Origin: Quercus robur
Taxonomy: Eukaryota; Streptophyta; Magnoliopsida; Fagales; Fagaceae
Direction of reading: 5' to 3'
DNA: 64,000 nucleotides
Assembly (NCBI RefSeq): GCF_932294415.1
Contig: NC_065537.1
Location: 63,688,290-63,752,289, forward strand
In this document: piece after piece, positions 1 through 64,000 of the stretch
How the letters are laid out: each line of letters begins with the position of its first letter
How positions within the stretch are numbered: the stretch's first letter is position 1
The notes under the pieces: generated by a model
Told to the model about the DNA's origin: nothing
Seen by the model: the letters and a program-made list of their open reading frames with translations, nothing else
Databases searched by the model: none
Made by a program: the position numbers and the translations under genes

Positions 1-432
1 CCCTCTACGTTACATATTTAAAACCCAATCCTCCCTTTAAGCTTTCCTTTTTTTTTTTTTTTTCTTTTTTTCAAACCGGCATGAATGTTACATATCTTCA
101 AAACCCTGAACGTAATATTATCCTCCCTTTAAGCCTCATTATTATTTTTATTTTATTTTTTCCTTTAAGGTGAACTGAAAAGGCTTTGGGTTGGGCTTCA
201 TAGTGGAAATCAATATATAAAAGGTGGGTTGGATTAATCATACAAATTTATATTGAAGTAGTGGGTTGGGATTTATATTGATGAGATTTATAGGGCTGTA
301 AATTAGAAGAACCATTTAAAAATTGAAGGAAGAATATTTTTTTAAAATAAGAAAATGACGTGGCAGCTGATGTGGCGCAACGTGAGAGCAGCAGAATTAA
401 ACTCTACGCTTCAGCTTTTAGTAATATATTGA
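1..432 (-). mobile_element. Helitron 5' end, truncated by window edge
   Basis: On the minus strand a Helitron-type 5' terminus starts at 432 (TCAATATATTACTAAAAGC) and is preceded by A, the usual A|T insertion site. The next bases (GCTGAAGCGTAGAG, then a CCACGTCA motif) match the 5' heads at 45925 and 46456, so all three belong to one family. The 3' hairpin and CTAG end would lie left of the window. No coding sequence is seen. The interior holds a poly-T run (about 50-70) and short direct repeats of a TTACATAT-type motif. Confidence 0.65.
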
Positions 433-2354
433 TTATCTAAAATCAATAACAGAATGTAACAAGTAAGTGAATCAACCTATGGTTTCAAAGCTGAAAATTT
501 CTCTACACAAAGTGTCTATGACACCCAATTCATTACACCCAAAATTCAGCTCAGTATTATATGAAAAATCATGTATACATCAATACAAAGAGGTGGATGT
601 CAAATAATTTATCAACCAAATAACTATAAAAACATACTATATAACATTAAAAGAATATCATCCACGTATCAATATCGAAATATAATACTTGGTTTAGAAT
701 TATTATCCCCGCACAAGGCTGAAACCCAAATTCAGGCAGTGACACTTACTATGTGAGAAGAATTAAACAGGAACTTTATGCCTTTATACTTAGAATTCAT
801 AGGATTGGTGGAGTCCAAGCCCCATTCTTAGTGGAAATCACTTGAAAATACAACACAAGAATGAGAACTACCCTCTTCGGAATCCATTAAATAAATAAAA
901 AACAAAACAAAACAAAAAACGCCATTATCCGCAACACCATGCAATCCTTTTCTACCCATGAATCCAAACAAAGTTATTTTGCTCATGTCTTTCTTTCTAT
1001 CCAAACAAACACTGTGCAACCCATGAATCCTTTTCTACCTATAATTACCATCTGGCTTTGCTGAATAAAATCATTTACTTAGCCAAAAAAAAAAAAAAAT
1101 CTTCTTTCCTGATAATTATAATTTCTTGAGTTTTCTTCCTCTAGAAAAGTCTAAGGTTGGTTATCAATATTTTTATAAAATCAAAACTCAGCCTAGCAGT
1201 GTAGTTTTCTTTCTTTTTTTCTTCTTTTGAGAAAAAAGATTGTAATTATCATTGGTAAAACTTTGCTAAATCAGCACCACCTACTTAAGGTTCTATTACA
1301 TTGATAAAAAATTTTAGTACCAAACACTTTGCCACAACTCTCCTATGTGACTAGTTGAGAGTGGTGGAAAAAAAAAATAATGGGCCTATATAAAAATGAT
1401 AGGTAGCTAATTATAGTTTGCCACATAACATAGTTGGGCAAAGCGTGTGAAGTAGGTTGTGGCCCTAGAATTATTATTACATTATATATTCATTTGCCAA
1501 ACCAAACAATTGACACCTTCAAACTCAGCCTAATGGTGGAGTTTTTTTTCACTGGTATAAAACTAGTCATATGGCTAAATATTTTACCCAAGAGTATGTC
1601 AACCATAATAAAGAGACATTTCCACTGTTGAACAAGTAATTTCCCCACTATAGTTAGCCTAGAGTTACTTTGCCAATGAATATCTTGTGTTACAGTTTTA
1701 TGTGTATTAATCAATTCAGTTGTGCTCTCGTTTTAAAATAACTACTAGTGACTTCTTTGGTTCACTGCTGGAAGCTACCTAGCTTTTAAAAATTACAGAA
1801 GTTATTACAAAGATAACAGAAAATTAGAATTTAATCTCAAAAAGATAATAGAGAACTGTACTTTTCTTATAATCTTATTAATTATTTTGTCTCAATCGAC
1901 ATCAGAGATCATTTTAAGGTATATGCCACTTCAAAATTGGAACATTTGGTTCATTGTAAGATAAATAGAGGAAAATCTTACATGAAATAAGGACTATTAT
2001 TAACATTCCAATTAATGAAGAAAACGAAGATAGTAGTGCTGACACACATACATGGGATTTTTCATGGTAAAATTAGGGCTGTTAATATTCCAAATAAAAT
2101 TAGGACTATTGATAAAATTATGTCTTCATCTAACCACATAAAACAACTCCCACAAAATGGCATTCCAAGGAACTCATGTTCTCAAACCAAATTCCTGCAT
2201 TAGTTCAAGGGTTGTTTCCCATCTGCTTTATCAAAGCAGTTACAATTATGGGTATTTTTCGCATAGACTTAAAACTGAAAATTTGGAGAGAGAATGGCTT
2301 ACCAATAAAAAAAAGAGGTGTCCCCAAAGATGAAAAGCAGCAGACGGATAGATG
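433..2354. other. 3' flank of TNL-A, no gene recognised
   Basis: This AT-rich stretch follows the stop codon of TNL-A. Short open frames on both strands (for example 571-756 and 1434-1631) have no recognisable domain. Part of it is presumably 3' UTR and terminator sequence, but no cleavage signal can be assigned with confidence. Confidence 0.4.
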
Positions 2355-2969
2355 TTAGTACTCTAGAACTCCCTTACCCTTGTCTTTATGAATGGTTGGA
2401 TCAACAGGTTCAGATTGAGGGTCCTCACTGGAGCTACTAGATTTTTTGGGACTTACCTCATGTTCATTAGAGAACAAGGTCATGCATTGTCTTATTGTTT
2501 CCTGAAACTCTACCTCATCATGTTTGTAAAGAAGATGGAAGCCACACTTTTTCACCAAGCCAGGGCAATCTGTCGCAACTGAAGCCTCAATCCGGCTGCA
2601 TTGATTCACCAAGTCTTTAAATGAACAACGTGGAATATAAGACAGCCAGATAAATCCACCTTGCTGTAAGAACTTGAGATCTTTTTCAGTTATGTAATGG
2701 ACATGGAGAGGTTCCACACATTCAATATTTGTTTCCAAATGACAAATAAGATTGTAAGAAGTTTCTGAATTCTGAATGTCAAGTATGGCAGTTGGGTTTG
2801 CTTCAACTGCAACAGAAGCACATAGAACAAGTCCCATCCAAGTACTGTCATTGTACACATTTGGAGGTAAGGGGATTGTCACCAGGGGTTCATCACTCCA
2901 GTGGCTAAACCACTCCGGAATTTCACATAGAGGAAAACAAGAATTATAGACACGGCATTGATCAAAGTC
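2355..2969 (-). CDS. TNL-A exon 11: C-JID unit 6 and C-terminus
   Basis: 204 residues ending at TAA 2355-2357. The C-JID core (IPEWFSHWSDEP, NVYNDSTWMGLVLCAS, KCGFHLLYKHDEVEF) repeats unit 5. A Ser-rich polar tail (VSPKKSSSSSEDPQSEPVD) and GKGVLEY end the protein. This is the only unit with a terminal stop, so it is the natural last exon. Confidence 0.88.
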   Translation of the reverse strand, partial: DFDQCRVYNSCFPLCEIPEWFSHWSDEPLVTIPLPPNVYNDSTWMGLVLCASVAVEANPTAILDIQNSETSYNLICHLETNIECVEPLHVHYITEKDLKFLQQGGFIWLSYIPRCSFKDLVNQCSRIEASVATDCPGLVKKCGFHLLYKHDEVEFQETIRQCMTLFSNEHEVSPKKSSSSSEDPQSEPVDPTIHKDKGKGVLEY

Positions 2970-5900
2970 CTGTAAATTAGCAGAAAATATAGTGTCTAAT
3001 GAGTGAGAATAGGAGAAAGAAAAGGAGATGGAATAGTACATTTGTAACAAAGCAAATACAAATAGTGTATGAATTACCAGTAGGTCACTTTTGCCAAGTT
3101 GAGTCTTAGTTTCATTAGTTTCCAATTGATCAATAAGTCTTGGAACTAACTCGTGCTCATTAGAGAACAAGACCATGCATTGTCTTATTGTTTCCTTAAA
3201 TTCTACTTCATCATGATTGTAAAGAAGATGAAATCCACACTTCTGCACCAAGCCAGGAAAATCAATTGCAACTGTAGCCTCAATCCGGCTGCATTGATTC
3301 ACCGAGTCTTGAAATGTAGCACGTGGAATATAGGACAGCCAAATAAATCCACCTTGCTGTAACAACTTGAGATCTTCTTCAGTTATGTGATGGACATGGA
3401 GAGGTTCCACACATTCAATATTGGATTCCAAATGACAAATGAGGTTGTAAGAAGTTTCTGAATTCTGAATGTCAAGGATGGCAGTTGGATTTGCTTCAAC
3501 TGCAATAGAAGCACATAAAACAAATCCCATCCAAGTATTGTCATTGAACACATTCGGAGGTAAAGGGATTGTCACTGGAGGCTCATCACTCTGGTGGCTA
3601 AACCACTCCGGAATTTCACATAAAGGAAAACAAGAATTATAGACACGGCATTGATCAAAGTCCTGTAAATGAACATAAATAATTGTGTCTAATGAGTGAA
3701 AGTGAGAGAAAAAGGGTGATGGAATAGTATGTTTGTAGCAAAGCAAATATTATTAGTTTATGAATTACCAGCAAGTCACTTTTGCCAAGTTTAGTCTTAG
3801 TTTCATCGGTCTTTGATTGATCAATAAATCTTGGAACTAATTGAACTTCAACGTCGCTAGTGGAAAAGATTTTCTTTTCATCAACACCACTTTGTTCATT
3901 TCTTTTCTTTTCATAATCCTCTGTATGTTTACGAACAATCTCCCGCTGCTCTAAAATCAAGTCATTGCAGTGTCTTAGTTCTCGCTCGAACTGTACTTGA
4001 TCATGCTGGTACAAAAGATGTAACGCACATTTCTGAACTATCACACCTGGCCAATCACTTACAAATGAAGCCTCAATGTGGTTGCAGTATTGCAACAAAT
4101 TTTTAAATAACTCAACTGGTACGTAGGATATCCAAATGAATTCACATAGATTAAGTAACCACGTGATTTCTTCTCTACTAGTGTAGCAAGAAATTATCTC
4201 ATCACTCACATTTGCCATACTCGTTTGGCATTGACAATATAGGAAGTGAGGAATTCCGGAAACTAGATAATTCAAGATGCTATGTGGATCCTCATGGAGT
4301 GAAAAAGAAGCATATAGAATGAGTCCCATGAAATTATTATCATGGTACAAATTTGAGGGTAGGTCAATTGTCACTGAACGTCCATGATTCTTATGACTAA
4401 ACCACCCGTAAATTTTACTTGGAGGGAAACAAAAATTATACAAAGTGCACGGATTAAAGTCCTGCAAAATAGAAATACAGCTTGCAATTAGAGACACAGC
4501 ATGTTTTGTACAAACTAGTTCATATTGTAATGTTTGGTTTATTGGTTATGTTAATTAGGAGTCGGTTACGTATGTGGTTTTTGCAAAGGCTAGAAAACTC
4601 TAGAACAGCTGTTAAAAAGAAGCAAAAATATAGAGGTTTAGGGAATTAGAGATGTTATAACGGTCCTTTCCATTTTTACTTTTTATAGTGCTACGCACAT
4701 ATAAAATTTAGAAAACTTTATTTCTAAATTATACTTGGGGCTGTCTACGGGATTCGACAAACCAACCCACCCGAGTGACCCAACCGGAACCAATCCAATC
4801 CAGTGGATTTAGTGGTCAGTGGCTTCAGAATCCAATTCTGATAAATTGAGTCTTTTATTCTCTCCTCCAACACCCGAATAAACTGACCAGACCAAAAACT
4901 CAACCAAACTTTGATGAAGCTAGATCCGGCGAGATCTCACCAAATTTAGCAAGATCTCTCTAAATTTGGTGAGTTTTCCACCGGATTCGGCAAGTTTTGA
5001 TCCATTTAGAGATCTCACTAGATCCAACGAAATCTCACTTGATCCGACAAGATTTTCATTGAATCTTCTCCATTTTTGTTGAAATTGCGATCACCACCGC
5101 CTCTTTCCGTTTCGACCCAAACCAATCCGATTCGTTGAAGTTATCAGTCGATGGTAGGTCCTCCATTTTGCCACCCATTGAAATCGAGTCGAGTCAAAGT
5201 AAAGCACAAACCCGACCCATCACCCATGGACAACCCTAATTGTGCTGCGCATATTCATGTTAAGAGATTTGAGATTCAATTTCCGTCTACACCAAAAACT
5301 AATTGGTGTCTTGATCTGATGGTAAAGAGAGTAGACGCTATATGTTGAAACTTTAAAAAAAATTATATAAGCCTATCATTGTCCTAAAATTTAATAGATA
5401 TCTTTAAGTAATCCCTCTCATTTTTTTTTTTTTTAATACAAGATAGAATTTCTACTTTAGCCAAATCTAAGTGTACATGCGTGTAACTCTTTCTTGAAGA
5501 CTTGAACCCCAGCTCTTACCCCCAACACCCCATGAACATTTATACTTGTGGAGTAACTATCGCACCAAGGATGTGCAGTGATCATTTTATTTTAAATGGA
5601 AATGACAAAGTTTAACCCAGCCTCAATGGAGTTAAATAAGGTTTGTGTTAATGAAAGAAAACTTTTACTACATTTGCACAAGGTACACATATACTATATA
5701 AAGTATGGAAATTTTTACCAATGCGCCAGTTTTGTAAAAGAGTGAGTCCTCATAAGAATACTGGCTAGAAGTTCCACTTGTCTCCCCTTGAGAAACTGGC
5801 AAGTATGGACAGTCAAGGTCCTCATACAAGCTGTCACTGCCACTGAATTCATCACTACCATAAAACGGCAATCTTTCATATACTGCCTTCTTACAAGAGC

Positions 5901-8900
5901 CACGGATGACATATAAATAGTCAACATACGATATTACGCATTGTACCATGGTACATGTAAACTCCTGCAAATTTTGCTTGTATAAAAGATCCACCGCACA
6001 CTTCAGCGGCGACACATCTGGACTACCGCTTAGAAATGAGAATTCAACCCAAGTGCATTGCCTCCAATGGGGTGAAAGGATCACACGTGGCATGAATGAT
6101 ACCCAAATAAATGCACGTTGATGCAATGAAATTAATACGTCATCTTCATCGATTCCATAGTACAATAATGGACTCATACAACCCAAGTTGGTTTTCAAAT
6201 GACAACTGAAGATATGAGCAAATTCGGAATTCAGATTTTTCCAAACCGAAGTAGGATGCTTGTGAAATGAGAAAACAGCACAAAATGCAAATCCCATCCA
6301 ATCAGGATTGTCATACAAATCTGGAGGTAGCCACATTCTCACAGAGGATCTATTAGTGCTCTGATGGCTGAACCACTCTGGGATTTTACTTTGAGGAAAA
6401 CAGTGATTGAAAATACTACGTTTGTTGTAGTGGTCCTGCAAACATATAGGAAATGTTAATAAGCTTGACTAAGTTTCGTGTAATTATGATTTATTTAATC
6501 TACACATTTTTATACACAACTAAAAAAAGCAACTAAAATCGTAACTTAAAATCATGATTCCAATGTCAAAAATCGTGATTTGAAGTCATGATTTTATTTT
6601 TGTTTTTTTAATTGTGTGTAAAAATGTATGAATTAAGGTGTGTACAATAAGCACAATTTAGTACAAAATAAACTGTTTATTATTTTATGATTTAATTTAC
6701 GTTTGTTAGGCCAAAATTATTATATATTGGCAACACGTATTTAAAATGTTTGCAAAAAATAAATTAAAAAAAAAAAAAAGTTCTCATGTTCTCTCTTACA
6801 TGTTACGTATTCTATAATCATCAATTCACCACTAAGTTAATAAACAAAAAAATAAAATAAAATAACAATTATTGAAATGGTATATTTCGATTTTGTTAAC
6901 AAAGTGGTCATGTTGAACCTGTGTGAAAGATTGAAATTAGTATTGTCTTGCACCACACTATATTTAAAGGGAAAATTACAGTTTTTATCCTAAATTACCT
7001 TATTTTACACTTATCTCATGAACTAAGAGAATGCATGATTAGTTCCCTAAACTAAAACTCAAGTAACACTTTATCCCCTCCCATCTATTTCCCAATTAAG
7101 TTGGGTGGAAAACTAAGTCACTCGCAATTCACGTGAAACGTGCTTATGTGGAACCCCTTAAAATGACTGAATTCCCCCCTCATTCACCTAAAACAAATCA
7201 TCTCTCTCATGTCTTCTTCCTCTAGGACAGCCATTCATTTGAAACCTTAGAAATCCAAATCAAGACACAAATTTACTTTCATACCAAATATAAAACCATG
7301 GAACCATACCCGATTCCCACTCCTCAAACCTCAAACAAAATACCCAAATCCTTACAACCAATAGAAAACCCAATCATTAAATCAACCAAGACCTAAACCA
7401 AAAAAAAAAAAAAAAAAAAAAACACCATGAAATAGAAAAGAGAAATGGTATGACTCGCTGTGACTAATAGCCACTAAGGCTTGGGCAAGGGTTGAGAGAG
7501 AGAGAGAGAGAGATTAATCTAATGTAGGTTAAAAGAAATTAAAAAAAAAAGAAATTAAAATTAAAGAGAAATAAAAAGAGATAATAAGTTTCTACAGAAA
7601 AAAATAAACAAATAAAAGAGATAAGTGTGATATGATTTCAAAAGTTTATTTGTTTTAAGTGAATAAGAGGGGGGCATTTTAGTCATTTTCAGGTGGTTTC
7701 ACATAAGCACGTGACTTAGTTTTCAGTCCAACTTCTTTAGGAAATAGACAAGAGGGGGTAAAGCAATATATAGATTTTAGTTTAGGAGGCTCGATAGTGC
7801 ATGATTGTAGTTCAAGAGGTAAGTGTGTGAGGTATAGTTCATGGTAGAAAATTGTAATTTTCCCCTCTTTAAGTTTCCCTTGAGAGAGAGAGAGAGAGAG
7901 ACCTGCAAATATGGTTTAAACCAGGATTCAAGGCTGCTTGACATCTTACTTCCACATTGGCCATTAAAAAATGGTATGCCTAAATAAATAGGTGAGCGAT
8001 CTGAGTTTCTTGAAGTGCCTACTGCATTACTGTGAATTTCCGGTGTACACATCTCTTGTATCTTCTCTTGTATAGCATTACTTGGTAGAAGCTTTGGCAT
8101 ATGCATGGCGTGAGGCCTCCTGCAAGTATCAAAAAACATTTAGAATTTCTTATCTATTACATTCAAGTGTGGTAACAAAATCTTGTGAAGTAAACTTTAA
8201 CCTTTCCGGTGTGAAAGTGCAACAAAAATCTTCTCCATGGTTGCAGCCCTGCAACTTTCCAAGTTGATCTATAAGATTTAGGTAAATAGCTTGATGATAG
8301 ACCTCTGGAGTCCCTAACATATACTCCACAAGTGTTTGCACAAACTCTTCAACATTTTTCTCGTATACAAGACGGATTCCACACATACCAATTTGCACAC
8401 CTGGATTGTTGCTTTCAAATAAAGCCCCAATGTGACTGCACCGATTCATTCCAAAAAGCAGGCGTGGTATGTAAAATACCAAAAGTCGTTGTGATGACTC
8501 ACCAAAAATGTCTCTAGAGAGGGGAAAGGCCGTGTAAGGTGCAAAAGAAACTTCATCACTAGCTGAAAGACTAGAAAAGCGAAGCAGAATTGTTGAATTT
8601 GTTGAATCCTGTTTGTAACTGAAAGCATCTCCTTGCTTCCCAATAGTGTACAAAGCATATACCGTGAACCCCAACCATCTTGAATTATCATGCAAATCTG
8701 GAGGCAACTCCATTTTTATGTATGGCCCAAAATTTTGATAGCTGAACCAGTGTGGTGGTCTTGCAATCTGAGGAAAGATATAATCATACCAGTGGTTTCG
8801 TGCCAAATCTACCTGAAAAAATACATAAACATACGGCATATGAGTGAGACATGAAACAATACAAAAATAAGGAGTTCAGTGATGCATAGGAAGAGACCTG

Positions 8901-11900
8901 ATACAATTTTGAAAGCAGTGACTTGAACTGTGTTTTCAGCCTGGGGTTTGACTGATTTTGGCCATTAGACTGACTGGATTCAACCTCATCAACGTAGTGG
9001 GAATTAGCCATATGATATGTTATGAATTTTTTTTCACGTAGACAGAGGTCATCAGGGCTCCCGAAAGTTTCTTGGCTTATTTTTTCTACAAATTCTGCCA
9101 TATCTGTCTCATATAGAACACGTGCACCACACATTTTAATCTCAATATCCTGGCTGTTGGTTTTGATCAAAGGACTAATGCAACTCCGTTCATCTAAACA
9201 TTCTCTGAACCTCTTGTGCGATATAAATAGCCAAAGCCCAAATGAACCACCATGGAATTTTTCCTTAGGGATATTATAGACTAAGCGGGAATCTTTAAGG
9301 CCACCATCCACGTCCAAACGACAAATAAATTCATGAAAGCGTTTTGAATCCTGACCGGGAGAAACGTCCTTCAGATTCTTGACTTCAAAAATGACACATA
9401 GAGCAGTTCCTTTCCAACTTTTGTTTTCAAACAGATTGGGAGGTAGTTGGATTGGTACAGAATCTACAGATGACTTAGAACTTTGATGGTTGAACCAATC
9501 TGGAAGTTCGGTTTGAGGAACAACACTGTAAAAGCCTTCAATTTGATGAATTTGTTCCTGCAAAATATTTAAAGAAAAAAAGTAAAAATTATGTTCAATG
9601 CATGTTTGTGTGTGCAAGAGAGAGAGAGAGAGAGAGAGACCTCCATGAATCTTTGCCATAATGGTTGGAAGTGTATATCCAGTAAAGAAATCTCAGCAAT
9701 TTTCCCTTCTTCATCGTCAGCCAAGCCAAGGCAATTAATAAAAGTGAATCCTGCATCACCCGAAGTCCAAACAACAACTTGATTTGAATAATTTTCGAGC
9801 GAAGAACATCCTCGTGCTGAAACATATTGCGTACTTAATGGAAGATACGGCAATGATTTAAGCTGGCTACAATGATCCAACAGAATAAGTTTGAGCTCAG
9901 AAAGTTCAGAAATGCTATCAGGCAAGTTTGTAAAATTATTTTTGCTCAAATTCAGAGACTTTAGTGAGGACAAGCAGCTAAGATCATCAGGGAGTTCTCC
10001 ATCCGACAGATTACAGTCACTCAGATCTAGAGATACTAAAGAGCCTAATCCTGAGAACGAGCTAGGCAACAACAGATTGGTGGGCTCTGGAACAGGATTT
10101 CTGGGTTCTGGTTCAGGACCGGTGTATGACAAAGCTTCAATTGGCTGTTGACCCTTACATCCTGATAGAGTGAGAAATTCAAGAGATGTCAAACTGCAAA
10201 TGATGCTCGGAAAACTCAGAAGGTTTTTGCAGTCTTGAAGATTCAATAAATCCAGGCAAGTAAGATGCTTGATTGATGATGGTAGTTCTTCAATGGCTGT
10301 CCCATCCAAATAAAGTTCCAACAAGCTTGTCATGTTGCTCCCAATCTCTGGAAACTTATTGAGTTTTGAACAGCTAGATAGAATTAAAATTTTAAGAGAT
10401 TCCAAGTTGAGCTCATGTGGAAGGTTCTCAAGACATTTACAGTCTTTTAGATTTAATTGAATAAGTTGCTTAAGACCTCCAACAGATGGATGCAACTCAT
10501 GCAATCTTGTACAACCTTGGAAATTCAGCCTCTCAATATTTGAGAATCCAGAGAAGTCTGGAGTCTGGGTTAAGTTTTGAGAGTCACTCAAATCAATGAG
10601 CTTTAACTTGTACAAGTTCTGTGATAAAATAATAAGCAAATACAGAAAATTAAGCAATCAAAAACTTAATCTTAAACAAATAAGTAAAAATTAAAATTAA
10701 AAAAAAAAACTGCAAAAGTGAAAATCTTACCCTGAATTCCCCTGGAAGTTTCTGAATACAACTGCGATGCATAATGAGCTCAACGAGTTTGCGTGGCTTA
10801 AAACTCTTTGGCAATGATTGCAAAGGATAATCATGCCATTCCAACAAACGTAACTCATTAGAAAGAAAACTGAGACAAGGAAGGTGCACCTTACAAAATT
10901 TGAGCAATATCAATTTAGTCATCTTTGAAAATGATTCAGCATTCAATTTATTCGATTCTTCTTCTTCATCTAGAGGTTCTTTTAGCACAATGCCTTTTAT
11001 ATGTTTTGTTCCCTGGTAAGTGGTAACCAAGAACAATAAAATTAGTATACAGCAAGATATAGCACAAATTTGCATAAATTATAAAATTATGTCCATTCTC
11101 TAAATTTATGTCTATATAATAATCCACTTACAGTATTGCTCTTTAATACATCAAGGACATCTGGAAATCCCAACCTACTGCGTTTTTCAGGCTTCTTTGA
11201 TTCCGCACGAATAATTTCCCAACCCACTTCTTGTAATAAATTATGTGTCCACAATTTCCCCCCTACAATAGTAATCAGAGACCTGTCCATGAGAGTGGAT
11301 TTATCAATTTGGAAGTGGTGAACTGATTCTAGTATATCAGCTACACGATTCTCATCCTCTCCAATGAAGAAACATGCTATGTCCAAAAATAGTTCTCTCT
11401 CCGAATCCTCCAATCCATTAACAGCTATTCCAAGTTTCTTAGTAGTTTTTCCAAGGGGTATAGCTTTTAGCTTATTCCAAGCACTTTCCCATTCCTTTTT
11501 TGTTCTTTTACACAAATGGGAACCCCAAACTTCAAGAACCAAAGGAATGCCCTGAGCATAATAGACAAAATTGTTGCACAAATCCAGGAAATTATTTTCA
11601 CAATGAGGTTTGTGGAAGGCTTTCAGACAAAAAAGTTGTAGAGCTTCATCATTATTTAGTCCTTTAGCCATACATTCCCTTCCGATTCCACATATTGCCA
11701 ACATATGTTTGTTTTCAGTTGTTACAATGACTCTACCTCCTGGGTGTAAACAATTCGAATCTGGCTTCCCTACTAAATTTTCTAATTGGCTTTCTTCACT
11801 CACATCATCAACAACAATAAGAACCTTTTTATTACGCAAGTTATTGCTGATCACTTGGATTCCCGTGGACAATTTCCTTGGCCTAATATCTTTCCTACAT

Positions 11901-13442
11901 ATGTCAGAAAGGAGTCGTTCTTGTAAAGTCAATAAACCAGGTTTATCAATAGAATCCTCTCCCAAAATTTTAAGAAAGCTGCTAGCATCAAATTGATCAT
12001 GAATCTTGTCAAAAACAACTTGTGCAAGAGTTGACTTGCCCATTCCACTCATCCCACTTATCCCAATAAACAGAGCATCATGAGTCAACTCCATTTGTAG
12101 ACACGAAATAATTTCCTCAACACGAGATGCTATTCCAACAAGATTGCCTTCAACAACTTTTCGACTTTTATAATTCAGTTTCGAATATATCCAGGGAACA
12201 ATGTTTCGAATAAACTCAGCCTCAGAGGCCCTATAAAAAAAGACATAACAAAAATCTGTGTCAACACAAACTCATTGGAGATGTAGGCGTTGATGTTTTG
12301 CTTGTTCAACTCAGAAAAGAGAGCTCTAAAATTGAACTAAACTAAAAACTCCAGCTCGATTTGCTTGGCAAAATCCTAGGGTATACTAGTGAATTATTAG
12401 CTCCCAATAGAGAAAAATGATTTTTAATATAAACTTGGAGCGGTAAGGACTCTAATATTCAACACGGATATTCTCCTTATTTTATTTTAAATAAAATAGA
12501 AATAAAAACTGCAATTTAATTGAAATTCTGATTTGGCTATTTTTTTTTTTTTTTTGAGAAAAACCACTAGCAATCTGATGACTACCTTATAACACCATGC
12601 CATTTAGTATACAATCTGATGACTACCTTCTTTAAAAATAAAAAATAAAAAGTGAAAATTTTTTCATCTCAAAGCTTTATAAAGTTCAATAATAAGGGAC
12701 AACATGTAAGTACTACTCTTAAGCTTGAAACCTGAAACTTGAAACTTAAATTAGTGACAACCTTTTTTCTTAATCTTGCAATAATATATAAGAGTTGTTT
12801 TTAAAACTACTATAAGTTATGCTTTTATGGAGTTGAAAATGTCAACATTTTAACATCTACATAAAAAATTATTAAGTTTTGCAGTCCGAACGAGCAAAAC
12901 AGATTCTCATTACGAGTAAATCAAAAGCGTTACCCGTCTTTTAAATGATGTCCTGCGAGATTGGCCACAGTTGTTAAAGCAACTCTCCACTTCTGCACCT
13001 TATCTGGATTCTCCTGGAAATTTACTTCATGATTAGCAAAAGCCTCTTCAAAAGTGTCCCTCTGATGCCGCACATGACTAGGATCCACATGGTAGAAAAT
13101 GGGCAAAATTATCAACCCTCCCTCCTTCATGCATTCAACAATCTTTGCAAGTTCTTCTAAGCACCACGAGGAAGATGCATACATTTTAGACAAAATGATG
13201 ACTGCCACCCTTGATTTCTCGATTGCATCCAAGAGTTCCGGCGAAATGGGCTTTCCCTTATCAAGTTCTTTATCATCCTTAAAGGTGATAATCCCTTGAT
13301 CTGTCAAGGCATAATATAAATGGTCGGTAAAAATAATACGGGTGTCTTCACCTCTGAAACTGAGGAAGACATCGTATTCTGGATGAGGTTTAGAACTAGA
13401 GGGAAAGGATGTAGGCACAGTTTGAATGCTGGTGGAAGACAT
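2355..13442 (-). CDS. TNL-A: TIR-NB-ARC-LRR resistance protein with six tandem C-JID (post-LRR) units
   Basis: An intracellular immune receptor is predicted. The TIR makes NAD-derived signals after activation, the NB-ARC is the nucleotide switch, and LRR plus C-JID bind ligand (family knowledge). Exons inferred from GT-AG sites, in order: 12934-13442, 11132-12230, 10731-11012, 9641-10618, 8898-9557, 8202-8812, 7903-8119, 5719-6435, 3769-4461, 3078-3662, 2355-2969. Their lengths sum to 6,966 nt, with compatible phases and no internal stop, giving about 2,321 residues. Usual TNLs have 1,000-1,300 residues and one C-JID. The ATG at 13442 starts MSSTSIQTVP, as in relatives. Closest architecture known to me is Prunus Ma, a TNL with a repeated post-LRR region. 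Introns 7 and 8 carry a MITE and a SINE. Whether all exons join in one mRNA is inferred. Confidence 0.8.
3078..3662 (-). CDS. TNL-A exon 10: C-JID unit 5
   Basis: 195 residues, phase 0 at both ends. It has CFPLCEIPEWFSHQSDEP, PLPPNVFNDNTWMGFVLCAS and GGFIWLSYIPR, ending in KCGFHLLYNHDEVEF. It is nearly identical over its length to exon 11, so the two arose by a recent tandem duplication. The intron that follows (2970-3077) is 108 nt and has no stop in this frame. Confidence 0.88.
3769..4461 (-). CDS. TNL-A exon 9: C-JID unit 4
   Basis: 231 residues, phase 0 at both ends. It carries CFPPSKIYGWFSHKNHG, DLPSNLYHDNNFMGLILYASF and EFIWISYVPVELF, ending in KCALHLLYQHD. A charged helix-like tail (EIVRKHTEDYEKKRNEQ) leads to TKLGKSDLL at the donor. 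A close paralogue is the exon at 61878-62585, which shares most of these motifs. Confidence 0.88.
5415..5568 (-). mobile_element. tRNA-type SINE in intron 8 of TNL-A
   Basis: Read on the minus strand, a GTGCGATAGTTACTCC head is followed by a pol III B-box-like GGTTCAAGTCT (near 5496-5506), a shared body with TAAGAGCTGGGG and CACTTAGATTTGG, and an A-rich tail (poly-T on the plus strand at 5420-5434). A second copy of the same element lies at 45449-45590, which defines the ends approximately. Confidence 0.7.
5719..6435 (-). CDS. TNL-A exon 8: C-JID unit 3
   Basis: 239 residues, phase 0 at both ends. The core reads CFPQSKIPEWFSHQS, MWLPPDLYDNPDWMGFAFC and RAFIWVSFMPR, ending in KCAVDLLYKQN. A Ser/Asp/Tyr-rich acidic tail (GSDEFSGSDSLYEDLD) follows the domain. 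The 3' end of the same exon type reappears at 63948-64000 and its 5' end at 62795-62885, so this unit was also duplicated in TNL-C. Confidence 0.88.
6968..7868. mobile_element. MITE-like inverted-repeat insertion in intron 7 of TNL-A
   Basis: The left end (GGGAAAATTACAG near 6969) is the inverse of the right end (TGTAATTTTCCCC near 7852-7864). Inner arms also match in inverse: ACTAAGTCACTCGC and CACGTGAAACGTGC on the left, GCACGTGACTTAG on the right. The flanks TTTAAAG and CTTTAAG could be a decayed 8-9 bp target duplication, which would suggest a Mutator-like derivative. Poly-A (7398-7421) and (GA)n (7496-7513) lie inside. No coding capacity. Confidence 0.55.
7903..8812 (-). CDS. TNL-A exons 6-7: C-JID unit 2 and linker exon
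   Basis: Exon 6 (8202-8812) encodes PQIARPPHWFSYQNF, LPPDLHDNSRWLGFTVYALY and MCGIRLVYEK, a diverged C-JID. It ends in phase 2 at donor GGAAAG|GTTAAAG. Exon 7 (7903-8119, 217 nt) restores the frame (RRPHAMHMPKLLPSN) and encodes a polar linker ending ESWFKPYLQ, with a GTCTCTCT donor. If exon 7 were skipped, the frame would break. The exon 6 donor is the least certain splice site of the model; the exon itself also has an in-frame stop near 8150 if read through. Confidence 0.72.
8898..9557 (-). CDS. TNL-A exon 5: C-JID unit 1
   Basis: 220 residues, phase 0 at both ends. The C-JID core reads VVPQTELPDWFNHQSS, then IQLPPNLFENKSWKGTALC and FGLWLFISHKRF, ending in KMCGARVLYETD. This domain follows the LRR in many TNLs and, in ROQ1 and RPP1 structures, contacts the recognised effector. 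It is paralogous to TNL-B exon 5 (38059-38595). Confidence 0.9.
9641..11012 (-). CDS. TNL-A exons 3-4: LRR region
   Basis: Exon 3 (10731-11012) begins GTKHIKGIVL and includes LRLLEWHDYPLQSLP, the classical TNL NB-LRR linker and first repeats. Exon 4 (9641-10618) carries leucine-rich repeats such as LKLIDLSDSQNL, LLELYLDGTAIEELP and LKSLNLSKNNFTNLP. Both exons are phase 0 at each end. A Pro/Glu-rich insertion (TGPEPEPRNPVPEP) interrupts the repeats. The donor of exon 4 sits directly against a (CT)n microsatellite. Confidence 0.92.
11132..12230 (-). CDS. TNL-A exon 2: NB-ARC domain
   Basis: About 366 residues. The P-loop GMSGMGKST is intact. Kinase-2 is KKVLIVVDDV, RNBS-B is VIVTTENK, the GLPL motif reads GIPLVLEV, and RNBS-D is FLDIACFF. 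The MHD motif is diverged to THN within LWTHNLLQEVG. Asp-to-Asn at this site also occurs in TNL-B, so it is a lineage feature and not a sequencing error. Exon 1 (phase 2) joins at GCCTCTGAGGCTGAG to give ASEAEFI, the usual linker start. The exon ends at AGCAATACT|GTAAG, phase 0. Confidence 0.93.
12934..13442 (-). CDS. TNL-A exon 1: TIR domain
   Basis: This exon encodes about 169 residues. After a Ser/Thr/Pro-rich leader come YDVFLSFRGEDTR (TIR-1), the GIITFKDDKEL loop, and SSSWCLEELAKI. The last motif contains the glutamate corresponding to the NADase catalytic residue in plant TIRs. ILPIFYHVDPSHVR (TIR-3) follows. The exon ends in HHLKDG with donor GTAACG and phase 2. All hallmark TIR motifs look intact, so it should be catalytically competent. 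An alternative upstream TTG codon in the same frame is not used here. Confidence 0.93.
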
Positions 13443-13901
13443 TGGCAAGTGTTTTCTACTAAGCTTGTTTGAGTTAAAATTCTAAGACAGACAATAACGT
13501 CATGTCTTCATAGAGAGTTGGCAAGAAGCAAGCAAACTATACCTTCTAGAAATTAGAACAAGAAGAGAAATCAAAGAGAAATGAGGCAGCTTGTATGTGC
13601 TAGCTAGTGGAAGCCATTGCACACCTACTAGCTATGTAAGCTTATTTGTCTTAAGACTCTAAGACAGAATATATCATGCCCTCAATAATGAACGGAAAGA
13701 AGCAAGGAAACTGTAGCTTAACGTGTCCCCGGATTTCACGGCAACTTGCATAGTCTTCAAGTTCGAGAACAAAAGAAAGAGAAATGATATGAAATGTGAA
13801 CATATCATTTCAACTTGTGGATTTTTCAAAAGAAAACCATATACAAATGTGGAATTTTCAACTTGTGTTTGATGTTTTGTATCCAACGTTATCTGCAGCT
13901 T

Positions 13902-13937
<36 letters not shown>

Positions 13938-13960
13938 CTGATTAGTTGCGTAAGACCCCA
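13443..13960 (-). promoter_or_regulatory. TNL-A 5' flank with duplicated first-exon/promoter relic
   Basis: Upstream of the TNL-A ATG, a second copy of the start-codon context occurs at about 13603-13700 (GTGGAAGCCATTGCACACC, complement of MASTS-type codons). It is followed by the same order of motifs as 13439-13530 (AAGCTT, TTGAGTTAA/TTGTCTTAA, CTAAGACAGA). The proximal flank is therefore a tandem duplication. A TATAG motif on the minus strand near 13541 could be the TATA element, but this is weak. A poly-T run (13904-13937) closes the region. Confidence 0.5.
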
Positions 13961-16900
13961 AAAAAATAAATAAAACTAGGGGTATTTAAGTAAATTTGTA
14001 TATGGAGTCAATTTTATAATTAATATTATTAAAGAGTTTTTAGAAAATAAGTTAAAACCCTAGCAATATATAGTCTAATTGAAATCAACATAATAATAGA
14101 TATTTTGAGAGATGAGACTATTTAAAATACTAAAGTAGAGAATGTTTGACTATACAATTAAAGTAAGAGCTTAAGAATCTCTTTCATGTCAAATTTAAGC
14201 TTTATTTGGGATTATAATTTTTTTTATGTAGATATTTTGGCCAATAATAAAATTATTTAAATATTTCAGAGTTTAAATTTTATTTATTTTTGAGTAAACT
14301 AGACAATGGATCTGCAGTTTTTGCTAGGTTTGGTAATCTTTTTATATACACTTGTTGCGATAAGCCTAGATTGAAGCTGCAGATTTAGGTGTAATGGGTC
14401 AAGGGCCAGGTTTCAACACAGTTTTTGTATTAGGAAACCGTACCTGAGTTAATGGATTTGGGGAAAAACAAAAAGTCTATGAAGTATTGGTTTAGGTTTG
14501 AGGTCTGACAAGTAAAAAAAAGATAAAATAATAGTTGTTATTCCGTAAGGCACATGGCTTAGTACTTGGAGTTGTCATCATCTCAAAAGATGAAAATGGC
14601 GGCAAGTGGCAACGGAAAAGAAAAAAAAACGTGTACCTGAATAGGAGTCCACGTGCTACTCTTCTTTGACAAGTGACTTTTAGGGTATCTTTGGTTATAA
14701 AAATTAGGAAAAAGAAAATAGGGTAGAATATGGTATTTTTTATTTTTGATAAGAACATTTTTTATTGTTTGGTTAAGAAGAGAAAACAAGAGAGATAAAA
14801 AATAGAGGGGAAAATTTTCACTCCAGGCCTACTTTTTTTTATCCTCATAATTTGAGAGGAAAATAAAGAGGAAAAAGTGTTGAAATATGTACTTTACACA
14901 AATAATCTTAGTTTAAGTAGCATTTTTTTTTTCTTTCTTCTCTCTTCCTTAGGCAGCAATGTTGCCCCCTCTTTTTTTTTTTTTGGGCAATCACGTTGCC
15001 AATTGTCACTTTTTTTTCTTGGGAATTAACACCGCCTCTTTTTTTTCTAATTTTTTTTCTTTTGATTTTTTAGGGCTTGGTCATAATAGTTTATTTTTAT
15101 TTTTATTGGATGTGATTTTTTTTGGAACATGTTTTTTATTTTTATAAAAAAATTTTGGGTGATTACTCTTTTTTGTGTGGTTATTTGTCACCTTTTTTTT
15201 TTTTTTTTTTTTTAATTTGGTATCATTCTTTAAAAAGGGTATATGAGTAAATTTATTCAAACTCATTTTTTTCATCCCTCTACTTTTTCACTCTCAACCA
15301 AACAAAAATGAGAGAAAATAAAATATTTTTTATCCTCCTACTTTTCCACCCCACCAACCAAATGGACCCTCACCCTTATGCATCCTATAGGTCTTATCCT
15401 AGGGTACTGTTAGTGGCAGAAAGTAAAGAAGATATATATGGTGAATATGTGAATTTTTGCATTGAGATAATAGTGGAAAATTATGGGTTATTTTTAATAG
15501 TCTCTTTTGGTCAGGTACCATTTTAAGTTTTTCTTGAATTATTTAATTATTGAGTATAGTGCCTGAAAATTGTTTTGGTAATATCTAAGGATTTTAGAGA
15601 AAGTGTTAGGGAGAAGATCTTTGTTGTGAGCTAGCTAAGGTTAGTAATCTTATCCGAATTGGTTTTATTTTGCATATTTTAACTACTAAAAATTGTTTAC
15701 AGTTGTTACAATTTTATTTTAATTGTTTTAGCTACATTGATTTAAAGTAAAGAATAAAGAATTATGACAAATATATTTGATTTACTAAATATAAGATTTC
15801 ATATATGTATTTGAATGAAATATATTTTTGTTTGAACTATGATTTGATATATATGATTTTAGACAATCTGACTATGTTTTGACTCTGATACCCAACCGAT
15901 GGGGGTTATTTATTAATACTGAAACTAGTTCTATCTGAGGCATCACGAGTCTATCGTGTTTCTGGACCAAGCTAATGGGGAATATACATTAGCAAGGAAC
16001 TAATTTCATCTGAATCTGATGCCCAATCACAGGGATATAGTGTGACCATAGTCGTAAAGATTGTTAAGAATATGAATTATGTTAAATATTTGAATTGTTC
16101 AAAGTCCTTGAAACTGCTTATGTGTTTTTGGAACCTATTGTAAATTATAATTTGATATATATGGAAAACTAATTCATTTCTAATTCATCTATGATATATT
16201 TGTAAGATTTAAAATATTTTATCTATATACAAATTTTTATTTTATAGATCTATTTGTTTGATAGAACTTTTTAGGACTTTGGTTACTTATTGAGTTGTCA
16301 ACTCACCCCCTTCTTTCTCCTTTCAGATTTTGACCAAGAAGAGTAGCATGTGTTTGGGATTCCGTTGGGTTGTGCGTATAAGTGAAGTTTAGGAATCATT
16401 GGAATAAGATTTGGACTTTTAGGTTTAATATTGTCTTTTGTTCAGACTTTAGTCTTAAAGATTTAGTTTATTTTCTTTATGATGTTGGAAGATTATTATT
16501 TTGGAGATCCTTTGAGAATTGCATTATTGAAGACATTTTGGATTTATTAATGAAATTTTCTTTGAGGATAAATTCTTTAGTTTTTAAAAAGACCTTTCAC
16601 ACTTGTAAGTTGTAAACTTTATAAATGTGTGGTTGTTGTCATGTGCCTAGCTTTTACTCGGATTTGGGACGTGACAAGTTGTGTTGTGCAACTTGTGTTT
16701 GCCCACTCTATCATATTTACCACGCCAAATTAGCCAACCCAAACAATACATGGAAGTTTATTCCTGTTCTTATTCTTATTCTTACAAAGAAAATAGCACT
16801 TCCTAAGTCTAACACACAATAAATTTCATTATTTTTTTTCATAATTACTAAGATGACTCATGTGATGTCTATACAATAAAAGCACAAATAATCACATGTA

Positions 16901-17700
16901 AATGTGATATTGTATGAATTACAATACATTATTTTAGATGAAATAAAAATAAATAAATAAATTGTTCAATTTATTATCTTTAGCATTGTTGATACTCTAA
17001 TTTCATAAGTTGTGTCATCATGCTCGTTACCTTCGAATAAAAATTTCTAACTCATTTTTTGTAGTCCACTTTATTTTTTACCAATTACAATTAGCTACAA
17101 CTTTCTTTTACTCTCCTTGTAAAATATCTAAAGTTAAAAATAAATAAATTAATCATTTAGCATACCATAATCGGCGGAATTCAAAAAATAGGAAAATAAA
17201 AATTTGTATTCTCTACTTTCATCACTCGAAAGATTTGGACAATTATCAAATTCGGTAAGTTGTATCGTGTTTGCTCATGGTTTTCATCAAGCAAATAAAC
17301 TTAATAAATCCAACACTTAAAAAGAGTAACAGTTAGAGACATTTTTTTTTTACCCTTTTTTTTTTCTCGTTATTCATGATTGCTAATATGACCACTTATG
17401 ATAATAATGTCATTTTCATCTAAATTCATCATTAATATAACTTTTATTATCATGCATTAATCACAATATATTATATCAATACTGAAAAACAAAAATGTTC
17501 TAAACTTAGTTATACTCAAAAGTTCCATTTTGAACCCATGCATGAAAAGTTTCAAAAATGGTGTTTGATCTCTTCCATTCCATATATGAGATGAGGGTCG
17601 AGTTTAAGGGGTCTTTTGATCACTTTAGTAGGTGAGATGCGAGTCATGTGTATACGGCAAATACTAATGTACAAAATCAGTTTTAAAAGATAGACCGTGT
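13961..17700. other. Intergenic, one MITE-like hairpin, otherwise unassigned
   Basis: From about 14682 (GGGTATCTTTGGTT) to 15370 (AACCAAATGGACCC) the ends are inverted repeats, typical of a PIF/Tourist-like MITE; the flanking TTA/TCA is an imperfect duplication. The interior is T-rich and includes a second inner inverted pair. From 15500 to 17700 the sequence has the composition of LTR-retrotransposon flanks, but no reverse transcriptase, integrase or clear TG..CA termini were found. Confidence 0.4.
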
Positions 17701-18081
17701 GTAACCAATATGAAATTGCACCTTGTGAATGACTGTCACAGATAGACCAAATGGTGTTTTCAAAGAGTCCATCACATTGGTCGGCGTTCCAGCTCGAAGA
17801 GCGACAAAATTGACCTTCCTAGGTTCAAGATATACATGTGCGCTAAACAAACTCCAAACATTATGGTTTCAGTTCACCTCGTGTTTGTCATTCATCCCAA
17901 TAAAAAATGTTTTGGGAAATGTTACACATGAATTAGATTAATGGCCAAAATTGGAACATACATCTTTCACCCAAAAGTTCTAGCTGAAACTATTCAGCGA
18001 TACGCCCCTATTTTGAAACTCGATTTTTAGAAAATCGAGTTATAAACAAATCAAACTTCTCGAGTTACATGAATTAGATTA

Positions 18082-18406
18082 ATGGCCAAAATGGAGATAT
18101 ATCCCTTTCGCCCAAAAGTTCTAGCTGAAACTATCCAGTGATAGGCCCTTGTTTTGAAACTCAATTTTCTAAAAATTGAGTTTCAATGTAAAACTCGATT
18201 TTTAGAAAATCTAATTATAGGAAAATCAAACTAAAAAATAAAAATAAAATAAAAAAATTGTGGAACTCAAGTTCCTTACTGAAACTCGATTTAAAAAAAA
18301 TTGAGTTTCAAAACAGGGGCATATCGCTAGATAGTTTCAGAAATGAGGCATTTTCTGGAACTTTTGGGCGAAAGGGATTTATCCCCATTTTGGCTTTCGG
18401 AGAAAT
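18082..18406. mobile_element. Inverted-repeat (foldback) element with AACTCGATTT motifs
   Basis: The left arm (GCCAAAATGGAGATATATCC, TTTCGCCCAAAAGTTCTAG) is the inverse of the right arm (GAACTTTTGGGCGAAAGG, CCCCATTTTGGC). Nested inside are inverted copies of AAACTCGATTTTTAG. A partial tandem copy of the left arm precedes it at about 17941-18070. It is related in design to 25484-26235. No coding capacity, and no clear target duplication seen. Confidence 0.6.
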
Positions 18407-18424
18407 TGCTAATCATAGATTATT

Positions 18425-18984
18425 AGAGGTGTTTGGTTCGCTGTGATTTATTTTTGATGTGATGCACATTATGATAATGTAACAATAAGATTTTCCGTTT
18501 ATTTTATTTTTTCTAACATTACCATAATTTAAAATTACAAAATATATCACATTATCTTAATTTTTATCACCTTCCTGAACAATATAATGTTGTATTCTTG
18601 TATTGAGATTATATTAATATAATATTATAATAACGTAATATTATAACGTAATGTAACATCACGGCAAACTAAATACCCCCATAGTGTAAGCTTGTAATCA
18701 TACATAAATCTATCATGGTTGCCGGGGATTTCAACTTTCAAGCACGTTCCATGGAAAGCCACAAAATTGTCTCTTAGATTTCCTAGGAAAGCGACAATAT
18801 TGTTTGCATTTGCATGTGCGCTATAGAGAAACTCATATGAGTTACAGATACAACTCAAATGGTTCGTTTGGATTGAGGAAGAGGGAGGGGGAGTAGAGCA
18901 GAGTAGAGTAGATTTAGCACAAAATTGACTTATTTTTAGCCAACATTACTCCACTCCCCCTCCTTCCCCCCTCCATCCAAACAT
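18425..18984. mobile_element. Two small MITE-like hairpins
   Basis: The first runs from GAGGTGTTTGGTTCGCTGTGAT (18425) to ATCACGGCAAACTAAATACCC (about 18658-18680). These are inverted repeats with the TTTGGTT core common in plant MITEs. The second runs from GTTTGGATTGAGGAAGAGGG (about 18869) to CCTCCATCCAAACATGCC (about 18970-18987), again inverted. Both lack coding capacity. Target duplications are unclear. Confidence 0.45.
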
Positions 18985-19184
18985 GCCAAAAAAGACATAA
19001 TAAAAAGAAGGGGGGGGGGGGGGGTTCGGAGATGTTACACATAAATTAGATTAATCATACATAAGCCTGACTTTCGGAGAAGTTACTATGTATATATGGA
19101 TTACTTGTTAATCATCTGCTTCTTTACTTCTTTAGTCTAAATATCTCAAGCTTCAATAGAATTTTTAGTGCCTATCTATTACTT

Positions 19185-19987
19185 AGAGCTCCTATGTTCA
19201 AAAGAATTAGTATGAGCAATTCATATTTTATCAAATCACTATCATTTAAACATTTTTTTTTCTTTAACATTTTTTCTGAATGTAAGGAGAGGATTTGACC
19301 CAATTTCTATATAGCAACTAGTTGTAGACTTATGGAATGCACGGAAAAATTTTATATGATTATTTTTTATTGGATAATTATTAAATTATTATATTAGATT
19401 GTATATTTTTTAGAAGTAAATATGTGTTATTTGAAATTATGTTTTAAATTAGAAGTTTTTTGTAGTGTAACATAATATATTTTGTAGTAACATATTATAT
19501 AAAAAGAGATATGTATGAAAACACAATGCAATGAAAAGAAAAAAAAATTTATAGTGTGAGAGCTATTAGACCAAGTTGTAACAATCTATAATATGTTAAT
19601 TACTATACAGATGTATGCAAATCAACTCTTATAGGTATATTTTTTTCTAAAATATAAACTGGCATCTCTTTCTTTCTCATAATCAATAAATTATACATCA
19701 TAAAGTGGAAATATAAAATAAAATAAAATGCAACAAAATCTTTTTTCATCAAATGAACATATAAATAAATCCCGCAATATATAACTTTTCAAATTCATAA
19801 ACCACATGATTACTTAGATTATATGGTAAAATAAGACGAACATATTCATCATCACATTGCAATATCATGTAGATATAATTATATTAAATAACTTTTTTCT
19901 ATCTAGTCTCATAAACCAAAATACCATCTATATTGCTAATAAGATCTTTAGAGATATATAACAGAGAATTCTTAGTTTGAACAGTTG

Positions 19988-20073
<86 letters not shown>

Positions 20074-20142
20074 GTTTGTTTCAAGTTAAACCTAGTGTAA
20101 CTTTAAGCAATGTTACACCATTCAAAATTTTTTAGGGTAAAT
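19185..20142. repeat. AT-rich intergenic with (TA)n(GA)n microsatellite
   Basis: The compound microsatellite (TA)n then (GA)n occupies about 19992-20071. Beyond it no gene, inverted repeat or tRNA-like motif was recognised. A short minus-strand frame through the repeat is only the translation of the repeat. Confidence 0.6.
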
Positions 20143-20516
20143 TACAATTTATTCACCTGTGGTTTGATCAAAATTTAAGTTGCCTACCTGTGGTTTAAAA
20201 TTTGACATTTTACCCACTAACTGAGGTTTGACTGAAATTTAAGTTGCCTATATGTGGTTTGAAATCTCATGATGCAAGTGTTCCACTAGATTCATTTTGA
20301 TCTTATTTGATTTTCTACTTTTATGTTTTTTTGGGTTTTTGGAGGAGAAAGACATAAAAATGAAGCAAAATTACACATTTAGCCATATTTTTAACGGAAA
20401 TGGGTTATTGAACTCTAACTTAGTAACCTCAGGTAAGTAAAGTGTCAAATTTCAAACCATGGGTAGGTAACTTAAATTTCGGCCAAACCATAAGTGGGTA
20501 TGTTGTAATTTGCCCT
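20143..20516. mobile_element. MULE-MITE-like inverted repeat (GGGTAAATTACA type)
   Basis: The left end AGGGTAAATTACAA with inner CTGTGGTTTGATCAAAATTTAAG mirrors the right end TTGTAATTTGCCC with inner CTTAAATTTCGGCCAAACC. This arrangement is a common non-autonomous Mutator-like/foldback type in eudicots. The T-rich flanks hide any target duplication. Confidence 0.5.
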
Positions 20517-22019
20517 TTTTTTTAATTGGATGCGAATTTTGACAAATTAATCATTAAATTACTTTATCTTCATATATTCTCCATGTTTGCAAAAGTTCAA
20601 GGTGATCAAAGATTAACAGTCATATTATTAATCAATTGTTTAAATTCAAATTTTTGTAGGTTAAAATAATGCATAGAATTTTAGTTCATGGATCGAATAG
20701 TAAATAACATCCAATTGACAAGAAAATTGGCATGAATGTTAAAAATATATTGAACATGTAATTCAAAAGTGAGATTTTCAAAATATGAATTATATAACAA
20801 GTTTTTGGGTGATATAACATTACTAAGAGTTACACCGAGTGTAATTTGATATATATATATATAAACCACCCAACTCAAGCTTCTATTAGAGGATAGAATT
20901 GATAACTTTAATACATAAATTTGGCAAATGATTGAATAGTATACTACCTTCAACTTGGTGAGATTGAGATATTATTTTATAGGGAGTTTACATGTTCAAC
21001 CAAGAGGAATTAATCAAGGAACTTTTAATTACTATCAACTATGTTAGTTCATTCTTTGTTTTTCATGGTTTCTCACTTTTCATAATGAAAATGGCATTGA
21101 CATATTTAAACTACTAAAATTATAGAGTAGTATTCAAAATTGTTCAATACATTATTTTTCAAAACTTTGTACAAATGAATTCTTCTTTCTATTCAATGTT
21201 TTGTACATACTTATGGAATTTAAAAGTTCATTATCCATTAACGCTTTCTAGGAGATGTGAGAGTTATATGATGTAACTCTTTAGGTGACAGCCACTTTCA
21301 AACTTGTGTGATGAATAATGTAGAAATTTTGATTGATTACTCTCTACATATCACCTTTTACGTATCTCATACACTTACTAGTTGCACACACCACAAGTAA
21401 ATCTTTGCTAAGTTTTGTACATGAGATTGTGTGTAAACTAGTTTGGCCATCCAAGATTATACACTGTGATGTTTGATGCAAAATTCTTTGAGGGTTGGTT
21501 TAAATTTTGAGAAGAAAAATCTAAAACTTTGTTTTTGAAACTTAAGTTGAAGATTATGTGTTTTGAAAAACTTTTGGAATCATTTACATGCATTTCATGT
21601 CATGAAAAATCTTTTGAAAAATGATTTTGCAGAAAAATTTCTGGTTTTTCAAAAAATTCTGTTTTTCAAAGTCTCGATCGATCGAATTTGTTTTTCGATC
21701 AATCGAAATTTTCCATGTTTTTGAAGTTTGCTCTTGGGCTACTTCAATTGATGTTCGATCAATGCTCAATCAATCGAAATTGGAAAATTTTTAGTTTTTA
21801 AATTTTTGACCAAATTTTTTTTTTCATGCATCATTTGTGGTTAGAATTCACATGCATAGCATTGTTTTTTGTATCCATCTTTCAGTTTTGCAGTCATATC
21901 TCTCATTGTTTTCACACATAACATGCACACTTTGCTAAATTGGGTACTCAACTTGATTTAAAAATTGATTGATTAATTTTTGAGTCCTTTGTACATTTTA
22001 GTATATGCTATTTTTTATG
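20517..22019. other. Intergenic, nothing recognised
   Basis: AT-rich sequence without a supported gene. Around 21650-21790 short inverted copies of TCGATCGATCGAA and TTCGATC-type words recur, but no element ends could be set. Confidence 0.4.
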
Positions 22020-22290
22020 AATGAACTGCAGAAAATATTTTTCTTAAGAGATATTATGGATAATCAATGTACAAATATTTTTTCTACTCATGCAACTGTT
22101 TATGGGCCACATAGTGTCAAGAGAAACAGTAATAGTGTAGCTCATAATTTGGCGAGACATGCTATAAGCATACCAGATTTTCAAGTATGGATGGAAGATG
22201 TACCTTCTCATATTGTGTCGGTTTTACATTCGGATGTAACTCATTTACATTAATAAAAGTACTCAAGTTCTTTCTAAAAAAAAAAATTTT
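22020..22290 (+). mobile_element. LINE relic: RNase H C-terminus
   Basis: The plus-strand frame (within 22005-22253) reads HSVKRNSNSVAHNLARHA followed by VWMEDVPSHIVS. This is the conserved C-terminal end of the RNase H domain of plant L1-type LINEs (the N-x-x-A-H-x-L-A motif, then W-x-E-D-x-P). It is followed by an A-rich stretch (22276-22286) that fits the 3' tail. Only the 3' end of the element is present, a normal 5' truncation. Confidence 0.7.
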
Positions 22291-22489
22291 TTTTGCATAT
22301 TTTGAAGAAATTACAATCAAATTTGGTACGGAATTAAAGCCAACAAAGGCTAGTTGGAAATCACAACTTTACTTATATTATGACTTGTATTACTATGAAT
22401 ATTTTCATAAAGGGGTTAAATGTTTAGATAATAAAGTCTTGAGATATAATTTATTAATAAGACTTAGAGTGTAATTATATTTATACAGT

Positions 22490-23015
22490 GGTATTAAATA
22501 AAATTAATGGTAACTTTGGACTTGTCAAGAATTGATAGATAAGCTCAAAGCCCATTGGAGCTAAAGCTTTATTTGTCCCTTTTGGTCCCACTCTAAACCA
22601 TACACTAAAGCCTAATTGGGCTGGGCCAAAAAACTAACTTAATTAGATAATCAATTGTTTATTTAATAAGAGTTATTAAATAAAGTAACTGCCAAGTGTA
22701 GTTAAAGATATATACGTATGATTAAAAGAGAAACATACAGATTTCTCAAGACACTCTATTATATTCTCTTAAACAAGTATGTATAGAACTAATTAAGAGA
22801 ACACACATCTTGGGCATATGTGGAATTGGGGTGAAGATTGAAAGTCTTCCCAAGTTCAATCTTCATTTGTTTTGAATTTCACTGCATCAAAGTATGCCTT
22901 CCTATTCTTTGTTTCTAAAATACAGACGTTCTATGTTATCTCACATGAATGAAGTAGACCTGTTTATTTGTATGAGATGCAAAACAATGTTTTCCAACAA
23001 TACCAACAAAGGAAA
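22490..23015. other. Retroelement-like intergenic sequence, not classified
   Basis: Moderately complex sequence (with GAAGATTGAAAGTCTTCCC, a small hairpin, at about 22833) that resembles LTR-type DNA. No termini or coding domains could be assigned. Confidence 0.3.
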
Positions 23016-23019
23016 TGAA

Positions 23020-23400
23020 AGAGACAATGGGGCACAGTTTGTATGCTAGCTAGTGGAAGCCTTTGTACTCCAACTCCGATGATATATCATACCCTCAGAC
23101 CTCAATAATGAGTGGAAAGAACAAAGAAACAATACCATAAATAAAAATAAAAAATAAAAAAGAAGAAGGAAACAATGAAAATTTATTAGATAGTCTGGGA
23201 ATATAATATCTTCCTCTCACATGAGGTGGACTCCATGGTGAGTAGGACTCACCCCTATGTGAAAGTGAGGGAATATACTGCTAGAGTACCCAATAATAAC
23301 CCTGAAACAATAGCCTAAAGTGTCCCACACATTTCACAGAAACATCCAAGGTTTTGAAATTCGAGAACAAAAGAAAACCACATACAGGTGTGAAACCTTT
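23020..23400 (-). pseudogene. Relic of a TNL first-exon start and promoter
   Basis: The order of motifs copies the TNL-A 5' flank: GCTAGCTAGTGGAAGCC (complement of the MASTS start), then ATATATCATACCCTCA, CTCAATAATGAGTGGAAAGAA, AACAATAGCC/AAGTGTCCC, and GAGAACAAAAGAAA. Compare 13593-13780. No TIR coding sequence follows on the downstream (left) side, so this is an orphaned promoter segment from a lost TNL copy. A 100-nt insertion (about 23190-23290) interrupts it. Confidence 0.6.
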
Positions 23401-23579
23401 TAAATTTTTATTACTCCCCTCTTTTTCCCTTAAGATTTAAAAAAAAAAAAAAAAAAAACTTTTTCCCTTAAGTTGTTTCGTACTTATTTGCTGTTTATAT
23501 AATAATAATAAAAATATCACATTTTTGTCAACTAAATTTAAAATTCACTCACATAAAAAATTGTGTAAATATACACTAA

Positions 23580-24917
23580 GAGCATCTCCAATCGAAAATT
23601 CTATCCCATCTTATTACCATCTCAAAAAGTTACTTTATCAATTATATAATACAATTTTACTATACTCTCAACATCCCAACTTTTATTTTCTTATTTTACT
23701 CATTAAAATAATATTTCTACACAATAAAATAATATATTTCACAATCACCATCATTTACAATACAACATATTATTTATTCTTTCTCTCTCTTTCTTTCTGT
23801 TCAAGAACCACAATCACCACCATCGCCGCACTACACACACCTGACACCACCACCACCACCACCACCACCACTAGCAACCCATAATCTACCGTCAACACCA
23901 AAAACAAAAACAAAAAAAACCCAGACCATCAACACCACCCTCTCCGACCATCAACACCACAAAAAAAAAAAAAAAAAAAAAAAAAAAAACACACACACAC
24001 AGACACACACACAGAGCAACCCATGATCAAACCCATTCAAAAAAAATTACTATTCAAGCCATCGGAGCTCCGATTCAAACCTTTGTTAAACCCATTCAAA
24101 CCCATTGGAGCCATCACCAGCAAACCCACACCGCTGCACCACCAGACCCATACTGCTACATCCACTGGCCACGCCGTTGCCCACCAAAATCACACCTATT
24201 GAAATCAACCCACCACCACCCATCGACCGAAAACCCACACCCAGACAGATCACAACCCACCTAACCCACACAACCCATGCGACCCAACACTAACCCATCG
24301 CGATCTCCATCGCTAACCACTACGAAGCCACACAATCTTCACCCACAAACACAACAAAAATTTATGAAAACTGGATTTCTAAATTCGCCGCTGGGTAGCT
24401 CGATTTTGTTGAAGCTCGAAGGAAGTGGATTCACCTCTGGGAAGTTTGAAGGAAGTTGATTTTGTTGACCCACGTGGAGAAGGAAAAACAAAAGAGAGAG
24501 AGAGAGTTTTGCCGAAGAAGGAAAAACGCGGAGACCCACCACCGATGCCCCGTCAGAATCACTATCGGAGCCATTTGAGCCATCTGATTCCACCGTTGTC
24601 AAAACCCACGGGGTCTTGGGTCTGAAGAAAGTAGAGAGCAGATGAGAAAGAGAGAAGGAAGAGAGAGAAAAGAAGAAAAATAATGAGAGAGGAGAGAGAA
24701 ATTCCCGGGTTAAAAAGGGAAAGAGAGAGTATTAAAAAATTATTTTTTTTATCCCATTAAGCTACAGTACCATCTTACATTTAAGATCGTACTGTAGCTC
24801 TATGCCAAAAATATTTAGCCTTTCCCAAGTTTAGCCTTCTAGTTGCTGAGCATTTTTTGGACCTGAATGCCAAATGTATCTTACATTTGGCATATGGTAT
24901 ACCCATTGTTAATGCTC
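23580..24917. mobile_element. Non-autonomous PIF/Harbinger-type element (GAGCATCTCCAAT ends)
   Basis: The left end GAGCATCTCCAAT and the right end ATTGTTAATGCTC are imperfect terminal inverted repeats. They are flanked by TAA at 23577-23579 and TAA at 24918-24920, the 3-bp target duplication of the superfamily. The 1.34 kb interior is unusual for a MITE: GC-richer, with CAC trinucleotide repeats (about 23848-23872), poly-A (23948-23988), and a purine-rich stretch near 24487-24690. Frames inside are low-complexity translations, not a recognised gene. Confidence 0.65.
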
Positions 24918-25483
24918 TAATACTATTCATTTTATATTTAATTTTATATTCTTTTTTTATATATCCTAAAAATAAAGGAATAGATTAAATGATAGTTGTT
25001 GTATACAAAGAAAAAGAAACAATTAAGAAAAATGGATATTTTAATGAAATGCAATATAAAATAAATATTCTTCTAAGGATTTAGACCCTCGGAAAGTACA
25101 TTACGTTCAACCTGATTTATTAGTCAAGTAGTTACTTAGGTTAATTATTCAGATCTAGGTTAAACATTTATCACATATAACAAATACAGTGGAAAAGTAA
25201 AAGCCACAAAATGTGACAACCTAGGAAAACCAATAAAACTAGGAATGACAACGAGTCGAGTTTGGGACAAGTTTCTTTATCCCTGAACCTGTCCCGCCAC
25301 CTGAAACCCAAACCCACAGTTTAATGGGTCAGGGAAGGAGAATTAGGATTGGAGAGAAGCAGCAAGAGGTGTTAGCAAAACTCTTTTTCTTCGTGACAAA
25401 GGATTCTATTTTTCCGCTGCAGCAACTGGGTCCCATTACACAACGGTGTTTGGAATCAATATCATCATGCTATGAATAAAATG

Positions 25484-26036
25484 GGAGATTCTAGCCTTTT
25501 GCCCTTAATTTTTAAAAAATTTAGCAATATGCCCCTATTTCGTAACTATATAGGGATATGCCCTTGTTTCGATACTCGATTACCTTAAAATCGAGTTTCA
25601 ATGAAATACTCAATTCGTAGAAAATCGAGTTATGCCCAATAAAACTACAACAACAAAAAAAATGCATGGAACTCGATCTTAGGGAAGTCAAGTTCCAAAA
25701 TGCCGCTATAGGGCTTTAAAACGTCACTATAGGGCTTAAAAACGCCACTATAGGGCTCCTTGAACCTAGAATGGGGACTTATAAAAATTTTTGCAGGAAA
25801 ACGCTGCTATAGGGATTTAAAACGTCACTATAGGGCTTAAAAACGCCACTATAGGGCTCCATGAATTGGGGATTACACTTGTAAAATTTTTTTTTGCAGG
25901 AAAAGGCCGCTATAGGGTTTTTAAACGTCACTTTAGGGCTTAAAAACGCCATTATAGGCCTCCTTGAATATGGGGTAATTACACTTATAAAATTTTTTTT
26001 GCATGCAACTCGATTTCCTGAAAGTCAAGTTCCATG

Positions 26037-26076
<40 letters not shown>

Positions 26077-26235
26077 TTTGATTCGACATAACTCGATTTT
26101 CTACAAATCGAGTATTTAATTGAACTCGATTTTAGGGTAATCGAGTATCGAAACAGGGGCGCGCCCTATATAGTTTGCAAACAAGGGCATTTTGCCAATT
26201 TTTTAAAAAATTAAGGGTAAAATGCCAAAATCCCC
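25484..26235. mobile_element. Foldback MULE-like element with 10-bp target duplication and three internal repeats
   Basis: GAATAAAATG occurs at 25474-25483 and again at 26236-26245, a 10-bp target duplication. The arms are inverted repeats of about 160 nt: left GCCCTTAATTTTTAAAAAATT, TTTCGATACTCGATTACC, AAAATCGAGTTATG; right the inverse in mirrored order. Long arms and a 9-10 bp duplication fit a Mutator-like non-autonomous element. Between the arms are three tandem copies of about 100 nt (from about 25703, 25803 and 25906), each with GCTATAGGG, AACGTCACT and AAAACGCCA motifs. A poly-T tract lies at 26040-26073. Confidence 0.75.
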
Positions 26236-27324
26236 GAATAAAATGACAAACGAGACCCGAGAGAAGAGACCAAAATAAAAGTGCACTGATCTTAAAAAAT
26301 TTAATGGATAGTTGTCACAGTTCGTATTGGTCTTGGAAAGAATGAGCAAAACAAGTGAACCTAAACGCTCTGTTTGTTTCAATGTAAGATATTTTTAGGA
26401 AAATATTTTCCAATTTTAACGTGTTTATTTTGCAGTAAATATTTTCAGTCAACCAAATCAATCTAAACAAATTTGTGTAAAATATTTTACGCTTAAAATT
26501 TTGGAAAAACATTTTACATTTACTACTTCCTCACACCCCGACACTTATCACTCCGCACTTTTGCGCTAAAACTCTCTTCTCATATATCTCTCCAAAAAAA
26601 ACCCAGCCACCCTCTCAGATTTCTCTCCCAAAAACCCAGCCACCTTCGGTCCCCTCTCCCTCCAATCTCTGGCTTCAAGGTCCAAGACACCACCGGCCAA
26701 CTCCAGCTTCCGCCGGCGCTGCCCATCACCGGCAAAACCAGGTACTTTTCTGCCTTTTTAGATTAGATTTCTCCTTTTCTTTTCGTTTTTCTTCATCTCT
26801 AACCCTTCTCTGGGTTTTCTGTTCGATCTGGTGTGTCGTATGGTTTTGTTTCTGGGTTGTCTCTAACCCTTCTCTGGATTTTTGTGTTTCTGGGTTTTTC
26901 AGTTGAATCAACCACATGACTATATTGAGTGTTAACTTTTCTAAAGACAATTAAGTTCAATGATTTGGTTCATTGGCCAATGCAATGTAACAATATTGTG
27001 TTCGATTATGTAACTTTTTTGATTTTTTATTTATTATTTATTTTTTTTTATAATCTGCAATGTATTACTTAAAATTTGCAATGTTTTCGTGTTTCTGGGT
27101 TTTTTATTTTTGATAATTTGCAATGTTCTGTTGATTTTTAGTTTTTTTGATAATCTGCAAGAGTAAGGATGTTGGAACAGGGAGTGAGCAGAGCCCACTG
27201 GCAGGGGAGGTTGGGGCTATTGATTTTTAGTTAATACTATGTGCATGCCTGTTTGAAATTTTCAATCTAAAAATGGATTGGTGATCAGTGGGGTTAGAGT
27301 ACAACTGATTTAGGCAAATATATG

Positions 27325-27357
<33 letters not shown>

Positions 27358-27879
27358 AAGCATTTATAATAGAAACATTTGCTTCCATTTATTCTTTGAT
27401 TTTGTACGTTTTGTTAGCAACTGGATGTGTGTTATATAATTGGTTTTGCATTGTTCTGGGCATGGTTGTTAAACTGGATGATTGCTTGATTTTGGGTTTG
27501 CGATAAAATATAAATCTAGTGGCTTTTGTAACAATTCTGAGATTTTGGGTTTTGCTATGTTTTGTATATGATTGGCCACAAGAGTAGGTTATAATTGATT
27601 TGTTCTTAAATGGGCTAGCTTACTTTTCTCAACTGTGGTTTTATGTTCATTTCTTAGTAAATATATGTAATGTGAAGGATTCATTGGTTAAGGGTAATGT
27701 GGTTGTGATATTTTAAAGGATACAAGGCCATCACAAAATCTAAAACCACTCACCTTTGATCACTTATTTGGTTGTTTCCTCTGCATTTTGGTTGTGTGGT
27801 TGGCTTTTTCTATTTTGTTTTAGTTTTGTGTGGCTAAAGAAAAGTTAAAAGAGCCCATTATCTTGGTTTTGTTATGTAG

Positions 27880-29208
27880 ATGGATAACCAAAAAATTCAA
27901 GTAGCAGTTCTTGCCACAGTTGCATCTATCCTCGTTGTGGGAGCTATAATATTAGAAGATATTAGGTCTAGGAGATTTATAATTAGGCAACCTCGTGTGA
28001 ACCGGGATTATGAAAGAGAAGGTTTTATAAGTGATATTCTTCATCGAGGTGACGCACGTTGCAGTTTTATGATAAGAATGAGACTTGTAGCTTTCTATGA
28101 ATTATGTAGAATTCTTGTTGAGAGAAATTTGGTACGTGAGACTATCTACATGTCTGTTACAGAGCAAGTGTTGATGTTTTTGCATATTATTGGCCATAAT
28201 GTTAGGTTTCGAGTCGTTGCTACCAGGTTCCATAGATCGATTGAGACAGCTTATCGATATTTTAAAATTGTCCTTAAAGCAGTTTTGCAGTTATATAGGC
28301 ATGTTGTTAGATTATCTAACAACTCTACACCCCCAGTGATAAGGAATAGTAGAAGGTTTTATCCTTACTTTAAGGTAAACTTTTCAAATTTTGTTTGTTG
28401 TTTTTTTATTTGTTAGGTGATTTTTGAAATGAACATTACTTAATATTAGTCATCATTAGGATTGTGTGGGAGCAATTGATGGAACTCATGTCCGTGCATT
28501 TGTTCCAATTGAAATCCAAGGAAGGTTTCGTGGTCGAAAGGGGGGGACAACACAAAATGTGTTAGCTTCAGTTTCGTTTGACTTAAGATTCACCTATATG
28601 TTAGCTGGTTGGGAAGGCAGTGCTCATGATTCTCGTATTTTAAATGATGCACTTAGTAGACCAAGGGGACTTAAAATTCCAGAAGGTATTATATAGATAA
28701 CTAGCCTTTATGTTTGGTTTTATGTTGGAATTTTTTTTTAAAAAAAATTGATTCATAATTTGAAGGTAAATATTATCTTGGTGATGCCGGTTATGGAAAT
28801 AGACCTGGAATCTTGTCTCCTTATCGAAGTATTCGATATCATTTGAAAGAGTTTCGTGATCATCCACCTGAAAATGCAAAAGAATTATTCAACCTTCGTC
28901 ATTCTTCGTTGCGAACTACCATTGAGCGAGGGTTTGGAGTTATAAAAAAACGTTTTCATGTCTTGGATGCAGAACCATTTTGGTCTTTTAATACACAAGT
29001 GAATGTAGTTTTAGCATGTGGTGTTATTCACAATCACATCATGGGGGTTGATCCTAATGACCCAATTATGCAAGATGGAACATTTGAGACAGAGTCTAGT
29101 GATCGAGTCCAACCTAGCCGACGCGAAGCTATAGTGGAAAGTAGAGAATGGAATAATAAGAGGGATGAGATATGTCAAGCAATGTGGGCTGACTACATAA
29201 TTAGGTGA
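27880..29208 (+). CDS. PIF/Harbinger transposase (HARBI1-like, DDE_Tnp_4)
   Basis: The protein cuts and joins the element at its ends in the nucleus. Three exons give 387 residues with all phases matching: 27880-28374, 28460-28685, 28766-29208, with GT-AG introns of 85 and 80 nt. The DDE triad is visible: DCVGAIDGTHVRA (first D), GWEGSAHDSRIL (second D) and TTIERGFGVIKKRF (E). IPEGKYYLGDAGYGNRPG is the family block before the last part. The N-terminal segment, with FHRSIETAYRYFKIVLKA, is the usual helix-turn-helix region. The start ATG at 27880 follows an acceptor-like TAG, so a 5' non-coding exon is possible. No frameshift or stop is seen. Confidence 0.9.
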
Positions 29209-29555
29209 CATGCATAAATTTGTTCAGTCCAAACTGTTTGGAGTTATTTGTTGATGATGTATTACAGCTTTCTATGATTAGGTGCTGTCAACTTTATTTG
29301 GCTTTGTATTTGGTTGCTAACAGAGCATAAGTGGATATCTTGTATACTTTTTAAAATGTAATAATTGAATATTTTTGTGGGGAAACAGTTAAAATTGTTA
29401 TTTGGTTCCTCAAGTTCAAGTCAACATGGCATTGCATTGTTTTTTGATGATGAATTTTTTGTTCCATAGTTTCTGTTTTTATTTTTGTAATAATGTTTTA
29501 TATTGTTATTATCATAATGATTGTGATTCATTAGATTGTCCTTTTGACTATAGCA

Positions 29556-30502
29556 ATGTCCAAGAATAAGGGGAAAGAACCAGGATCTCAACTTAGGTGG
29601 ACACAACCAATGTGTGATATGCTGTTTAAAATGTTGGTTGTTGAGGCTGAACAAGGCAACAAGCCCTCAAACAAATATAAGCCTCAATCCCTTGACAAAG
29701 TGGCAAAAGAAATTGGTGTGAAGTTTAATGTAGAGTGTCATGCATCACATGTGCATAACCGTCTTCGTACTGTTAGAAAAGAGTGGAAACTCATTCAGGA
29801 TATTCGAAAAAAAAGTGGATTTGGTTGGGATGATAATTTGAAAATGATCACATGTGACAAGCAAACTTATGATGCTGAAGTGCTAGTATGAAATTTATAT
29901 AAATGAGCTTCATTTTATACATTTATTATATTAAATCATCCAATTTATTGACATTGTCATATTTCTTTGAACAGGCTCATCCCGCTCATGCGCCTTATTT
30001 AAATAAAAAAATTGAACAGTATGATGAGATGGCTATTGTTGTTGGTAAGGACATGGCAACTGGTGGCTTTTCAAAGCAATGGAGTGAACATTCTCCATTG
30101 GTTGAAAATGAGACCCCACAAAATGACATCCAAAATCCATAATTTGAAGGTGACACTGATACATTGCCAAAAGATGCCCATGAAGCTTCCAATGGAACTT
30201 CATCTAAGGGAAGGAGCCATAGAAAGAGAACTTATGCAGCTATGAATGAAGATAGTCCTTTTAGTGAGATGACTGAACAACTCAAAGAGATTGCAGTAGC
30301 TGTTACAGCTCTGAGTCATGGCCCAGTTAATACAAATGAGCTTCATAAAGTAGTGATGAATGTTGAAGGCTTTGAAGAAGACATGCTTGATGAAGCTTTT
30401 GATCATTTGGTTAATGATGAAAAGGCAGGAAGGGCCTTTATGGCTAAAAATGATAGGATGAGAAAGCTTTGGTTGGAGAAATTTTTCAACAAAACCTTCT
30501 AA
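29556..30502 (+). pseudogene. Myb/SANT-like partner protein of the Harbinger element, one in-frame stop
   Basis: Exon 1 (29556-29885) starts MSKNKGKEPG and encodes a trihelix-type Myb/SANT domain: RWTQPMCDMLFKMLV, HASHVHNRLRTVRKEWK and SGFGWDDNLKMI. The intron (29886-29974) has GT-AG and phase 0. Exon 2 begins AHPAHAPYLNKKIEQYDE. A TAA at 30140-30142 interrupts the frame after QNDIQNP. The same frame then stays open to 30502 with family-typical sequence (RTYAAMNEDSPF, MLDEAFDHLVNDEKA, KLWLEKFFN). In plants this protein binds the element ends and recruits the transposase. Calling the copy defective assumes no readthrough; the DNA-binding part is intact. Confidence 0.85.
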
Positions 30503-31846
30503 CTTGAAGTTGCTAGATACGTTGTGTGAAACATGTTAGTGGTACCATCGTATTCTTTAGGTTATTAATAATTATGGAACACTGATTGACATGTTTTGGA
30601 GTTATTATGGAATAATGTTATTTTTTGGATTCATTAGTATTTTGATAATGTTATATTTTTTCCAGATATATTTTGCAAGTTCTGCTGTATTGTTTGGGAA
30701 ATATTCTGCAGGTTCTTTCATTTTGAAATAGGCCATTAAGGACAAGATACTCTCCTTGGATTACCTGAACTATCAAGTTGAAATATTGACTGTTGATTCT
30801 GAGCTTTTATTTAACAATGGGGTGATTGTTAAATGAAAATACTAACAGATTCTCTCCCTCTCTTCTTTACTACTGCTTTATTAATTTTTGTAGGCCATTG
30901 AGTTGGTTGCAGAAAATTTTCACAGATTGTGGTTGTGGTGATTTGGCACTTACCTTCTATAAAAGTAGTAGGAGGGAACCTTTATGGAGGGGCTTGTACC
31001 TGGACTGGAATGCCTTTGCCAAGCAACAATTATATTGAGTTGAATTCTGCTGGTTCATGGTCTATAGACTGTAGAGTTAGTATTGAATACTGTTATGGTA
31101 TAGGAGGTGAAGGTCGAAAGTGGAATGGAATGATTGAAGTAGTTTGACTTAAGGCCAGCTTTACAATGTTAAATTTTAGAAAATTGTTCATAAATGGGCC
31201 AGCTGTAATCATTTTATGCATTTATGCTCAACTAAATCTGCATTGATTTTTCTTTTTTCTTTTCTTGTCGTTAATAATTTTATTGCTGGGTTCAGTTCCT
31301 AAAGCTGGCAAGAAAGTAGCATCCCGGATAAACAATAGGAGCCATCTTTGGCAGAATCGAATGAGTGATGGCTTCCTTATAATGTGAGTAACAATGATAC
31401 ATACAAGCATTATTATGATGGCTTCCCCAGTCATACTCTTTAGCTAAAACTATTCTGCATAGTGTTAATATATACATAGAACATTTTTAAACCGTGAATA
31501 TTTCACCTTAATGACTACTGTTCTCTTTCTTTGCCCATACTGATGATGTGCTCAGAATCATTTTTTTTTTCTTTTTCTTGTAGATGCCACATATGACTTT
31601 AAGCAATTTGTGTCTTTCTTTGCCTATACGGATGGAATGATTGGGTTAGTATTTGAATATTGATTGCTGATTCTGAGCTTTCATTTTACCCTTTTTTTTT
31701 TTCCATTTTACGTTGTGCCAAACACTGGAAAATATTTTACACAACATTTTCATATACACTGCCAAACACTGTAAAATGAAAATATTTTACATGTAAAATA
31801 TTTTGCCTTTGCAAATATTTTACATCGAAACAAAAAGAGTAATTAA

Positions 31847-34359
31847 ACGAATCCGACGATAGAGGTAGAGCTCTTTCCTCTTACTAGTCTTTTACTCATG
31901 CTTATCAAGTGATTCTATTTATCATCTATAAGATATGAACGATTTGCCCATCTACAGGAAGTGACGAATCAGAGCATCTAGGGTACCATCAAATGTAATA
32001 ACATAATGATTAGGTAACCTCAATATACATAGCACAACAGAATTTATTTTTACATAGCCATCGTTAAATTGTTCCATCTCCCACTACCATACATCATAAC
32101 TATCTAGGTAGTCAGTGTCTTAAAATACAATAACATTTCCATCATGACTCCTACATAAACTCCTCCACTGCTGAGACTTTGAGCTGCAAAAGGAAAATAC
32201 CTGCTCACTGAAAATGTTAAGGGTGAGCATACCACTTGCTCAGTAAGGGAGGTGTGACATTAACATAATCTAACCTGCTTAATAGAAAAAAGTATTGTTA
32301 ACATGCAATTACGACTTCCTTATAAACAGTTTCAAGAGTATGCATAAACACATATAACATTCTCGAAAACATAAAGCATGTATCAATCTCATTCTGGAAA
32401 CATCAACATAGATCACATGTTAGGCATAGTTTTGTATGTTGTATAATTCTGTATGTTGGTATGCGGTATGGTTGCATTAGTAGTATAAGTGACTAAGTGC
32501 TGTGATAGTGTATTAGTAGTATAAGTGCCTAAGTGCCTGATAGTGTATTAGTAGTATAAGTGCCTAAGTGCCTATATGAGACTTGTATATCAGAATTGTA
32601 GGGTATGGTGTCAATTGAGGCATGGCTATAGAGGTTAGTTAGTGACAGTGCAAGACAGTTAGGGTTTGAGAATGGTGGATCATTGACAGCTGTAAGGTGA
32701 GGTATAAGGGACCAATCTATTGTAGAGTAATCAATCAAGCAAGCGTATTCTCAGTTCAATCTTTTCCTTTTCTCTCTCTCTGTTTTCCTTTCCTCAATTC
32801 TTGGAGGCCTAGCTGACCTCGAATCCAGCTATGCAACAAAACCATTGAATTCAATCCTAACATCACATGCTTATAACATTAGGTAACATCTTTTGAAAAC
32901 ATTTCCTGTAAAACATGACTTGTGATCATTAGCTTGGAAAGCATCATCAATTCAACATATAACCGGGGTTCCATACACCATTCATGAGAATCATAACTTC
33001 CATAATGAAAATGCCTATGCAGATCATAACCGCACATAAATTGTGAAACTCATGAATCTAAAGCTAAAACTATCATAGTGTCAAACATATTAAAGATATA
33101 TAGGATTGTAATCATTTAAATCATTTTCATAAACTTAACTAGCTGGCCATGAAGGCTAGCCATTATCTGGTTATGTGTCCCCCAGGTACAAACATCAGGG
33201 TACAGTTCATCTGACTGGGTCAGGTACTCCTCGGCCTATGCCAAGTACAATGTTTCACTGACTTGATCCACAATAGTATATCATTTCGTTTGAAATTCAT
33301 TTTCTTTCTAAAAACATTCTTTTCTAAAAAAAAATTGTTTCCATAACAATAATTTCCTTGATCTTTAGTCTCAAATAGAGGTTATAAACATCTTGCATAT
33401 CCACATGATTTACTCACTATCTCACTATAAAAGATATGTATAGTTTGACAAAAAAACACGCTTAATTTCAATGAAAAATAAGCATAATCATGTTTATCAA
33501 AAAGCTTTGTTTTAAAACACATGTTTACAAAAATATGGGCTGCTAGACCCTCATATCACAATCCCTTACCTCAACGTAAATGCTTTTGCTTGTAGTGGAG
33601 TCCCCTACTGGTCTTGTCCTGCCCCTAAATAAAAAACAGCCACTTTCATTATTAAGCACACTATTCAACTCATGGAGTGTTCTAATCCATAATTTCGTTA
33701 CTTACACCCTCAAGTTCCTTTACCTATTAATTCTTCACCCTAACTAGCCCCTGTGAGTTCCTACAACCATCCCAAATGCAACCAAACACTCAAACATGCA
33801 ATTACCAGTTTAAAACATCAAAACACACAAAACTGAGCACTAATCATAAAAAACTATAGTTGCAGGGCTTATAATTTTTCCTTTGTGTGCTAAACAGTAG
33901 AACTAAGGTGCATGAACCTTCATCCATACTCTATACATGCTAAAAAGAGCTCCCACAAATTTACAACTCAATCCGTTCACCCTAACTTGAGAAATAAATC
34001 CCCAAAGCTAGGTAGTACAATTCATTCTTACTGCTTTATCCAACAATGTGCAACTTACTTCCAAACTTCGATTGAGTCACCAAAACACATCAACATGTAA
34101 TGCCAATTTACAAGGATATTACCCTATATGTCTAACACATGCCATAAAATTCTGAAGGCCAGATTCTAAAGCTACAATTTAATAAAAATCATACAGGCTA
34201 GTACCCTAAAATCTGCCCCAACAGATTTGAGGTCTAGATAGTAATTCCACTATAAATTTTATACTCATCCGATTGGCTTGGGACCAATATCAAGTTTGAT
34301 AGAATTGCAATTTAGGGTATCATCAATGTCACTTGGTGCTAATAAAAGCACAAATTTTA
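31847..34359. other. Intergenic between Harbinger element and PP2-like gene; contains a solo LTR
   Basis: Apart from the solo LTR (32418-32862) this stretch has no coding domain. The flanks (for example GAGCATACCACTTGCTCAGTAAGG near 32224-32247 and GGGTCAGGTACTCCTCGGCC near 33217) look like part of a larger retroelement into which the LTR inserted. Its class could not be determined. Confidence 0.4.
32418..32862. mobile_element. Solo LTR with 5-bp target duplication
   Basis: The 445-bp unit begins TGTTAGGCATAG and ends CAATCCTAACA. It has the TG..CA ends and a 7-bp inverted tip (TGTTAGG/CCTAACA). TCACA precedes it at 32413-32417 and follows it at 32863-32867. It contains about three copies of a 35-40 bp tandem word (TTAGTAGTATAAGTGCC) at about 32477-32573 and a CT-rich stretch at 32763-32785. 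No internal retroelement domain follows on either side, so it is a recombined solo LTR, probably of the Copia type (class inferred only). Confidence 0.8.
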
Positions 34360-35034
34360 CTAAGCCTTTGTTGGCCTGATCTCGATCCCTTCAACAACGA
34401 GGCCAGTCTTCTCGTTAAGAGCTTCTATCTCCCTAAGTTTAATCTGCAGTTCGTCATCTTCTCCTCCCGCATTGAAAAATTGACCCAACTCAATCTCTAA
34501 CCATCCATCTTCTCTTTGCTTGGGACGTGAAGTGTGCTGCTGCGGTGGCGGTATAATCTGGTCTTGCTGGTTTGGCTCCATGACAAACAGGCCCAATAGA
34601 ACAGTTTGTTCATAAACTTCACCTCCAGCAGTTCCCACTGAAGCCTTGAAAGGAGGGCCATCAAATCCATGGGCTCCGCTCCTCAACTTGTACACAAGGT
34701 AAGCGGCATAGCGTGTTTTGGGAGACAGAATGGAAATACTCACCTTACCGCAGATGTCAAACCAATACACACGATTAAGTTCCGCTACCTCTGGGAACCT
34801 GTTTGATTTTTACATGTACACAGCTAAGAACTAGATGAAAAAAAAAAAAAAGAAGTCTAAATTTAAAAATAATAAATAAATAAAGGAGTACTAATATATA
34901 ATAGGGACAAACCTGGATTCTTCAGGTAGAGAAATCCATCTCCAATACTCAGGAATGAAACCCCATTCAATGGACAGTTCCCTTGCAGCAAGAAGGTGAC
35001 ATTTCTTACCACTCGATTTGTCCAAGGAAAAGCT
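34360..35034 (-). CDS. PHLOEM PROTEIN 2 (PP2)-domain protein, C-terminal exons
   Basis: Two exons are visible on the minus strand. Exon a (34913-35034) encodes SFSLDKSSGKKCHLLAAREL and WGFIPEYWRWISLPEES. Exon b (34360-34798) encodes RFPEVAELNRVYWFDICGK, SILSPKTRYAAYLVYKL, GWLEIELGQFF and a C-terminal GLVVEGIEIRP. These are the successive blocks of the lectin-like PP2 domain of F-box/PP2-B and related proteins. The intron (34799-34912) is GT-AG and phases agree. The exon a acceptor (TAACAG|AGC, phase 0) requires an upstream exon, but no F-box or TIR exon is recognised in 35035-38028. It is either a 5'-truncated pseudogene or the 3' part of a gene whose first exon is remote. See the finding on possible splicing from TNL-B. 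Confidence 0.8.
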
Positions 35035-36698
35035 CTGTTAGAATTTATGAGTCAATTTGTATCAAGAAACATTTAGTTTGTCAGTAAATGAGGCTCTCAT
35101 AAATGTTGCTTCTCGTATTCTAGTCTAAATCCAAGTTCAATGCAGAAATTTATTGTTTGTAACGAGGTAAATTAATATATATATATATATATATATTAAT
35201 TTTATAATGTAGGACACATCAACTTTTAAGGGTCATTCAGAAATAATTAAACGATAGAAATGTATTAAATTTGTATAAAATTTTTAAATGTATTAAATTA
35301 AAATCAAAGGCCACAATTAATTCAGTAATCAACTAAAATTAAAATAAATGTATTACATATGGATATATTTAGTAAAAATGACTAAAATATCTTTAAAAAA
35401 TTTCAAATAAAATTTTCTTGATAATATATCGTTAATAGTTAATAATAAAACATAAGCAAGCATAAATTTTTTATAGTAATTCTTCATTTAAATTTTTTTT
35501 TAAATAATTTTATTATAATCCTTTACTTTGATTTAATTTTTTTAAATTCACTTTAAAAATAAATCCTTAATGCTTAAATTACAAGTAGATTTTACAAATA
35601 AAATAAATTTATTAATATTTAATATATTGAGGGAGAGGTGATATAATAAATCAAAACACTATTAATCTCCATTAAAAAAAAAAACTAAAAATCATGCAAA
35701 ATTAAAATAAATATAATAATGCTTTTTTATTTTATTTTATTTTTTTCATTATAAAACCCAACAACTCTGACCGGTCTGTTGGTTACTATACCAAACATGG
35801 TTCTTGATTAAGGGGTCTCAGGTTCACAATTCACGACCCCATTTCTCAATTATTAAAAAACCCTTGACCCCAAAAAAAAACCTTGACCCAATCGAACCAT
35901 AATTATTTTTCAAAAAAGCCTTGACCAAATTGAACCAGCAGACAGTTTTGACAGGTTTTTTATTCCACCACTTGTTCAGGATGTTCTTTTTAGATTATTT
36001 AAATATCTGGTTCTCTCGCATATAAAAATAGCCTCGTCAATTCTCAGTTAACCCGATCAGACCAACTAGTTTGGTTTGGGTTTGAAAACCATAGTTGGGG
36101 GGATCTGTAGCCAATGAGGGGTGGGTCATAGTGGTGCGGAGAGATTTGTGGGTTTTTTGTTTTTTGTTTTTTTGGGTTTTGAAAGCTAGATTTTCTTATG
36201 GGTATAAAACATGACAAAGGAATTCTTCTTTTTCTTTTTATTTATTTATTTATTTCAGAGTTTCGGCTTGACTGGCAGCAATGATTTTGGTCAAGTGGGT
36301 CGAATCTTGCCCTTAGTTTAAGCCAAATTAATTCAACATGAAAAATAAATAACTAGAAAATAAAAAATAGAAAACCTAAAAGTCAACATTTAGAAAATTA
36401 AAAATATATAGCCTTCAAATGTTCAACAGGTGAAAGAAAAAAAAGACATACAAAAAAACTAAGTTTAAAGATAAAATTTTTTCATAATTGCTAGTTGGCG
36501 TAGGCTTACATGTGTGAGTGGAAGTCTCATGCAAAGAAAAATAAGGAAATGCTAAGATTTACTATACCTACACGTGTGAGTGGAAGTCTTGTGCAAAGAA
36601 AAATAAGGAAATGCTAAAATTTATCGCACAAAGCTAGCAAATTGATATGATAATAAATATGATTAATATGTTTCAATCAATCATAAATAATATTTGAA
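35035..36698. other. AT-rich intergenic, no gene recognised
   Basis: Contains a (TA)n tract at about 35168-35195, and two direct copies of about 55 nt near 36500-36625 with CACGTGTGAGTGGAAGTC and AAAGAAAAATAAGGAAATGC. Nothing with coding character. Confidence 0.5.
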
Positions 36699-37094
36699 TC
36701 TATATATATATATATATATATATATATCTAAAAGTTGAAGCATAGCGTTTAATATTGCTACACTCCTATTGAGCCACATCAGCACCAAATTATCAACTTA
36801 TTTTCAATATTTTCTCTTTCATTTTTAATTATTTATCTCCTTATTAATTTCTCACCTTACAATTACACATTCTCTAACATTTACTTACTTTTCCTTCTCA
36901 AAAAAAAAAAAAAAAAAACATTTACTTATTTTTACCTTTTTATCACCTCACTCCTCTATACTTTAAGCTTATAGTTTCTCCATCGCTTCATCTTCCTTTT
37001 ATTTTGACCCTTTTTCTCCCCCATTTTTTTTTTACTATAAAAATTTGTCATTTTCTCTTCCATTCAATCCATAATTTTCTCATACAAAAATGTG

Positions 37095-37126
<32 letters not shown>

Positions 37127-37771
37127 TTATATATATATATATATACATATATATTCTTTCTCTTGATGAATTTTTAATTCTTTATTACACCTCCAATTTA
37201 GATTAATGAATTTTTATGTTTAATCTACTTTAGGTTGATATGATTTGGTAATATTTTAATTTTTTATCTGTTTTATTTTATTTTTTTTGTTTGTTACATG
37301 TTATCCTATGAAATTACAAAATGATTCAATGTTATTCTAATACATAGCATGACTTGGATAATTTGGTATTTACAACTATACATTTTATTTTGAATATTCT
37401 TCTGCTCATCTTCTTTTATATAATTTTGTTATCTGTCTCACATTCTCTTCCAAAATAAAGGTGATTATTCTCTCTCTCTCTCTCTCCACAACAAACTATA
37501 CAAAAGTTTGAATAATATAGATAACTTGAAAAAATAATAGTATTTCTATCTTTTATATATATATAAAAAAAAAAATAATATCAATCAAATTAATGCACCT
37601 AAGTTATCCAAAAAAAACTAAAAATAATAGAATGATATATTTGTAGAGATGGAGAGATGAAAAATAATTTTAAAAATAATATCTCTAGTACGTTTTAGAG
37701 AATAAATCATACATTATACCACGTTATAAAATAGTTGTATATTCCCACGTATCACGTGGGTTTGCCACTTG
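36699..37771 (+). mobile_element. Non-autonomous Helitron, 1.07 kb
   Basis: It starts A|TCTATATATATA and shares the subterminal word AAAGTTGAAGCATAGCG with the other Helitron heads in this window (AAAAGCTGAAACGTAGC). It ends with a hairpin CCCACGTATCACGTGGG (37744-37760), then TTTGCCA and CTTG|T. The expected end is CTAG|T, so the 3' tip carries one substitution. (TA)n, poly-A and (CT)n runs fill the interior. No RepHel coding sequence. Confidence 0.72.
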
Positions 37772-38058
37772 TTATTATAATTAGTGACATGTCTATTTGG
37801 GGACTCAAAATAGTAAAATTTGTAGTGCCTATAACACTACTCAAGATAAATAAATTGAGGATTTTTTTTTTATGGAATAAGTTGAGGAATTAATATAACA
37901 TAATATATTGGACTCAAACTCATAATTTTATGCTTTGGATAAAGTGGTATCCTTATATATATTATATTTACTCCTAATTAAAGTCCCTAAAAAAAAATAT
38001 AGGAAGAGATATGATAACAATTTTGAATTTAGTGACATAGACTGATAGAGGAACAGAC

Positions 38059-38595
38059 CTGATACAATCTTGAAAGCTGTGAGTGTGACTTGAGCTCTCC
38101 ACGGAGGTCATTAGGAATCCCAAAAAATTTTTGGCCTAAGTTTTGTAGAAATTCTCCCATATCTTGCTTATATAGAATACGTGCACCACACATATTAATC
38201 TCAATATCCGGGCTGTTGGTTCCAATGAAAGGGGTAATGCAACTCCGTTCGTCTAAACGTTTTCTAAACCTCGCATGCGATATATATAGCCAAACTCCAA
38301 ATGAACCAACACATGTTGCCTTAGGAACCTTGAAAGCTATAGGATCTCCATTTTTTTCCAAACGACAATAAAACTCATGAAAATATTTTGTATCCTCTCC
38401 AGGACAAACGTCGTTCGAATGTGCTGGGACTACAAAAATGACACACAGAGCAATTCCTTTCCAATTTTTATTACTGAACATATTTGAAGGGAGTGGGATT
38501 GGTCGAAATGACCCAAACCGCTGATGCTTGAACCACTCTGGAATTTCAATTTGAGGTAAAACATGGCAAAAGCCCTCCATTTGATGAATTTGATC
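38059..38595 (-). CDS. TNL-B exon 5: C-JID
   Basis: 179 residues, phase 0 at both ends: CHVLPQIEIPEWFKHQRFG, PLPSNMFSNKNWKGIALC, FGVWLYISHARF and MCGARILYKQD. It is closest to TNL-A unit 1 (8898-9557) but lacks its 40-residue Asn/Ser-rich tail. No further C-JID exon is found to the left, so TNL-B has one unit where TNL-A has six. Confidence 0.9.
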
Positions 38596-38666
38596 CTGTA
38601 AAATATTAAAAACAACTGTAAAAGATGCTCATGCGTGTGTGTGACAAGTGAGAGAGAAAGAGATAC

Positions 38667-39610
38667 CTTCACATATCTTTGCCATAATAGGTGTATGTCT
38701 AGCAAAGAAACCTCAGCAATTGTGCCATCTTCATCCTCGGCCAAGCCAAGGCAAGTAATAATAGTGAATCCTGCTACACCCAAAGTCCATACAACAACTT
38801 GATTTGAATAATTTTCTAGCGCAGTACATCCTTGTACTGAAACTAACCTTGTACTTAATGGAACATATGGCAATGATTTAAGCTTGCTACAATGATCCAA
38901 GAAAAGAATTTTGAGCTTTGAAAGTTGAGAAATGTAATCGGGCAAGCATATAAAATTATTTTTGCTCAAATTCAAATACTCTATTGACAACAAGCAGCTA
39001 GGGTCATCAGGGAGTGCCAACAGATTGCAGTCACTTAGACTTAGAGTTACCAAAGTGCTTAATTTTGAGAACAAATTAGACAACAATAGGTTGATGGGCT
39101 CTGGTTCAGGATGCCGGGCATTGTGGAAACAATATGTTGACAAAGCAGTTGTAGCAAATATAGGAATTCTGAGATAGGTGTATCGCCATGCTAGGAAAGA
39201 TAGAAAAAGAAATGAAATTAGTCGCAGAAAAGTGAGGGTGGCACCAATTGAGGATCCAATAGGAGAGAGCCCAAGCAAATGCCCTGCTTTTGGTGGTTGA
39301 CACTTGCATCCTGATAGAGTGAGAATTTCAAGAGATGTCAAACTATGAATGTCATTCGGAAAACTCTTAAGGTTTTTGCAGTCTTGAAGATTCAATAAGG
39401 TCAGGCCAGTTAAACGCCTGATTGTTGGTGGTAGTTCTTCAATGGCAGTCCCATCCAAATAAAGCTCCAACAAGCTTCTCATGTTTCTCCCAATACGGGG
39501 AAATTTCTCAAATCTTGAACAGCCAGATAGAATTAAAGTTTTAAGAGATTCCAAATTGAGCTCATATGGAAGGTTCTTAAGACATTTACAATCTTTTAGA
39601 TTTAATAGAA
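38667..39610 (-). CDS. TNL-B exon 4, 3' half of split LRR exon
   Basis: Continues the LRR at LLNLKDCKCLKNLPYEL and carries LLELYLDGTAIEELPP and IEYLNLSKNNFICLPDY. A hydrophobic stretch (IGATLTFLRLISFLFLSFL, coded at about 39180-39240) replaces the Pro/Glu-rich insertion of TNL-A. The exon ends QRYVK at donor GTATCT, phase 0. The 5' half is 46457-46613 (KLGKLKLIDLSDSQNL to GLKRLI). Confidence 0.88.
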
Positions 39611-41952
39611 CTAGACGCAGACCCGCGCAATGCACGGGAAAAAAAATTATTTACTATAGTAAAAAATACTATTTCTCTTTTAAGAACTCAAATGATAAAG
39701 CTAAAAACTGTTCATTCCTAACTAATAGTTACAAAGAAAATCTTTCACAATAAGCATACATTAGACACTCTACCTCTCTCAAATAACAATAGCATTTTGT
39801 TTATTACGAGAGCACCAAAATTTTGGAAAAGAAACTAATCAGACTACACAATATTATGGCAAATTCAAAGGTTGACATTCATTACCAGAAAATCGTGTTT
39901 TACTTTTAACTGTAAAAAAAAAAATTAAAAAAAAAAAAAAAACTTGTTCTTGTAAAGAGAAAAGAAATTTAATATCTTCAATTTTCTGCCCTCTATTTTA
40001 ATGTTCACTTCAACTTTTGAAATGATCACTCCAATAGAAACAATCTTAGTATCTTACTAATTTCCATCTCTTGTCTAGTCAGTTACATGTTTTGGTTCTT
40101 GTTTTGAATTTGAAAGCTATTTTAGACATTTACATCTAACATTGTCATCTAATAATTATAGTTCTATCCCTTTGAAGTATGTAAAAAGAATGTGAGCTTG
40201 TCATTTGTTTCTAATACAATGCTTTTCTGGGTACATTCAATAATATCTACTAATCAAAAGATTCTAATAGCTTACAACCCAAAAGTACTTAACCACACCT
40301 CCATTATATGGTTAGGCTAAAAATAATTATGATTTGGATAATGTCTCCATGATCAATCTAGGATGAAAAGACAACACCATCACATTAAGGATGTGGGATT
40401 TACGATGTCTCACTTTCAATTTGGTTTTTGTAACAAAGAAATCCAACTTAAATTATAACTTTTTTTTTTGGTAGAACAAATTGTATATAATAGATATAAA
40501 CTATATGATTGTTACCTCTACGTTACCAATCATAGAAATACAAAGAGTAGTACAACCCCAACAACCATTATGATTTTAATCAACAATATTGTACACTAAC
40601 GCATCAAGCATAAACTGTCAATATGATTGGTTAGTATTAGGAAAAGAAGAAAACCTATAAACTAAACATTTCCTAGCTTTGTTTGATGTATGATACATTA
40701 AATCAAGGTGGCAAACTTAACAGGTGAACTTGAACTTTTATAAAGGATCTTATATGTAATATAATTGACTTGGGAAGAAAGAATAGTCCCCAAAAAATTA
40801 CTTGTTTACTCAAAAGTAACAGAGTACTCCAAGCTACAAAGATAGCAATACCACCCAAACACCAAAGGCAAGTGCTAAACATAAATAAATTTAAGACAAA
40901 CTTATTTTTCATGAGGATGAGATGCAAAATGCACTAAGAATTGGAAACATAAATCTAAAAAAAAAGTATCAAAGATGACAAAAGATATACCAACCCAATG
41001 TGACACATTTCTTTGAAGATTGGAACTTCTCTGGGTGGGGTTGATTAGGGAATTGAAAAGGTAATTTCAAAATATATAGTAGATTGATACCTCAATGCAT
41101 AAGACACTTTCTAGAATTTGTGTTGTCCTTAAAATATGCATGTTGACATAGAATGAAGAAGACCAAACTCAAATAAATCACATATAAGACAAAGAGAATC
41201 ATTATTGAAAATTTAAAATATCAATCATTTGGGAATTTTTTGAATCCTGTTAATCATCATTTCTTCACCTGCCAAATCATTTTGGGAGCCTCAGGCCTCA
41301 TTGGGGTCTAATACACCAAGAGAGGAAACTACAATGATGCAAGCTTGCTTTGAATAAAAAATGCATATGAAGTTAGTAGTTCAATTTTGAAAGGGATTAA
41401 AAAAGGCAAACTTTCAAATGTGCATTGCGTCATTTTCCCTCCCAACACCATATATTCTCATCATTCATGGTCCTAAACCTAGATTTGAAATACCTTTCAA
41501 GAAATCTCAAAAACCATTTAGTCCACAAAAAGGGAGGCCAAGGCTACTCATGAATTTGGATTGCTAACCCTAAAGTGAACCGCCAATGTTGCAGATGATT
41601 AACAAAAAATGCAACTTTGATATGTAGATCATTACTAAAATATTGATACCCTCTAAGGTATATTTATCTTAAAGAAAATACAAAATCATCTTTAAAATTT
41701 AATGAGGTAAACCCCACATTGAATTTACAATTTATTTTTTGCATTGGAGCATAAAACTGCTAGATATAATTCAATGAAAATCAAGATACCTTTTATTAAG
41801 CATTGCGGCCACAAAACATAGATAAAAATTATGTGATATTATGCACCAGTCATGTTTTTCAATAGAAAATATCTAATTTCTGAACATATTACAATCTTAT
41901 CTAATGTTATCTCAAAATCTAAATATCAATCCAATGGTACTGCAACATGGTG

Positions 41953-41983
<31 letters not shown>

Positions 41984-42904
41984 AACCAACACCCAGAGTC
42001 ATACAGTCCCAACAAAGAAATTTCAAATTCTACAGTTGATTCAAACTCTTAATTTTTTTTGCATCTAGTAATGGTGAATTACTTGTTCATCAAACTGTAT
42101 TGTATTGTCAGTTGCACCTACGCCTATTTGTCACCAAGCCACCTCATGGGGTTCATCTAAATATCCAGTCTACCATTGGTTTTGAAATATCAACGAAGAT
42201 TAATTGATAAGTCTAGTTGCATAATCCAATTTGGGTGGTGGGACAGCAGGGAATATATACTTTGGCAAGATGCTTAAGAATTAGGAAAAAATCTACCAGC
42301 CCATCTTAAAATAAAACTGCCGCATATAATCAAACTAAATCTGTTGAGTTTTAAATATATACTCATTCAGCTATTTTATCAAACAATTGGCATGCATCTA
42401 ACAAAAGCAAAATTTAAAAGATAGAGGAAGATGTAAAGAGAGAGAAGTAGGTAGTTTTCTAGAAAATGACTCAAGGGCAGGAGAGAAAAGAAAAGAAATT
42501 AATGAATAAGAAGTAGAGAAGAAAATAAAAGATACCTTGAGCTTTGGGAAGGTAGGAAGTAGTGAAGCCCGGTTGCGTGGAGCAGATTGCCATTGATGGT
42601 GGAATGAAGGTAATGGGGAGCTATATACATCCTAGAAACAAACGTTACACCGGTTCACTATCTGTGTTGTAACTTATAACGGCAAGGTGGGAAATGGAAC
42701 GCTTAGGCTCAAAAAGAGAGAGGGAGAGATGGTAGTCTGATGTGGCACAAGAGGCCAGCCAACTAAATGGTTGAGGCACAAATGAATATTACCAAGTGCA
42801 TCAACGGTTTTGTCCAATTTATCAATATTTAATTATATTTTGAAAAAGAGAGAAAATATAAAGAAAAGAAAGAGAGGAAAACATATAACATGTGATTGCT
42901 TCAG

Positions 42905-42936
<32 letters not shown>

Positions 42937-45090
42937 GATGGTGGAATTAAATTAACTAGTCGCTAACCCGTGCGATGCATGGGAAAACTATTGATAACTT
43001 CCCCAATATGAAAAAAAAAAAAAAAAAAAAAATCAAGATCATGGTATAAATTATATACCAAACCAATAAAAGCTATCACTTACAAAGTAATAAAATCTAT
43101 CACATACAATGAGATATCGTGATAACCAAAAGCTTGAGATAATATTTAGAAAATATATAACTAATATAAGTACACTCCAATACAATTAATTACACAAATA
43201 TAGTTAATTCTATACTCATTCAATCAAATATCTTTCATAAATTACATTAACCATTCTTGATATTCAAGATGTATCTAAATTCTAACATTGTCAGTAAACA
43301 AAGATGCTAGACCTCAATGGGATTGAAAAGGAAACATAATGCCAATTTACACAATTGCTGAAATAAATTGCATGGAAGAGTCGAACAAAAGTTGTAAATT
43401 TTCACTTATAAAAGTTACAACTTAAGAGGAAAAATAAAATATTAAGACCAAAAGTGAAACTCTAACACCAATAATGTTGTATAGTCTCAACCTTCAGATG
43501 AATAAAATGACATTGTTAGGAAGCAAAGACAAAGAAATGTACCAAATTTTGAGTAAAGATTGCTTTGGTCATTTGGCTTAAATAGTAGAAGTATTTTTAA
43601 AAAAATTGCTTTCGACACTTGTAAGCCAATAAACAAAACAAACCCTCATCACACAAATTTGGAAAGAATAGATGTTGAAATATATGAATGTAAAAAAGAA
43701 GAAAAGGCACCAATTGAATGGCAAAAAAGAGCATTAATCGAGTAAAAATATAAATTGATCATATATATGAAAAAAAAAGGGTGAGACATTAAATTCAAGC
43801 TGAAGATGAGCTATTAATAACATATTTCATAATTTAAATTCAAATTCAAATCTATAAAGATGTATTTCATGACTCTAGCCGACCTTTTCTTTACATACCA
43901 ACAATAAAAAAAAATAAAACAAAGTTATAAATCAAAGTTTACAATTGTTTTATGTGTTAGTTTTTTTATTATAAATTATTATTGTTTCTTGATTACACCT
44001 AGCATCATTGTATATGAATGCTAAAATAAAAATATATTCATAACAGATTAATGGTTAAATATGTCTAGTATTCCATAGCAAAAGTGATTCTCATCAGGAT
44101 TTGAAATCATGAAAAACAAATAAACTAACCAAAAAAATATTCAAAAGATTTTATTTCCTTTTCAAATTAGTGGTGAAGGGAAAAATAAAACTACAGCTCC
44201 CCAATCTTTAATCTCTCTCTCTATATATCTTCATTGAGGCATTCCCTTAAAAAAAATCATCAACATTGCTAATCAATGCAATAAACGCCAAAATGCAAGA
44301 GAGTAGGGAAAATCGATTAAAAAAAGTATTAAAAAAAACAAAAGGGTCAAAAAATTTATCACCTTCAGCCTTGCAGTAAGGTAGAAGCTTGGCTCACTCC
44401 ATAATGGTTTGCAACCACCTACAAATCAAAAAATCTCAAATTAAATTGCTGAAATTTTTTTTAGCTTTTCCGGTTTAGAGTTTTGTTTTTCTCTTTCTAA
44501 ACGTAGGATTATAACTTATAAGTCGAATAAAAGAAGGCTGTGAGTAAACAAACTTCCCAAAGAAGCCCCATGCCTTAACAAACCACAATTTAGACGCAAA
44601 CACAAACCATTTGCAACTTAAAGCCAAGTCTCAGATGGTACTGACTATAGAAGTAAAGTATAAAGATAGTCATGGCCAGCCACATATATCCTTTTCCGTC
44701 ATTCTATTATATCCAAAGTCATAACCTATGTTACTTCCTTAACTGACATGTTCTTCTTTACTACTTCTATTAATATTATTTTTCGTCTTCCTCTACCTTT
44801 TATCCTTCCCTTAATTGAATTAACTCAAATCTTTCATACCAATGCATTAATCACTCTCCTCTAAACATGCACAAACCATCTCAGGCAACTCTTCCTCTTC
44901 TTTTCATCGAATTTCCACATTTTATGAATATACTTTGCTTCTGAATATCCCAAACTTTCATTCACATACCCACACACACACATTGGCTCATTGTGCAAAT
45001 TCTTAAATATTCATACATATCTCACTTCCAAAAATACATGATAAGTATCTAACCAAGTAGAGAGAAAAAAAAATACAAAATGAGAAAAAC

Positions 45091-45400
45091 CTTTTTGCGC
45101 AGCTCAATACGCTTTCGCCTTTGAGCCTCCTCTTGCTGCTTATTAGCTTCCTTTCTCCTTTTCTTCTTCCTCTTGTGAAACCCAGTCATGTAGTCCCTTT
45201 CTCATACCAAATCAAAATAACAATTTAATCATAATAATTTTAGGGTTTGGTTCCACGGATTATTACTGTGAGAGAGAGAAAGAGAGAGTGTGTGTAACTT
45301 TATATAGTTACCTGAGATCTTTCTCGTTGAATTTGACGGAGAGAGCTTTGTTTTTAGGTTTCTTGCGTATGGTCTTGTAGACAGGTTTCACTGCGTATGG
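45091..45400 (-). pseudogene. Captured fragment of an RRP17/NOL12-type rRNA-processing gene
   Basis: Two exons with GT-AG intron and matching phases. Exon i (ending 45312) encodes KPKNKALSVKFNEKDLR, and exon ii (45091-45196) encodes DYMTGFHKRKKKRRKEAN, QQEEAQRRKRIELRKK. This is the conserved start of the nucleolar protein 12/RRP17 family (FNEKDLR then GFHKRKKKRRKEA). The donor after exon ii is intact (AAG|GTTTTT) but no third exon of the family follows. A further short GT-ended exon at about 44348-44400 may belong to another captured piece. The parent gene is not in this window. Confidence 0.75.
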
Positions 45401-45448
45401 TCTTGTAGTAGGGTTTTATATAGAGTAGTTTTGTTTAAAAAAATAAAA

Positions 45449-45590
45449 CTTTTTTTTTTTGATACAAGATAGAATTCTACTTTAACCTAATCTAAGTGTA
45501 TATGTGTGTGAAGCTCCCTCTTGGAGACTTGAACTCTGGCCCTTGCCCCCCACACCCCACAAGCACTTATACTTGTGGAGTGACCATAAG
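45449..45590 (-). mobile_element. tRNA-type SINE inside the inner Helitron
   Basis: Second copy of the SINE at 5415-5568. Read on the minus strand, it has TGGTCACTCCACAAGTATAA, a B-box-like GAGTTCAAGTCTCC, and ATCTTGTATC followed by poly-A (poly-T at 45451-45460 on the plus strand). Its presence in the Helitron dates the SINE insertion after, or along with, the Helitron family. Confidence 0.7.
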
Positions 45591-45646
45591 ATATAAAACC
45601 TAAAATAAAAAGAAAATTAAAATAGTGGGAGCTTCAAAGGTTTCGG

Positions 45647-45683
<37 letters not shown>

Positions 45684-46168
45684 TAAGAAGTGGGATTTAT
45701 AATGGAGATAGTGGTGGGAATTAAATTAATAAGAAGTGGGTTTTATGGTGGAGATAAGGATGAGATTTATTTTATATTTGTTAGTATTTTAAAATTGAAA
45801 AAAAACTAATTTTAAATTGTTGAACAATTACAAAAAATATGGTGGAAATGACATGGCTGCTGACGTGGCTTAACGTGAGCGTAGCAAAATTAAATGCTAC
45901 GTTTCAGCTTTTAGTAATATATAGATGTGTTGTAACTTATAACGGCAAGGTGGGAAACGGAACGCTTAGACTCAAAAAGAGAGAGGGAGAGATGGTAGTC
46001 TGATGTGGCACAAGAAGCCAGCCAACTGAATGGTTGAGGCACAAATGAATATTACCAAGTGCATCAACAGTTTTGTCCAATTTATCAATATTTAATTATA
46101 TTTTGAAAAAGAGAGAAAATATAAAGAAAAGAAAGAGAGGAAAATATATAACATGTGATTGCTTCAGC

Positions 46169-46199
<31 letters not shown>

Positions 46200-46456
46200 T
46201 GGTGGAATTAAATTAATAAGAAGTGGGATTTATGGTGGAGATAGTGGTGGGAATTAAATTAATAAGAAGTGGGTTTTATGGTGGAGATAAGGACGAGATT
46301 TATTTTATATTTGTTAGTATTTTAAAATTGAAAAAAACTGATTTTAAATTGTTAAACAATTACAAAAAATATGGTGGAAATGACATGGTGTTGACGTGGC
46401 TCAACGTGAGCGTAGCAACATTAAATGCTACGTTTCAGCTTTTAGTAATATATAGA

Positions 46457-46992
46457 TAAGTCTTTTAAGACCTCCAACAGAAGGGTGCAACTCATGCAAT
46501 CCTATACAACCTTGGAAATTCAGCCTCTCAATATTTGAGAATCCAGTGAAGTCAGGAGTTCGGGTTAAGTTTTGGGAGTCACTCAAGTCAATGAGCTTTA
46601 GCTTTCCCAGCTTCTGTGATGAAAAAATAAGTAGGGATAAAAAATTAAGCATTTAAGAAATTAAACTTTATAAAAATAAAAAATAAAGAAAAGAAAAAAA
46701 GCAAAAGTGAAAATCTTACACTAAATTCACTTGGAAGTTGCTGAAGACAACTGCGATGCATAATGAGCACAACAAGTTCGCCAGGCTGAAAACTATTTGG
46801 CAATGATTCCAAAGGATAATCATGCCATTCCAACAAACGTAACTCATTAGAAAGATAACTGAGGCAAGAAAGGCGCACCTTACAAATTTTGAGCAATCTT
46901 AGTTTATTCATCTTTGAGAATGATTCAGCATTCAATTCTACTTCTTCATCTGGAGGCAATCTTAGTAACATGCCTTCTATATGTTTTGTTCC
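46457..46992 (-). CDS. TNL-B exon 3 and 5' part of split LRR exon 4
   Basis: Exon 3 (46720-46992) encodes GTKHIEGM, LRLLEWHDYPLESLP and LIMHRSCLQQLPSEFS. The intron 46614-46719 is GT-AG. The first 157 nt of exon 4 (46457-46613) encode KLGKLKLIDLSDSQNL to HELHPSVGGLKRL, and the Helitron starts at 46456. Without splicing, the frame runs into Helitron sequence and stops within a few codons. Confidence 0.87.
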
Positions 46993-47107
46993 CTGGTAAA
47001 CAAGAATAGTAAGATTAGTATACCACTAGATAAAGCAAAAACTTACATGAATATATTGTAGAATTATATACTTCTCTAAATTTATGTCTAAATAATAATC
47101 CACTTAC

Positions 47108-48200
47108 AGTATTTTTCTTTAATACATCAAGGATGTCATCACAATGCCACAATCTACTACGTTCGCTAGCTTCTTCTGATTCCTCACTAACAATTTCCCA
47201 ACCCATTTGTTGTAATAAATTATGCATCCACAATTTTTCCCCCCCTACAAGAGAAATTAGAGATTTGTTGATGAGATTTTTTAGATTAATGTTCGGGAAG
47301 TAAACTGATTCTAGTATATCAGCAACGCGATTCTTCTCCTCCCCTTTGAAGAAACATGCAATATCTAAGAATAGTTTTTTCTCCCCTGCCTCCAATCCAT
47401 CAAAAGCAATTCTAAGTTTCTTAGTAGTTTTTTCATGGGGTATTGCTCTTAGCTGATTCTCAGCACTTTCCCATTCCTTTTCTGTTCTAGTACACAAATA
47501 GGAACCCAAAACTTTAAGAACCAAAGGAATTCTCTGAGCATACTCAACAAAATTGTTGCAATATTCCAGGAAATTATTCTCACAATGAGGTTTGTGGAAT
47601 GCATTCAGACAAAAAAGTTGTAGAGCTTCAACTTCATTTAGTCCTCTAGCCCTATATACAATTTTAATTTCATAACTTGCCAACAAATCTTTGTCTTCGG
47701 TAGTTACAATGATTCTACTTCCTTTGCCAAACAAATCACACTTCCCTACTAATTTTTCTAATTGACTTCTTTCGCTCACATCATCAACAACAATAAGCAC
47801 CTTTTTGTTATGCAGTATATCGCTGATAACTTGCATTCCCTTATGCTCATCCTTTACCCTTAATCCCCTTTTTCCTATATCACAAAGGAGTTGTTCTTGT
47901 AAAGTCTTTAAACCATGAGCTTTAGATTCCTCTCTAACATTTTCGAGAAAACTGCAAGCTTCAAATTGGTTAAGAATCTTATCAAAAACAGCTCGTGCAA
48001 GAGTTGTCTTGCCCATACCACTCTTCTCGCATATTCCAATAAAGTGAACATCAGTTGACTCCAGATCTAAATATGAAATCATTTCCTCAACACGAGAGCT
48101 TATTCCAACAAGATCATCTTCAATGTCATTTGAACATTTCTCTTCCAATTTCAGATATATCCATTGAACAATGCTTTGGATAAATTCTGCCTCAGGCTCC
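47108..48200 (-). CDS. TNL-B exon 2: NB-ARC with non-canonical P-loop
   Basis: About 364 residues. Kinase-2 KKVLIVVDDV, RNBS-B RIIVTTEDK, RNBS-D FLDIACFFKGE and LWMHNLLQQMG (MHD changed to MHN) are present. The P-loop reads CEKSGMGKTTLA, so the first glycine of GxxxxGKT is Glu, while Gly-Lys-Thr is kept. Nucleotide binding may be weakened. The exon ends KKNT|GTAAG in phase 0. No stop. Confidence 0.92.
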
Positions 48201-49654
48201 CTATAAAAAAAAAAATTACAAAAATCTTTCTGTCAAAAAAAACTAATTGGACATGTAGCGTGTAGGCGTTGATGTTTTGCTTGTTCATCTCATAAAAGAG
48301 AGAGCTCTAAAATTGAACTAAACTACACAGTCGAGCTCAATTTGCTTGTTGAAATCCTAGGGCATGCAAGTAGATTATTAGTTCTCAGAAAAGAAAACAT
48401 GGCTTTTCATGTAAACTTGAAGCAGCAAGTACTGTACTATTCAACATAGATGTTCCTTTTATTTTTTAAACCAAAACAGAAAAAAAAAAATGCAATTTAA
48501 TTGAAATTCTGATTTGGCTATTTGAAACCAAAATTTCAACAACTAGAAATTCTCAAATGCCATGTCATTTAGTACACAATCTGTTGACTATTTCTTTTCA
48601 AAACAAAAACAGAATAAAACAAAAAGAAGAAGAATACAATCCATACTATTGAGTATTGACCGAAGCGAAAATCATCTTCATTTCAAGATCCTAAGTAGAA
48701 GCCCATAAAATTTGTTGAAACCAGGCTTGAATGGCTGCCCAAAGTACACATGAGGTAGCAATTAGCACCACATGTTGGGCCACAATTTATTCTTAAGTGA
48801 ATGAAGGAATTTAAAAAGGTTTTTTTAGGATACTTGAATTTGAATTTAAATTTGGATTTTAAATCAATGGATTTAGAATGTCTTGATTCCATATGTATAT
48901 TCTATACATAAGAGGATTTTAAATTCTATATTCTTAAATCTATTGTTTCAATGCTTTAATAACCTATAAATTGGATTTGAAATCCTCTCTTTCAAAATGA
49001 CCAAATACCTTCATAATCCCCTAAATCTCACCTAAAACCTTAAAATTAGTGAAGTACTCTCAAAACCTCGAGAATGACGAAAGTTTCCCAAAAATATCCC
49101 AAATCTATAAAAATAACCAAATAACCTTGAAACCCTACAAAATACCTTTGAAAAATTTTGAAATGACAAAAATGCTAAAAATTCTCAAATGACCAAAATA
49201 CCTCCAAAACTTCCAAAATAACCAAAACACCTGTTAACCTATAAAATGACCAAAAATAACATCAGAACCTCCAAAATGATTAAAATGTCCAAAAATAAAT
49301 AAATCCTTACAAAATCCAAATTTATCGAAAATTGAACCTAAAATGGCCAAATTGACCTTGAAATTAAACCTCCAAAATGATCAAAATATCCAATGTGATT
49401 GAAATACAAATAAAACTACCAAGATGATAACCCCCCCCCCCCCCCCACCAAAAACACCTACCCTCAAGAAAAAAAAATCAAATGAGCAAAGTTCCAAATC
49501 TTCAAAATGTTGTTTGATGTTTTTTGATGAGTAGTTTTGGTCATTGGACATGTCCGATAGTTATTGGTTTACACTACACTATTCATATAGTGTGTGTGTG
49601 TTTCTTTGTTCCTACACACACCATATTGCATATCTTTTTACTGATCCACTAAAA

Positions 49655-49713
<59 letters not shown>

Positions 49714-50214
49714 TTCTCCCTAGTTTGCCAGCTAAACATATACATCTTTTTAAAATATATAATTCAATAGTTTCAACGAATAAGGAGATTTGAACCAGGG
49801 ACATTTTCATTACAAAAATTAAGAGGTACTAGTTGAACTATAAGACTCATAGGTACACGCATATTTTTAGTGACAACTTTAAAATTCTATTTTATTTTTT
49901 CCAATAATTCAATAGTTACAACAAAGTTAGTGGGGAAATTTTTAAATGTAGTTCTACTGTTTAGGTACAAGACTTTTGATGACAACCTAAACTAAATCTT
50001 GAAACTTAAATTAGTGACAACCTTTTTCTTAATTTTGCAATAGTATGAATGTAGTGCTGTTTATAAAACTACATATAAGTCATGCTTTTGTGGTATTAAA
50101 GATATTAACCTTTTAACATCTACATTTAAAGTAATTAAGTAATGCAGTCAAAACAAGCCCAAAAAAAAAAAAAAAAAAAAAAATCTCATCAGAAGCAAAT
50201 CAATAAAGCGTTAC
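48201..50214 (-). other. TNL-B intron 1 (2.0 kb) with SINE and microsatellites
   Basis: Intron 1 of TNL-B is nearly three times that of TNL-A (about 700 nt). The ends match TNL-A intron 1 (GATGTTTTGCTTGTTCA near 48270, and AACTTAAATTAGTGACAACC near 50006). The extra length holds a poly-C run (49433-49446), (CT)n(TA)n at 49659-49711, and a minus-strand tRNA-type SINE fragment (about 49765-49855, B-box TGGTTCAAATCTCC). Confidence 0.65.
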
Positions 50215-50726
50215 CCATCCTTTAAACGCTTTCCGGAGAGATTGGCCACATTTGTTAAAGCAGCTCTCCACTTCTGCACCTTTTTTGGGTTCTCCTCGAA
50301 ACGCTTTTCATGTTTTGCAAAGGCCTCCGCAAAAGTGTTCTTCTGATGCCGCACGTCAGTAGGTTCCACATGGTAGAAAATGGGCAACACTGTCAATATC
50401 CCTCTATCCCTGCATTCATCAATCTTTGTAAGTTCTTCCAAGCACCATGTGGAAGATGCATAATTTTCAGAGAAAATGATGACCGCAATCCTCGATTTCT
50501 TGATTGCTTCCAAGAGTTCCAGCGAAATGGGCTTTCCCATCTCAAGTTCTTTATCATCCCTGAAGGTAATAATCTTTTTACCATCCAAAGCATGATATAG
50601 ATGGTCGGTAAACTTATAACGGGTGTCTTCTCCTCTAAAACTGAGGAAAACGTCATATTCCGGTTGGGGTTTAGAAAAAGCAGAGGTAAAAGAGGATGGG
50701 ACAGTTTGAATGCTGGTGGAAGCCAT
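50215..50726 (-). CDS. TNL-B exon 1: TIR domain
   Basis: About 170 residues with YDVFLSFRGEDTRYKF, GKKIITFRDDKELEMG, SSTWCLEELTKIDEC (with the putative catalytic Glu) and VLPIFYHVEPTDVRHQ. The exon ends RLKDG at donor GTAACG, phase 2, as in TNL-A. No lesion is seen. If the gene is truncated downstream, this exon could still be read as a TIR-only product. Confidence 0.92.
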
Positions 50727-53227
50727 TGGTAAGTACTTACCACATAGCTTGTTTGAGTTTAGATTCTATATATGACAGACAACGTCATGTCTTCATAAGG
50801 ATTTGCAAGTAGCAAGTAAACTACATCTTTTAGAACAAGAAGAGAAATCAAAGAGACAATTGGGCTCTGATCTACTTCTTGTAAGAGAGACCGAGAGTCT
50901 GAGAGAGTGAGAGGTGAGACTCTTAACAACAACAAAAAGAGACAGAGGTAAAAGAGTGGGGAAAAGAGACAGAGTGAGAAGAGAGCCAAGCTGTTTGTCT
51001 TTCTTATCTGTGGGGAAGAGATAGTGAGATATTTTATATTTTTTAAACAAAAAATTCCACTTGTTTTCAGGTTACTTTGACATTTTTTTTTTTTGCTGAG
51101 AAACGTGTTTTAGTTGAATACCTGCCACAATTTCAAACTTTAATATATATGGTTTTTATTTTATGAAATAAACTTTTTCTTTTTTTGAGCGGAAATAAAC
51201 TTTTCTTTTTTGAAGGCCTTTGAATGTATATAAATGTAATACGTGTAAGTGTAATGTAATTTACTGTTTCAATGTGTGCAACGGATGAATGGCATAAACT
51301 TTAAATACATTAGTTTTGGCTAATTATTAGTACATTACAAATTTAATAGAATATTTTAGATAATTAGTGGATGTTTATTAATCTTTGTAGTAAATTATGA
51401 GAAATATCTTCTAATCTTTAATCAAAAAATATTTTTAACATTTTTAAATACTATTTTTGTTAAAATTTATGTAATTATTTTATTTAATTTTATATTAATT
51501 AATTATGACATCATCACGATCTGACCTCAATCGAATATCAAAAATCTTGAATTTCTTCTTTTACAGTTTATTGAATCGTCTGAGTTTCAAAATCATGTAT
51601 ACTAGTGGAAGCCATTGCACACCTTCTTGCTTAAGCTTCTTTGAGTTAAGATTCTAGGACATAAAGAAAACTATACAGGTCTGTTTGGATTGAGCTTATT
51701 TTTGCTGAAATTGAAAACTGAAATTAAAAACACTGTAGCAAAATAAATTTTAAATATGTGAATAGTACCGTGTGACCAATTTTTAATGAAAAAGTTGCTA
51801 AAAAGTAAAATTTGTGGATCCGTGAAAAGTGCACAGATACACTGTTCACCATGGAAAAGTCAACCTTTGTGGCTAGTGTTCATGAATAGTAACCGCATTA
51901 CACCTTGAAACGCATGAAAAAAAAAGATTCAGAAAACACAAATTTGTAAACGCAAACCCCAATCCAAACGAATACACAAATGTGATATTTTCAACTTGTG
52001 TTTGTTGTTTTGTACGACATTTTCCTCAGTTGTTGTAGAGGAAAAGACACCCGGTAAAAGCATACAAACAACAAACACTAGAATACAGAATATATGACGG
52101 TTCAAAAGTAATAATAATAATATTATTTTCATTTGAACTCATCTCATCGATCATCACTAATTAATATAAATTTTATTATCATGTATTATCATAGAATATT
52201 ATATCATTCATGTTCGATCTCTTCCATTCAATACATGAGAATTAAATTTGTCAGGTCACTTTGGAATTGTGAAATGGGAGTCACGTGTGTAACTGTCACA
52301 AAAATAAAGTCGGACCAAATGGTCTTTCCACACGTGTAACTTGACGTGTTCAATTTAGCCCACCTTGTTTTGTTATTCATCCCAATAAAAAAAGCCTTGG
52401 GAGTTGGGAGATGTTAGGCATGAATTAGATTAATTTAATCATACATAAAGCCTGGCTTTTCAAGCACTTCCTAGAAAATGGACAATATTGTTTGGATTTA
52501 CATGAGCGCTAAAGATACCCGTATAAATTATGGGTTCAACTCTTTAAAATAAAATAAAATGCTTTGGAAGATGTTACACATAAATTAGATTAATCATCTA
52601 AGCCCTGCTCTTGGAGAAGTTACTGTGTATGGGTTACTTATTAATTACTTATTTAGCTAAATATCTCAAGATTGTATAGAATTTTTTGCAACTATTTATT
52701 ATTAGACAAAGTTTAATTACAAAATTGGTTGTAGCTAGCCTAAAGGTACAATCTTACTCAATAAAATAAACATTACTATATATTTTGAAAATATAACCGT
52801 TGAATTGCGAGTTTTTTGCACTCTTAATACACATGTTAAATTTTGTGTCAATTGGATATTATTCACTATATAATCTCTAAGTTTATATTATGTGCATAAT
52901 TTTAAATTATAAAAACTTGCAATTTAAACAATTTATGAATGACATAACTATTGACCTTTAATTTTTTAGAAATTTTGAAAGTATGGAGGATATAAAAAGA
53001 TGTAATCTAATGGTAGATTTGATACGAATAATTATTGGGTATTCTCAAAGTATCATAAGTGCGTACTTCCCCCTTTCACGTAATTGTGGGTTCTACTAAT
53101 TAAATTTATGGTAGGACCCACAATTCAAATAAGAGGAGGGAGCACACATTTATAATACTCCAGGAGTATTAAATAATTCTCCCTATGATACAGAGACGTT
53201 AATAAATATGGAATTAACTAACTAAGC
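50727..53227. other. TNL-B 5' flank with promoter relic, MITE and duplicated block
   Basis: A CT-rich 5' leader (minus strand) lies at about 50840-50990. A TNL start relic sits at 51600-51665 (ACTAGTGGAAGCCATTGC, AAGCTTCTTTGAGTTAAG, CTAGGACA). A MITE-like pair GTCTGTTTGGATTGAG (51680) and CCAATCCAAACGAATAC (51959-51975) is inverted. From 52260 to 52690 the block shared with 17720-19180 occurs. Nothing coding is recognised between. Confidence 0.55.
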
Positions 53228-53510
53228 TTAACCACTAGCGGGTCTGATACAACTGGTAGGTAACTGCTGAGACTTCACCACATCTCAGGTTCGAGTTCTC
53301 TCAAGGATTGTAATTGTAATTTCTGAAAGTCCCAGAAACCAATAGAGTCTAGGGTATGTGTGGGTTCAAAGTTTCCGAGTTCCAGTTTGAGCTAGTGGTA
53401 GCCATGGGCTTACCAACACTACCGTGGGGCGTGGGACAATGACGGCCACACGCGAGTCCCCTATTTTTTATTCTAAAAATAAATAAATAAAATAAAATAA
53501 AATAAAAAAC
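53228..53510 (+). mobile_element. tRNA-derived SINE
   Basis: A head with GGGTCTGATACAACTGGTAGG (A-box-like) is followed by a B-box CAGGTTCGAGTTCTC, 35-40 nt apart as in tRNA promoters. A 150-nt body and a (TAAA)n-rich tail (about 53475-53508) complete it. It is a different family from the elements at 5415 and 45449. Confidence 0.65.
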
Positions 53511-53755
53511 TGACTAAGCTTAACAGAAAAACTAACTAACTGAAACTACCGCTAATAAAATACAGCTGTCATCCACGCACTCATCTACTCACACACTTTA
53601 CACGTGCTAACTTAATGAATGTAAGTACAAGACTAATACTACATTTAGGCTACATAGCTTTCAATGTATGCACGGCTTGTAGTTTAGACATTAGCATATT
53701 TTCTTCTGATCTGTCATCCTCTTCTTCTTTTCTTCAATGTTACTTTGAACTATTA

Positions 53756-54250
53756 TGGCCTATTTGGAAGTTTAAAAAAGAAGGGGGAGTAGAGTAGAGG
53801 GAGAGAGAGTAATTCAGTTACCTTATTTGGAAGTTTTTTAAGAAATGAGGGAGAGGAGTTTGGAGGGGTTTGGGGGGCTTTCAACCACCTCTAACTCCTC
53901 ATTTTTAATTCCCCCAAATTTGAGAGATTTGGAGGGAGAGTAGAGTAGATAAATTATTAATTAGATAAATTTCCCAATTTACCCTTTCTAAATTAATAAT
54001 AGACCAATTTTGCAAATCCATTTTCAAATAGGGGTAAATTTGTCTATTTTAATCATTTTCTCTCATCTCCATCCTAATTTTTAAAACATCCAAACAAGGG
54101 GAAAGGCTAATTACTCCGTTCCCCCTTATTAATTTTAAAAACATCCAAATAAGGTGGAAGGAAATCATTACCCTCTACTCTCTTCCCCATTACTCTTCTA
54201 CCCTCTACTCCCCTCTACACTCCTCCCTCTATAAACTTCTAAACAGGCCA
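53756..54250. mobile_element. PIF/Tourist-like MITE with TTA target duplication
   Basis: The terminal inverted repeats are TGGCCTATTTGGAAGTTTA (53756) and TAAACTTCTAAACAGGCCA (to 54250), flanked by TTA at 53753-53755 and 54251-54253. The 495-nt interior is itself palindromic with purine-rich and pyrimidine-rich halves (GGGGGAGTAGAGTAGAGGG against CCCTCTACTCCCCTCTAC). No coding capacity. Confidence 0.75.
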
Positions 54251-54253
54251 TTA

Positions 54254-54462
54254 CTTAAGCTGCTGCTTTAATATTCGACACAAATTTCAACAACTTGTAA
54301 ACAAGTTTCTATCTTTTCAATTTGTAAGCTTTGATTGTCAAAGAAACACAAACCATGACAGAGATTATGGTAAAGCTTGATGAACCGTGCGTTTGAAATA
54401 ACGTTGACTGCCAAAAATATTAATTCGTTATTGAAAACTGAAACCAAACTATTTCCAAAAAA

Positions 54463-54508
<46 letters not shown>

Positions 54509-54871
54509 GAAGACAAGAAGAAAAAGAAAAGGAAATGGAAAAGGAAATTCCATTTGGCAGGTTTGGTGAGGGACTTGTACTTTCCATAATGGCGTTTCCA
54601 GTCGATCTGCTCTTTACAACGTAGGCACACAACCATAATCTCGGAATACGGCCTAAACTTTCCACCAACTTCTTGTCATAAATATGAATTAGTTTTCCTT
54701 AGTAAAATGTTTTCTAGAGAAATAGAAATCGATTTTCTTGTTTGTTGTAATACCGTTTAGTTTATCTTGACTCCGGCCACCCCAAATTTCAGTTGCTCTA
54801 AAAAAAAAAAAAAAAAAAAAGAATTGGCTTCCCCAAAAAAATACAAAAATAAATAGCTTAATCTTTCCCCC

Positions 54872-54902
<31 letters not shown>

Positions 54903-57840
54903 AAACAACGATACACAAGGATCATCCATTATTATTTTTCCTTTTTTTAATTTTTTCATTTATACGTCCAATCAGTTGAGTTACAAGTTTCCTGACTCCA
55001 TTATATTTAAAAATTTAATTATTTTTCTTTTTAGATTATTTTTCGTACATGTTTGGAGTAAAGTAGACAATTTGTGTATACTCATTAGAGTTTAGAAAGA
55101 TTATGCTCATTAGAAAAAAAATATTAGGAAGATAACGAGTTCTTGTTAATCTAATTGTGTATGTATATGTTTTGAATTTATCTAGATTGATTTATAAATA
55201 CCATAGTTTGGCCCCCCAAGCCAAAATTCCTCTCTCCGCCACTAGGTATCTAGGTGAATTTGTTTTGGTGCTTTGAGGGGCCTTGCCTGCTGCTCAATTT
55301 TTTTTTTCTAAACGAGATTCTGTTCTAGACTTCTGGGTTTTAGTTTTAGAGTAACTAAAACAACGTGACTTTAGTTGTTTACTATGGTTGCCAGGGTTTT
55401 TTTTTTTTTTTTTTTAATCCAACTTTTTTTTTTCTTTTTAACCAAACAAAAAATATTTATAATTATTTTACATCTTATGTACCAAATACTTATCCTGAAA
55501 AACATAAATATTTTCTATCCTCACTTTTAGTTTTATGTCTCTTCTCAACATTTTGTATCATTTCACTTTTTTATTTTCTCAACTAATTAAATTCTATTTT
55601 TTTAATAATAATAAATCGATAGTTACAATGAGATAAAATTTGAATTCTAACAAGTTAAAAATTCTATGAAAAAAATAACAATTAAATTATAAAACTATGA
55701 GAAATAGTGTAGCAAATTACTGATATGTTGGCAACAACACCACTCCATAACTACAAATCTGTTTCTTAGTCAAAACTTAAAAGCCAAAAAAGGATCTCTC
55801 CCTACAGTAAATTTTTTTTTTTTTTCATTTTTATTCTTACTACAAATGAGATTACAGAATGCCATTCGGTGCCATTGTCAATAGCAATGTAATACCACTT
55901 TTAAGGGTTAAGATTAAACTGGAAAGTTCACTTTGAATCAAAAAACTTTATTAAATTTGTAATTTTTATCTTTCTATTTTTTTTACCTTAAATCTTTTAC
56001 TTTTCACACTAAAATGGTAATTTTAGTTGCAATTATTGCATAATGCTAATTATTGAACCATCCAAATCCCAAAATGCCTAGGGGCCGAAACCATTTCTAT
56101 TATGACAAAAGACCCATTTAAATATAGCAGAGATGGGACACAACGCAGCCCAAGAAGTCACATTATGGGCCAAAAAAATTATCTTGCCAAGAGACAAAAC
56201 AAGAAGAGTCCAGCAAAAATCTAGCTTTTAAAGTAACATGGATGCTTCTTTTGCCACCAACAAAATAGTGTGTGCTTCATCCCTGTTTGCCAATCCTCTA
56301 ACATGAGAGTTGGTCCAATAATGGCAAATGGGCATTTAAAAATGAGATGCTCTAGGGTCTCTAGCTCTATCTTGTATTGTGGACAAACATCATCGTCTAC
56401 TTGAAACTTGATAGAAGAAAATATATCTCATGTGTCCGATGCATACAAAACTTTTGCCCTTGTAGAAAGGGTGACTTTAGACGAGAGAATTGCTAGAAAT
56501 TGCTTAGTATTACAAGATTAGACTATGACTCCTATTTCTAAATTCAAGCATCCCAATTAATGTTCATTATTGCTTCAAATATTTACGATTAGTAAAAAAC
56601 AATGTTACCAAAGGAACTATAACAACTTCTCTAATTGCTACATAGTAATGACACGAGATGTGTGCATCAAATATGCCCTTACATAAAGATACTACAAATA
56701 GTCTACATGTCTCTTATTTTTAATCTTCTTATTATACCACCAAAGCCTTTCTCAAAGCAAGGAAATGTCAAGCTTTCCTCACTCGGAGAGTAACTCCATG
56801 TTCAGGTACAAAACTTGGATAGAATGAGAGATAAAATCACCTTCAGTCCTGTTATGGCAAAGTAGGGACAAAATCAGACAAAATTTACATATATACATCG
56901 GACTAAATTTACAACTAATCATACAGACAAAATCCCCTAATACCCTCAGTGTTTCACAAACAAACCAAAAAAAAAAAACACAAAACAAAATAAACAAAAA
57001 AGGTAAAAAAGTTAACATACAAATAGCATGATAATATTTTTTAGAGACATTGGTGATTGTGTGATGCTAGCATATTACAAACCAAACAATCATACACTCA
57101 AAATTATCAAATACCTGACTAAATTGATGTTCACCAAGTTGCTCCTTGATATGAAGATTTTGTCCAGAGGCAAATACAGTAACAACCACATGCCTGGCGT
57201 GAATAGAACCAGCAGCTATGTGCCTCACAAATATTCAGTAATTAGTAGGCTACTATCAACATGCCTTGCCACATTTAGTTTGGTGCAAAACTAGGACAAA
57301 ACCTTATAAATCAAAACTCCAGAGAATGATCCTACCGAAGACCATAAGCCAACTGAATAATCACATCATTATCGAAGCTTTCTTGAAAAGCAAATTACTG
57401 GTTATGACGTGTTCATGCTGGAGAATTCACAAGAATTCTAATTCCAAAATCAATATTAAAAGGGTTAATCTCAGCCATAATACTCAGCCACATGGCAGCA
57501 TCAGGTGGCTCTTCCAATCTTTCACAACACTGCAAATGAGGTGAGTTGGTAAACTACCTTGTTCTATTTGAAAATACGCTTCAGGTCACAATTCACCGCA
57601 CCTTAAAAACCAATCCCTTTAGTTTGAGTGATTGGTGATATAAGAAGCTAAAGAGTGCAGCACCAAGCCTCGGTGAATATTCTACAAACATCTTCAACAA
57701 CTTTTTCTGAAATTTCCATAATCACAAAATCCATGTGACATGTATTTCTTTATGTACATTAGAACTGCAGTGAGTGGCGGGATCAGTGGTACTTGTTTAC
57801 CAAAACATACATACAAACATCAAAGATTGTTCATAAGCTT
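54254..57840. other. Intergenic downstream of the MAPKKK, repeats only
   Basis: Holds a (TA)n tract (54468-54505), poly-A and poly-T runs (54801-54820, 55397-55415), a LINE relic (56195-56430) and, next to 57840, the presumed 3' UTR of the kinase gene. No poly-A tail or target duplication marking the end of a retrocopy was found. Confidence 0.45.
56195..56430 (-). mobile_element. LINE relic: zf-RVT region
   Basis: The minus-strand frame reads DVCPQYKIELETLEHLIFKC then PFAIIGPTLM and CWWQKKHP. This is the Cys/His zinc-knuckle block (C-x2-C ... E-x3-H-x2-F-x-C) at the end of plant L1-type reverse transcriptases. The second Cys is Tyr here, a sign of decay. Only this segment is recognisable. 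Confidence 0.6.
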
Positions 57841-59433
57841 TTATAACTGTATGCTGTTGGGAGGAGAAGCAGGTCCAAAGGAATTTTGAGGTCTAGTCAC
57901 AAATGGATGATCCAATAGCTGAGTTGCTGTAGGCCGATCATTTGGGTTAACTTGTAGGCATTTGAGGATGAAATCTCGGGCATCTCTTGACAAGGAATCA
58001 GGAACTAGAGGAGGTTTACCCTTGCCAATCGTAAACAATGCTTGCACGCCTTCCAAGGGAGAGTATGGATGTTGACGCGTTAACATCTCCAGCACAGTGC
58101 ATCCAAGGCTCCATATATCAGCTGCAAGCCCGTAGGGACGGTTTTTTAAATTAACAACCTCAGGTGCCATCCAGAATGGAGTCCCTATGCAAGACTTAAT
58201 ATCATTCAATTTGGTTACCTTTGCTAAGGACCCAAAATCTGCAAGTTTTACAGATCCACTTGCATCCACCAATATATTAGAACATTTGATGTCCCTGTGG
58301 ATCACTTTCTTATCATGAAGATACTTCAATCCATTCAAAATCTGTCTTGTGTAAGCAGAGACTTGAGAATCCCTCAAGCGATACTTTTGATAAAGACTGG
58401 CAAGTGACCCTTTTGTTACGAGCTCAAGGAAGATATAAATCCTACTTCCATCCTTTTCCGTGCCAAGATACTGAACTATATTCTCATGTTCAAATTGCTT
58501 TAAAAGTGAAATCTCCTGCTCAAGGTAGGAAACGCTCTGCTTGCCCTGGCTTCCTTGATCCAGGAATGAAACCTCCTTTACAGCAAAAAAGAAGCCATCC
58601 TCAGTGTAGCCCTCATAGACGGTTCCGAAAGAGCCACTTCCAAGAAGCTCACCCTTTTGCCACGAACTAATACTCCGTCTCAATTTCCCTCTCGGCGAAA
58701 AACTATACACTGGAATCACATTCGTTGCGCGAACAATCCCGATATCATTCTCATTCTCGTTCTGCTTCTTATCCTCTTCTTCCGAAAAAACCGAAGAAGA
58801 AGAAGAAGAGCTTGTCGTTTCAGCGTACCCTCCCAAACGCGTAGTGTTAGGTGCTACGACTTCGTCTTCAAGTGGAGCAGAGGACTTCAAAAGCTCCCAA
58901 GTTGAGGTGGAATCAACCGCCACCGACCGCCCCGCCACAGGCGGAGGAGCGAGGACCGGCGGCCGAGCTCCTTTGATTCCTTGACTAGGTCCCGCAGTGA
59001 CAGAACCCACCCTAACCCTAACCTCATCGAGCTTTACCGGTTGAGCCGGTTTGAGCCGCGAAGGAGTAGGAGTAGAAGTAGAAGAAGCGAGATTGTTGCG
59101 GAGGCGAGTGGCGAGGTCGGATTTGGAGCGGTGGGCTTCCCAATCAGCGGTGGGGATAGAGAAGTCGTCGATCCCGGAAAGGCCCAAAGAGCGACAAATG
59201 AAGTCGAATTCGCCATATGTGCCTTCGAATCTGAAGCTCTTTTGGTTGTGAAAAAATGGAGGAAGGTCGAGAGAGCAACTTCGATGGCCGCCTATAGACG
59301 ACAAGTCTTCGTCGCCGGCGGCGATGTCGAACGAGGAAGAAGGACTTAAAGAAGAAGAGGTGGAAGTGGTGGTGGACGAGGCCTCGTATTCGATGTTCTC
59401 TAAGGCGTAGTTTCGCTTTTGCTTTGCGTCCAT
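57841..59433 (-). CDS. MEKK1-type MAP kinase kinase kinase, intronless (probable retrocopy)
   Basis: A Ser/Thr kinase that would phosphorylate MAP kinase kinases in stress and immune signalling. The 530-residue frame (MDAKQKRNYALENIEYEA...) has the Ser-rich MEKK1-type N-terminus with EGTYGEFDFICRSLGLSG, then the kinase domain: GSGSFGTVYEG, FAVKEVS (Lys), HRDIKCSNILVD (catalytic loop), DFG, GTPFWMAPEV, and DIWSLGCTVLEMLT, to PFVTRP. A Ser is inserted just after DFG (DFGSLAK; relatives have DFGLAK). Family members are normally split by several introns; here the kinase domain is one exon, so a retrocopy is likely. An in-frame NB-ARC scrap lies upstream (ATG at 59556). No stop or frameshift. The start at 59433 is chosen by family similarity. 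Confidence 0.82.
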   Translation of the reverse strand: MDAKQKRNYALENIEYEASSTTTSTSSSLSPSSSFDIAAGDEDLSSIGGHRSCSLDLPPFFHNQKSFRFEGTYGEFDFICRSLGLSGIDDFSIPTADWEAHRSKSDLATRLRNNLASSTSTPTPSRLKPAQPVKLDEVRVRVGSVTAGPSQGIKGARPPVLAPPPVAGRSVAVDSTSTWELLKSSAPLEDEVVAPNTTRLGGYAETTSSSSSSSVFSEEEDKKQNENENDIGIVRATNVIPVYSFSPRGKLRRSISSWQKGELLGSGSFGTVYEGYTEDGFFFAVKEVSFLDQGSQGKQSVSYLEQEISLLKQFEHENIVQYLGTEKDGSRIYIFLELVTKGSLASLYQKYRLRDSQVSAYTRQILNGLKYLHDKKVIHRDIKCSNILVDASGSVKLADFGSLAKVTKLNDIKSCIGTPFWMAPEVVNLKNRPYGLAADIWSLGCTVLEMLTRQHPYSPLEGVQALFTIGKGKPPLVPDSLSRDARDFILKCLQVNPNDRPTATQLLDHPFVTRPQNSFGPASPPNSIQL

Positions 59434-59516
59434 TTCAATTGGTTGCCTCTGCTTACCTGTATAATTACTTTCTTCTCCAAATTTACATAATAATTTATTT
59501 GCCGTAATGCATCTTC

Positions 59517-59590
59517 CAGGTTCCTCTGATTCCTCACGGATAATTTCTCGATCCATTTTTTGTAGTAAATCATAAGGACTGTAGTTGAAC
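59517..59590 (-). pseudogene. NB-ARC tail fragment of a TNL, in frame with the MAPKKK
   Basis: Reads LLQKMDREIIREESEEPGRC, the block following the MHD motif of TNLs (compare LLQEVGWEIIRAESKKPEKR in TNL-A). Homology ends abruptly at about 59515 and the MEKK1-type leader begins. The frame is shared with the kinase, and an ATG at 59556 would add 41 residues before the normal kinase start. It is probably the target exon of the retrocopy insertion. Confidence 0.7.
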
Positions 59591-59689
59591 AAAGAAAAAG
59601 AGAAAATAAATCAAACGTCAATAAGTAACATTTAATTGGAAAACAAAGAGATCATCAAGACTCAAGAAGAGTATAAAACAAAATAGAAA

Positions 59690-60095
59690 TGACCATCCGG
59701 CGAACATGCGGCAAAATTTGCCAAATAGTAGATTTTTAGAAAAAATTTTGCTACAGATCATGCGGATGAAACATTTTAGTTAGTTGGACTGTGTTTTGAA
59801 AATTGAGTTTAACAAACTCGAGTTCCAACCTATTCTCTCTTTAGATGAAGTCTGACATGGACAAAAAATAAAAAAGGTGGAACTCGAGTTCCATTTGTAC
59901 AGAACTCGAGTTTCCTAAACTCGAGTTCTATGTGAAAAAACTTGGAACTTGAGTTTTAGAAACTCGAGTTCCATTTAAAAAAAAAAAAAAAACAGTATAA
60001 CTAACTAATTAGTTTCCTCCACATGCTTTTTTACTAATATTTTTCTAAAAATATGCTTTTCTGCAAATTTTTACGTGAACATGCTGAACATGGAA
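59690..60095. mobile_element. Imperfect inverted-repeat element with AACTCGAGTT motifs
   Basis: The left arm (AACATGCGGCAAAATTTGCC, ATTTTTAGAAAAA) and right arm (TTTTTCTAAAAATATGC, GCAAATTTTTACGTGAACATG) are imperfect inverses. Inside, five or six copies of AACTCGAGTT-type words alternate in orientation. Same style as 18082-18406 and 25484-26235, but without clear target duplication. Confidence 0.45.
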
Positions 60096-60604
60096 TTGCT
60101 ACCATAAAAATATTTCTCTAGGACAATAGGTGATGATTAACTGCTGTTGTTTCTCGTCTTTTTGGGTGATTATGAAGGTATTACTAATTAAATTCTCTTA
60201 CATCATTTCACTTTTTGAATACTAAAATTCTGTTTACACAGATCACAGTTTTAGCAAGTGTTCTTGACCATACATACATTCATCTACTTGGATGCTTTTT
60301 TCTTGGCAATTCTACAATTAGCAATGCATTATTCTCACAACAAAACTCAGGAGCATGGCATCTGCAATCAATTGTTGAATTTTGATGATTTTCCCCTTCA
60401 GGATTTTTTTATTTTTTTGGAGAATGTCCCCCTCAGGAATTTTGATATTGTTTATATGCGGTAAGTAGTCAAATTTAACACATAAGGACAATGATGTGTA
60501 CAAACAGTATATATTTTAATTTTTAATACAATCAAAACTGAAACGAAAAATTAATTAAGTATTACGGTCAGAACAAGCAAAAAAAGATTCTCATTAAAAG
60601 AAGA

Positions 60605-61385
60605 TCAGAAGTTTTACCCTTTCTCTAAATGCTCTCCAGAGATTTTGGTCAGTTCTTTTGAAGTGTCCACCTTCTCTTGGTTCTCCTGGAAACGTTTTAC
60701 GTGTTAGGAATTTAAACTAATGCCTAAAACCAATGAGACGTGAAAACAGAGATTAAAAAAAATGTGTAAATAAATAATTACATACACAGATTTACGTGGT
60801 TAAGCAATGTGCCTATGTCTATGGAGCTGCAAAGATTTTCACTATGTCAAAGAAAATACAACAGTGACATTACAAATTTCAATTTATCAAACCCTAATTC
60901 TGAAGCAACATTATTTATATCCTAAACAACGGCATAGCTAAAAATGGGTCAAGCCTCCATTCTATAGACTAAACCTCACATTATCTCCCATTTAAAACTA
61001 TAATATTTCCAAGTTGAGTCAGGTTATTAATCGAATCAAAACAAAACTAGAATCCACATATCACAACACATTTATTTTTTTGGGTAGAAAATGGGCAACA
61101 CTCTTATCCCTCCCTCCATGCATTAAACACAAATTCTCCCAAGCACTACGTGAAAAACTTTGAAGAAAATGATGATCGCCATCCTTCCCATCCTCGATTT
61201 CTCAATTGCATCCAAGAGTATCTTAGAAATGGGCTCTCCCATCATAGCTTCTTTATTGTCCTTGAAGGGGATAAGCTCGTGATCTTTCAAAGGTATAATA
61301 TAGATAGTCGGTAACATTATTGTAGGTGTCTTCACCTCAAAAATTGAGGAAAATGTCATATTATGGATGTTGGTGCTTGCTATTT
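60605..61385 (-). pseudogene. TIR exon pseudogene of a TNL with ~370-bp insertion
   Basis: The 5' part (about 61085-61385) in the TIR frame reads YDIFLNF, then a stop in place of Arg, then GEDT, so the TIR-1 motif is broken. The next codons (EAMMGEPISKILLDAIEKSRM) are in another frame, showing an indel. The 3' part (60605-60712) matches the end of TNL-A/B TIR exons (NQEKVDTSKELTKISGEHLEK-like). Between them, about 75 nt of TIR sequence are missing and replaced by about 370 nt beginning TGTTAGGAATTT and ending ATCACAACACA, of repeat character. Clearly non-functional. Confidence 0.75.
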
Positions 61386-61877
61386 GGTTGTTTATAATCA
61401 AGCAATTGTGATCACATATTGGAATTTATTTTTAATTAATCTATAAACCGCTACAAAATTAATTTGGATTTGTCAAATTATCAATTCTCCCAAAAACTTA
61501 AAATATTAGGAGATAGTGAATTTATTCATTTAATCTAACAATCCCCCTTCAAATTACTGATAAATGTGAAGTATGGTGGACACAAGAGATTGAACCCAAA
61601 ACCTCTTTCTCTAATATCATGTTAAATTACCGATTCTCTCAAAAACTTAAGCTATTAGGAGATGATGAATTTATTCATTTAACCTAACAGGGCTAAAAAA
61701 CTGGTTCTTTCAATATTTTTGGGGTTGAACCATCTTAATGTGCTGGTTATTTAATAAATGAATAAATAAATCAGAAGCATATGTCAGCATCAATTTCATA
61801 TATCCTAAACAATCAAGTGAAATGTATTTTGTCTAATGAATGAGAGTGAGAGTGAGAGAGGGAGGGAGATGACTTAC

Positions 61878-62585
61878 CAGCAGGTCACTTTGGCCAAGTT
61901 GAATCTCAGTTTCATCATTAGTCTCCGGTTGTTCAATTAGCCTTGGAAATATTTTAACTTCAAAGTCAATATTATTATTAGAAAAGATTTTTCTTTGAAG
62001 TCCTTTATCAACATGGTATTGTTCATTTATTTTTTTTTGATCCTCTTGTTGTTTACAAACAAGCTGTCGATTCTCTGAAATCAATTTGTTGCAGTATTTT
62101 AGTTCTTGCTCAAACTGCACTTGATCGTGCTGGTACAAAAGTTGTAACGCACAATTCTGCACTATCACGCCTAACCAATCACTCTCAAATGAGGCCTCAA
62201 TGTGGCTGCAGTGTCGCAACATATTCTTAAATGGCTTTCCTGGTACGTAGCATATCCAAATGAATTCACCTAGATTAAGTAACCACGTGATTTCTTCTTT
62301 ATTGGTGGAGAAAGCAATTTTCTGATTATCAACATTAGCCATACTTGTTTGGCATTGACAATATAGGAAGTGAGATTTTCCTGATGCCAGATTGCTAAAG
62401 ATGATGTTTGGATCCCCATTGATGGAGAAAGAAGCATACAGAACAAGTCCCATCCAATTACTATCGTGGTACAAATTTGAGGGTAGGTCAATTGTCACTG
62501 AGTGTCCATGATTCGGATGACTAAACCAGTCTTGAATTTTACTTGGAGGGAAACAAAAATTATACAAAGTGGATGGATGAAAGTC
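61878..62585 (-). CDS. TNL-C: C-JID exon (like TNL-A unit 4)
   Basis: 236 residues, phase 0 at both ends (acceptor GTAG|GACTTTCAT, donor CTG|GTAAGTC): CFPPSKIQDWFSHPNHG, DLPSNLYHDSNWMGLVLY, EFIWICYVPGKPF and NCALQLLYQHD, then a charged tail (QQEDQKKINEQYHVDKG) and QLGQSDLL. It is clearly paralogous to 3769-4461. No stop. No unit-5/6 copies follow on the left, so the array of this gene is shorter here or ends with intron sequence. Confidence 0.85.
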
Positions 62586-62794
62586 CTACAAAAGAGTAAT
62601 ACCGCATAATTAGAGAGAGAGCTAATCATATTTGTTTAGTGTTGAATATAATATTATATAATCCTTGTTTGGTGGCATGTTTTGTACGAACAAATCCGTA
62701 TAAATGCACTTAGCAAAACCAATAGTTCATATAAATGTTAAAGGTATTGCCAATTTTACTATAAAATTCTTACAAACTTAGGTGACAAATCTGA

Positions 62795-62885
62795 CGATAG
62801 CGAGTCATGGCTGAACCACTCTGAGATTTCACTTTGAAGAATACATTGATCGAAAATACTATGATTGTTATAACGGTCCTGCAAG
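62795..62885 (-). pseudogene. Truncated C-JID exon start (unit-3 type)
   Basis: Reads DRYNNHSIFDQCILQSEISE then WFSHDS after an acceptor (TTGCAG|GAC). It corresponds to the first 25 residues of TNL-A exon 8 (6435 leftwards), then similarity stops at about 62795. The remaining two-thirds of the domain are absent; an intact-looking 3' end of the same exon type lies at 63948-64000. Probably a partial duplication or deletion product. Confidence 0.7.
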
Positions 62886-63187
62886 ACATATCAGAAATGA
62901 TAATCAAGCTTGACTAAGTTTGTGTGATGGTAACATAGTTATGAGCCCTATAAACATGTTGACCAAGAAAATTTTACCCACAACAGAAAGGATACTACCA
63001 AGGGTGGCATTGCTGTTACTGAAACCACATCATTAATTAGAAGACAATAGATTAAATTTGTGTTTAGAAAGACTTAAGTTGTCAATAAATGAGGCTCAAA
63101 AGTCATAAATGTTCCTTGTCATATTCTAGTTTGAAATCAAAGATCAATAATGAAATTTATTACTAATTAAAGAAAGTTTATATTGCC

Positions 63188-63300
63188 AAGAGTCTTGTAG
63201 CTCAACTTATTGGTACTTTTCGGTGTTTCCATGGAAGCATCCAAGATTCAAATCTCCCCTATTCCAACTATCAAATTATCAAAATTCTAAAAAATAGTGT
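63188..63300 (+). mobile_element. tRNA-type SINE fragment
   Basis: AGTCTTGTAGCTCAACTTATTGG (A-box region) is followed by AAGATTCAAATCTCCCC (B-box) at 63242-63258. This arrangement fits widespread plant tRNA-type SINEs. The 3' end is not defined. Confidence 0.55.
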
Positions 63301-63947
63301 AGTTGGAGAAAAGTATATATAATTGAAGATTTATTATTATGGAATTTAGGATTCGTGTCAATAACATAATAAGTAAATTAGCTTTAATTACTTTTTGTGT
63401 TGTATTTAAAAATCAGTGATGCTAGAGTCTTCAAATTGATGTATCTCCCATCCTAAAAAAGTAATTTAATTTTATAACATTATTGAGGTGGCACCATTGA
63501 TCAATCACATTCATTAATACATAGTTTGTAGGCCTTTTTGTTAAAATATTTGTAGTAGTTTTAATATTTTTCTTTGATTAGTGAAATATCAATTTATAAA
63601 ATTTATGTGATAAAATTTATAATATCTCTAACATCATCAAAAGCATATTTCAAGGAACATATGGTATTAGGTCTTATAAAATTTTGAGAAAAACTTGTTA
63701 CACACACCATTACACACATGAAAAAGCAAAGTACGATTTCCACAACTAGGAAATTGTTTCAATTGCTTTTTTGCATATGTAAAAGTGTGTGTATTAACGT
63801 TCCTGTAATAAACATTATTCTAAAATTTAATATGGATCATGAAGTGGGAAGCCAATCTCAATGGAATAAGATCAGGTTTGTGTTAGAGAAAGAAACCAAC
63901 ACCTTTACGTTAATGTTTTTTGCACTATTTTAGTATAGAAATCTTAC

Positions 63948-64000
63948 CAAGGCGGCAGTTTTGTAGAATTGCTCATAAGAATAGTGACCAGAAGTTCCCC
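63948..64000 (-). CDS. TNL-C: 3' end of a C-JID exon, cut by window edge
   Basis: The minus-strand donor KTAAL|GTAAGA and the preceding codons match the end of TNL-A exon 8 (YKTGAL|GTAAAA at 5719). The plus-strand flank (AATCTCAATGGAATAAG, GGTTTGTGTTAGAGAAAG) matches 5615-5660. The body of the exon, and presumably the rest of TNL-C, continues beyond position 64000. Confidence 0.7.

Follow-up and report, generated by a model that had tools for sequence, protein, structure and literature searches.

Most plant TIR-NB-ARC-LRR disease-resistance receptors (TNLs) have a single C-JID, or post-LRR (PL), unit. In ROQ1 and RPP1, two such TNLs, effector contact involves the LRR and the C-JID together, and the receptors assemble into tetramers, according to the cited parts of a 2022 review, which also lists Ma with five PL units and 12 TNLs of peach with multiple PLs (PMC8813719). 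Ma, the TNL1 of Prunus cerasifera, is reported to confer full resistance to every root-knot nematode species tested; together with its orthologues RMjaGC2 and Prupe.7G065400 it carries consecutive PL exons after the LRR, and the passages used here describe the role of the PL repeats as yet unknown and the five-PL structure as confined to Prunus and Malus (PMC6141779). Excerpts from a further study report predicted TIR-NBS-LRR-PL-PL proteins in poplar, LRR-PL-LRR-PL-LRR-PL proteins in grape and 12 multi-PL TNLs in peach, where the Ma orthologue is the only five-PL protein reported (PMC4851768). A TNL with six or more PL or C-JID units is not reported in the titles and abstract openings listed by searches of open-licence papers on repeated C-JID or PL domains, and C-JID is absent from the main text of a Fagaceae NLR paper (PMC12135283).

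The window, the whole 64,000-nucleotide stretch of DNA analysed here (C4:63688290-63752289 in a 786-Mb host genome assembled in 42 contigs), contains a TNL model on the minus strand (13442-2355), assembled from splice sites in the sequence. This region is likely to be a single gene that encodes a TIR-NB-ARC-LRR receptor of 2,321 residues, with six C-JIDs at the C terminus, and belongs to a Ma-type multi-copy family. Its features are as follows:

12934-13442, minus strand: exon 1, TIR domain (Pfam TIR, 174 bits), start ATG at 13442
11132-12230, minus strand: exon 2, NB-ARC and winged-helix (Pfam), with THN at the MHD motif and TTEN at RNBS-B
10731-11012, minus strand: exon 3, NB-LRR linker (NLL); LRR_3 match of 19.6 bits, slightly below the cut-off of 20.2
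9641-10618, minus strand: exon 4, LRR domain (Pfam); the next intron opens with a CT repeat
8898-9557, minus strand: PL1, class alpha, C-JID 44.6 bits
8202-8812, minus strand: PL2a, class beta, C-JID 33.1 bits
7903-8119, minus strand: PL2b, the C-terminal part of PL2 (splice model)
7046-7786, no strand assigned: inverted-repeat element inside the PL2-PL3 intron, perhaps a MITE (arms 7046-7121 and 7711-7786, 76% complementary)
5719-6435, minus strand: PL3, class gamma, C-JID 57.3 bits
3769-4461, minus strand: PL4, class delta, C-JID 40.6 bits
3078-3662, minus strand: PL5, class eta, C-JID 57.3 bits
2355-2969, minus strand: PL6, class eta, tandem partner of PL5, with the C-terminal tail and stop, C-JID 50.0 bits

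Joined, the 11 exons make up 6,966 nt that encode 2,321 aa and contain one stop, the terminal TAA, and all ten introns are GT-AG. TIR, NB-ARC (97.8 bits), WHD_ROQ1 (46 bits) and LRR families were matched by Pfam, with TIR, NB-ARC and LRR in one reading frame. A sequence-only reading of this DNA had proposed a TNL of about 2,321 residues with six C-JID exons and no stop before 2355. The six exons lie where it placed them, with AG acceptors, GT donors and a last exon closing at TAA, and both the open frame and the length were borne out; however, its exon list omitted PL2b (8119-7903), which is required for phase and length. Its statement that all boundaries but one are phase 0 holds from the LRR onward, whereas in the whole gene two junctions (TIR/NBS and PL2a/PL2b) are phase 2 and all others phase 0. 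When each of the six long PL exons was shuffled base by base, none of 20,000 shuffles was stop-free in frame, compared with 153 of 20,000 for PL2b, an exon of 217 nt. We infer that the full array is transcribed as one mRNA.

Two sites may allow alternative products. Inside PL6, a GAG/GTAAGT (exon end 2457) is a possible alternative donor; the PL6 tail beyond it, together with the stop, is kept in a sibling gene on the same contig (C4s). If the PL2a donor is unused, the PL2a frame continues to a stop at 8150, making a short form that ends there possible. The PL2-PL3 intron measures 1,467 nt, and that of the sibling matches most of it. In addition, the PL5-PL6 intron (3077-2970, minus strand, 108 nt) has no in-frame stop, leaving PL5 and PL6 as one 464-codon open frame in which intron retention would add just 36 residues.

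The likeness to Prunus Ma drawn in the sequence-only reading was apt, since architecture and the published accounts point to a larger Ma-type receptor. In the parts of the Ma study relied on here, as at this locus, consecutive PL exons follow the LRR, PL1 is nearest the outgroup, PL2 is diverged, the later PLs are alike, and decayed TNLs adjoin the gene (PMC6141779). Dinucleotide repeats precede each PL exon of Ma by the same account, and CT repeats stand here at the start of the LRR-PL1 and PL2b-PL3 introns (PMC6141779). However, set beside Ma by its description, this gene has six PLs instead of five (five in the sibling, up to eight elsewhere in the host genome) and a PL2 divided between two exons. 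The multi-PL TNLs described for peach, poplar and grape likewise have more than one PL, but fewer units than here or LRRs between the PLs. ROQ1 and RPP1 share TIR, NB-ARC, LRR and C-JID with the six-unit gene, but have one C-JID each; their effector contact is reported in the cited parts of the review (PMC8813719), whereas for the six-unit gene such contact is hypothetical.

A profile search of each exon, which had been suggested as a check, placed all six PL units (PL1-PL6) above the curated cut-off of 24.1 bits for the Pfam C-JID family (PF20160), while PL2b by itself gave no Pfam match. A C-JID is therefore present in every unit as claimed, but the core motif is not uniform, reading WKG in PL1, WLG in PL2 and FMG in PL4. 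An AlphaFold2 model of PL5, built from an eight-unit alignment (mean pLDDT 70.6), is strand-rich with a C-terminal helix, and its best PDB match was ROQ1 (7jlu; E 8e-5, probability 1.00, TM 0.44 by query length, rmsd 8.5). ROQ1 was the sole match at E<=0.001 among the PDB matches listed, with a TM below 0.5; unrelated beta-rich proteins followed at E 3e-3 and above, and RPP1 was absent among the best 50. The predicted fold of PL5, the one unit modelled, thus appears to resemble the C-JID of ROQ1. By sequence, a profile of eight units matched ROQ1 alone among solved structures, weakly (E 0.022), and PL1 searched against solved structures gave no match.

Genome searches with PL2a, PL3 and PL5, each taken to its best ~150 candidates so that counts are lower bounds, yielded at least 132 typed hit places on C2, C3, C4 (7.9-8.2 and 63.27-63.76 Mb), C5 (6.96 and 85.4-85.6 Mb) and C38 (4.77-5.27 Mb), with hits elsewhere, mostly weaker, left out. 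These form at least 37 clusters (places within 6.5 kb), at least 17 of them, including the six-unit gene, with four or more places, some places being fragments of one unit. Ten loci were fetched for their array-like look, plus two further stretches, and units were counted with a profile built in this analysis. C38b and C38d have eight units, C38c, C5a and C5b seven, and C5c six, like the gene in the window; C38f has six, one of them incomplete. At the remaining loci, C38a shows nine stretches from seven units (two of these broken), C38e eight stretches that by the tree belong to two partial arrays side by side, and the sibling C4s six stretches from five units, with PL2 broken by a one-base gap, which indicates that decay occurs in the C4 cluster. 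C38d was the sole other fetched array scored unit by unit, and all eight of its units exceeded the Pfam cut-off (27.7-50.8 bits).

Within the fetched stretches, NBS and LRR lie upstream of the array at 9 of 11 loci (the exceptions being C38a and C38e), and a TIR was matched at four of 11 (the six-unit gene, C4s, C5a and C5c). The order LRR-PL1-PL2-PL3-PL4 and onward is shared by fetched loci of contigs C4, C5 and C38. In seven arrays (the six-unit gene, C38b, C38d, C38c, C5a, C5b and C5c), 48 of 49 units start close to a phase-0 acceptor and, apart from last units, also have a phase-0 donor, by a permissive test that accepts any AG or GT in range. PL2b was matched in five of the ten other fetched arrays, once at 97% identity, twice at 46-49% and twice weakly at 39%; its genome-wide matches at E<=0.01 are limited to the six-unit gene and the sibling, so its conservation elsewhere rests on the array-restricted search. 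At G000:C3 63235568-63534682 (minus strand), four further clusters with four C-JID hit places each span 3.1-3.3 kb, several with stops, and in one fetched C3 stretch the NBS end and part of an LRR were also matched upstream of the C-JID places.

The long PL2b-PL3 intron might instead separate two genes, a TNL finishing at PL2 and a PL-only gene at 6435-2355. This division is highly improbable and the PL-only gene was rejected: no TIR, NB-ARC or LRR was matched within 8202-2355 at E<=0.001; PL3, PL4 and PL5 lack, in the stretch from the last stop to the C-JID core, an in-frame Met that could serve as the separate start codon of a second gene; and the order and strand of the array are the same at loci on three contigs.

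A tree of 81 sequences was built from 76 units and five C-JIDs found elsewhere in the genome (a usable stretch was obtained from five of the eight loci tried), four broken stretches of less than ~100 profile positions being excluded. The units fell into seven classes by position and not by gene, namely alpha (PL1 and a copy of it, alpha'), beta (PL2), gamma (PL3), delta (PL4), epsilon, zeta and eta. Each class from alpha to eta was monophyletic, with IQ-TREE support of 100, 100, 100, 100, 100, 99 and 53, respectively, leaving eta, the class of PL5 and PL6, weakly supported; FastTree also recovered all seven (0.94-1.0; eta 0.71). The nearest unit in another gene shared the class in 50 of 50 cases, a figure that partly restates the tree because the classes were named from it, whereas the constant order of classes along genes is evidence independent of that naming. 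Different classes within one gene share a mean identity of 26% and a maximum of 43% (134 pairs). C38b and C38d read alpha-alpha'-beta-gamma-delta-epsilon-zeta-eta, the sibling alpha-beta-gamma-delta-eta, and the six-unit gene alpha-beta-gamma-delta-eta-eta, without epsilon and zeta and with eta doubled. The seven classes probably descend from an ancient array with roughly seven units.

PL6 groups with the last unit of the sibling (support 96) and PL5 falls outside, indicating that the eta doubling may predate the split from the sibling or that gene conversion has occurred. In addition, C4 63289501-63294500 contains part of a delta unit and, after it, two eta units, of which the second is broken; the six-unit gene is therefore not alone in having its last unit doubled. 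LRR identity to the sibling is 98%, and Ks against the sibling is uneven along the gene (LRR 0, PL1 0.009, PL4 0.14), which suggests sequence exchange between the two genes.

Selection along the array is also uneven. Over their first 170 codons, with the differing tails excluded, PL5 and PL6 are 88% identical in amino acids, and 87 of 106 bases are identical in the intron of the tandem pair. The same codons give Ks 0.275, Ka 0.062 and Ka/Ks 0.22 (p = 1.2e-6), with 24 synonymous changes per 104 sites and 24 nonsynonymous changes per 406 sites, and this divergence under purifying selection indicates that the tail of the array has been translated. Across two independent gene pairs (C38b/C38d and C5a/C5b; one pair for alpha' and eta), Ka/Ks was 0.67 for NBS, 0.67 for LRR, 1.13 for alpha, 1.44 for alpha', 0.81 for beta, 1.23 for gamma, 0.35 for delta, 0.60 for epsilon, 0.94 for zeta and 1.36 for eta. 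Values were significantly below 1 for NBS (p = 0.013), LRR (p = 0.023), delta (p = 9.7e-5) and epsilon (p = 0.016). Positive selection at alpha, alpha', gamma and eta was rejected as a reading of their estimates above 1 (p = 0.66, 0.47, 0.49 and 0.42, respectively), and in these two pairs no class had a Ka/Ks significantly above 1.

The main product could be a two-C-JID TNL, in which the PL2a donor is unused and translation stops at 8150, leaving the longer array as a minor isoform; the read-through of PL2a to that stop and the length of the PL2-PL3 intron, with its inverted-repeat element, would suit such a product. It is nevertheless unlikely to be the main one, given the purifying selection on the delta and epsilon classes and on the PL5/PL6 pair, the recurrence of PL2b (partly weak) and the PL2-PL3 order kept at other loci. 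The single TNL with six C-JIDs predicted by the sequence-only reading is well supported by the open model, the splice sites, the order recurring elsewhere and the purifying selection.

The balance of nonsynonymous to synonymous counts differed between positions in three of five comparisons at p<0.05, uncorrected (alpha-delta, p = 0.002; gamma-delta, p = 0.0005; delta-NBS, p = 0.022), and did not differ between alpha and NBS (p = 0.17) or alpha' and NBS (p = 0.11). Loops were more variable than strands in delta (p = 0.0003), epsilon (p = 0.007) and beta (p = 0.03) and with all classes pooled (variable positions, 257/517 in loops vs 218/514 in strands; p = 0.02). Loop-focused diversification was rejected for alpha (p = 0.72), alpha', gamma (p = 0.86), zeta and eta (p = 0.47). 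In the Ma study, according to the excerpts cited, Ka/Ks is far above 1 for PL1 and PL2 and far below it for TIR, NBS and PL5 (PMC6141779). The match to the family in this genome is partial: the PL1 class is high in both, but beta is not high here, and against the low PL5 of Ma stands an eta of 1.36 in one gene pair, yet 0.22 between PL5 and PL6.

A decoy-like array of equal modules, which had been suggested as one function of these repeats, fits poorly with units that are position-specific and whose nonsynonymous to synonymous balance differs between some positions, and it was dropped as the leading reading because the units cluster by position in the tree. Since the later units are of old origin, keep their order and are not equal to one another, they probably act as specialised modules. 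Tentatively, and with slightly less than an even chance in its favour, the source plant may have a family of giant TNLs with five to eight C-JIDs, each position an old specialised module of an ordered multi-module sensing arm. If true, members add, lose or double single modules with order kept, and the breadth of the repertoire evolves by module number plus gene number. The many array genes with five to eight units in fixed order provide natural variants of module gain, loss and doubling, allowing the role of the extra C-JIDs to be tested by comparison and swaps.

From this we infer possible contact roles of the units and a route of receptor activation. PL1 lies directly after the LRR, as the C-JID does in ROQ1 and RPP1, and by analogy the LRR and this first C-JID would form the usual effector-facing surface, which the later C-JIDs may extend as specialised, non-interchangeable modules. 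The classes with the highest Ka/Ks estimates, alpha, gamma and eta, would be the candidates for surfaces that touch effectors or guarded host proteins. For the conserved delta and epsilon, perhaps with beta, other roles would be more likely, such as stabilising the array, binding an invariant partner or holding the receptor inactive. Upon binding, the receptor would form a tetramer and signal through TIR NADase activity.

NB-ARC consensus motifs include the P-loop, TTRD at RNBS-B, GLPL and MHD. The P-loop is kept in the six-unit gene and its TIR keeps WCLEEL, the glutamate of which we take to be the catalytic residue. However, both this gene and the sibling read THN for MHD, TTEN for TTRD and GIPL for GLPL. 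Among ten NB-ARCs, the MHD site is MHN in gene B, a second TNL in the window, LHD in C38b and C38f, and MHD in the other five (C38c, C38d, C5a, C5b and C5c); RNBS-B is TTED in gene B and TSKD or TSRD in the rest. Such departures from consensus in the six-unit gene may indicate a changed or dead switch, or a partner-dependent sensor. Decay of the receptor, with an intact array behind a degenerate NB-ARC switch, would agree with the THN shared with the sibling, the MHN of gene B against a consensus MHD in half of the NB-ARCs and LHD in two, and the decay of two neighbours in the window, B and C. That the receptor is non-functional or decaying is still improbable, as 2,321 codons run without a stop and PL5/PL6 are under purifying selection.

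Gene B (50726-38104, minus strand) contains TIR, NBS, NLL, LRR and a single alpha-class C-JID, its LRR being matched in two parts 6.8 kb apart (46440 and 39626). Downstream of it on the same strand lies a phloem protein 2 (PP2) domain (34360-34809, 133 bits). Locus C, running on the minus strand from 62928-61869 to G000:C4 63759657, is a decayed array with gamma pieces, a delta unit in open frame that is 66% identical to PL4, a TIR fragment at 61387-61084 and more units past the window edge. At 57841-59610 (minus strand), a 589-codon open frame encodes a full protein kinase domain (231.9 bits), presumably MAPKKK-like; its first codons resemble an NB-ARC end by eye, with no Pfam match. Its best relative outside the cluster lies in several pieces at C40:19.724-19.737 Mb, so the frame looks like an intronless retrocopy within the TNL cluster, and another kinase copy, in two pieces, lies at C4:63.41-63.42 Mb. 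Transposase pieces, which we assume to be Harbinger-like, occupy 27880-29208 on the plus strand, with DDE_Tnp_4 (36 bits) above and HTH_Tnp_4 below the cut-off.
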